A DNA stretch of 52,500 bases from Mortierella sp. BCC40632 (taxonomy: Eukaryota > Mortierellomycota > Mortierellomycetes > Mortierellales > Mortierellaceae), in contig WAEK01000018.1 in assembly GCA_011634665.1 (NCBI GenBank), positions 1 through 52,500 on the forward strand, written 5' to 3'. Numbering within the stretch: the first letter of the stretch is position 1; the number at the start of each line of letters is the position of its first letter. Position numbers and translations under genes: made by a program. The notes beneath the pieces are model-generated. The model made no database searches and was not told the origin of the DNA. It saw only the letters and a list, made by a program, of their open reading frames with translations. Positions 1 through 52,500 of the stretch are shown one piece after another.

Positions 1-201
1 GTGGAAATCAGAAATGCCTCTCGAAATTTTATCCATGGGCAGGTGATGTTGAGACCGCATGTTCTCCACCAGGATTTAGCGTCTCCAGTAAGGTTTAAGG
101 CTGTATACTGCACCCAGTCGCATTCGTTGAGCTTGACGACCTGGTAATACTCTCCCTGGTTGTCGATGAAGTTGTTGCAGGCGTCCGCGTCGATGTCCCC
201 A
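1..201 (-). pseudogene. Ty3/gypsy-type retrotransposon Gag fragment, cut by the window edge
   Basis: Reading the minus strand gives an open frame of about 66 codons that runs off the window at position 1. It contains the blocks ALNLTGDAKSWWR and WIKFREAFL, which match the core of the retrotrans_gag family (capsid-like domain of Ty3/gypsy elements: LTGxAxxWW followed by a W-x3-FxxxF helix). No start codon is visible, and the open frame breaks up above about position 200. No protease, reverse transcriptase or integrase is inside the window; any such sequence would lie to the left. It could be a live element cut by the window edge or a relic. The family call rests on motif recognition only. Confidence 0.6.
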
Positions 202-920
202 AGTAGGGGCGGGGGTTTGAGGTTTGAGGATTTTATGCAAGGTACGCAACAACGTCGCGGTGAGCAGCCTCCAATTTCAAGCTGGGATGGGGCGGGGGGA
301 TCATCAAGGGGGTGGTGATGGACAAGAGCAGAGAGCTGATCCTATTTCTTTCCTCCTGGGGAGGAGGGGAGGCTGATGCTGAAATTTCAAAGGCCGACAC
401 AAGTTGGAAATAGGGGAAACAGAATAGGGGTGAAAAGAGAGAGGAAAAAGAAAAAGGGGGGGAGGACGGGAGGTCAAGGGAAAAGGGGGTGGGGAAAGAA
501 AAGAGAGGGGGGGTTCTAGACGAGTGGGAAAGTGAAGTGCTACTGCCAGGGAGCTGCCTAACGAGTGGAGGGAAAGATAATAGTCAGGGTAGAAAGAGGC
601 AGTGAATCGAGGTACCTTTGCTAACATCTAACAAAAAGAAGGGAGTGGCAGGAAAAAGATGATCTTTTATTGGTGGTAGGTGAAGGGACTATTTATACAT
701 GTGAGTGAGGTGGACCTTTTAAGTTATAGGGGTGGGAGTGGACATGACCTCAAAGGTTAAAGGGGTGGGTGCTGATGGTCGATACTGTGACACCCTCCAA
801 TGGTTGGAATCGACTGAAAATTGGAATGAACATTCATTTATTGATGATAAACATATTCTCAAAGTTTTAAAGAGGTATCTCAATTGGCTGTTGAGATTTT
901 TGGTCTCTAATAAGGCCTGG
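202..920. other. Non-coding stretch between Gag remnant and Tc1 element
   Basis: Purine-rich on the plus strand between about 300 and 520, with runs of AAAGGGGG type. The longest open frame (304-627, minus) is a proline/phenylalanine-rich translation of this low-complexity DNA and does not look like a protein. About 790-920 shows weak inverted similarity to 2341-2500, so it may be the degenerate outer arm of the Tc1-type element. No RNA gene or promoter recognised. Confidence 0.4.
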
Positions 921-969
921 TCATTGTAACAGTTTTGACCGACATGAAAAATTTCCGTGATTTTTGTCT

Positions 970-2199
970 TCAACGAGCTATATCTCGCTGGATCAGTACT
1001 TTGTTTTGCCTCCCTTTGGCTCTATTTACAGCCCTGAGTCTCTTTAGCATGCTCCTTATCAGGCTGCGGCAGTATTCTACAGGAATCTTGTACCATTCTG
1101 TGGAGATTCTGTCCCATAACTCGCGACAGCTTTTAGGACGCGTTGGATACTTTGCCAGTCTTTTCTTCAAGTATGCCCACATATTTTCGATTGGATTCAA
1201 GTCAGGGGATAGTGCAGGCCAGAATAAAAGCCTATCATCGGTCTCTGTCACCCCAATCGACTCGAGGTACGCCTTGGTAACCTTGGCTGTATGCTTGGGA
1301 TCGTTGTCGTCCTGAAAGATGAATTCTTCTTGAGTCATGCCCCATTCCTCAACAGCAGTGTTTCTCAAAAGTCGGATGATATCCGATCCGACTTTTTTTC
1401 GGGACGGAGATAACACAGGAAAAAAAGTCGGATGATATCCGATCCGACTTTTTTTCGGGACGGAGATAACACAGGAAAAAAAGTCGGATCGGATATCATC
1501 CGACTTTTGAGAAACACTGCTCAACAGACATATGCAGATCCTCTCGAAGAATCTGGATATACAAGTAGGAGTCCATGGTTTCATCGATCTTAGCAATATA
1601 ACCTGGTCCGTTCCATGACATGCATGACCAGACCATCACACTACCCCCACCAAATTTGACTGTTCCTTGGACTGTTCGGCTTGTTATTGCCCCTTCCTGT
1701 TCATCCCACACACACTGCATGCCGTCGGAACAAATTCGGTTGATCTTGGACTCGTCAGACCAGACAACTGAAGCCCAGTCGTCCTCAGTCCATTCCCTTG
1801 TACTTGTTGACAAACTGTAATCGGCCACGAATGTGATTTCTTTTCAACGCAGGTCGTTTCACAACTCGTTTGGCGATTAGTCCAGCCTCTCGAAGTCTTC
1901 TCTTGAGAGTGGTAATCGATATTGGTGCGGGATTGATTTCATTGGCCTGATCAAGTCCATCAGATGCTGACTTGATTAGACCACGTTTCTGATTGAGCTT
2001 GATATGTTCAACTGTCGAGGCTAAAATTTTCCTTGGTCGACCTCCCTTTGAACTTGGACAGATCCAAATCATTGCTTACAGCAATCCTGTGGACAGTTGC
2101 ATTAGAAATATTCAGCTTCTTGGCTGTCTCTCTGGTGGATGTTCCTTCCTGCAAAAGCTTCAATGCTTCCTTGATGGTTCGTGGCGGTGTTGGCTTCAT
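970..2199 (-). pseudogene. Tc1-type transposase, broken by two frameshifts and a foldback insertion
   Basis: Cut-and-paste transposase of the Tc1/mariner superfamily. From the ATG at 2199 the product shows an N-terminal helix-turn-helix (TIKEALKLLQEG...TRETAKKLNISNATVHRI), a GGRPRK linker, a second HTH-like part with LKRRLREAGL, then the DDE nuclease: first Asp in WSDESKINR, second in QDDNDPKHT, Glu in SPDLNPIEN. The spacing between the second Asp and the Glu is 39 residues by direct count, longer than the usual Tc1 34. Frame is lost at about 2040-2045 and at about 1808-1812; both look like one extra G in a GGG run. A 164-bp element plus its 8-bp duplication (172 bp, not a multiple of three) interrupts the segment between the first and second Asp. 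No active protein can be made. Confidence 0.85.
1356..1519. mobile_element. hAT-like foldback element, family F1 (copy a), nested in Tc1 transposase
   Basis: Begins CAGTGTTTCTCAAAAGTCGG and ends with the exact complement, so it is almost wholly palindromic. It is flanked by a perfect 8-bp direct repeat, CTCAACAG, at 1348-1355 and 1520-1527, which is the target duplication size of the hAT superfamily; CAGTG-type ends also fit hAT. Compared with the 109-bp copies at 19789 and 20519 it contains one extra 55-bp direct repeat of its left arm and loop. It has no coding capacity and must rely on a transposase from elsewhere. Confidence 0.88.
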
Positions 2200-2530
2200 A
2201 GTTGGCACATGAGATGAAAAAAGGTAGAACAGTGATTTTTGGAAAAAATCGGGATGTTTTAGAATCAAAACAATGAAAAATTGACGAAAAAAATTTTTTT
2301 ATCGTATTTTTTACATGGTCGGTCAAAACTGTTACAATGATATCGGACCCTTTGTCTGTCAATAACTCTTCAACTATTGCCGTTATCCAGTTGAAACTTT
2401 AAGGACATATTCTCCATTGATTAATGATGCTTCAGTCATATTATCAGGCCATTTGATAACTTATGCAGCATGTAAGTAGGAATTCAGATGAAAAGTAAAA
2501 AACATTGTAACAGTTTTGGCCGGCACTGTA

Positions 2531-3142
2531 TACTCTCCCCTTGCCTACTCAACCTGAGACAGGATTGGACGATAACACCTACCCTGCATTCAGTTCATCC
2601 CCATCATCAGCAATCTCCGAACCCTGCTTTACCTCAGTTCTATTGTGTGGGTTGTGTAGGGTAAGTGTTATATCAGCGGCGAGGTATTAACAAGTAAGAA
2701 AGGTGATGTTCTTTATTACACCTTCCTTGGGTAAATAAAAAGGTAAAAAGCCTCTAGTCAGATCTATCACCTGACTAGATAAAAACCTGTGGGAGGAGAG
2801 CGATCCACAACACGGCTCCCCCCTCCAGACGTTGGCTCCGGGTAGTGCTATTCCGTAGCTCTCGTCTTATGCATCTGAGGAAAATATATCAGCAAAACCT
2901 CAGGGTGGCGTAGAGGAAAATTGGAAAACCTCTGTAGAATTATTGAGGAGAAAAAGGAACGAGTCCTAAAACCTCTTTTGATCATGAATGGTAGGAAAAA
3001 GTCATTATTGTCAAAACCTGAAAATATAGTTGAAGGGAAAAGACATCATGGTCAAAACCTCCTAGATAGCATGAATGTATGAGGGAAAAAGACATTGTTG
3101 TCATAAAAACCTCTTTTGAGTCCATGAGTATTAAAGTATTTA
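2531..3142. other. Non-coding stretch with possible LTR remnant and AAAACCTC repeats
   Basis: No coding region seen. On the minus strand a purine tract near 2815-2830 (GGAGGGGGGAGCCG) is followed by TGTTGTGGATCG, an arrangement seen at the 3' polypurine tract/LTR start of Copia-type elements; the matching LTR end could lie near 2643, but I see no second LTR. Between about 2880 and 3120 a degenerate repeat unit of roughly 60 bp recurs, each with GGAAAAAG-CAT-TGTCAAAACCTC. Low-confidence description. Confidence 0.3.
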
Positions 3143-3502
3143 TTACTTCTTTTTCAGTATATCTAGCAGAGTAGCATCTTCTCTCTGTTGCTTTTTTACT
3201 GCTGCCAAAAGCTCCTCGTTGAGCTTAGATTGCTTCTCTAGAGCTCTTTGGCAGTTGTGTATCATCCTCTGATTGGAGCGGATCATCTTCTGTTGAGCTC
3301 TCATCATCTCTTCGCACTGGGTTGCAGAAACAAGAGTCTTCTCGAATAAGACGCAGGTCCGTTTAGCATTCTCTGTTGCTACCGTGATCCGTTCGTCTTC
3401 TTCTTGCTTCCGCTTGTTTTGCTGTTCAGCGATTTGGAATTTAGAGATAGGGTCGTCAGGAAACAGGCGACCGATTTCCTTTAGTTGGAACTCCATGATC
3501 AC
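3143..3502 (-). CDS. Coiled-coil protein C-terminus, gene truncated by the satellite array
   Basis: Unrecognised. An open frame of 119 codons ends at a TAA at 3143. The first 25 residues include MEFQLKEIGRLFPDDP; the rest is a charged, Gln/Glu/Lys-rich helix (QQNKRKQEEDERI, MMRAQQKMIRSNQRMIHNC, LNEELLAAVKKQQRED) with heptad character, ending in LLDILKKK. Coiled coils of this sort close many transposon-related Myb/SANT proteins, but no DNA-binding domain is visible. The ATG at 3502 is probably not the natural start: the same frame continues open upstream into the first satellite monomer (to about 3620; YEAQNSNGQHYFHRDFLHA, then IGPVIMEF at the junction). The 5' part of the gene seems to have been lost to, or turned into, the satellite. 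Confidence 0.4.
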   Translation of the reverse strand: MIMEFQLKEIGRLFPDDPISKFQIAEQQNKRKQEEDERITVATENAKRTCVLFEKTLVSATQCEEMMRAQQKMIRSNQRMIHNCQRALEKQSKLNEELLAAVKKQQREDATLLDILKKK

Positions 3503-6500
3503 TGGTCCGATGGCATGTAAAAAATCTCTGTGAAAATAATGTTGACCATTGGAATTCTGAGCTTCATAACCAGGACCGCACCTTGTCGTTGAACTAGCAT
3601 GTGGCCAAGGTGATGTTCCTTGGATTTCTTAAGGAATTCCAGGTGTCGAGACTTCAATCTGACCGGCTGGGGCCTCTGGCGTTGGCGCAGCTGTGTGATG
3701 TGACCTTTGTGGACATGCTATGAAAATGCTTTCCTCTCTGATTTCTCGTCTCAGGGTCGGCCCTTGCTCTGAAAAAAGGCCACAGAGTCTTTTTACCTTG
3801 CTCTTGCCAGGGCACAAAAAAAAAAAAAAATTGGGGGTCAAGGCTGCATTTTGGCTTTCCTGGCTCCTGGTGATCACTTGTCCAAATCACCTTTGCCAAA
3901 TCTTGGACAAGTCAAAATAGGCAATGTCGACCTAGAGCTCCCTGGCCATGCCCTCACCTTGGCATTAAACAAGCATGAAGCCAGAGTGGTGTTCTTTTTG
4001 GATTTCTTAAGGAATTCCAGGTGTCGAGACTTCAATCTGACCGGCTGGGGCCTCTGGCGTTGGCGCAGCTGTGTGATGTGACCTTTGTGGACATGCTATG
4101 AAAATGCTTTCCTCTCTGATTTCTCGTCTCAGGGTCGGCCCACAGCTCTGAAAAAAAGGCCACAGAGTCCTTTTACCTTGCTCTTGCCAGGGCGCAAAAA
4201 AAAATTGGGGGTCAAGGCTGCAGTGTGGCACTCCTGACTCCAAGTGATCACTGGTCCGATGGCATGTAAAAAATCTCTGTGAAAATAATGTTGACCATTG
4301 GAATTCTGAGCTTCATAACCAGGACCGCACCTTGTCGTTGAACTAGCATGTGGCCAAAGGTGATGTTCCTTGGATTTCTTAAGGAATTCCAGGTGTCGAG
4401 ACTTCAATCTGACCGGCTGGGGCCTCTGGCGTTGGCGCAGCTGTGTGATGTGACCTTTGTGGACATGCTATGAAAAAAATGCTTTCCTCTCTGATTTCTC
4501 GTCTCAGGGTCGGCCCACAGCTCTGAAAAAAAAAGGCCACAGAGTCCTTTTACCTTGCTCTTGCCAGGGCGAAAAAAAAAAAAAAAAAAATTGGGGGTCA
4601 AGGCTGCAGTGTGGCACTCCTGACTCCAAGTGATCACTGGTCCGATGGCATGTAAAAAAAAATCTCTGTGAAAATAATGTTGACCATTGGAATTCTGAGC
4701 TTCATAACCAGGACCGCACCTTGTCGTTGAACTAGCATGTGGCCAAGGTGATGTTCCTTGGATTTCTTAAGGAATTCCAGGTGTCGAGACTTCAATCTGA
4801 CCGGCTGGGGCCTCTGGCGTTGGCGCAGCTGTGTGATGTGACCTTTTGTGGACATGCTATGAAAATGCTTTCCTCTCTGATTTCTCGTCTCAGGGTCGGC
4901 CCACAGCTCTGAAAAAAAAAAGGCCACAGAGTCCTTTTACCTTGCTCTTGCCAGGGGCAAAAAAAAAAAAATTGGGGGTCAAGGCTGCATTTTGGCTTTC
5001 CTGGCTCCTGGTGATCACTTGACAAATCACCTTGTAAAAATCTTGGACAAGTCAAAATAGGCAATGTCGACCTAGAGCTCCCTGGCCATGCCCTCACCTT
5101 GGCATTAAACAAGCATGAAGCCAGAGTGGTGTTCCTTGGATTTCTTAAGGAATTCCAGGTGTCGAGACTTCAATCTGACCGGCTGGGGCCTCTGGCGTTG
5201 GCGCAGCTGTGTGATGTGACCTTTGTGGACATGCTATGAAAATGCTTTTCCTCTCTGATTTCTCGTCTCAGGGTCGGCCCACAGCTCTGAAAAAAAAAGG
5301 CCACAGAGTCCTTTTTACCTTGCTCTTGCCAGGGCGCAAAAAAAAAAAAAATTGGGGGTCAAGGCTGCAGTGTGGCACTCCTGACTCCAAGTGATCACTG
5401 GTCCGATGGCATGTAAAAAATCTCTGTGAAAATAATGTTGACCATTGGAATTTCTGAGCTTCATAACCAGGACCGCACCTTTGTCGTTGAACTAGCATGT
5501 GGCCAAGGTGATGTTCCTTGGATTTCTTAAGGAATTCCAGGTGTCGAGACTTCAATCTGACCGGCTGGGGCCTCTGGCGTTGGCGCAGCTGTGTGATGTG
5601 ACCTTTGTGGACATGCTATGAAAATGCTTTCCTCTCTGATTTCTCGTCTCAGGGTCGGCCCACAGCTCTGAAAAAAAGGCCACAGAGTCCTTTTACCTTG
5701 CTCTTGCCAGGGCGCAAAAAAAAATTGGGGGTCAAGGCTGCAGTGTGGCACTCCTGACTCCAAGTGATCACTGGTCCGATGGCATGTAAAAAATCTCTGT
5801 GAAAAAAATAATGTTGACCATTGGAATTCTGAGCTTCATAACCAGGACCGCACCTTGTCGTTGAACTAGCATGTGGCCAAGGTGATGTTCCTTGGATTTC
5901 TTAAGGAATTCCAGGTGTCGAGACTTCAATCTGACCGGCTGGGGCCTCTGGCGTTGGCGCAGCTGTGTGATGTGACCTTTGTGGACATGCTATGAAAATG
6001 CTTTCCTCTCTGATTTCTCGTCTCAGGGTCGGCCCACAGCTCTGAAAAAAAGGCCACAGAGTCCTTTTACCTTGCTCTTGCCAGGGCGCAAAAAAAAAAA
6101 TTGGGGGGTCAAGGCTGCATTTTGGCTTTCCTGGCTCCTGGTGATCACTTGACAAATCACCTTTGCCAAATCTTGGACAAGTCAAAATAGGCAATGTCGA
6201 CCTAGAGCTCCCTGGCCATGCCCTCACCTTGGCATTAAACAAGCATGAAGCCAGAGTGGTGTTCCTTGGATTTCTTAAGGAATTCCAGGTGTCGAGACTT
6301 CAATCTGACCGGCTGGGGCCTCTGGCGTTGGCGCAGCTGTGTGATGTGACCTTTGTGGACATGCTATGAAAATGCTTTCCTCTCTGATTTCTCGTCTCAG
6401 GGTCGGCCCACAGCTCTGAAAAAAAGGCCACAGAGTCCTTTTACCTTGCTCTTGCCAGGGCGCAAAAAAAAATTGGGGGTCAAGGCTGCAGTGTGGCACT

Positions 6501-9500
6501 CCTGACTCCAAGTGATCACTGGTCCGATGGCATGTAAAAAATCTCTGTGAAAATAATGTTGACCATTGGAATTCTGAGCTTCATAACCAGGACCGCACCT
6601 TGTCGTTGAACTAGCATGTGGCCAAGGTGATGTTCCTTGGATTTCTTAAGGAATTCCAGGTGTCGAGACTTCAATCTGACCGGCTGGGGCCTCTGGCGTT
6701 GGCGCAGCTGTGTGATGTGACCTTTTGTGGACATGCTATGAAAATGCTTTCCTCTCTCTGATTTCTCGTCTCAGGGGTCGGCCCACAGCTCTGAAAAAAG
6801 GCCACAGAGTCCTTTTACCTTGCTCTTGCCAGGGCGCAAAAAATTGGGGGTCAAGGCTGCAGTGTGGCACTCCTGACTCCAAGTGATCACTGGTCCGATG
6901 GCATGTAAAAATCTCTGTGAAAATAATGTTGACCATTGGAATTCTGAGCTTCATAACCAGGACCGCACCTTGTCGTTGAACTAGCATGTGGCCAAGGTGA
7001 TGTTCCTTGGATTTCTTAAGGAATTCCAGGTGTCGAGACTTCAATCTGACCGGCTGGGGCCTCTGGCGTTGGCGCAGCTGTGTGATGTGACCTTTGTGGA
7101 CATGCTATGAAAATGCTTTCCTCTCTGATTTCTCGTCTCAGGGTCGGCCCACAGCTCTGAAAAAAAAAAGGCCACAGAGTCCTTTTTACCTTGCTCTTGC
7201 CAGGGCGCAAAAAAAAAATTGGGGGTCAAGGCTGCATTTTGGCTTTCCTGGCTCCTGGTGATCACTTGACAAATCACCTTTGCCAAATCTTGGACAAGTC
7301 AAAATAGGCAATGTCGACCTAGAGCTCCCTGGCCATGCCCCCTCACCTTGGCATTAAACAAGCATGAAGCCAGAGTGGTGTTCCTTGGATTTCTTAAGGA
7401 ATTCCAGGTGTCGAGACTTCAATCTGACCGGCTGGGGCCTCTGGCGTTGGCGCAGCTGTGTGATGTGACCTTTGTGGACATGCTATGAAAATGCTTTCCT
7501 CTCTGATTTCTCGTCTCAGGGTCGGCCCACAGCTCTGAAAAAAGGCCACAGAGTCCTTTTACCTTGCTCTTGCCAGGGGGCAAAAAATTGGGGGTCAAGG
7601 CTGCAGTGTGGCACTCCTGACTCCAAGTGATCACTGGTCCGATGGCATGTAAAAATCTCTGTGAAAATAATGTTGACCATTGGAATTCTGAGCTTCATAA
7701 CCAGGACCGCACCTTGTCGTTGAACTAGCATGTGGCCAAGGTGATGTTCCTTGGATTTCTTAAGGAATTCCAGGTGTCGAGACTTCAATCTGACCGGCTG
7801 GGGCCTCTGGCGTTGGCGCAGCTGTGTGATGTGACCTTTGTGGACATGCTATGAAAATGCTTTCCTCTCTGATTTCTCGTCTCAGGGTCGGCCCACAGCT
7901 CTGAAAAAAAAGGCCACAGAGTCCTTTTACCTTGCTCTTGCCAGGGCAAAAAAAAAAAATTGGGGGTCAAGGCTGCAGTGTGGCACTCCTGACTCCAAGT
8001 GATCACTGGTCCGATGGCATGTAAAAATCTCTGTGAAAATAATGTTGACCATTGGAATTCTGAGCTTCATAACCAGGACCGCACCTTGTCGTTGAACTAG
8101 CATGTGGCCAAGGTGATGTTCCTTGGATTTCTTAAGGAATTCCAGGTGTCGAGACTTCAATCTGACCGGCTGGGGCCTCTGGCGTTGGCGCAGCTGTGTG
8201 ATGTGACCTTTGTGGACATGCTATGAAAATGCTTTCCTCTCTGATTTCTCGTCTCAGGGTCGGCCCACAGCTCTGAAAAAAAAGGCCACAGAGTCCTTTT
8301 TACCTTGCTCTTGCCAGGGCGCAAAAAAAAAATGGGGGTCTCAAGGCTGCATTTTTGGCTTTCCTGGCTCCTGGTGATCACTTGACAAATCACCTTTGCC
8401 AAATCTTGGACAAGTCAAAATAGGCAATGTCGACCTAGAGCTCCCTGGCCATGCCCCTCACCTTGGCATTAAACAAGCATGAAGCCAGAGTGGTGTTCCT
8501 TGGATTTCTTAAGGAATTCCAGGTGTCGAGACTTCAATCTGACCGGCTGGGGCCTCTGGCGTTGGCGCAGCTGTGTGATGTGACCTTTGTGGACATGCTA
8601 TGAAAATGCTTTTCCTCTCTGATTTCTCGTCTCAGGGTCGGCCCACAGCTCTGAAAAAAAAAAAAAAAAAAGGCCACAGAGTCCTTTTACCTTGCTCTTG
8701 CCAGGGCGCAAAAAAAAAAGGGCTGCATTTTGGGCTTTCCTGGCTCTTTTGGTGATCACTGGTCCAATGGCACCTTTGCCAAATCTTGGACATGTTGACC
8801 AAAATAGGCAATGTCGACCTAGAGCTCCCTGGCCATGCCCTCACCTTGGCATTAAACAAGCATGAAGCCAGAGTGGTGTTCCTTGGATTTCTTAAGGAAT
8901 TCCAGGTGTCGAGACTTCAATCTGACCGGCTGGGGCCTCTGGCGTTGGCGCAGCTGTGTGATGTGACCTTTGTGGACATGCTATGAAAATGCTTTCCTCT
9001 CTGATTTCTCGTCTCAGGGTCGGCCCACAGCTCTGAAAAAAGGCCACAGAGTCCTTTTACCTTGCTCTTGCCAGGGCGCAAAAAAAAAATTGGGGTCAAG
9101 GCTGCAGTGTGGCTTTCCTGACTCCTGGTGATCACTGGTCCGATGGCATGTAAAAATCTCTGTGAAAACAAATGTTGACCATTGGAATTCTGAGCTTCAT
9201 AACCAGGACCGCACCTTGTCGTTGAACAAGCATGTGGCCAGGTGATGTTCCTTGGATTTCTTAAGGAATTCCAGGTGTCGAGACTTCAATCTGACCGGCT
9301 GGGGCCTCTGGCGTTGGCGCAGCTGTGTGATGTGACCTTTGTGGACATGCTATGAAAATGCTTTCCTCTCTGATTTCTCGTCTCAGGGTCGGCCCACAGC
9401 TCTGAAAAAAGGCCACAGAGTCCTTTTTACCTTGCTCTTGCCAGGGCGCAAAAAAAAAAAAAATTGGGGGTCAAGGCTGCATTTTGGCTTTCCTGGCTCC

Positions 9501-12500
9501 TGGTGATCACTTGACAAATCACCTTTGCCAAATCTTGGACAAGTCAAAATAGGCAATGTCGACCCTAGAGCTCCCTGGCCATGCCCCTCACCTTGGCATT
9601 AAACAAGCATGAAGCCAGAGTGGTGTTCCTTGGATTTCTTAAGGAATTCCAGGTGTCGAGACTTCAATCTGACCGGCTGGGGCCTCTGGCGTTGGCGCAG
9701 CTGTGTGATGTGACCTTTGTGGACATGCTATGAAAATGCTTTCCTCTCTGATTTCTCGTCTCAGGGTCGGCCCACAGCTCTGAAAAAAAGGCCACAGAGT
9801 CCTTTTACCTTGCTCTTGCCAGGGCGCAAAAAAAAATTGGGGGTCTAGGCTGCATTTTGGCTTTCCTGGCTCCTGGTGATCACTTGACAAATCACCTTTG
9901 CCAAATCTTGGACAAGTCAAAATAGGCAATGTCGACCTAGAGCTCCCTGGCCATGCCCCTCACCTTGGCATTAAACAAGCATGAAGCCAGAGTGGTGTTC
10001 CTTGGATTTCTTAAGGAATTCCAGGTGTCGAGACTTCAATCTGACCGGCTGGGGCCTCTGGCGTTGGCGCAGCTGTGTGATGTGACCTTTGTGGACATGC
10101 TATGAAAATGCTTTCCTCTCTGATTTCTCGTCTCAGGGTCGGCCCACAGCTCTGAAAAAAGGCACACAGAGTCCTTTTACCTTGCTTTCTTGCCAGGGCG
10201 CAAAAAAAAAAAAGGCCACAGACCTTTGGTCCTTTTGAAAATAATGTTGACCTGAGGCTTCATAACCAGGACCGCACCTTGCCAGGGCGCAAAAAATTCC
10301 AGGGGGTCATCTGACCGGCTGGGGCCTCTGGCGGCTGTGTGATGTGACCTTTTGTGGGCTATGAAAATGCTTTCCTCTCTGATTTCTCGTCTCTCGGACT
10401 CCAAGTGATCACTTGGCCCGATGGCATGGCACTCCTGAAAAAACTGGTCCTCTGTAAAAATGAAAATAATGTTGACCATTGGAATTCTGAGCTTCATAAC
10501 CAGGACCGCACCTTGTCGTTGAACTAGCATGTGGCCAAGGTGATGTTCCTTGGATTTCTTAAGGAATTCCAGGTGTCGAGACTTCAATCTGACCGGCTGG
10601 GGGCCTCTGGCGTTGGCGCAGCTGTGTGATGTGACCTTTGTGGACATGCTATGAAAATGCTTTCCTCTCTGATTTCTCGTCTCAGGGTCGGCCCACAGCT
10701 CTGAAAAAAAAAGGCCACAGAGTCCTTTTACCTTGCTCTTGCCAGGGCGCAAAAAAAAAATTGGGGGTCTAGGCTGCATTTTGGCTTTCCTGGCTCCTGG
10801 TGATCACTTGACAAATCACCTTTGCCAAATCTTGGACAAGTCAAAATAGGCAATGTCGACCTAGAGCTCCCTGGCCATGCCCTCACCTTGGCATTAAACA
10901 AGCATGAAGCCAGAGTGGTGTTCCTTGGATTTCTTAAGGAATTCCAGGTGTCGAGACTTCAATCTGACCGGCTGGGGCCTCTGGCGTTGGCGCAGCTGTG
11001 TGATGTGACCTTTGTGGACATGCTATGAAAATGCTTTCCTCTCTGATTTCTCGTCTCAGGGTCGGCCCACAGCTCTGAAAAAAAAAAAGGCCACAGAGTC
11101 CTTTTACCTTGCTCTTGCCAGGGGCAAAAAAAAATGGGGGGTCTAGGCTGCATTTTTGGCTTTCCTGGCTCCTGGTGATCACTTGACAAATCACCTTTGC
11201 CAAATCTTGGACAAGTCAAAATAGGCAATGTCGACCTAGAGCTCCCTGGCCATGCCCTCACCTTGGCATTAAACAAGCATGAAGCCAGAGTGGTGTTCCT
11301 TGGATTTCTTAAGGAATTCCAGGTGTCGAGACTTCAATCTGACCGGCTGGGGCCTCTGGCGTTGGCGCAGCTGTGTGATGTGACCTTTGTGGACATGCTA
11401 TGAAAAAATTTTTCCTCTCTGATTTCTCGTCTCAGGGTCGGCCCACAGCTCTGAAAAAAAGGCCACAGAGTCCTTTTACCTTGCTTTCTTGCCAGGGGCA
11501 AAAAAAAAAATTGGGGGTCTAGGCTGCATTTTGGCTTTCCTGGCTCCTGGGTGATCACTTGACAAATCACCTTTGCCAAATCTTGGACAAGTCAAAATAG
11601 GCAATGTCGACCCTAGAGCTCCCTGGCCACCCCCCTCACCTTGGCATTAAACAAGCATGAAGCCAGAGTGGTGTTCCTTGATTTTTAAGGAATTCCAGGT
11701 GTCGAGACTTCAATCTGACCGGCTGGGGCCTCTGGCGTTGGCGCAGCTGTGTGATGTGACCTTTGTGGACATGCTATGAAAATGCTTTCCTCTCTGATTT
11801 CTCGTCTCAGGGTCGGCCCACAGCTCTGAAAAAAAGGCCACAGAGTCCTTTTACCTTGCTCTTGCCAGGGCGCAAAAAAAAATTGGGGGTCAAGGCTGCA
11901 GTGTGGCACTCCTGACTCCAAGTGATCACTGGTCCGATGGCATGTAAAAAATCTCTGTGAAAATAATGTTGACCATTGGAATTCTGAGCTTCATAACCAG
12001 GACCGCACCTTGTCGTTGAACTAGCATGTGGCCAAGGTGATGTTCCTTGGATTTCTTAAGGAATTCCAGGTGTCGAGACTTCAATCTGACCGGCTGGGGC
12101 CTCTGGCGTTGGCGCAGCTGTGTGATGTGACCTTTGTGGACATGCTATGAAAATGCTTTTTCCTCTCTGATTTCTCTCGTCTCAGGGTCGGCCCACAGCT
12201 CTGAAAAAAAGGCCACAGAGTCCTTTTTTACCTTGCTCTTGCCAGGGCGCAAAAAAAAAAAAAATTGGGGTCTAGGCTGCATTTTGGCTTTCCTGGCTCC
12301 TGGTGATCACTTGACAAATCACCTTTGCCAAATCTTGGACAAGTCAAAATAGGCAATGTCGACCTAGAGCTCCCTGGCCATGCCCTCACCTTGGCATTAA
12401 ACAAGCATGAAGCCAGAGTGGTGTTCCTTGGATTTCTTAAGGAATTCCAGGTGTCGAGACTTCAATCTGACCGGCTGGGGCCTCTGGCGTTGGCGCAGCT

Positions 12501-14527
12501 GTGTGATGTGACCTTTGTGGACATGCTATGAAAATGCTTTCCTCTCTGATTTTCTCGTCTCAGGGTCGGCCCACAGCTCTGAAAAAAAAAGGCCACAGAG
12601 TCCTTTTACCTTGCTCTTGCCAGGGCGCAAAAAAAAATTGGGGGTCAAGGCTGCAGTGTGGCACTCCTGACTCCAAGTGATCACTGGTCCGATGGCATGT
12701 AAAAAATCTCTGTGAAAATAATGTTGACCATTGGAATTCTGAGCTTCATAACCAGGACCGCACCTTGTCGTTGAACTAGCATGTGGCCAAGGTGATGTTC
12801 CTTGGATTTCTTAAGGAATTCCAGGTGTCGAGACTTCAATCTGACCGGCTGGGGCCTCTGGCGTTGGCGCAGCTGTGTGATGTGACCTTTGTGGACATGC
12901 TATGAAAATGCTTTCCTCTCTGATTTCTCGTCTCAGGGTCGGCCCACAGCTCTGAAAAAAAGGCCACAGAGTCCTTTTACCTTGCTCTTGCCAGGGCAAA
13001 AAAAATTGGGGTCTAGGCTGCATTTTGGCTTTCCTGGCTCCTGGTGATCACTTGACAAATCACCTTTGCCAAATCTTGGACAAGTCAAAATAGGCAATGT
13101 CGACCTAGAGCTCCCTGGCCATGCCCCTCACCTTGGCATTAAACAAGCATGAAGCCAGAGTGGTGTTCCTTGGATTTCTTAAGGAATTCCAGGTGTCGAG
13201 ACTTCAATCTGACCGGCTGGGGCCTCTGGCGTTGGCGCAGCTGTGTGATGTGACCTTTGTGGACATGCTATGAAAATGCTTTTTCCTCTCTGATTTCTCG
13301 TCTCAGGGTCGGCCCACAGCTCTGAAAAAAAAAAAGGCCACAGAGTCCTTTTTACCTTGCTCTTGCCAGGGGGCAAAAAAAAAAAAATTGGGGGTCAAGG
13401 CTGCAGTGTGGCACTCCTGACTGACTCCAAGTGATCACTGGTCCGATGGCATGTAAAAAATCTCTGTGAAAATAATGTTGACCATTGGAATTCTGAGCTT
13501 CATAACCAGGACCGCACCTTGTCGTTGAACTAGCATGTGGCCAAGGTGATGTTCCTTGGATTTCTTAAGGAATTCCAGGTGTCGAGACTTCAATCTGACC
13601 GGCTGGGGCCTCTGGCGTTGGCGCAGCTGTGTGATGTGACCTTTGTGGACATGCTATGAAAATGCTTTCCTCTCTGATTTCTCGTCTCAGGGTCGGCCCA
13701 CAGCTCTGAAAAAAAGGCCACAGAGTCCTTTTACCTTGCTCTTGCCAGGGCGCAAAAAAAAATTGGGGGTCTAGGCTGCATTTTGGCTTTCCTGGCTCCT
13801 GGTGATCACTTGACAAATCACCTTTGCCAAATCTTGGACAAGTCAAAATAGGCAATGTCGACCTAGAGCTCCCTGGCCATGCCCTCACCTTGGCATTAAA
13901 CAAGCATGAAGCCAGAGTGGTGTTCCTTGGATTTCTTAAGGAATTCCAGGTGTCGAGACTTCAATCTGACCGGCTGGGGCCTCTGGCGTTGGCGCAGCTG
14001 TGTGATGTGACCTTTGTGGACATGCTATGAAAATGCTTTCCTCTCTGATTTCTCGTCTCAGGGTCGGCCCACAGCTCTGAAAAAAAGGCCACAGAGTCCT
14101 TTTACCTTGCTCTTGCCAGGGCGCAAAAAAAAATTGGGGGTCAAGGCTGCAGTGTGGCACTCCTGACTCCAAGTGATCACTGGTCCGATGGCATGTAAAA
14201 AATCTCTGTGAAAATAATGTTGACCATTGGAATTCTGAGCTTCATAACCAGGACCGCACCTTGTCGTTGAACTAGCATGTGGCCAAGGTGATGTTCCTTG
14301 GATTTCTTAAGGAATTCCAGGTGTCGAGACTTCAATCTGACCGGCTGGAGCCTCTGGCGTTGGCGCAGCTGTGTGATATGACCTTTGTGGACATGCTATG
14401 AAAATGCTTTCCTCTCTGATTTCTCGTCTCAGGGTCGGCCCACAGCTCTGAAAAAAAGGCCACAGAGTCCTTTTACCTTGCTCTTGCCAGGGCGCAAAAA
14501 AAAATTGGAGGTCTAAGCTGCATTTTG
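3490..14527. repeat. 11-kb satellite array, 29 monomers of ~375 bp, types A and B
   Basis: A shared half (from TTCTTAAGGAATTCCAGG through the poly-A and TTGGGGGTC to GGCTGCA) alternates with one of two variable halves. Type A has GGCTGCATTTTGGCTTTCC ... CAATGTCGACCTAGAGCTCC; type B has CTGCAGTGTGGCACTCC ... GAATTCTGAGCTTCATAACC. The shared start falls near 3632, 4012, 4383, 4770, 5149, 5531, 5906, 6280, 6649, 7020, 7398, 7764, 8135, 8513, 8896, 9265, 9643, 10015, 10563, 10938, 11313, 11689, 12060, 12440, 12816, 13183, 13569, 13940 and 14311. Order of types is BABBABBABBABBA, then mostly A (units 15 and 16 are A/B hybrids), then ABABABAB. The monomer holds two homopolymer tracts of varying length. 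A 68-codon plus-strand frame is repeated in many A units, but copies this homogenised keep frames open without selection. The array ends abruptly at about 14527 inside an A half. Confidence 0.95.
10197..10445. repeat. Scrambled satellite monomer
   Basis: Between monomers 18 and 19 the spacing rises from ~375 to 548 bp. The extra stretch consists of short pieces of the monomer (10-40 bases each) in the wrong order: poly-A and AGGCCACAG, then GAAAATAATGTTGACC, GCTTCATAACCAGGACCGC, TTGCCAGGGCGC, TCTGACCGGCTGGGGCC, GATTTCTCGTCTC, GACTCCAAGTGATCAC and GATGGCATGGCACTCC. Neighbouring units are almost identical to each other, so this one unit is exceptional. Either a complex local rearrangement or a consensus/assembly artefact. 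Confidence 0.8.
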
Positions 14528-14679
14528 TTTCTTATGAAATTAATGGTTGTTTGTCAAACGAGATTTCTGGTGTGTTCGTTTGTTGAAATGGGTCCTTATT
14601 TCCGGTAAAGTCTGGTGATTTTTTAGGTTGCCATGACTTGATCTTCCCACTGTCTATGGTAATTTTTTGGTCCTTCACC

Positions 14680-14823
14680 TATTGTTTCTCAAAAAAAGCC
14701 CGCGCCAAAAAAGTCAGTCCCACACAAATAAATTTTCGAGCCGAGTCGGGTGAGCTTTCACCGAGAAATTTTACATTGTGTGGGACTAGTTTTTTTGGCT
14801 CGGGCTTTTTTTGAGAAACACTA
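14680..14823. mobile_element. hAT-like foldback element, family F2 (copy a)
   Basis: 144 bp, nearly perfect palindrome with arms TATTGTTTCTCAAAAAAAGC (left; one mismatch to the family end TAGTGTTTCTC) and the complement on the right, around a short GAGTCGGGTGAGCTTTC loop. Flanked by an exact 8-bp target duplication CCTTCACC at 14672-14679 and 14824-14831. No coding capacity. It sits between the satellite array and the C2H2 gene; the rest of 14528-15055 is AT-rich with T runs and shows no other feature except possible splice-acceptor-like sequence (CTGATAG) just before the C2H2 start codon. Confidence 0.88.
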
Positions 14824-15055
14824 CCTTCACCATTTCTCTCTTTTGCCATTCATCTGCCATCTCGTTTTTTTAAGATTGGGTCCTACATTTCTGCCTTTTT
14901 TTTTCCATTGGCTCCATCTCCTCATTAACAATCTGCTATTATTGCTTTTGCTTCATTGACTTCTCAAGTATGTCTTTTTTTTTCTAGTTTTTTTTTATGA
15001 CCTTACTTGTGTTTTGTTTGACTTTTTTTTTATTTTCTCTTTGTCCCTGATAGGT

Positions 15056-16606
15056 ATGCCTGCCGGTTGTTCCATCTGCGGTAAATCGTTCAAGAATGAT
15101 AAGTCGTATCGGTCCCATATGTTGCAGTCTCATGATGGCGGAAGTCGTTTTGGACCTCTCTACTGTAATCATTCCGGGTGTTCCTTGTTTTTTCAAACTC
15201 GTTCCGGTTTCGATAAACATTTGGCCACGCACACCGAGCGTAGTTACAGTAGTACAGATGAGGAATCCCAGTCAGAAGTTTTAGGCGATGAGCATGCTCC
15301 TCCAGGAACACTTGCTACGGAAGACTTGCAATGTCCATTGTGCTATGAGACCTTTAGCTCGTTGATCACCTATGAGGATCATCATTCCCAACACGGTACG
15401 GTACGACTTGAAACAAATCCTGAATGTGGCCAAGAATCAGATGCCTTACTGCCGCCCGACCCTACTCTGGATAGCCAAGATCCCACTGCTTTATCGGTGT
15501 TCCGAGAGGAACTTGCTGCGATCATGAAGAACAAACGTGCTGCAGACGCCCTACTGAGTCTGTGCACCCCAAGTTACCTCACCCATAGTAGCGGCATGAA
15601 ATCATGTGCACTACTTACTCCTTCAACTGCAAAGCGCCTTGCCGGCGACCCTGTCATTGATATCCGGCCAGTTAAGCAAAAATTAACTAGTCAGGAATTC
15701 GATTTGACCGATCTTACCTTTGCTTTAGCGTCCCATCGGTTTGGTGGACTTGTTGACCCAGAGTGTTATGAGCCTGTTCCGTCAATGATTTACAAGGCTG
15801 ACTTCGGAGAAATGTCAAGTGTGATTGCCGAAACATTTGCAGGGGCAATTCTCCAGACGGCAGCTTCTATCATCCTACTTTTGAAAGTAGAAGTTTACGG
15901 GAGAAGCCCGCTTGAGGACGTCCATGGAATCGGTTTGGTGAAACCTACCTGGGAAGAGAAGGAAGTGGCAGTTGTTTTGCATGATAACACGAAAAAACTT
16001 CTAATAGGCACATTATCTTACAATATCCTTGTCACGGCTTCTATCAATATCACCACGGGCCAGATCAATGTAGGCCCTAATTCCTCTCTCCACGTGTCTG
16101 GGCGGTCCAGGATATGGTGCTTGAAAGAGAGGAATCGCAACGTACTTGTCGAGCGCCAGCTGCGTTCCAAGTTTGACCACCCAATCACATTCACCAAATC
16201 CGCTGCCGTGTACCATGTCTTCTCGTCATGGGAGTGCCGACCAGTAACGATCTTTACTCTTTTGAACTACTATATTAGTCGAAAGATGTCAGGTACCAAG
16301 GCAACAGCTATCATTTTTAGCGAGCTTGCTAAAAAACAGGTGCTATCACGACCCCGACTGAAGGAGCTAAGGGATAAAATCGGAAGAAACTCAGGAAAAG
16401 TGGCTAAGGTTCTCCTAGAGTTACTCGGGTGTTTTGAAGAATCTGAGGAAGAACACTCAGTGACTGGAGATCAACAGGTCAGTCGATTACTCCGAGTTCT
16501 TGCTGATACAGTATGTGGTGACATTGGCACACTCAACAAAACAAACGTTGAGAATTCGATACACCACCGGGTTGAGTGCTTACTTGAAAACCAAGGATCT
16601 CATTAA
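15056..16606 (+). CDS. C2H2 zinc-finger protein of unknown function (516 aa)
   Basis: Single open frame. I chose the ATG at 15056, eight codons' length upstream of the first finger's histidines and directly in front of the first finger (MPAGCSICGKSF); an in-frame ATG at 15014 would add a phenylalanine-rich leader translated from a T-rich stretch that looks like an intron end (CCCTGATAG). Three C2H2 fingers: C5/C8-H21/H26, a second with YCNHSGC...HLATH, and a third CPLC...HHSQH near residues 90-115. An acidic Ser/Glu linker separates fingers two and three. The remaining ~400 residues match no family I know; they contain a hydrophobic stretch (GAILQTAASIILLLKVEV) and a basic C-terminal part (ARPRLKELRDKIGRN-like). 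It may be a host transcription factor or a transposon-borne DNA-binding protein; its surroundings are nothing but mobile elements, which favours the latter. Frame intact, so possibly functional. Confidence 0.7.
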   Translation: MPAGCSICGKSFKNDKSYRSHMLQSHDGGSRFGPLYCNHSGCSLFFQTRSGFDKHLATHTERSYSSTDEESQSEVLGDEHAPPGTLATEDLQCPLCYETFSSLITYEDHHSQHGTVRLETNPECGQESDALLPPDPTLDSQDPTALSVFREELAAIMKNKRAADALLSLCTPSYLTHSSGMKSCALLTPSTAKRLAGDPVIDIRPVKQKLTSQEFDLTDLTFALASHRFGGLVDPECYEPVPSMIYKADFGEMSSVIAETFAGAILQTAASIILLLKVEVYGRSPLEDVHGIGLVKPTWEEKEVAVVLHDNTKKLLIGTLSYNILVTASINITTGQINVGPNSSLHVSGRSRIWCLKERNRNVLVERQLRSKFDHPITFTKSAAVYHVFSSWECRPVTIFTLLNYYISRKMSGTKATAIIFSELAKKQVLSRPRLKELRDKIGRNSGKVAKVLLELLGCFEESEEEHSVTGDQQVSRLLRVLADTVCGDIGTLNKTNVENSIHHRVECLLENQGSH

Positions 16607-16713
16607 CAATGGTGAATGGTAAATTATGAACAAATGCTTTGGCACAAATTCTTGCAAATAAAAAAAAATAAAAAAAAAAGACTGAAATGAGGAAAGACTG
16701 AAATGGTAAGACC

Positions 16714-16811
16714 TAGTGTTCTTCGTGAGTTGGAAATCTTGAACGCTGATTGGCTAGATTTAGAGTTTCAGCCAATCAGCGTCCAAGATTTCGAACTCAT
16801 GAAGAACACTA
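16714..16811. mobile_element. hAT-like foldback element, family F4
   Basis: 98 bp with inverted arms TAGTGTTCTTCRTGAGTT and a second inverted block GCTGATTGGCT/AGCCAATCAGC. Exact 8-bp target duplication GTAAGACC at 16706-16713 and 16812-16819. The interior is unlike F1-F3, but the terminal TAGTGTT is shared with F2 and F5, and the ATGAGTTG-type block recalls F5. Confidence 0.85.
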
Positions 16812-16967
16812 GTAAGACCTGACATGGTAGGGAGGTGACCGTAGTCACGGTGATAGTCAATGTCAGGGCCAGCTTTGCAAAAAAAGCGCAATAATCCTTG
16901 GTAAACCGCATAGTAGCCGTGCGGCCACCAGTGCCACTGGCGGCCACACTCCTGCGTTTCTCAAAAG

Positions 16968-17112
16968 TAGTGTTTCTCAAAAAAAGCCCGAGCCAAAAAA
17001 GCTAGTCCTACACAATGTAAATTTTCGAGCCGAGTCGGGCGAGCTTTCACCGAGAAATTTTACATTGTGTGGGACTAGCTTTTTTGGCTCGGGCTTTTTT
17101 TGAGAAACACTA
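16968..17112. mobile_element. hAT-like foldback element, family F2 (copy b)
   Basis: 145 bp, ends TAGTGTTTCTC / GAGAAACACTA, near-perfect palindrome. The left flank reads CGTTTCTCAAAAG, which resembles the first bases of an F1 element. The right flank (CACGGCGC) does not repeat the left, so the original target duplication is lost or this end was reshuffled. It starts the first of two identical 801-bp units. Confidence 0.85.
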
Positions 17113-17768
17113 CACGGCGCTATTGCAATTGACAGGGAGGGTTGCCTGACCACTGGGTTTCATTCTGGTTTCATCTGGGAGGAGAATCTATTCAGTATGA
17201 TATCAAATCATGATTTTCATAATAGTCAGTCCATTCATACACTTTTTTCGAAATAGAATTATTCCCACCCCTGCTTCTTTTTCTCAACCAACTCTGTATC
17301 TTTCATTACTTCTCTTCAACACAGAATTCCCCTCCATCGTCACCTTAATCAATAGCACAGTAATGATCTACTATGAGACGGCTGTCCTAAGAAAAGATAA
17401 GCAATGTAAAGACTCTCCTCCGACATGGAAGGTCGACCCGTCAGGTGGCGAATGAACTCCACATCTCTCTTGCAGCTATCGACAAGATCAGGAGTGACGA
17501 TAAGGAGAATATTCTTGATCCGATAGTAGGTCGTCGGACGACCTATTAGTCGTCCTAAGAAAGTTTGCGATGCTCCAAGGAGGATGCCTATTGTCAAGGA
17601 CAGACAAGGGAAGGCTACTATAGGGTAAGGCAGGTAAAGGCAAGAAATATATTTATTGCAGACTGACGGACAAAGGACGCACATGGCGCGTTCTTAAATA
17701 CTATAGAAATTAAGCTCATACTTTCCGAACGCGGGGCGTCCGGGAAGTATATACCAGTGTTTCTCAAC

Positions 17769-17913
17769 TAGTGTTTCTCAAAAAAAGCCCGAGCCAAAAA
17801 AGTCAGTCCCACACAATGTAAATTTTCGAGCCGAGTCGGGTGAGCTTTCACCGAGAAATTTTACATTGTGTGGGACTGACTTTTTTGGCTCGGGCTTTTT
17901 TTGAGAAACACTA
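17769..17913. mobile_element. hAT-like foldback element, family F2 (copy c)
   Basis: 145 bp; same ends as the other F2 copies. Left flank is TTCTCAAC, right flank CACGGCGC, i.e. the left flank of copy d joined to the right flank of copy b. That chimera of flanks is what a crossover between two F2 copies would leave behind. Confidence 0.85.
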
Positions 17914-18555
17914 CACGGCGCTATTGCAATTGACAGGGAGGGTTGCCTGACCACTGGGTTTCATTCTGGTTTCATCTGGGAGGAGAATCTATTCAGTATG
18001 ATATCAAATCATGATTTTCATAATAGTCAGTCCATTCATACACTTTTTTCGAAATAGAATTATTCCCACCCCTGCTTCTTTTTCTCAACCAACTCTGTAT
18101 CTTTCATTACTTCTCTTCAACACAGAATTCCCCTCCATCGTCACCTTAATCAATAGCACAGTAATGATCTACTATGAGACGGCTGTCCTAAGAAAAGATA
18201 AGCAATGTAAAGACTCTCCTCCGACATGGAAGGTCGACCCGTCAGGTGGCGAATGAACTCCACATCTCTCTTGCAGCTATCGACAAGATCAGGAGTGACG
18301 ATAAGGAGAATATTCTTGATCCGATAGTAGGTCGTCGGACGACCTATTAGTCGTCCTAAGAAAGTTTGCGATGCTCCAAGGAGGATGCCTATTGTCAAGG
18401 ACAGACAAGGGAAGGCTACTATAGGGTAAGGCAGGTAAAGGCAAGAAATATATTTATTGCAGACTGACGGACAAAGGACGCACATGGCGCGTTCTTAAAT
18501 ACTATAGAAATTAAGCTCATACTTTCCGAACGCGGGGCGTCCGGGAAGTATATAC

Positions 18556-18872
18556 CAGTGTTTCTCAACTAGTGTTTCTCAAAAAAAGCCCGAGCCAAAA
18601 AAGTCAGTCCCACACAATGTAAATTTTCGAGCCGAGTCGGGTGAGCTTTCACCGAGAAATTTTACATTGTGTGGGACTAGTTTTTTTGGCTCGGGCTTTT
18701 TTTGAGAAACACTATTCTCAACGAGACGGATTTCGTTCGATAACTCGTTTCGTTTCGTTAACGTTTCGTTTCGATAACAGCCATTTACAGGGAATTAGTA
18801 CGGGCTTAACGAAACGAGTCCGCGGCTTAACGAGACGAGATCTTGACTTTTTCTGTTCGATAAGAAACACTG
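18556..18872. mobile_element. Foldback element, family F3 (copy a), split by F2
   Basis: Left end CAGTGTTTCTCAAC at 18556-18569, right end TCGATAAGAAACACTG at 18857-18872, interrupted by F2 copy d. The interior holds inverted runs of CGTTTCGTTAACG type and GAACGAAATCC complement. Same family, opposite orientation, as 19186-19349. Flanking bases GTATATAC (left) and CTATATAC (right, two bases off the end) are only an imperfect duplication. Confidence 0.8.
18570..18714. mobile_element. hAT-like foldback element, family F2 (copy d), inserted in an F3 element
   Basis: 145 bp with an exact 8-bp target duplication TTCTCAAC at 18562-18569 and 18715-18722. The target is the terminal inverted repeat of an F3 element: removing this copy and one duplicate restores an F3 end. 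It is the only F2 copy in the tandem block with intact duplication on both sides, so it marks the original insertion. Confidence 0.88.
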
Positions 18873-19185
18873 GACTATATACGTATAATAATAAAGACTT
18901 TCCTGTATCCACCTCCGGTGGATACTTGCCCGCTTCTAGTGATCCTAGGTGACAGTGGGGACATAGGACAAGACACACATGTAGAACCTAAAGTCCTCTA
19001 CTTGGATGATCAACCAAATCACGATTTAGCCTAATCACTTCCATCTCTCATCTCCCATCATAGCACCCCACGTCAAGACTTCTAACAAATATTCCCACGA
19101 CCTTCACCTCTTTTTTTATTCTCAGTGCTTGCCTCTGTAGATTCGCTTTAGTGAGCAAAGTGTTTTATTCTCAATGGATGCTCAT
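18873..19185. other. Non-coding spacer between the two F3 elements
   Basis: AT-moderate DNA with an AATAAT/AATAAA cluster near 18885-18895 and a small palindrome CCACCTCCGGTGG at 18910-18922. No open frame of note and no RNA gene recognised. Confidence 0.4.
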
Positions 19186-19349
19186 CAGTGTTTCTTATCG
19201 AACAGAAAAAGTCAAGATCTCGTCTCGTTAAGCCGCGGACTCGTTTCGTTAAGCCCGCACTAATTCCCTGTAAATGGCCGTTATCGAAACGAAACGTTAA
19301 CGAAACGAAACGAGTTATCGAACGAAATCCGTCTCGTTGAGAAACACTG
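19186..19349. mobile_element. Foldback element, family F3 (copy b)
   Basis: 164 bp, ends CAGTGTTTCTTATCGA and GTTGAGAAACACTG, with an exact 8-bp target duplication ATGCTCAT at 19178-19185 and 19350-19357. Internal inverted repeats of GTTTCGTTAA type. No coding capacity. Confidence 0.88.
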
Positions 19350-19417
19350 ATGCTCATTGATCAATCAGGTGCATTTCAGGTTCTTGCTAATTGTGTTCTT
19401 GATTCATGCTTCAGTAC

Positions 19418-19715
19418 TAGTGTTTCCCATGAGTTGGAAAAAATCTGAACTCAACTCAACTCATGAGTCGAAAAGTTTGAACTCAACTCAACTCAACTCA
19501 ACTCATGAGTTGAAAAGTTGAACTCATCTCAACTCAGGGCATCTACGCCCTGTAAGCGAGTCGACTCACTCCAACTCAACTCAACATGAGTCGAAAAAAG
19601 CTTCGACTCAACTCAACTCATGTTACACGAGTCGGGAGAAAGTTTGAACTCAACTCAACTCATGAGTTGAGTTGAGTTGAGTCGGTGAGTTGGTGAGTTG
19701 AGTTGAAGAACACTA
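19418..19715. mobile_element. Foldback element, family F5 (copy a), built of CTCAACT repeats
   Basis: Starts TAGTGTTTCCCATGAGTTGG, ends GAGTTGAAGAACACTA. The arms are runs of ACTCA on the left and TGAGTT on the right, making a large imperfect hairpin. The flanks (TTCAGTAC, CATCCGAC) are not duplicates. It is followed by four imperfect copies of a CGACTTxxATCCGA unit (19716-19788). Confidence 0.65.
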
Positions 19716-19788
19716 CATCCGACTTGACTTCCATCCGAATCGACTTCCATCCGTTCCGACTTCTATCCGACTCGACTTACATCCGATC

Positions 19789-19897
19789 CAGTGTTTCTCA
19801 AAAGTCGGATAATATCCGATCCGACTTTTTTCTGGACGGAGATATCACAGGAAAAAAAAAGTCGGATCGGATATCGTCCGACTTTTGAGAAACACTG
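19789..19897. mobile_element. hAT-like foldback element, family F1 (copy b)
   Basis: 109 bp with the F1 ends and the CTGGACGGAGATATCACAGG loop. No matching target duplication is visible (left ATCCGATC, right CTTGGCAG). 19898-20182 that follows has a 29-base A run at about 20000 and no gene. Confidence 0.82.
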
Positions 19898-20182
19898 CTT
19901 GGCAGGCACGGTTGTTAAACCGGATTGGGAATGGGTGTAAGGGAGATAATCCAACTAATGCGCACCCTCCGATCTCCATGAAAAAAGGAGCGAGGAAAAA
20001 AAAAAAAAAAAAAAAAAAAAAGCAATACAAAGACTCGCAAATGAACAATATCTAGCTGCAGGGTCTCGCCTACGGGGCGAACTGATAGGCGGACCTGCTC
20101 TAGAAGTTAAGTATTCCAACTAACGCATCGAGAAAGAAAAGGTGGAAAAAAAGAACTGTCTTTACAAAAATGTTGTCCAGGG

Positions 20183-20424
20183 TAGTGTTTCCCATGAGTC
20201 GAGTTGAGTTGAGTTAGAAATTCGACTCAACTCAACTCAACTCAACTCAACTCAACTCATCTCAACTCAACTTAACTCAACTTACCATGATAAGTTGAAT
20301 TCAAGGCTCCAGCTCAACTCGACTCATGAGTCGAAATGTATGAACTCAACTCAACTCAACTCCAAATGTGAGTTGAGTTGAGTTGGTGAGTTCGTGAGTT
20401 GGTGAGTTGAGCTGAAGAACACTA
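20183..20424. mobile_element. Foldback element, family F5 (copy b)
   Basis: Starts TAGTGTTTCCCATGAGTC, ends GAGCTGAAGAACACTA; arms of ACTCA and GAGTT repeats as in copy a, but the interior differs in repeat number. Flanks are not duplicates. Confidence 0.62.
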
Positions 20425-20518
20425 ATGTCGATACTTGTGTCCGCACTGGTCCGCAGTAATAGTCATTGATAATGCTGAAGCTAATTTAGGTCCCTCGGGA
20501 GCTGTGCTCCAAGACATG

Positions 20519-20627
20519 CAGTGTTTCTCAAAAGTCGGATGATATCCGATCCGACTTTTTTTTCCTGTGTTATCTCCGTCCAGAAAAAAAGTCGGATCGG
20601 ATATCATCCGACTTTTGAGAAACACTG
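20519..20627. mobile_element. hAT-like foldback element, family F1 (copy c)
   Basis: 109 bp, exact palindromic ends CAGTGTTTCTCAAAAGTCGG, with a perfect 8-bp target duplication AAGACATG at 20511-20518 and 20628-20635. It has the loop in the opposite orientation to copy b. Confidence 0.9.
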
Positions 20628-21394
20628 AAGACATGGTATTTCCTATCAGAGAAATATACACAAAATTGAAATATGGGCAAAAGGAGACACCTTATGGTCC
20701 TCTCTGCGTCTCTGGCGATTCATGGGTATTTAAATATATCATAGAGGTGTTTGCACTTACATTAGGCTCGGAGAATCAGTTGGGGTACTTGTCTCTCAGG
20801 TACATGTACAGCTTTAGAATACTAAAGAAGTATCAGTAGAATCTTTGGGTTGGGAATGGCAGCATTAAAAATTAAGATCAAGTGCCTGATTAAAGAGTGG
20901 TGTAGCAACGTACATTCAATAGAGAGGAAGAGTGAGCAGGGGCGAGGACAGGGGCGAGGATAGGGGACGGGGACAAGACAGGGATGGGGAAACACGAGGT
21001 GAGTTACTATCTGTTGCTTATTGGAAGGAGGGGAGGAGGAAAATAAATAATACTGATTTTACCAAACAGAAAAGCAGCATGCCTCATCATATGCGAGAGG
21101 TCAGGTAAAGCAAGAAAGCATGTCTTGCCCAATGTATTTAGTATACCTTAGTGAAACGAAGATCCCTCAGCTTGTTTGGTTCGATAAGAGATAATCTTCT
21201 GGATTGGCTAAGAAACACTACCATCCTATGACATACAACTGTGTTTATTCTCGTAAAACCAAATCTTTTTTTTTTTTTTTTTTTTATACAACAATACATA
21301 AATGGAGGCTTCAAAAGCGTAATGACAGCTTTCCGACTATTTGAGCGAATGCAATTAAGATACTCACAAGCAGGCAAGTACATACTATGAAAAA
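20628..21394. other. Boundary between repeat-rich and gene-dense halves; non-coding
   Basis: Contains a short imperfect GGGGCGAGGACA/GGGGACGGGGACA minisatellite (about 20935-20995) and a 21-base T run at 21268-21288. A fragment TAAGAAACACTA near 21210 looks like a lone foldback end. Likely includes the 3' untranslated region of the WD40 gene, which ends at 21395 on the minus strand. Confidence 0.4.
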
Positions 21395-21999
21395 TCATGT
21401 CTCACCCTCTTCCGAGGACTCTTCCTCGCTATCCTGAAAGAGCTTCATTGGTCTGTCTGCATATTGAGCAACAATGTCCTGATCTAGAGAAAAGAGACTG
21501 ACTGCACCTGTATCCCCTCCGACAATCAAATTTCGAAAGTCGGGCGAGATGATCATTCGGGCAATCGGTCCTAGATTCGCATCCATAGACCAGACCTCAG
21601 CATCCTCAGATGATCTTCGGATATCCCAGAGCCTCACCATACCATCTCCACCTGAAGTCATCAGCATATCTTGACTAGTACTGGCTCTTTGTCTCCACCA
21701 AAGCGCAGAAGAAATCCCAAGACTAGCGCTTGTATGTTCTTTGCACGGGTGTTGTAGTCGATGGATCGGCTTAGCTCCGTTGAGATAGCGTCGGTCAAAG
21801 ATAGCAATCTCATCGCTATGATCGCCACTGTAAATGTACCGCTCGCAAGGACTAAAGTCAACCAGATTGACATCTTCGTGTCCAGATATTGCCGATTGGA
21901 TCTCTCGGCCCCTTCGAGTCTCAAACACTCGAATAACCCCATCTCCCTTTTCCTCATCCTCCATTGACCTTCCAGAGGTCCCACAAACAAGATACTCTC

Positions 22000-22033
<34 letters not shown>

Positions 22034-25000
22034 TCGAGATGGGCTGCTACGTTAGCTCTGGGCCCTGTCAATGCCTTCCTACGAGGCGATACTATGAGAA
22101 TCATTTCTTTACCTGATGGTGAAAAGGAAAGGCAAGAGACACTACGCCCAGTGGATCCAGACGCGCCTGGTCTGAACCCAAGTTCTCCTGCAGTAACCTT
22201 TGCCAAAATATTGGCATCGTAAAAAATTACCTATTCACGTTAGAATTAAAAGTGAGGGGGTGAGAGATAAGGCACCAGTTAGAGAAGATACAAGCAAACA
22301 GCCACAAAGGTCACCTTTCCCTCTTCTTGAAAAGCCACATTTCTCAGAATGTTTTACCATTCCTCCTAGGCTATCACTTCCTGCAATATCATCGGGTGCT
22401 TCGAGTCCTGCGGCCAGGCAGTCCCAAAAGTACCCATAACTGAAGCTCAAGCTGGACACGCATCTTGGCCTAGCAGGCACCATCAAAGGTTTATTTTTGG
22501 CCAAGATCTGTCCTTCTTGGTCCAGCTTGTAGAGTTGAATGACACTAGAGTCGTTAAAAGAAAAAAATTGGTAGAGAGAACAATGGGTTAGGTCCAGGCA
22601 TCCTCAAGGGTCCTCTGGGAGCTGCATTGGGAACCATAACAAAATCAACAAATTCGAGGAAAAAAAAAAAAAAAAAAAAAATACCCATCAGCGGAACAGG
22701 AGGCAAAAATATCTTCATGATCCTTTGGTTCCTCAAGCACCGCGATCCTTGTAACTTTTGAGTTATGATCACCTAATTGATAAGCAAAAAGAAATCGTCT
22801 ATCAGAATACATGGATAAAAGAGATGAGGCGTAAAGTTGCATATGCGTGGAAACAGCGAGAAATAATATGAGCTATCATACGCAATCTGGAGACCTGGCG
22901 GCCAGTATCTGCTTCCCAAATCTAGAGATCGAGGAAAGGCGTTAGCAAAGGTAGGAATGACTTGTTGGATGAACTATCACCATTGTCGGGACCAGGGCTG
23001 AAGTAGCGCCATACCATCACAGAGTTATCGTTGGATCCGGATATAAAAAAATTTCCTGAAGTACTGAGCTTTATGTCATTGACAGTCGAGACCATGGCTA
23101 CAAATAGAAAAAATGATTTCGAACAGAATCAGCATAGAGATACGAGCATTGGAAGCAGTTGAAACCTCTCGTGCAGTTCTGTAAATAGCGGCTTTTACTT
23201 ACTCCCATAAGAGGATGGGTCGTATGTTTTGTGGCCATGTAGTTGTTGGGTGGTTCCATTCTTGATATCTGTGAGCAATAGATTTCCAGGACGGTTATAG
23301 ATATCCTGTGTTGCTGCACTGGCAGTGGCAAGGATCACCCTATACGATAGTCAAAACCAATAAGACGGAAAGGAAGTTAATAAAGGATAGTCATTACAAC
23401 TGGACATTTACCTACCTCCACTAAGTGTGGCAGCTGACAATTCGAGCGACCGTTTTTTTGGCTGAGAAAAGCTCCCTTACCTGGTTCCATCCACCTTCAG
23501 TGCCATATCTACAACGCTCCCACTTGAAAAATTGAAGGTGCTCACATGCTCGAACGATCGCATCATATTCAGATGGATCATATCCTGGACCAAGATCGGA
23601 GGGAAGAAAGGTTGTAAGAGAGTTAATCAAGATGGAAAATTTCGGCCTCACGCCGATCCTGCCAAAAAGGCCAAAAATATCAAGCCAAACATACCTGTAT
23701 TACTGTCCTTGAAGCTCTCCCAACATCTCGTAGTTGGAGTAGCCGTGATATCGGCCCTCTGTTCTTGGTTGACACTCGATCCGGGACAACTCGTCTTGAC
23801 TGACGACTATATTGTCCAATAGCATGCTCAAATGCACGACGACACATAGCTGGCGATCGAGCGTATCCTGTTAACTGGAATAGTTCACTAAATATTGTTG
23901 GAAAATGAAATGCAAAGATGGTGCTTGCTCATATTAGAGCTAAATATGCATGTAGTGGAGAGTAAGGAAAGAAAGAAGGACACAGACTGAAATAAAGGTT
24001 CATCTTGCTTTGGTAGTCATTACGCTGTCAGAGCCTTCCAGTCCACCGGGCACAATGCTTGAGTGCAGCGAGCCACGAAAGAGAATACCAATTCCATTTC
24101 TTCATAAGTCAGATCATTGGATGGCGAGGCTTCCTCACTGACTGTACAGGGTGGTCTCCGAGAAGTATTCGCTCGTTGTTTGTGAGTCCTTTGGTAGGTC
24201 TAATAAAAAAAAAAAAAAAGTATTCATTAGAGCAAAAGGTTAGAGTGTCGCACCCCAGTCGTGCACGAGATAAACAGAACGGAGTGCGGACAAAAATACT
24301 TCAGTTTGAACTTACCAGTAGTCGCTTCCTTGAATCATGATAAGACTCATTCATCTTTTGGACAAAGTTGACATCCTGTCTCGGTGGAAGTGGCTGCCCT
24401 TTTGAAAACTACCAGGAGTTGATTGAATGAAGATGTGGTCGTTCGCACATCAGCTGGCAGAAGAAGGCCAAGCTTCCCAGTCGAGCTATGCTACTCATCT
24501 ACGGTAAAGAAGTCAAATATGACCCTTGCACAATATGACGATACACAGGACTTACCTCGAGTTCTCCTCCCATCCAGGCGTCTGCATCATAATCTGACTC
24601 GTCTGATTCATTATCTTCAATATCGCCAAATACATCGTTTTCAAAATCTGAGATAGGCGAGTGGATCTCCGAGAAGACATCTTGAGATTTGTCGACATCT
24701 GAGATCTCGGCTGACTGACGTGGAACTGGTGTGCCCGCACCAGAGTCTTTTGGTGGCGCTAAAGAGGCAATATTAGCGGTAGGTGTTGGTGTTGTCTCTT
24801 CTATCCGCACGGCTGGCGACATTGACATTGCTGAAGCCTCTGACTTTGGCGATCCATTTGTCGACCGAATGTCAATCACAGAGACTATCGCTTCGCTCGA
24901 GTCCTGCGGACTAAAATGGCTGGTTCGTGGTCTGGGAGAATATGAGGCTCTCTGTTCAGGGGTAGAGCGTCCACTGACGCTTGATCCTGACGAGATAGAG

Positions 25001-25353
25001 GTTGTCACTGTCTGCTCAGCTAAAGACCACTGTTTGGGGCTTCCCCAAGAGCTTTTCAATAGCCCTGAGGTAGCGCTCGTGTTTTTGCCACTTCCGCTGG
25101 ATGCCAAGTTGCTCGCCGGCGAATCATTCTCGGCTCCATTGCGACTACTTTTGCCTTTGTCCTTGGCCTCGCCTCCAATGCTGTCGGAGTCCTCCCCATC
25201 ATCGGATTCAATCGAAATTACAACTTTGGCATCCCTGTCAAATCCATCGGAATTGTCAGAGTCATCGATGATGATCACAAGAGGAGCATTGGAGGCCGGT
25301 TTTGGAGTAGCCGCTTCTACGTCGTATGCTGCAGCCCGACCAGAATGTGCCAT
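21395..25353 (-). CDS. WD40 beta-propeller protein with SIM-like acidic N-terminus (862 aa, 12 exons)
   Basis: Exons (minus): 25353-24556, 24408-24316, 24199-24024, 23887-23695, 23584-23481, 23339-23203, 23097-23015, 22921-22882, 22772-22685, 22544-22358, 22197-22113, 21999-21395; every junction is GT-AG and all phases close. Residues 1-266 are acidic and disordered, with two hydrophobic-acidic motifs (LVIIIDDSD at 25-33, VVISIESDD at 44-52) of the SUMO-interacting type. About 300-420 is helical and basic (TYEEMELVFSFVARC, GYARSPAMCRRAFEHA), loosely SANT-like. From ~430 WD repeats follow (GNFFISGSNDNSVM-IWEADTGR, DIFASCSADG, YIYSGDHSDEIAIFDRR, MLMTSGGDGMVRLWDIRR, NLIVGGDTGAVSLF), and the acidic end is DSEEESSEEGET. 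Likely a nuclear/chromatin scaffold; the precise role is not known to me. Confidence 0.85.
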
Positions 25354-25782
25354 CGGTCGATGCCGTGGGTCGTTCCGTCTGAAGGAAGAGCAACAGAGAA
25401 AGAAGAAGCCAAGACGGGGGAGATCGCGGCCCAGATAACTGTAAGGCACGCGTGCGCTTTGCTTTCCTGTGGGATGGATGACATTGGGCGAAAAGATCAG
25501 ATGCGAGGAGGTACAATGTGGTCTCGCCACCCGTTGAAAGGACACAGTCACACTCAAAAAAGAGCAAAAAAAAAATTGCCACCGCCTTGAAAAACCTAAA
25601 AGTGGACCTGGCCTGGTTCTCTTCACTGCACCACAGGAGGCCAACACAATCATCTAATGATGCGACTTAATTGGTTTTCTCGCCACCAAAGGATATTATT
25701 AGAGTGCTATGGGATCTGATGTAAAAATAAAAATAAAAATAAAATAATAAAGGCGGAAGGAGCAGCATGCCATCCGAGGTCA

Positions 25783-27666
25783 CTACTGCTTATTGACTAT
25801 GGCGGCCTTGCTGTCATCTAGAGCATCTTGGATAGCCTCCTCAGTTGTAGCAATCATCCGAACATGCGACATCTTGTTCTCGTGAATCACGATCATTACA
25901 CTAGGTATGATAGCAGCCAGACAACCCACAGCCATCCCTGTACCGACTACCCAGCTAGGTCGAACATGATAGCTCATTCCCCACATAAATCCACACAAAA
26001 TCTCCTGAACAAACGAGTTGATATTGAAGCTGCCCATTATAAAACAGAATCTGGGTGGTGAGATAAGCAGACTTTCCGGTCGAGACTTCAACCAGATTGT
26101 AGATTCAGATGACTGGCCCAGTAATGCTGTCGATGCGTCTGCTCCTCTATTGCTCCTTGCCAGGTATTGCTCCACATCCTGTTGAGATGCAAAAAAGTCC
26201 ACTGGCTCGATACCCTGAGGAAAAGTGGCGTTGTACCAGGGCCAAGACTTTTTGATGCGCGCCTGAATACCCAAAAGCATTTCTTGCCGACTCTCAATCC
26301 ATTCGATTTGCTCCAAGGTCATTGCAAGCGGCATTGGTGTTAATGATAACTCTTTGTCCCGTCTGCTCCCTGAGTTTTGATCTACCTCATTCTCCACTCC
26401 TTTATCCGTTTGAGAATCTACCGATCCCTCCTCGAGAATTGTAAATGTATGTCGCCGATCGAGTTTCGCTGGACCATTGCCTTCAACTTTGGACATGCTC
26501 ATTGTTCTTGAGCGGGTCCTGCGTGGTCCTCTACCTCCAGAGATACCGTAAATCGAATCCATGGAATGATCTCGTTGTAGCGCTGTGATCCTTGGCATTC
26601 CCAATTGTTGACTAAGGCCATGGTCAGAGGCAATGCTGCTCCTCGCCACCTCCGTTGCTTCTAGATTTTGCATGGCGACATCTGTTCCCGACCTTGGACT
26701 GGTACTCTCAGGGGGTTCAGATGGAGTGGGTGAGAAGGGTAGGAACGGAAGAACGACGGCTTGGACAACCCGGTGTGTTTCCTCAGTCCTGAGCGTATCA
26801 AGGTCTTCCTCTGCGATGCTGACATGAAAGGCGGCTGGATTAGAAGAGCTTTTTGGTCCAGTGCCATGTTCAGTGAGAATTTCAGACCCATTTTGTACGT
26901 CGTGGTCATCAGTGCCAATAGCAATACTGGTGTCCTGTCTCGTGGGCTCAATTAAATTGTGGTCTACACGGGTTGCAGTCGCTCGGATAGCACTCCTGGA
27001 CCTCTCCACCAATGATGACTGAATGGGCAGATTGATATCCTTCGAATCCCCGGCTCTTTCGAATGATCCTTGAGCTCTCTCTCGGCCATACTCTGGAAAG
27101 CAGCGATAAAACTCCAGCATCTGCAAAAGCTCCTGCTGATAGTCTGCATCTGTTTGTTTCGAACCCGACTGATCCAAATTGGAGGACGCCCTCTTTTTAT
27201 GGTCCTCTAAATATCTGTTGACGAACTGGTTTCGGATTGCGTTGTTTTCTCTCCAAGTACGACAGCCTCGAATAAATCCTGCAAACCGCTTCGGATTGAC
27301 CGGGACGTTGGCCAAAGTGAAGATGCCATTCAAAACTTGAGAGGCAATCTCAATCCATAGCTTTTGTGTTGGATCATCCTTTAGTTTGACTAGATTACCC
27401 AGGAGAAGCACCAAGAAGGCACCCCAGACAACCACGTTCACACAAAGGAAAAAGATGATAAAGTTGAGAGGCGACTTCACGATCCAGCGACATCCATCCT
27501 TAAAATATTGGCTCCATGGTGCGTTGCGAATCCAACTTCCAAGAGAGAAGCGCTCTGATCGAGACGAATTGGCATAATGAGCTTGCTTAATAGTGTCCGC
27601 TTCACTGATAGTGATCCCACGCTGTTGCTTCTGTTGCTGAAGTAGGTCCGAGGAGTCGTCCGTCAT
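25783..27666 (-). CDS. DUF2985 multi-pass membrane protein (627 aa)
   Basis: Single exon, stop at 25783, ATG at 27666. An N-terminal cytosolic part (Gln-rich, then WIRNAPWSQYFKDGCRW) leads into a first membrane span at about residues 67-92 (NFIIFFLCVNVVVWGAFLVL), then the block LWIEIASQVLNGIFTLANV and NPKRFAGFIRGCRTWRE, which is the hallmark of fungal DUF2985 proteins. A long Ser/Thr/Glu-rich insert (~180-480) is probably a regulated cytosolic loop. Near the C-terminus a second core block (FCFIMGSFNINSFVQEILCG) and two further spans (WVVGTGMAVGCLAAIIPSVM) follow, ending in a short acidic helix. Function of the family is unknown; PLAC8-like relatives suggest a membrane role. It follows RecQ on the same strand after a 654-bp gap that shows no gene. 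Confidence 0.8.
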   Translation of the reverse strand: MTDDSSDLLQQQKQQRGITISEADTIKQAHYANSSRSERFSLGSWIRNAPWSQYFKDGCRWIVKSPLNFIIFFLCVNVVVWGAFLVLLLGNLVKLKDDPTQKLWIEIASQVLNGIFTLANVPVNPKRFAGFIRGCRTWRENNAIRNQFVNRYLEDHKKRASSNLDQSGSKQTDADYQQELLQMLEFYRCFPEYGRERAQGSFERAGDSKDINLPIQSSLVERSRSAIRATATRVDHNLIEPTRQDTSIAIGTDDHDVQNGSEILTEHGTGPKSSSNPAAFHVSIAEEDLDTLRTEETHRVVQAVVLPFLPFSPTPSEPPESTSPRSGTDVAMQNLEATEVARSSIASDHGLSQQLGMPRITALQRDHSMDSIYGISGGRGPRRTRSRTMSMSKVEGNGPAKLDRRHTFTILEEGSVDSQTDKGVENEVDQNSGSRRDKELSLTPMPLAMTLEQIEWIESRQEMLLGIQARIKKSWPWYNATFPQGIEPVDFFASQQDVEQYLARSNRGADASTALLGQSSESTIWLKSRPESLLISPPRFCFIMGSFNINSFVQEILCGFMWGMSYHVRPSWVVGTGMAVGCLAAIIPSVMIVIHENKMSHVRMIATTEEAIQDALDDSKAAIVNKQ

Positions 27667-28320
27667 GGAGAAAAAGGAAGTGGGAAAGGGGTAAACGAGG
27701 AGGAAAAGATGTAAAGGAACAAGAAAGTGCGGGTGTTTAGAAAAGAAAGCAGCACAGTTAATGTGGGTTGGTCACAATGCCCACTGAAGTGGCCCAAGGT
27801 GACTTCACATACTCGCCAAGCATCTCACCTCAAAAGCGCCCCTCGAATTACCTCTGTCTTCAGTGTAGGCTTTTGGTGCTGCAGCCAATGTTGGGACTGG
27901 GGCTGCTCCTGCTGCAAGTGTTGAGCTCCAGGGCTTTGGTCTTCAATGGCATGCAGACGGTGTGTGAGGGTCATCGAAAGACTGGGCAATAGCCTTAGGT
28001 TGACTAGGTCAACAACAGGCCAGTGACGGGCGTGAGCAAAGAGATGGGGGAAAGGGCTTTGCCTCAGAATATTAGAGTTTTGTTTGCTCTGGCTGATCCA
28101 TTAGTTGAATCGACGCTTGAGGTGGAAGCTGATGCCCGCTAGACGAGAAGGCAGATGTTTAATGAACAATGGATGAGATGGGCAGACAAGATGTAAAGAT
28201 GGAAAAGATGGCTGAAGAGCCATGAGCGACAATGGTCGGTCTTTATTGGGGGCCCGCCATCCCGCTGACACACTGCCACTCTTTCACAACTGGAAAGCCG
28301 AAGGGTACCATGCTAAGAGG
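27667..28320. other. Intergenic region between RecQ 3' end and DUF2985 promoter
   Basis: No convincing coding region. Short plus-strand frames at 27727-27992 overlap each other in two frames and have low-complexity cysteine/leucine translations. Should hold the DUF2985 promoter on its left part and the RecQ terminator on its right. Confidence 0.4.
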
Positions 28321-30517
28321 TCAGAGGTCGTCTTGCCCGCCGTTCCTGTCGACGTGGGTGTCGGTGCCTGATAGAGTATCCGCTTTGTGCCAGACCTCAA
28401 GTGCCATGGTCCACACCTGGTTCACGCCAGTGGGTTTTACTGGAACTGTCGTTGTCGAAGCTGCCACAACTGATGGCACCTCTCCAAAGGGTGCACTCTG
28501 GCTCAAGACTGGAGAGCTGCTCTGATGGGCCATGGCCTTGAGCGCCGTCTTGGCTTGTGTCTCAAAACCTTTGATATCTCTAACCCGATGGCCCAATACA
28601 GTCTTGTAGCTGTTTTGAGTTGCACTCGCCACAAATGCAACTCTTTCAATCTCTACTCCGAGTGCTTTGACAAAAGCCTGCATTCGACTGAAAATGATTT
28701 GAGGGCAAAGGCGCAGATTAGCAAAGGCCCAGACCTGTGCAACCATTTTTCCCAGGACCTGCTCTCTCTCTTTCTCTCTCTCTCGCCCCCAGCCAGCGGC
28801 AACGTACCTTGCATCGATACTTTCTCCCTGCAGCGTTGAAGTCCCCGCTCCTTTCGCAAAGTATTCGGCCGTCAAAGTCTTGTGTGTACCGCAAAATAGT
28901 GATGTCAGTGCCTTTTCAAGAGTTTCATAGCATAGCTCTCTAAAGTTCAGCGAGATCTTTGTCGACTCTGGGTGCTGTAGTCTGTGCTTGTTCGTCAAGA
29001 CTAGTTCTTGGACCTTGGCCACAACAGTAGGTGAGGCCTCCTGTTTCTTGTAGTACGATGGGTCAACAGCCTTGCCTTTGAGAGCAACAGGGAGCAGCGG
29101 CGCTGTTAGATGACTGTACATGTGTACCATTCCCAGACTCTTTTTCTGTTTGTAGAGATAGTTGGGGCTCAAAAGTAAGCTTACCGAAGAGCGCCTTCCT
29201 CCGTTTTGCCTTTCGATATGCATCCACGTCATAACCTTCTTCACTGTCAGGATCTGTGACATCCTCAATAGCGTCACTTTCGTTTCCACTCCCGTAGTAG
29301 TCATCTGCCCGTTCGACATCATCCTCATAGTCATCTACTAGGTTATTGTCGTAGCGACCCAATGCCACAGACGCTGTCTGCCATCTGCCCTCCACTTGGA
29401 CCGACCCGCCTGCTCCAACAAAAGTCTTGCTTCCACCGATATACTGGGCATGTCGACCAAAGCCTTGTATACTGGAGAGCTTCTCGGCCTTCTCCTTGGC
29501 CACTTTTTCGGGAGTTCGGCAGATATCGCAACGGGCGCCATCCACACAGACATCTGCTTTCTGGACATTTTCCTCGCCAAAGTAGTTGCAGAGGAAGACA
29601 TGTCGACACTGGGTAGTGTTCTCGCAATACGAGACCATTTGTTGAAAGTTCTTTACTGCATCCATGGCTGGCTTCTTGCTAGGCTCGATACCACTCTGTT
29701 TTTGCTTCATGCGTCGTCTCTCGCTCTCAGCCTCAAGCAGAAACTCGACCTTTGAACGGTCTTCTCGTGAATAGTACAGGATACATCTTGATAGATCCCC
29801 GTCTCTGCCTGCTCGTCCACTCTCTTGGTAATAGCCTGAAGGGTACCAAAAAAATGAACACGGCTAGGTGGTTAGGGAGCGAAAGCAAACCTTTATGCGC
29901 TCGTATGAGCTATCCTAGCGCTGCAGCTTAAGTGACTTGCCTTCTATTGTCTTTGGGAGTTCCCAGTGGCAGACAAACCGAACATTAGCCTTGTCAATAC
30001 CCATACCAAAAGCGATTGTGGCTACTATTACATCAACCGGACCTCCATCACTTGTAGCCTTGTCGTCAGCGCTCTTGTCGACAAGGTCCTTTTCTGGTTT
30101 TGCTGCTACGCTCAGGCACCAGCGCTGTTGTACACTTGCACGTTGCTTAGGCGTCATTCCAGAATGAAAGGCTGCAGCATTGATTCCGTCGCCCACAAGT
30201 CTATTCGCTAGATCTTCACACATCACTCGTTGGCCACAGTAAATCACTCCGCAGACACTTTCGGTCGCGCTTGAACCAGAATCAGATGAGTTCAAAGCTC
30301 CTGTTGATGTACTCGCGACTTGAGGTCGAGAAAATGAGGTAGAGCCCGATGCTATTGGTTTGGATGGCTTTCCTACTTCTGCTTCCTGGCGCTTCTTTCG
30401 ACTTTTGTATATCCCTTTCATGAAGCCAAGAAAGTTCTCGTAACGATCCCCATTGTTGAATCTGACCTAGACAGGATAAAAGTTTAGACAGCAAATAGAG
30501 AGCATATCATGTCAGAC

Positions 30518-30548
<31 letters not shown>

Positions 30549-32126
30549 CCGAAACAACGAGAGAGAAGAGAGAAGATCGTTACTTCGTAATAGAGGTTGC
30601 CCCGATTGAACGAGGCCATGAACAGTCGCAGCTTTGGTGGGTCCGGCAACCCAAGGGTCTCTATGATATCACGCCTCACTCTAGAGTAAGATGGAGATAC
30701 TGGTAAATCATTCAGATATTTTACACTCGGACAGTCATCACAAAACCATGCTCTAAAAACTTCTCTATACCTTTCAGTTGCTGTTGCTGTTAATGCGAGG
30801 ATTGGAAGTCTTGGGAATGCAGCTCTAAAGTAGCCTAGCTTTGCGTAATCCTTTCTAAAGTCATGACCCCATTCACTGATGCAGTGTGCCTATTATGATC
30901 CACACAAAAATATCATAAACCATTCATTAGGGACAGGAAAGGTGTGATTAAAGTGGAAAAAGCTGAGCCTCACTTTTTGCAAAGAGTTACCTCGTCAATA
31001 ACCAATCTACTGAGTGCATTGCGACTGTGCAATGCTGCGACATGTTTTCGAAAATCGTCGGTCGCCAGTAGCTCTGGGGTGACTAGAAGAGTAAATCAAC
31101 ACCCAAATGTCAGCGGTTAAAATCCCTTGCAACTCTTCATAAATGTTAGTAGGCTGGCCCATGCGCTAGTTCCATCAATATGTGCTCACTCGCTTACCGT
31201 AGAGGAGTTTCGTTGTTGGCGTTTCAAGACCTAGATCTGTCAAGATCTTGACCCGTTCCTTTTTGCCAATAGTCGAATTAAGTGAGGCTGCTTTTATCCC
31301 AAGTCGTGTGAGAGCACTAGCTTGATCGTGAATAAGGGCGAGCAGTGGCGAAACAACAATGGTGACTCCTTTGCTCAGGACTGCAGGAAGCTGGTAACAG
31401 AGTGATTTTCCACCTCCAGTGGGCATAATAACCAGAACATCCTGCTCTATAATTTAGAAAAACTGGATTAGAGTTGAGATGTCTTTGTGGCCATGTAAAA
31501 ACTAGATCGCTGTCCAATATCAACGTAAAGTTACTCTCGGTCGGTGACCTGATTTTGGTGGCAAGATTTCTAACCTTCTAGTGCAGCTTGGACAATGCTA
31601 AGCTGATGGCCACGAAACTCATTCAAATGGAAGACTAATAAAGAAGAAGAAGAAGAAGAAGAAGAAGAAGAAGAAGAAGAAGAAGAAGAAGAAGAAGAAG
31701 AAGAAGAAGAAGAAGAAGAAGAAGAAGGAAAAGGAGGTACTCTTTGATGAAAACCCCAATGGAGAGACATGTGTCTTGCTTTTTTTTTTTTTTTTTTTTC
31801 CTCCTCAAAAAAGTCATCATTGGTACCTGAGCGAAGGCATTTGTAGCAGTCTGCGGTGGTTTTGACGCCATGGCGATCCTGCTCCCCCTTGCGAAATGAA
31901 TCCGAGTAACCAGAGTGGTTCCTGAAGGACAGCTGTGTCTGGACCTTGACCCGCTTCATCAGTTGTGCCAGCTTCCACTTTGTGCCTGGAGAGGGAGAGA
32001 AAAGGAGAAGAGAGAGAAAAGCAGGCCAACACTCTTCCAACACTGATCAAAATTACACTCCAGGGCTAATCCAGACCGAGAAACAGTCCTCTGGGCGAAA
32101 CACCCTTTGCACTGTCTTTCTGTCAT
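28321..32126 (-). CDS. RecQ-family ATP-dependent DNA helicase (942 aa, 10 exons)
   Basis: Exons (minus): 32126-32033, 31985-31827, 31634-31575, 31446-31198, 31082-30991, 30889-30771, 30680-30584, 30466-29941, 29835-29185, 29102-28321; phases close. Unwinds DNA 3'-5' in recombination and replication repair in the nucleus. Order: Cys-rich N-terminus (CKGCFAQR...CNFDQC), motif 0 ([10 protein letters not shown]), Walker [15 protein letters not shown], motif Ia ([14 protein letters not shown]), DEAH box [16 protein letters not shown] split by an intron between E and A, motif III ALTATAT, motif IV-V ([33 protein letters not shown]), motif [15 protein letters not shown], and the RecQ zinc-binding Cys set ([12 protein letters not shown]...CDIC). 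The ~280-residue C-terminus with [12 protein letters not shown] is unassigned; no HRDC domain seen. Intron 8 has a GC donor (AAG-GCAAGT). First exon is the least certain. Confidence 0.9.
31641..31727. repeat. (GAA)29 / (TTC)29 microsatellite in RecQ intron 2
   Basis: Twenty-nine uninterrupted GAA triplets on the plus strand, TTC on the RecQ sense strand, ending six bases from the 3' splice site at 31635. It therefore doubles as an extreme polypyrimidine tract. The open frames here (poly-Ser, poly-Leu) are translations of the repeat and not protein. The same intron also carries a 21-base T run (plus strand, 31779-31799). Confidence 0.93.
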
Positions 32127-32442
32127 GAGAGCCGCCACGCGCTCCTGAGCGCGACAATCGAGGATGCATTTGCTCCAGTCAAGGATGTTTAAAAAAAAAA
32201 AAAAAAAAAAAAGTGCGACTGAAAGTGTTGCTGGTCTAGGCTGAAGGTGCTGCCAAGGCTCGAGAGTTGAGAAGCAGACAACCCTGAATGAGATGAGCTG
32301 GGAAATGTGGCCGATCAGATAGATGGAGGACAAAAGAGAAGTCACCATTCAAGATCTACTCATACGTTCACCTTCTCTCTCACTCTCTCCTTCTCCCTCA
32401 TTCACCATCAACCACCCATCATCGCCTTGCTCCAACATAAGA
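32127..32442. promoter_or_regulatory. Divergent promoter region, RecQ and acidic-protein gene
   Basis: 316 bp separate the RecQ start (minus) from the ATG at 32443 (plus). Contains a 22-base A run near 32190 and, just before the right-hand gene, a CTCACTCTCTCC tract typical of fungal core promoters lacking TATA. Promoter role inferred from geometry. Confidence 0.5.
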
Positions 32443-33081
32443 ATGACGAAAACTGGGGCCCGGAAAAAGGAGCTGGTACCCATTGAAGAGGATACTCCAA
32501 TAAACAACGAAAAGGGAACGTCTGACCTTGAGATGCTTGTCGTTAGTAGTCTGCAAAAGCTGGTTAGTGCCATCTCTTGTCTTTTGCCTGATGGATCAAG
32601 CAAGAAGACACAATTCTAACGCGTTGGCTCCTTTGATTTTTAGGCTGCTCTCTTTGATAGCGACTCTCCCCCCAGCTGGGATGACGACGGCACGTATCAT
32701 AACTACACTGATTCAGATCTGGACGCTGGCGAAGACGATCTGGACTCTATCAGTAACGCTGACTCCGCCAATGAGGACGACATCGTCGGCTCGGCTGCAG
32801 AATATGGCGTAGGTCAAGATGAGCAAGGTGCTGATTCTGTCGAAGACGACGCCAGCATTGGCGAAGAGGTAGAATTGGAAACGGAAAGCTCAATAGACAG
32901 CAATTTCGACATCGCACCCACTCTGACTGAGGGAACTCCAATTGAGGTGAGTGTTTATGAGGCTCGACTGCCCTTTCTTTCTTTCTTTTTCTCTATTTCT
33001 ATAAACTAGCCTAGTTTGCCCTGCGTACCGCAGGGATCCCCCATTGCATCTCTAACTGATGTTGGAGGCATAGTAAGTTGA
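32443..33081 (+). CDS. Small acidic protein of unknown function (~156 aa)
   Basis: Unrecognised. Exons 32443-32562 and 32644-32946 are well supported (donor GTTAGT, acceptor TTTTTAG, donor GTGAGT; phase 0). A third exon 33034-33081 (acceptor CCGCAG) would add GSPIASLTDVGGIVS and a TGA; alternatives extend the gene further, so the 3' end is uncertain. The product starts MTKTGARKKELVP and is then dominated by Asp/Glu/Ser (SWDDDGTYHNYTDSDLDAGE, EDDASIGEEVELETE), with no hydrophobic span or Cys motif. A disordered acidic nuclear factor is a guess. Divergently placed with RecQ. Confidence 0.55.
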
Positions 33082-33365
33082 GCTATCTCCTGTGAATATG
33101 AACAGGTATGTTTGGTGGGACGGATTGTCCTTGTAAATGGCTCCAGTGTATGTCTCTCAGTGCACGGTCTTCAAACTGACATAATCATGAACTGTATGGA
33201 GAGAGAGAAAGAGAGGAGGAGAGAGAGAGCGCTTTTGAGCACACATTCCTCAGACTTAAGCTGTTCGTTACGTAGTAGCTCTGTTTTGCATAGCTGTGGC
33301 ACGCAGGACCAAGCACTTGTATTCAAACTCCTGCCCTTGCTGAATTGAACATTTCTCAAATTGAC
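33082..33365. other. Non-coding gap with GAGAGA tract
   Basis: Includes a GGAGAGAGAGAAAGAGAGG tract at 33199-33220. The open frame to 33348 could be a 3' extension of the acidic-protein gene but has no acidic character, so I leave it out. Confidence 0.35.
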
Positions 33366-33565
33366 CTCTTTTCTAAATGGTCCTTTTTTCTAAATGGTCC
33401 TTTTTTCAAATCCTACTTTTTCTCGAAATAGTCCTTTTTTCAAATCCTACTTTTCGAAATAGTCCTTTTTTCAAATCCTACTTTTTTTCGAAATAGTCCT
33501 TTTTTCAAATCCTACTTTTTTCGAATCCTACTTTTCGAAATAGTCCTTTTTTCTAATCCTACTAC
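33366..33565. repeat. Minisatellite of CCTTTTTTCAAATCCTACTTTT units
   Basis: About six imperfect copies of a ~32-bp unit built from TCGAAATAGTCC, TTTTTTCAAATCC and TACTTTTT, preceded by two copies of a TTTCTAAATGGTCC variant. It lies ~400 bp upstream of the XPG-Fanzor gene. No function evident. Confidence 0.8.
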
Positions 33566-33963
33566 TGCTACAATGCCTTCTGGCTCAAAACTGTTCTACA
33601 TCTCACCACCCACTCGAAAAACTCACATGGACAGATGTAAAAAAGCAAGGCCTACAGCTTTCTCATAGTAATCATGCCAAAAAAAACATGTCCACACTTC
33701 ACTAATAGAGAACTGGTCAAATTGGTGCCTTTTGGCTACATTGGTCTTGTCTAGCGCTGATTGGACGGCCCAAAATTAGTAGAACAATAGTTGGGAGGGG
33801 GGGTGGCGGAGCGTATTAGGACTCTCTTTGTGGTAGTAACATTTTCTCTCTCTCTCTTCCTCTCTCTCTCTCTTTCTCAACTCTCAACCTTCCTACCTTA
33901 TTTTTTTTTCTCGCCCTTCAAACCTCCTTTACACTCATACACACATCTCCGTCACGCTTAGCA
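33566..33963 (+). promoter_or_regulatory. Upstream region of the XPG-Fanzor gene
   Basis: No open frame. The last ~120 bp are a CT-rich tract (TTCTCTCTCTCTCTTCC, 33841-33880) leading to the ATG at 33964, similar to the tracts ahead of SEC62 and the acidic-protein gene. I found no terminal inverted repeat that pairs with the sequence downstream of 37758. Confidence 0.45.
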
Positions 33964-36900
33964 ATGGGGGTCGCCGGATTATGGAGACTCATCGATGGCT
34001 CTATCACGGCTCCTGAAGAAACAGTACCGGAAGGAACGAGGGTACTCGTCGATTTATTTGGAGCATATTTTTGGAGAATAAAAAAATTTACACCAAATGT
34101 CATCCCGAGAGACGAGCCGCGATCCTGGACAAGTTCCTCTCGGAGCGCCTTCCCAAGACCCATCTTACCGAGATCTTCGTGGATGGCTATCCAACAAAGA
34201 ACAAAGCAAAAACCCATGCCCAGAGGACAGCCGCTGTAAACAAAAAGGTTGAGAAAGCCCACAAGCTGGTTGACGAGGCAGAGAGAAGAGCCCAAATGGG
34301 CAAACCTCTTTCACGGACCAAGCATCAGATTTTTAATCGCCTCATCGATTCAGCGGTTTCCCTGACAGTCGAGGACAGAGATGAAATCACCAAACTACTT
34401 CAAAAAACTGGCTGGAACGCTCATCGGGCACCTGGTGAGGCTGACGTCGCTGTCAGACTCCGACACGATAGTTTAACACGGTCTGGACAATCCGTGTTGG
34501 TCGTGTCTGGCGACTCGGATTTATTGGCCCATCGCAGCATCGGGGTTGTCTTTCGTCCAACGGCTCGCTCGTTCAAGCGATACGATGTCGATGACTGTGC
34601 CAAGGCCCTCGGAGTATCCCGGGCACAGCTGACAGCTCTGGCGGCTGTTTCTCTTAACGACTACAGCGACAACGTTCCAGGATTAGGAACAAAGTCGAAC
34701 TTTGGCATAATTCGCGAGCTTACCCAAGGTAATTGTCTGCAGTCACTATCACGTTGACTTGCTTGTTCATAGTCTCTAATCAATTTCCTTCATAACAGCA
34801 AGCATTGGCGAGCTAGTTGATGCGTATGGTAGATCATCCAGGGTCAGCAAGAATACAAGCAGGCCTATCGATTATTCCCAAGCTCTGCTTGTATACGAGC
34901 ACGGTCAAGAGTTAATGTATGCCCCTGAAGAGGCCAAGATCGCCAATGGTCAGGCAGTCCTCAGGAACAGCCAAGTTTTCGACCTACAAAGCAGAGTCAA
35001 GGCCACAAAAGCCCTGCGCTTGAAAGCTGCTGGAAAGAGGTAGGATGGTGTTCCTCTATTTAATTGACTTGTTGCATGATTACAGTCCGATATTGACCTT
35101 TTTTTTTTTTTTTTTTTTTTTTAACCCCCACCCCCCTGCCAGATCTTCTGAGAATACCCAGACACGCCGAAGGAACAGGAACCAGGAGTACAATCGGTTT
35201 CGACCGATGGATGCTCCTGCATGCAGCAGTGCAACCATCCGCGTGGAAAGAGCCTTTACTGTATCAAGAGCGCCCGTGGCAAACCCGCTGCTATCGCAAA
35301 CTATGGACGTTGACCCAAAAAGCCTATTGCCATTATCAGCACCAAAACCTGGGCCACGATACACCATCCGCACACACGACCGAGAGAGCAAAAAGGAACA
35401 CGAGAGACCAACCATGCTCAAGCGCACTGAATGGAGGCCCATGAAGGAGCCAAGCCAAAGACCAAAGACGGACCCATGTACATTGGCACCAAAGAAGGCT
35501 AACAAGAAACGCAAGGCGATAGCCAAACCGACAAGGATCTCCAAGCACACACTGGTCAAACGGATGGCTCGGGAACACAGGATGTCCACACTAACCGTTG
35601 GTGCATTGAGTACAAATGTCAGACGCGTGGGATTACCCACAAATCTGCAGGAAGAGGTCATTTCGATCATCCGGGACTGCGTTGACGACGCAAACTCAGT
35701 GAAACGGGAGGCTCAACTGGCCCTCGCTCTCTTTATCCAGTCCAACGCAGAAAGTTTTGAGTCAGTAAAGGCGATCCTGTTCAAGGTTACATCAGTCGAG
35801 GCGACTGGTGAGGAGATAAATGGGATCACAGATGAGGATGAAGACGAAGGGAGCCCGAACCCAAGCTCAACACCCTTTCTTTTGGCATTACTTCGGTGCC
35901 TGTATTATCGGGAACAAACCCCGAATGCGCGAAACCCTAACAAAACTCTCATCGGAAAGATCCTTAGCTCATTTTACACGATCTTCACATTTACACCAAA
36001 TCGAAAAACCAGAAGCAAAGAAAAAAAGAACAAAGGCGAAACAGCGAACTGTATTTTTTCATCCGTCGCAACAGCAATGTCAGTAGAGTACCAACGGTAC
36101 TTCCAGAACCGCATACAAAACAAACCATCCCGATTGCCACTTTCACCAATTGCGAATGGGTTCATATCCATGAGCGAGCGAGAGCTTTTCTACGTTCTCT
36201 TCGAGAACAGTGAGGCTATGGATGCACACCTCGATGGTCTGATTCGAGAGCATTTTCCAGAGACCACGAACATGTCAATTGTCCCGACTTTGGACACGAT
36301 CCCTCCTGGATGGCTGATCAGTCAAATAATCTCACCAGTGGGATTAAACTCCCCCAGCTCCCCTCGTGGAGGGTTCATGAAGTCTACCACCATAACCACG
36401 AAGAATGAAATGGTAGCCATCCTGGATGGACTGGGAAACAGTCCAAGCAGCTCTACTCTCCAAGATCAGCGACAGCAGTCGACTGCCGCCAAGAAACTCA
36501 CAGATGGCTCAACGATGGAGGGTATTCAGTCCACGGACAAGCAGCATAGATTCAAGTATGCTCTCTATGGCTCTTTCCAAACCAACGGCGTCGAATTGAA
36601 CCTGAGAGCCATCAACCTTTGCATCCGACGAAGTAAACGTTTCTCCCTGGCCGATGAGCGGCACGTTCCCAGTGCCGATCAGCTGCATGACCCTGAAGAA
36701 GGCCACGATCAATTCCTAAAAGAGATCCGAAACGTCCTAGGTTCGAAAGAGCGCGTCGAAAGCATATTTGGCCATTCAGGGACAGGACCGGGCCCACCGA
36801 CACAGGTAGGCAAGGATGTGGATGTCCTTTGCCTGGATCCAGGCCAAACATGCACAATTGCAGCCTATGCCGTTCGAGGCGATCACCCAGGGGTTGGCCT

Positions 36901-37758
36901 TTCTCTTGTAGTCAAGAACAAGGCACTCTATCAACCGACCTTCAAGTTCCGCCAAGAACTCCAGCAGCGAAAAGGCAATGAAGATAACGGGGCTGGTTTG
37001 TCTATCGCTGACATCGAGTCAAGTATCCCATCACTTGACCAGGATCCAAAAGGAAGGATCAAAGCAGAGATGGAGCATTGCAAGGACCTCTGGAAGTTCT
37101 ACAATGGCCACAATGCAAAGTTCCTTCGTGCTCGATGGGATGCTAACAAGGCTCGAGAAGGCGAGTATGGGATTGTCACTGACAGGCTGCTGTCAATGTT
37201 GGGAGGTAGCATTGGCGCGCGTCGTGCCCCTGAGAAAAAAGCCTTGATAGTTGTCGGGCTTGGGTCGTTTGATAGTCCCAGAGGGCTTATGTCCCTTCAT
37301 GGATAATTCCTCAGTTACTTTATTGCCAAAGTAAGTATACAGTATGTTTCGCAGGTTCGGATAAAAAAAAACTTGACTTGACATACTTATCTTTTCTACA
37401 TTCCGACTTCTAGGCAAGATCGCTCGATTACCTGGTGGTCGGGATCAATGAGTTCTACACCTCGAAGCGATGCCCAAAATGCCAACGCAGTGGAAGGGAT
37501 CCGTTAGACTTTGTCTCGTCTGCATCGATTCGCAGGTTATTTTGCGAGTCCTGCAATACGCCATTCCACCGCGATGTTCTGGCAGCGGGCAATATGGCAG
37601 TGGCCGCAAGAGAGCATTTGCAGAACCAGCAACGACCTCGATATCTTTTGCCGGTACATGGAGACGGTTCGTACGGATGGCGATCATCTTTGGCAGAGTC
37701 TCCGAGGCAGATACAAGATACAGAGTCCATAGCTGGACCATCAACCAAGAGACAATAG
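33964..37758 (+). CDS. XPG/FEN1-type nuclease fused to Fanzor (TnpB-like) RuvC nuclease; two lesions
   Basis: Exons 33964-34728, 34799-35039, 35143-37330, 37414-37758 (GT-AG; phases 1, 0, 0 once a single base is allowed for in exon 1); product would be 1179 residues. N-terminal XPG/FEN1 nuclease: MGVAGLWRLIDG, D30 in VLVDLFG, D74 in FVDG, E159/D161 in PGEADVAVR, D184/D186 in VSGDSDLL, D223/D226 in NDYSDNVPGLG (H3TH). A basic linker (~335-480) and an unassigned helical middle follow. C-terminal Fanzor/TnpB part: D901 in LCLDPGQT, E1078 in GINEFYTSKRC, zinc ribbon C1085/C1088/C1109/C1112, D1119 in HRDVLAAGN. The known Fanzor signature (D, 125-275 residues, [TS][TS]xx, C4 finger, RD) is met with 179 residues. 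Lesions: an A7 run (34080-34086) one base short of frame, and TAA at 37304 (codon 1057) before the zinc ribbon. Either a recent pseudogene or an unusual expression signal. Confidence 0.85.
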
Positions 37759-38029
37759 TCTTATGCGTGTCAACAAACACGAGAATTAGTTTAGAGGTAA
37801 GTGCTACTGGCCTATTCCACGCCTATGGGCACACATCATGATCGGGTGCTCACACTAAATCATTATTTCCTTTCAATTCCTTCATTAGTTCCTTGTGGTC
37901 AGTGCATAAGGACACTCATTCGAACTTCCCGCCCCTTTTCTTCACACACAACCACCACCAGGCTTGCTCCATCACAAGGATACATCAACAAAAGACATTG
38001 GCCAGGGCATTCATAGCACAGATTCAGAC
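37759..38029. other. Short gap between XPG-Fanzor 3' end and aftiphilin-like start
   Basis: 271 bp without a gene. Contains TTGTGGTCAGTGCATAAGG and an intron-like GGTAAGTGC at 37797; an untranslated first exon of the next gene may lie here. Reading the aftiphilin-like frame further up gives an alternative ATG at 37964. Confidence 0.35.
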
Positions 38030-39798
38030 ATGGCCGAGGAACATTCACCACAGTCACCTACAGCAGACCCAATCGATTCCACCCCACAGGTGGATCAAGA
38101 TGATGATAATGATGATGGATTCGGTGACTTTGGAACAGCACCTGCAGTTCAGACCAGCAAAGACAGCAGCCAAGACAATAGCAAAGAGAGCAGTGACAAG
38201 GATATTAGCGTCGATGCTAACGAAAATGACTTTGGTGATTTTGGCGACTTTGGAGCGGCAACTGCACCTAGTGCAGGCTCGGCAGATACCTTTGAGCAAG
38301 GAGGAGCTAACGACGATGACTTTGGAGACTTTGGAGATTTTGGAGCCGCTCCAGCGGATGGAGCATCGTTCCCTGATGATGGCGGAGATGACTTTGGCGA
38401 CTTTGGTGATTTTTCGAACGCTAACTTTGGGGATGGATCTGGAGACTTTGGCGACTTTGAGGGTGCTTCATCCTCCGATGCCTTTGCTGGAGCCGATGCT
38501 CAGGACGAATTTGGAGCTGTTCCTACAGATAGCACCACCCAAACATCTGGAGCATCAGGCCCCGCACCCTCGGAACCTACACCATTGGCGCCACAAGAGC
38601 CTGCTGTTGAGGTAAAAGAGTGTTTATCGATGCCTTAGACACCCTGTGGTAATGCGGATCAATTACTGTCTAACATGCTTGAGCTGGCGCCTAACACTGG
38701 ATACTACTGATCTATCTGCACAAAAAAAAAAAAAAAAAAAAAAAAAGACGGCACCCGACTTTAATGCCGTGAACTCTCGCCAGGTCGAAACTTACGTCCT
38801 CCAGAAGCTCAGTGCCCTATACCCCCTTTCAGATGACTCCTCAAATGATAACCTCAATGGTGGTGATACCCAAGAGCCTGCCACAACGCTTTTGAACCCC
38901 GATCTTGATCAACTCCTCGACGTGGCCACTGTACTCTCGGATCAGGAACTCTGGACCTCGCTTTGTGAACATTCTTTCCAAGGAACGAACCAGTCCACTG
39001 GCAGCAATAATAGGACGGGGAGTACTGGCAATGACCTTCCCTCAGAAAACAGCAAAGACGGGCTTTCATCAGCGCCACAGTTCCAATGGAAGTACTCTAC
39101 TTTGAGGAGAGAGTACTATGCATCCTTAGGACTTGTCCTGACCAAAGAACAGGTAATCAGAGCTCCACCCGAGACAGATGGCGAAGAGTCACTCGTATGA
39201 GTTTATGAGCTCCTACTTTTCAAGACTAAGCTCTGTGTTGCCACGATCATTAGACAACCATGCCAGTGGCTTCTGCATCCAGCGCCGCCCAGTCGCCTTC
39301 ACGGGCAAGAGCCTCATCACCAGTGGCCATCGGAGGTTCGGATGCTGTTATCGAACGCAAACCACTGGATATTGATGTGACTCGAGCTTATTGTCAGTTC
39401 ACAAGAGGTAAAGTATTTCATTCCCCTATGTCAGCTCTAAAAACCTGTGTTTGTTCGCTTCTTCTACAAGCAAAAAAAAAAAAAAAAAAAAAAAAGCTGC
39501 GATATTACTCTGTAGCGCTTACCAAAAAGTAAACTATTGTACCAAAATAGAAAATCTGGGCGGGTATTCAGGAGATGAAATGAAGGAGATCATTGCAAGA
39601 CTGACCGAACTCACCAAACAGGCCTCAGACGAACTTACATACTGGCTGGACCAGCGCGAACAATTGATGATGGACTCGGAACGATACAACGAAATGATTG
39701 CCTCGCTCGTCGGTCGTGCTGCTCAGCTGAAGGATGCTGAATCCAAGCAGTCTACAAAATCAAAGAGAATCACGAGGTCTAGCTTCAACCTAAAGTAG
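38030..39798 (+). CDS. Aftiphilin-like clathrin-adaptor protein, DFGDFG repeats (462 aa)
   Basis: Exons 38030-38611, 38748-39152, 39254-39407, 39551-39798; phases close. Residues 1-194 are acidic with ~15 copies of F/W-type DFG(D/A)F motifs (GFGDFG, DDFGDFGDFG, GDFGDFEG), the sort of short motif bound by AP-2/GGA ear domains and typical of aftiphilin. Exon 2 holds FQWKYSTLRREYYASLGL, similar to the aftiphilin clathrin-binding box (W-x-S-...-LGL). A Pro/Ser-rich part and a C-terminal helical coil (MKEIIARLTELTKQASDEL) follow. Role inferred: cargo/clathrin coat accessory at the trans-Golgi or plasma membrane. The acceptor of intron 1 is preceded by 25 A's instead of pyrimidines, which is odd. 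ATG at 38030 chosen because it begins the acidic domain; 37964 is an alternative. Converges with ATM1. Confidence 0.7.
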
Positions 39799-40672
39799 AG
39801 AAGAAGAAAAAAAGTAGAGAGGAGATGGTTGATCTTGGTTTTCTTCATGATCAAGAAAATACCAGCCTTACTTTCTCTAAAATAACAGAGATTGGATCCA
39901 CCACATCGAAGGGACGCGTCAGATCAGCTGTGTCAACTGGATAATTTGCTTCTCCCTCGCCAAGTGTTTTTCTTTTTTTCTTTTCTTTTTTTTTTTTCCC
40001 CCTCTTGCCCACAATAAACTTTCTAGAACTCGCCAAAGATCTGATCCTTGTTTCGCTCTTTTTGCGTACCTTCCGTCCCCACTTTCCCCAACAAGAAAAA
40101 AGGTCCAAAGAAAGACCGATAGCAAGTCCACCTTCATCACCCTCGAGATAATTGACTCGACGCACCTGCCATCCCCGAGCCAAGACAGCCTCACTTTGTA
40201 TCTGTACTATTTTCGCCTCCCCCATCCATGCGCTGTTGGGTCTGACAGGCCAGGCATCTTTTCAGAGTACTTGGAGGCCACCACTCATGGGATCGGAAGG
40301 CAATTGGGTTGACTAACTTTCTTTTCCAAACATAATGTAGGCGACTAGCTGCTCTTGCATTGGTATGCGCCTTGTCCCTCATCACCGGCTCCAAGTCTCC
40401 ATATGACAGTATGGGTAGATTCTACGAGGATCTTAGTCGCAGAGAATGAGGGGGGCAACTTAAGCAGATCGGTCTTGCGGAAAGAAGATAGTTCGGCAAA
40501 GAGCAATGAACAAGATATTTTGCTATACGGAGGTAGAAAATAAAGAGAGTCATAACCACCACCACCACCCCTTGAAGTTTTGGATTCTAAGTTTTTCATT
40601 ATTCAGAAAATCAAACCAAGGGGGAAAAAAAGTACACTGCTAAAACTGAAAGAAAGAAAGAAAGAAAGAAAG

Positions 40673-40704
<32 letters not shown>

Positions 40705-40790
40705 GCGCAAATGAAATCAAGCCGAGTCTCCTACTGGATCTCTATCTTCAGTTCATCAACGCTGATCGAGAACGTCATAGGGGTGTTCAC
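39799..40790. other. Convergent 3' region between aftiphilin-like gene and ATM1
   Basis: About 1 kb with no convincing coding frame. Holds a T-rich tract (39970-39997), a CACCACCACCACC run at 40556-40568 and an (AAAG)n-A(n) microsatellite at 40648-40701. Presumably both genes' 3' untranslated regions. Confidence 0.4.
40648..40701. repeat. (AAAG)6 plus poly-A microsatellite
   Basis: GAAAGAAAGAAAGAAAG-type repeat running into about 30 A's, 90 bp beyond the ATM1 stop codon. Confidence 0.85.
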
Positions 40791-43700
40791 TTAGAAAAGA
40801 GCCTCTCCTTCCTGAGTGTCCCACATGTGTCGATAGATTCCATCCCGCTTGAGAAGGTCCTCGTGGCGGCCCTGCTCAGCAATCTGACCGTCCTTTAGAA
40901 CAATGATCTCGTCTAATAAGGGGAAGAAAATAAGATGAAGGATTAGTAGATGTTATGTCATAATCGGGATTCATTGATAACAGAACAGAACCAAAAAAAA
41001 AAAAAAAAAAAAAAGGAAGGAAGGAAGGAAGGAAGGAAGGAAGGAAGGAAGGAAGGAAGGAAGGAAGGAAGGGAGGGAGGGAAGGAAGGAGGGAAGGAAG
41101 GAGGGAAGGAAAGAAGAGGGGGGGATCTTACCGGCATCGGCAATCGTTCGCAGGCGATGAGCGACAAAGATGCTAGTGCCACCACGCTCATGCAAGACTG
41201 ATCGGATATTGGCCAAAAGTCCCTGTTCCGTATGTGTATCAAGAGCTGAGGTTGCCTCATCAAAGAACATAATAGGCGAGTTCTTCAAGATCGCTCTGGA
41301 CAGAGCCACACGCTGCTTCTCGCCTCCAGACAACATCAGACCACGCTCTCCGACCTTGGTCTCATATTGGTCCGGGAGCTTCATAATAGCGTCGTGGATC
41401 TGAGCCCTCTTGGCGGCCTGAATCACTTCTTCATCCGTGGCGCTCACACGTCCATACTGGATATTGCGTTTGATGGTCGTGTTGAACAGAGCTGTCTCCT
41501 GTGGGACAACTCCGATATGCGTCCGAAGACTATCCACCTTCACATCTCGAATATTTTGTTTGTCAATAAACACGTTTCCAGACTGTGGGTCGTAGAATCG
41601 GAACAAGAGTCTCAACAGAGTTGACTTGCCACATCCAGAGGGTCCTACAACGGCCACCTTCTTGCCCGCTGGAACCACAAAACTCACGCCTTTGAGAATA
41701 GGCCGATCTGGATGATATCCAAAGACGACATTCTCAAACCGAAGCTCAGCTCCGTTGGCGGCAAGCTGTAGCAGCTTAGCATCAGGCTTGTCCTTGATAT
41801 TGGCGTGGACTCCCTGGAGGTTGAACATAGTTTCCATGTCGACAAGAGCCTGGCGCAACTCACGATAAACCGATCCCAAAAAGTTCAAAGGTAGAGAGAG
41901 CTGGAAGACAAGTTGATTAATCATAACAACATCACCGACGGTCATAGTTCCGGCAAGGACTCCTTGAGCAGCCAAGTACATCATAGCAGTCAAACTGGTG
42001 GAGAAGATCACATTCTGGCCAGCATTCAGGAAAGCAAGACTTGAAGCAATCTTGAGCGATGACTTTTCGTACTTGGCCAACGCGTCGTCATACTGATTCA
42101 GCTCAAACTTTTCATTGTTGAAGTACTAACACAGGCAATACAAAATCGCAGACATAAATACTTTGTGATTAAACACCCATTACAGCAGCAACGAACCTGG
42201 CAGACTCCCTAGATGATGTACTTTTAAACACAGAACCAACTATTTTGTCCGCAAGAGGATATGCTTACCTTGACCGATTCAAAATTAATCAACGACTCGA
42301 CAGCAACCGTAGCAGCCTGATTGTCCGCAGCATTGGCTTGCTTCCTAAACTTTGTTCGCCAGGCAGTCGTTTGGACCGTGAACCATGTATAGGCGGCCAT
42401 AGTAGCAGCCGTGACTGCAGCGAACGAGGCTCCAAATTGGTACGTGAGAATACTGCAAACCATTGTGATTTCAAGCGCCGTGGGCAAAAGATGGAAAACC
42501 ATTGATGACAACAGGAAACTGATGCCTCTGTAGTCAACCGCAAATAATTGGATTTGAGAGATAAAGACGGGTGAGTATTCGAGCTGCAAAAGATCTCTTC
42601 CCTTTTCGACTGATCGTAGAATCTGAAGCGAACTGATTTCAGTGCCTACTTTGTTCCCCTGTCAATAGCACGACTGAGACCTCCTGTTTGCTTGGTCAAA
42701 TGAAAAGACATATCCAGACGATGAAGATGCTCAAAGACGTTGGCAGAGACGCGACGGATTGCCTTTTGAGCAACGGCAGCAAAGACGGCATTCCTGAGTT
42801 CACCAAAGATCGAAGATCCTGCACGAGCGAGACCATCTTTCGCAAAACACAAAGGAGGAGAAAAGAAAGAACGGGAAGGGAGAGGAGGGCAGGGAAGGGT
42901 TGATGCGATATTAGTTGTTACTCCAATTCGGATGTCTAAAAAAAAAAAAAAAAAAAACCTGTAGATTCGACTTACATCCAAGAATAGCAGCTCCAGCTAC
43001 AGCGAGGACAGTGGCCTCAGCTGGGAACTCGACATTGAGCTTGTCAATAATATCCTTGAAGAAAAATGGCACCTGAACGTTCAACAATTTACCCGTTATC
43101 AGCAGACCCAGTGCGACGACCACACGAATCTTTACGCCTCGATCATCCTTTGGCCAAATATATCCTGATAGTTCCTTGAAAATTTTCCAATCCATTTTGT
43201 TTTGCTCAGCATTGGCTGCCTTTTCAGCTGCCTTTTCAACTGCCTTGGCAGAGGCGGAACCCGCACCAGAGGCAGCAGCGGGTGTGCCAAAGGCACTGCC
43301 TGCATTCTTGACAGAAGCATTCGCAGCAGCGCCCGACCCAACAGCGGATCCAGATTCCGATGCCTGTCCTGGTCGTGGTCCAAGTCCTGATCCAGACGCG
43401 GGGATGCCCTTGCCCGAGTCCACGCTCTTGTAAAAAGGTGCAGAGGGACGAGTAAAGGCCCGACTCTGACCTCGCCTTGAGAGAATCGAGCTGAGCGAGA
43501 CAGGCTGACCAGCGGGCGCAGTCTATCAGTTACACGTACAAGGTCTCGAATCTCGTTAGGAAAAAAAAAAAAAAAAAGTCTGATCTCGTCCCTCTTGAGT
43601 GCAGATATTGATTCAGGAATGAATGCTCAGAGCCGGGTTTCGTACCTCACGGGCTGCAAGTCGAGCGGAAACGAGTCCGAGAGGCGAAGAGGTGTGCAGA

Positions 43701-43876
43701 CGCGTGGTTATGGCTGAGGCGGAGCCGGTGGAGGTAGTGAAGTATTGTTGAGGTGATACGCACAGGGAACGAGAGAGCAGAGCAGTGGTCGGGCTGGGAC
43801 CAGTCGCAGCGGAAGCCAATTTCCGCAAAGGCGCGCCTGCACGAGCAGGACTACACCAGAGGCCATGGGCCAGCAT
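40791..43876 (-). CDS. ATM1: Mitochondrial ABC half-transporter Atm1/ABCB7 type (779 aa, 6 exons)
   Basis: Exons (minus): 43876-43646, 43522-42976, 42836-42650, 42527-42269, 42125-41132, 40912-40791; phases close. Exports a glutathione-linked sulfur compound from the mitochondrial matrix for cytosolic Fe-S protein assembly; acts as a homodimer in the inner membrane. Exon 1 is a basic, Ser/Ala-rich targeting sequence. Exon 2 has a Gly/Ala/Ser-rich linker, then [14 protein letters not shown] and the first span ([20 protein letters not shown]). Family landmarks: [70 protein letters not shown], Walker [11 protein letters not shown]-loop VPQE, signature LSGGEKQR, Walker [14 protein letters not shown]-loop VAHR, and C-terminal [17 protein letters not shown]. 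Length is near the yeast protein's 690 plus a longer N-terminal linker. Divergent from the mitochondrial PPR gene. Confidence 0.95.
40993..41116. repeat. A22 plus (GGAA)n microsatellite in ATM1 intron 5
   Basis: A 22-base A run (40993-41014) followed by about 14 perfect GGAA units and then GGGA/GGAA variants to 41116. On the ATM1 sense strand it reads TTCC and T, again forming the pyrimidine part of an intron. Its translation (FLPSFLPS) extends an open frame but is intronic: the donor at 41131 and acceptor at 40913 restore the ABC domain. Confidence 0.93.
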
Positions 43877-44565
43877 GACCGGAGGAATGACGATGATGGA
43901 TGGATTAGAGAGACAAGCGCTGAGCGAAGGAAAGAAATGGGGAGAGAGAGAATAGATGGATCAGCGCGGATGAATGAGGCGATGACTGATCGGAACGAGC
44001 AATGCGCAGCGAGATAATAGATAGAGGAGGCGCCGCTCACGCTCACGCTCACGACGAGCTCTTTTTGACCCGAGAGTTCTGGAGCCACTCATCATCCCTG
44101 GACAGCGTATTTTGGCACGGACGGACTGTGCTACAGTTAATATGGTGCTATTTGGATTACATATGGCGCACAAACCCTGAGGAGCACACGCTCCTCTCGA
44201 GCGATCCTTGGACGGGTCCCAGACACCCCTCGAGTGTCCCTTTGCCTCCACCGCCTCATGAAGAAAGGGTCAAACATGGGTTCGATACGACTGTCTGTCA
44301 GGTACCAGTGAACCTCTCCTCCACACAGACGCATCTGGCTGCAACCGATGACAGTCACTCCTGAGCTCACAACAAAAACCATTCTCTTTTCAAAGAGATC
44401 TCATTCGACCAGCAACATCGAGGCTCGATTCACCCAACTGGACCTTTTGTCAGCTCGACCTTCCTTAGACACTCTTTGAGCCAACAGGTGCTCCCGCCGG
44501 CTACAACAACAGCAGTAGCATCTCCAAGGATTTTTTTTTTTTTTTTTTTTTTTTACATTACAGTC
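43877..44565. promoter_or_regulatory. Divergent promoter region, ATM1 and PPR gene
   Basis: 689 bp between two divergent nuclear genes for mitochondrial proteins. Includes an inverted CACGCTCACGCTCACGAC block near 44037-44054 and, on the PPR side, a 24-base T run followed by ACATTACAG two bases before the ATG, which looks like the end of a 5' UTR intron. No convincing gene inside; small frames here have no protein-like content. Confidence 0.5.
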
Positions 44566-46674
44566 ATGTCAGCTCTGCTTCGCTCTTCTCCGCTCCTTCG
44601 AGCATTCAGCTCGGCCAGGACTGCCTACCAACCTCACTATGTGCAGCGAATCGCCACACCTAGCCCTATCCTTGCTGCCAGAGCATCTGGAAGCCAAGGA
44701 CGATCTTTTTCAACCACATCACCTACCCTCTATGCTATTGCTAAGAAGAAGCTCAGCAAAAAGATCACCATCCCCAAGGATGCATATCTCTTGTCGGAAA
44801 AAGTGGTCAAGTTTTGTAAAAACGGAAAAATAGACGATGCTATTACCCTTGTCCTGGAGACACCAGCTAATCGGCAGAGCGAGGTTGTCTGGAACCATCT
44901 CATTCAGGAGTCATCCAAACTCGGCAAACCCCACTTGTCGTGGAAACTCTTGAGCGATGTAAGCTTGCAAACGGAACCGCTTTATCCAACTTTTTTGCCA
45001 TCAAAAAGGAAATTAAGCTGACTGCTTTTCTGGATATTTATTCCGTTGTTGCTCTAGATGAAAAAGCGAGGATTCGATCCAAGCGAAAGGACATACACCA
45101 TCCTTCTAAATGCTCTTGCGATCAACTCAGCGTCGCCTTATAGTGTTTCCAGAGCTCAAGGACTTATCCAAGCCATGGAGATGAGCGAGGACACCCCACC
45201 TACAGTTGTTCATACCAACGCACTACTCAAAGTATGCAGCCGGAAATCGGACTATGAGGCACTTTTGGAAACATACAGCTCGATGCCCAAATCAGGACCT
45301 AGAGCCCCAGACGTGATCACATACAATATTGTCATTAATGCTTTTGCCAGGATGGGGGGTGACACTGGATTTGAAAAGGCATGGGCGATCTGGGAAGATT
45401 GTATTGCAGCCAAGACTAGCAGGCCAGATGAGATTGATTTGGACTACAAAGTTGTCGACGCTGTCCTCTTGGCGTGTAGAGAAGCTCGCAAGCCGTCCTA
45501 CGTCAAGAGAGGATACCGCCTTGTTGAATCGCTCTATGGACTACCTATATCAGAATTTGGTACACCAGAATCAGACATTGCCCCAAAGAACATGTCCAAA
45601 AAGGACAGAGCGCTGGCGCCAAGCAAGAGCCTTGGACTGGGAGCTTTTCTTGGAAAGGAGACTATCCAACCACGAACTGTTGAACTTTTATTGTCGACTT
45701 GTGTCAAACTCAAAGAGTACAAGAGGGCGCAAAAGTACTTGGAATTGATCCGCACTAAATTCCCGGACTTTGCTCCCGACTCGCAACTGTTATCGTCAAC
45801 GATGCATCTCAATATTACTCAGAAGGATTATGCAAAAGCGATTCTTGCTTGGGATGAGATCAACGAAAGAAACCTGCAGCATACTCCTGCCACCTTTAAA
45901 CAGGGTCTCGATGCCGCCCTGAAGCTCAAGGATTGGGAAAAGACCTATGAGATCTACCAGGAATTGCGAAAATTGATTGAAGCCAACAACAAGGTGAACA
46001 CCTCAAAACACCGACCCATCAACCTCCTGGTGACTCACCAGGATGCTTGGACACTTGCCTCCACCCTTAGATGTGCACTCAAAACAAAGCATATCGATGA
46101 GGGTCTTGAGATCCTGAAAGAAGCTCAGTGGACCAAGGTGGTTCAGGATCCACAATACCCACGTGCCAATGCAGATGTGGCAGAATATGCTTCCAGGCTT
46201 TACACGGCAAAGCTCAAGGTCTCTAAAGCAACTCCTCCTCAAGGACATGACTCCTCGGAGACCGAGACAGTCGACCCAGAGCTTATCGAGGAACTAGAGC
46301 GGGAGCTTGTAAGGGCAGATGGAATCCAAAAGACACTTGTAACTCGTCTGGAAAGATATGATACCGATAAGGCAAAGAAGGAACAAGAGGAAGAAGAAAG
46401 CTATAGAAACAGGATAAAGTTCTCCGAGCCCAAAGAGAAAGAGGAACAGGAGATCCAGAAGCCAGACAAGAAGGAGGGTAACTCTGAATGGCGCAAGGTG
46501 TCATTACAGGAACCCAGGAAGACTAGTAACTATAGACCTAGACTTTCCAAGGAACACCCCTCACGGTCAGAGTCTCGGGCAGCAAGGCCACAAAGAGAAC
46601 AAAGATCCCAGCAGGACCGTGAAGTAGATGCATTCAAGACGACGCGTCGGTTCACACGCGAGTTTTCCGAATAG
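44566..46674 (+). CDS. Mitochondrial pentatricopeptide-repeat protein (669 aa, 2 exons)
   Basis: Exon 1 44566-44958, exon 2 45058-46674 (donor GTAAGC, acceptor GCTCTAG, phase 0). PPR proteins bind organellar RNA in sequence-specific fashion and act in processing, stability or translation. Residues 1-60 are basic, Ser/Arg/Ala-rich and lack acids (RAFSSARTAYQPHYVQRI), as in a matrix-targeting signal, with a likely cleavage site near GRSFSTTSP. PPR-type helical pairs include SEVVWNHLIQESSKLGK, MKKRGFDPSERTYTILLNAL, VVHTNALLKVCSRKSDYEAL, APDVITYNIVINAFARMGG, QPRTVELLLSTCVKLKEYK and ATFKQGLDAALKLKDWEKTY. The last ~130 residues are charged and probably disordered (AKKEQEEEESYRN, RPQREQRSQQDRE). Which mitochondrial transcript it serves cannot be told. 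Confidence 0.85.
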
Positions 46675-47093
46675 ATGGTGTGAGCCCCCGCTCTCAACGC
46701 AATATTTACCGATAAAAAAGGGTTACAAATAAGAGGAAAGGTGGCACAAAATGACCTGCCAGTGGCGCGATTCTATTGGCTCAGCTCCTTGAGCGGTTCT
46801 CTTTTTGCGTTTCGACATATTTTTGTAAGGTGAATGGGATCGAGCCCAAAAGGCATCATCTCTCTCTCGCTCACCTTTTTTCTCTCTTTCTCTCTCTCTC
46901 TCCTTCTCTCTTTTTCATCCAACAATTCCGGCCATCCCCGTCATCACCATTACCACTCCCCTCTCCTCCTCTTCCTCCTTCTCTCTCAGGACAGGCTCTT
47001 AGACTCTCCAATATTACAGCTTCTGGATCAAGACTCAACCTTTCCTCTTCAAGCTAACCAGCATCAGATTATAATACTTTTTTTTTTCTCGGG
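46675..47093 (+). promoter_or_regulatory. SEC62 promoter / PPR 3' region, CT-rich
   Basis: 419 bp. A CT tract (TCTCTCTCGCTC and CTTTCTCTCTCTCTCTCC, 46859-46905) precedes the SEC62 ATG by ~190 bp, and a T9 run lies 12 bases before it. The PPR terminator should be in the first 100 bp; GATAAAAAAG is the only A-rich block. Confidence 0.45.
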
Positions 47094-47273
47094 ATGGACA
47101 ACACTCCTCCAGCACGCCCCAAGAACCTGTGCCAGGTTGCCGACTACCTGCTGAGCCCTCAATCAGGCCTCAAGAAGAGAGATGGCGTCTTTAACGAGTC
47201 TCGTGTTCATTACTTCCGAGGTAATTCCCTCCTCCTCCTCCCTTTCTCAGCAAATGGAAGAATCGCCGCCATC

Positions 47274-47309
<36 letters not shown>

Positions 47310-48190
47310 CGGCAATATGTGGGAAACTTCAGGAGTAGAGGCTATGAGAATCATGACTTGGCTCGGTTCTTTTATCATTCGTTTTTCTTTCTTTCTCTCT
47401 CATTAAGACTGACTTGGCAAAAAACAGAAAAAGAAAAAAACGCTTCAGAGTTCTCTACTGACTCTTTGTCTACTATGGATCGGATCAACCATTTTCTCTT
47501 TTACTCTTTTTGATAGGCAAGGGAGCTGTGAACTCCTTGCTCAAACCAGAGTTCCAGCAGACAGCAATAGGAAAGGAGATCGGCGAGCTCACACGCGAGT
47601 CTGCAGGACAACTTTTGGGATCCATGATCCCCCATCAGTTCTTCCTCAAGGTCGAACGCCCCTCGGACCCCGACGTGCCCAAGAACATGCTACAGCTCGT
47701 TCAGTACCAGTCCTTTGGCGAGGACGGCGTCTTTGTCTGGCGGTATGAAGGTTCACAATTGAAGACACACCTGATGGCTGTCGGCTTGCTCCTGATCGTC
47801 TTGGCTGGTGTCATGTTCCCACTCTGGCCTGTGCCCTTGCGCCTGGGTGTTTGGTATCTCTCTGTCGGTATTTTGATCTTGTTGGGACTCTTCTTTGCAA
47901 TGGCTATTGTTCGGTTAATCCTATTCATGATTACCTGGGTGGTGCTCAAGCCCGGTATCTGGCTCTTCCCGAACTTGTTTGAGGATGTTGGATTTGTCGA
48001 CTCTTTTATTCCCCTGTGGGGCTGGCACGAACCTGAGGAGCCCAAGCCCAAGAGCTCCAAGAATATCGAGAAGGCACCAGCAGGAGAGGAAGTTGAGGAG
48101 GTGATCAAGACCGAGGTGATCACCGATGATGCTGCAGAGAAGGTGAAGAAGCGTCGGCCAATGGTTGAGGATGCTGTTGACGAGGAGTAA
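47094..48190 (+). CDS. SEC62: Sec62, post-translational ER translocon subunit (266 aa)
   Basis: Exon 1 47094-47220, exon 2 47517-48190; 296-bp intron (GTAATT...TGATAG), phase 1. Sec62 joins Sec63 and the Sec61 channel in the ER membrane and passes completed precursors into the lumen. The cytosolic N-terminus carries the family's conserved block (ALxxYLL-like VADYLLSPQSGLKKRDGVFN, VHYFRGKGAV) and FFLKVERP. Two membrane spans lie at about residues 125-145 (LMAVGLLLIVLAGVMFPLWP) and 152-185 (LGVWYLSVGILILLGLFFAM), separated by a very short lumenal turn, as in yeast Sec62. FPNLFEDVGFVDSFIPLW follows, then an acidic-basic C-terminal tail. The intron contains a 28-base T run at about 47277-47309. 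Confidence 0.93.
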
Positions 48191-48916
48191 GAGACGAAAA
48201 AAAAAAAAAAAAAAGAGGCACTGTGGGCCAACTTCACGGAGGAAAACATGTCTCCCACCTCGTTCTGTCCCCTCTCCCTATGCCTGGCATGTCCCTGTCC
48301 CTGGATGTCTCATGGCCCCTTTGCTTTTTTTAGTTCATTGATCAGCATAGTGAAGCAATCTTTATCCTTTCTTTTCTTTTTTTTTTTTTTTTTTTTTTTC
48401 TTTTTATAAACGAACATGCATATCCACACAGCCCTACTGCCCTTGTGTTCATGTCCCTTTAAACCCCTGGGAACCATTGGCCCGTTTGTTGTTCAGGGAG
48501 AACAAAGGAACCCAAGACAGGCCAGAGCGTGCGAAGGAGAGAAAGAGAGCACCGTGCTGCGAGTCCTCATGGGAAAGCCATTTCCAATTCCTCAACAAAA
48601 AAAAAAAAAAAAAAAAAGGCTGTGTTGACTTTTTGATGCATGCCTCAGGCAGGGTCCTCTCATTTTGAGGCTACATTTGGCGAACCACAAGGAAAGGATA
48701 CGCAAAAGGGGAGGAGCGTGGCTACCGTATTCCAGTGCATGCCGATGACAGACAAAGAGACCACCCGATTAGACTGGTAGTCTCTCAATCCGTCAGGCAG
48801 ACAGGCAAGCAAACAGCCTCTGACCTCGAAGAGGTCCCATCGACGAGTGTGGTTCGGGGCGAGGTTCTTTCCATCCTCCTTTCCTCTTCGCACGTTCTGT
48901 CCCCTGCCTAGTTGTC

Positions 48917-48918
<2 letters not shown>

Positions 48919-48974
<56 letters not shown>

Positions 48975-49020
48975 GTCTCTTTCTCTTTCTCTTTCTCTTT
49001 CTCTTTCTCTTTCTCTCTCT
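48919..49020. repeat. (CT)18 and (CTTTCT)/(CTCTGT) microsatellite
   Basis: Perfect CT repeat from 48919 to about 48954, then CTCTGT units, then CTTTCT units to 49020. Confidence 0.92.
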
Positions 49021-49089
49021 TCTGTCGCCTTATTCTTTTCACCCCCACCATCCCTTGTCTCCTTTCCCCTCCCCTTCTTGTCCTCCCCA

Positions 49090-49260
49090 ATGGCCCGCAC
49101 GAGGACAGTTTGCTTTAGACTGGACCACATCTTGGTTCACTCAACCCAATACCGCATCAGGGGCCCTTGCCCTCTCCTGGACTTTTTAAACCTCTCTGTC
49201 ATCGTCCTGCCTGTACTTGCTGTGATCTTTTTCTTGTGTACAGTCGGTTCCTTTCCATGA
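49090..49260 (+). CDS. Possible 56-aa membrane microprotein
   Basis: A short plus-strand frame beginning at an ATG after a CT-rich leader. It has a basic start (MARTRTVCFRLDHIL) and one strongly hydrophobic stretch (LSVIVLPVLAVIFFLCTVG) near its C-terminus, ending in TGA. I recognise no family. The hydrophobic stretch could arise by chance in CT-rich DNA, where Leu, Phe and Ser codons are common, so this is offered only as a possibility. Confidence 0.15.
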   Translation: MARTRTVCFRLDHILVHSTQYRIRGPCPLLDFLNLSVIVLPVLAVIFFLCTVGSFP

Positions 49261-51334
49261 CGCCTTGTCAAAGATGGTCTGGTCCAAGGCCGAAGCATTC
49301 CGGATACCAATACATCGACTCTGCCGAGTGCCGAGTTCTCTTGGACAGTCTCTTCTCCTTTATACCCACTTTTTCCATTGCTCCATGGACTCTGTACTGC
49401 CGTCATACGATATGAGACTCTCGCCTCCAGACCTGTATTATGATCCGCCTCCATGAATCGCACCCCAGGAAACTCCAGAAGATTCCTTCTTTGGCCTCGT
49501 GCGTATTGCTAGATTATCATATAACCCTACTCAGTCCAACATGGGCTTTGCTCGCCTATTGCGAAGGAGACGAAGGAGGAAGGATGAAAACAGGAGAAGT
49601 AAGGACGGGACAGACGTAACAAGAGGACAAACAGGTTGCACCCCATTGACTTTATCCTAACCAAAGGATTTCTGTTTCTTTCTTTCTTTTTTTGTTCTGC
49701 AGCTTTGCCTCTTTGGATGCACTGGGCTATCTTCTCGTCATCGTCTCCTTGCTCCCCCACTTTTGGTCCAGCCCTATCCTTTTTTTTTTTTTTTTCACCT
49801 TTCACCCCCCTTCCGAGAGGTTGAGAGGCCTCCCTGCTTCTCTTCCCTCTCTCTCTCTCTCTCTCTCTCTCTTGCCTTCTCCATCGATTGCGAGAACATC
49901 CCTTGGTTGCTCCATATTGGACCACACCATCCGTCACAATCACCATCAAGCCAGGGACCAACTTCTTGATGGACACTTGGCCAAAGAAAAGAAAAGAAAA
50001 AAGATACGGTCGCTCTTGACTTTGGTGGGCAGCCCTGTCTTCGAATGACCCTTTTTTTTTCTCTCTCTCTGCCCACCCTCGCCATCTAGTGCTTGCCATC
50101 GAAGAGCCCAGGAGCCACAGTGGAGTTGCTGCTCGTGCGCACTCGTGCAGCTGCGTCTCGCGAGAGGATTCCTCTTGGTCCACTACACCATGCTCGCTAG
50201 GAGGGTGAGAAGCTGTTGTTGACATTCCCCTCTCGAAACAACATACAAAGGGCGTACTGTCTACATTGCATATGTCTGGTCTTTGACTTTATGGATGCAT
50301 GTTATTCCGTGGTCATTTCGAAGTCTATCACAAGTGGCTATCGTCCCTATCCTCCAGACAACTACCTGGCGAATGGCGCGTCCTGAACTTTACCTCGTAG
50401 CACCCCGTCACTCGTCCGCGTGCGAGAACCGCGATCATTGACCTTCGGGCCACTGAAAGAGGTTCTACACTTCCTCTTTGTCTCTCCTTGACTCGCCATT
50501 TTCTACCTACCCGGCCTGTCCCCCCTTTTGCTCTTTCGGTCCAGTCCTTCTCCTGAAGATAGGATCTCTTACCTTATGAGAGTATTCTCCTAGGGCGTTG
50601 TCCATGAACCCGAGGAAGTATTGCTTGTCGCGAGAGAAGCATGGAAAGCGAAGAAATGAAAGTGAAAAAGTAGGACAATGAGAGGTCGTAAAGTTGACCC
50701 CCATTCTACTCTTGGGAAGAGGAGAGGAATCAACTTTGGAGACCCATGGTCAACAGCACTGCTGAAAGCCTATATAGAGTTTCCAGCAACTATCCTCCCC
50801 TATTGTTCTGCTCCTCCGTCTCTGCCCACACCTCCGTCTCCCCGACCTCCCCTATACACCAGCTATTGTTGGTCCAAATGTCACTTCCACACGACTTTGG
50901 TCAGGGCCCCTCTCTCTCAAAACCCAAGCGGCAAGTTGTGCCAGATCGTCCTCTTGGCCCACGGACGTCGTCTGGAGAAAACAGAGCTCAACCATTAGCG
51001 TCCAACATACGCGCCTTTAACGCGTTTCTCTCTTGCAGGAGCACACAAGTGGAGCGCAAGCAGACTGCAGCGAAACAAAAGAGTGGATTGATGCGCTCGT
51101 CAATGCTTTGAGCACAAATATACACCCCCAATTGCGTCTATTGCAATTGAGGCGAGGGAAGACAGGGCCAGGTTGCCAAACCCTCTCCCGTCCTTGTGCT
51201 GTCACTTGCGCCTCCCAACCCCTCTTCTCGCTTGCCGCCGCTTTCTATCCTCTATCTCTCTCGCTCCCTCTATCTTTTGCTAATATTCTTTTCTCTCTGT
51301 GCGTCTGTCTATCTGCCCTTTTATTGACTCCTTG

Positions 51335-51338
<4 letters not shown>

Positions 51339-51397
<59 letters not shown>
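51339..51397. repeat. (CT)29 microsatellite
   Basis: Uninterrupted CT dinucleotides; surrounding DNA to 51480 is CT-rich with TTTCTCTCGC units. Confidence 0.93.
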
Positions 51398-51400
<3 letters not shown>

Positions 51401-51957
51401 CTTTCTTCTCTCTTTCCCACTCTTTCTTTTTGTCTCTCGCTCTTTCTCTCGCTCTTTCTCTCCTCTTTCTTCCCCTCCCCTCTTTTTTTTTTTTACCTCA
51501 CCACACAAACAAGCACACACATGTACACGTTTGTTCACTCAATTGCTTTCTCTGTGTTGTTAGTGTTACTCATGATTCAGTAGACACGACGCACGCGCGT
51601 CCTCTCTCTCTCTCTTTCAGGCTCTGCGCGTTCGATTTCTATGCCTCAAGCTGACTTTTCCGATCCTTCGCACACACACTCGTCCGCTCGCTCTTTCTCT
51701 CTCTCTCTCTCTCCTCTCCCCCCTCACCCCCCACCCCACTGAGTAATCCCTTCTCCTTTTGGATCATGTCCTTTCTCCAAATGCGGCTGGGGATCCTCTG
51801 CACACCTCTTTTCATTAACGCTGTCGTTGTTCATTTCATTCCATTGCATTGAGGCCATCCTTCTATCTATCTATCTATCTATCCGTCTCTCTCTCTCCTT
51901 TCGTCTGTCATCTTCTCTTTCCTCTCTTACTCTCACTCACCCATACACACACACATA

Positions 51958-51960
<3 letters not shown>

Positions 51961-52030
<70 letters not shown>
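51961..52030. repeat. (CT)~33 microsatellite
   Basis: CT dinucleotides with one TTT interruption near 51970. Preceded by (CTAT)4 at 51866-51882 and (CA)5 at 51945-51954. Confidence 0.93.
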
Positions 52031-52033
<3 letters not shown>

Positions 52034-52500
52034 TGCTCTTCCACTCTCGATCCTCGACCACCCCCGCCTCTCCTTCCTCGCCTCCATTTCTCCAGGCCCA
52101 ACAGCAACCTCGTCCTTGGTCTCGATTGCAATCCACAACTTCTCGCCAACATCCTGCCCTTCTTTCCTCGCCCCATTCTCGACTTTCCTTTGTGGGCACA
52201 AGTGGCCATCGACGACCTGAATAACAAACAAGTGAATCCTTCGATAACACTCGCGCATTCCACACAGCAAGCACAGGCTGCTTAATTCACTGTTGTAGCT
52301 GCACCTCCTTCTCCTCCTCCTCCTCCGCCTCTCCCTCCTCTCCTTCTCCAGACCCTTGCTCCCGAGATCCTTCATCCCAGCTTTAGCATTTGGTTGTGTT
52401 CCTTGCTTCCTCGTTCTCTCTCTCTCTCCCTACACCCCCGCTCCTGCTCCTGCCTGCTCCTCGCCTATTCTCTTCACTCTTTTTTTCTTCTTCTTTTTCT

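Follow-up and report, generated by a model that had tools for sequence, protein, structure and literature searches.

An XPG/FEN1-type nuclease joined to a Fanzor1 in a transposon-borne gene family of Mortierellaceae

The window analysed spans the initial 52.5 kb of contig C18 in the Mortierella sp. BCC40632 genome (49.9 Mb in 62 contigs; contigs are given as C numbers). It carries one copy of an XPG-Fanzor element of subfamily A (Table 1). The right end of this element is sharp: six copies part ways straight after ...AAGGACACTC. The left end is less certain, its limit being set by the C7 and C12 copies only; parts of the element are also found in the C26 and C19 copies. An XPG-like start (MGVAGLWRLIDG...) lies at 33964 and leads into acidic residues, and the Fanzor fold starts near 35570. 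As described in the first-pass annotation, XPG/FEN1 acidic motifs upstream are followed, on the same strand and in the same order, by the RuvC core, C4 zinc ribbon and HRD of a Fanzor.

Table 1. Features of the XPG-Fanzor element and the adjoining repeat, in window coordinates.
Feature	Position	Strand	Remarks
Solo ends of a different ~6-kb repeat family	33004..33563	+	Longer copies adjoin the C7 and C12 XPG-Fanzor copies
Subfamily A XPG-Fanzor element	33720..37917	+	~4.2 kb; C7 and C12 copies share query 721-4918
Exon 1, XPG/FEN1-type nuclease half	33964..34728	+	Frame changes inside A-run 34080-34086
Intron 1, phase 1	34729..34798	+	GT-AG, in-frame join
Exon 2, end of XPG region/linker, bridging exon, 241 nt	34799..35039	+	
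Intron 2, phase 2	35040..35142	+	GT-AG, in-frame join
Exon 3, linker, REC, WED, RuvC of Fanzor1	35143..37330	+	In-frame TAA 37304-37306
Intron 3, phase 0, consensus donor GTAAGT	37331..37413	+	
Exon 4, alternative glutamate, C4 zinc ribbon (TNB), HRD	37414..37758	+	Pfam Cas12f1-like_TNB E 6e-11
Conserved non-coding right end, candidate omega/reRNA scaffold	37833..37917	+	Guide would be sequence past 37917

The element is flanked on one side by a DEAD helicase fragment (31175-31450, minus strand; PF00270, E 1e-12) and on the other by an ABC transporter (41103-42125, minus strand; PF00005, E 7e-35). In the repeat family represented by the solo ends, the longer copies at C7 and C12 have ~5.4 kb more inside, and an ORF in the C7/C12 flank matches TNB weakly (E 0.0044, 17.6 of 26.3 bits). 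The 5′ flank of the C26 fragment (C26:305400-305700) resembles the sequence upstream of the window element at ~32450-32530 by eye, pointing to duplication of a segment and a deletion inside it.

The first-pass annotation read the locus as one four-exon gene, with splice phases agreeing at all three introns, whose protein could make a guided cut and process both strands or prime repair. Introns 1 and 2 do join in frame; the consensus donor of intron 3 is preceded by the in-frame TAA. D30 belongs to the frame of 33964, and D74 and all later exon 1 to that of 34017. The frame switches at the A-run, which the C7 copy crosses uninterrupted, and the change may stem from an assembly error. The C12 copy has no stop at the position of the TAA. 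Splicing from either of two weak phase-0 in-frame donors, at 37250 and 37253, could bypass the TAA and would also delete the GLGxF...SLHxxFxSYF segment, which is retained in relatives. A single intact four-exon gene at these coordinates was ruled out by the frame change and the TAA, and with the gene broken twice a working protein from it is not supported. All six copies of subfamily A are broken or truncated; those other than the window copy (C7, C12, C26, C19:450k and C4:1453k) are frame-shifted, stop-bearing, truncated or internally deleted. Judged from its sequence, the window copy is a dead remnant of a Mortierellaceae transposon gene. It would once have been under purifying selection, before its reading frame was lost; in the family comparison dN/dS was well below 1, with pairs including C12 at 0.47-0.62 and confounded by the C12 frame shift, and with dS saturated between subfamilies.

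Comparison with Pfam profiles, suggested as a check in the first pass, gave a divided result for the window pieces: Cas12f1-like_TNB (PF07282) scored 42.8 bits, above its cut-off of 26.3, and XPG_I scored 19.9 bits (E 0.001), under its cut-off of 24.9. At C9 both XPG_I (15.0 of 24.9 bits) and XPG_N (13.8 of 22 bits) fell under their cut-offs, which in Pfam are naming thresholds; the XPG half is thus divergent. PF00867 is assigned to the annotated relatives P0015, P0018 and P0026 in database tables, and a RAD2/FEN1 profile was hit at E 1.5e-8. In an alignment of ten long proteins, the metal-binding acids of XPG/RAD2 type were all kept in every spanning row, the second acid of the E-x-E pair being D; FEN1 and XPG have E-A-E where XPG-Fanzors have E-A-D. 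The XPG/RAD2 catalytic core fold is present, and the modelled fold aligns with EXO1 over 278 residues. A whole-length fold search with P0003 gave XPG-type chains only among the matches listed and, as the XPG-type domain filled these, a separate model was made of the Fanzor half. Enzymes of the XPG family cleave where single-stranded DNA meets double-stranded DNA, or resect 5′ ends. The XPG half shares the whole catalytic core fold and the catalytic acids with the XPG/RAD2 nucleases (FEN1, EXO1, XPG, RAD2, GEN1) and, unlike them, is fused to a guided nuclease and transposon-borne.

The modelled fold of the Fanzor half matches solved Fanzor1 structures. RuvC-I in window exon 3 reads LDPGQ, and exon 4 carries GINEFYTSKRCPKC and HRD. 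For Fanzor1, an alternative RuvC-II glutamate is reported six residues ahead of the first CxxC (Yoon 2023, PMC10711439); a glutamate stands at this position in the window, within GINEFYTSKRCPKC, and in nine of nine spanning rows of the ten-protein alignment. The DPG of Fanzor1 is kept in the window and in P0011, whereas DLG is found in nine of the ten long relatives. The WED motif is TDG in seven of these, and TNG in three and in the window. RuvC and XPG acids are both kept in the ten long proteins.

Recurrence of the fusion was examined by clustering 44 matches to the XPG half into 39 genomic loci, which were called paired where a Fanzor-half or TNB match lay on the same strand, no more than 5 kb downstream. 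The first-pass annotation had proposed a genuine fusion and named relatives that always keep the halves apart as the contrary case; the fusion was borne out, with a Fanzor half just downstream at 29 of the 39 loci and both signatures in 17 of 25 annotated proteins. The neighbouring loci C4:2275970 and C4:2280832 have one Fanzor match in common, so that 28 of the 29 paired loci are distinct. Chance neighbours were ruled out by the 24 loci with a downstream TNB match (0.09 expected). As ten XPG-like loci had no Fanzor match downstream and 24 of 48 TNB matches had no XPG match upstream, either half may be missing or undetected, and the unpaired TNB matches may include Fanzors without the fusion.

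A bridging exon of 226-250 nt between phase-1 and phase-2 introns follows the XPG core at C9, C6a, C6b and in the window. Among ten modelled loci, C9 alone was complete and free of stops; its model has six exons and 1366 aa and keeps all catalytic positions. The C6a model (1113 aa, one in-frame TAG counted) avoids stops only by way of a short intron with a weak donor, which removes the second XPG acid, and the C6b model (1225 aa) only by way of an intron that removes RuvC-I. Both loci are therefore likelier broken and were rejected as intact; the remaining loci can be read only with skips of this kind. Most of the family in this genome is decayed, as would suit a transposon. Close after the C6b gene lies the 3′ portion of a large-subunit rRNA gene (C6:2623899-2624507; Rfam RF02543, model 2391-3399), and short rRNA words of the 5′ portion were not found in the stretch of C6b left flank covered.

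A search of other proteomes for the same architecture, also proposed in the first pass, returned relatives whose gene models all come from Mortierellaceae genera. The C9 protein retrieved 22 proteins and a profile of ten of these three more (n = 25, all gene predictions), each search scoring the 7986-7989 candidates with most words in common with the query; window exon 3 gave one match. The best match to the C9 protein was P0002 of Mortierella sp. AD094 (1315 aa, 53% identity over 99% of the query). XPG DxD, NDY and RuvC-I occur together in the 17 proteins counted above, the alternative glutamate and HRD in addition in 10 of the 25, and one or more of DxD, NDY and RuvC-I is missing from the other 8. 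P0015 and P0018 end before RuvC; P0009 and P0015 belong to a single species and could represent the same locus. Besides the C9 copy, proteins from related species also look complete. When viral contigs (IMG/VR) were scanned with the ten-protein alignment, 126 stretches fitted the patterns, none of which was confirmed.

Copies of subfamily B are 99.3-100% identical over ~590 nt at five loci and those of subfamily C 97.8-99.8% identical over ~450 nt at five loci, with unrelated flanks beyond the identity, nested insertions apart. The subfamily C element at C15 (6945 bp) has TAGTCCGA on both sides as an 8-bp duplication; the 8-bp duplication at C3 is CCACTACC and that at C2, which is homopolymer-like, AAAAAAAG. 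Target duplications were not found at the remaining two of the five subfamily C copies (C25, C4), and none was visible at the window copy; subfamily B showed no clear TIRs and no target duplication. MULE/MuDR target duplications range from 8 to 11 bp. Near-identical dispersed copies with different flanks, together with target duplications, indicate mobility. Upstream of the fusion gene and on the other strand, subfamily C has matches to SWIM, above the Pfam cut-off, and to FAR1, below it. SWIM fingers of MULE-type transposases lie in this arrangement at eight of the 39 loci (0.05 expected). A MULE domain was seen at one of the eight, C6b, where it scored 26.0 bits (cut-off 27.6) beside SWIM above cut-off, divergent from the fusion gene. 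No transposase ORF was seen in the window element.

At C15:126080-126087 and C2:1639207-1639214 a C-type element lies exactly 8 bp past a B-type right end, these 8 bp being its duplication; from this nesting, right ends may mimic a preferred target. At C1:545.4k a C-type left end is preceded by the flank AGGAGAAGG, which is identical to the sequence following an F-type right end 14 kb on (C1:559441); the two are possibly one nested element.

For Fanzor1, reRNAs are reported to derive from the right end, including the TIR and TSD (PMC10711439). The last ~85 nt of subfamily A are 86% identical in the C4 copy, against 70% and 76% in its two long aligned blocks. The fold z-score was weak for window 37760-37918 (-1.69) and reached -5.1 for the subfamily C right end; hairpins followed by a long stem at the element border were predicted for the right ends of B, C and F. 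The motif GGTGACGT[AC]AT is present in 19 of 38 right-end stretches but absent from subfamily A, and CGGTGACGTAAT occurs 49 times genome-wide against 7 for the reversed control. Similar motifs were seen by eye ~14-15 nt before the left ends at C3, C4 and C1, outside the element. The right-end motif may therefore be a preferred DNA target, and its reading as RNA is a lead rather than a result. As a transposase-bound terminal repeat it would be expected inverted; the genome-wide list held no inverted copy near the B (C11) and C (C15) left ends. In a divergent subfamily (C10:835k, C5:905k, C8:1627k, C17:1098k), XPG-like and TNB matches lie ~3 kb apart, and the right ends are 93.5-99.6% identical, without the GTGACGT[AC]AT motif.

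Fanzors are described as RNA-guided nucleases (PMC10432273). Compared with the Fanzor1 proteins SpuFz1, GtFz1 and PpFz1, the XPG-Fanzor adds a complete XPG/FEN1-type nuclease at the N-terminus. PpFz1, of Parasitella parasitica, is likewise a fungal Fanzor1 with an added domain, an FRI that is reported to bind cyclophilin; unlike the XPG half, it is described as an insertion in RuvC and a protein-binding module, with no second nuclease (PMC11423790). In the available text of Bao and Jurka 2013 (PMC3627910), ROr-4, PBl-3, MCi-4 (MuDR-like) and MCi-2 are Fanzor1 elements of Rhizopus, Phycomyces and Mucor. The first three are Fanzor1 in MuDR-type elements, as the XPG-Fanzors probably are, and a further likeness is that MCi-2 combines 5′ parts that vary with a 3′ Fanzor part that stays constant; that text gives 9-bp or 11-12-bp duplications and no encoded MuDR transposase for the four, and mentions no XPG half. 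For Fanzors and flap endonucleases together, the literature yielded PMC11071296, whose available text has one phrase on candidates in viral contigs. No description of an XPG-Fanzor fusion was found in the literature covered, most subscription journals, where one may exist, lying outside it; a search for Fanzor or Cas12f1-like TNB with Mortierell- found nothing. With a Fanzor1 core, an XPG half and no description found, the XPG-Fanzor is a Fanzor1 with a new domain architecture.

On sequence and modelling grounds, the family has a fused architecture found repeatedly in this genome and again in other species, the catalytic acids of both nucleases and the two folds; that the XPG half acts on the Fanzor product we only infer. 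On balance, the evidence leans towards a transposon-borne single polypeptide of Mortierellaceae, composed of an N-terminal XPG/FEN1/EXO1-type nuclease, a linker and a complete Fanzor1, in which a guided cut after excision and trimming by the XPG half would keep or spread the element, the window copy being dead. A MULE transposase would excise the element, and the Fanzor half, loaded with RNA read from the right end into the flank, would cut the target site left empty. Kept by the fusion at the R-loop or at the new break, the XPG half would trim the displaced strand or 5′ ends; this would push repair toward copying from the element-bearing homologue, and the element would thereby be kept or spread. 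The guided cut at vacated or empty sites and the flap removal or resection in cis are extrapolated from reports on Fanzors (PMC10432273, PMC10711439) and general knowledge of XPG nucleases. That XPG-Fanzors are two-step guided nucleases, in which an RNA-guided break is followed by strand trimming or resection in cis by the EXO1/FEN1-type half and leads to homology-directed copying of the transposon, is a tentative proposal, possible rather than probable.

The XPG half might instead serve transposition, removing flaps or trimming ends for the MULE transposase while the Fanzor part of the same protein rides along. The upstream SWIM fingers and the ten XPG-like loci without a downstream Fanzor match speak for this; at paired loci, however, the XPG half is joined to the Fanzor and not to the transposase, and the long proteins retain both sets of acids, which makes it rather unlikely. 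A half that binds ends or R-loops for targeting or stability, with little catalysis, would suit the divergence seen in the Pfam scores (XPG_N and XPG_I at C9, XPG_I in the window), but the metal-binding acids kept in all spanning rows and the modelled alignment with EXO1 make such a role improbable.

Separate proteins from two neighbouring genes, merged by gene prediction, would account for P0015 and P0018 stopping short of RuvC; against this, divergent loci have their halves linked by the bridging exon, whose phase-1 and phase-2 introns are conserved, and ten annotated proteins carry all five signatures, though P0009 and P0015 may share one locus. Merging is very improbable. A domesticated host gene family with a cellular role in defence or repair would agree with the low dN/dS, yet it is hardly credible beside the mobility indicated by dispersed copies, flanks and duplications and the decay of most modelled copies.

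The XPG-Fanzors offer a two-nuclease enzyme family with complete-looking members for assay. Engineers have reportedly supplied repair nucleases to guided editors, by combining prime editing with FEN1/EXO1. If the favoured reading of a guided cut followed by trimming in cis is true, the XPG-Fanzor would be nature's own guided editor equipped with a repair nuclease, occurring across several genera of Mortierellaceae, and the question of why eukaryotic transposons retain guided nucleases would become testable.
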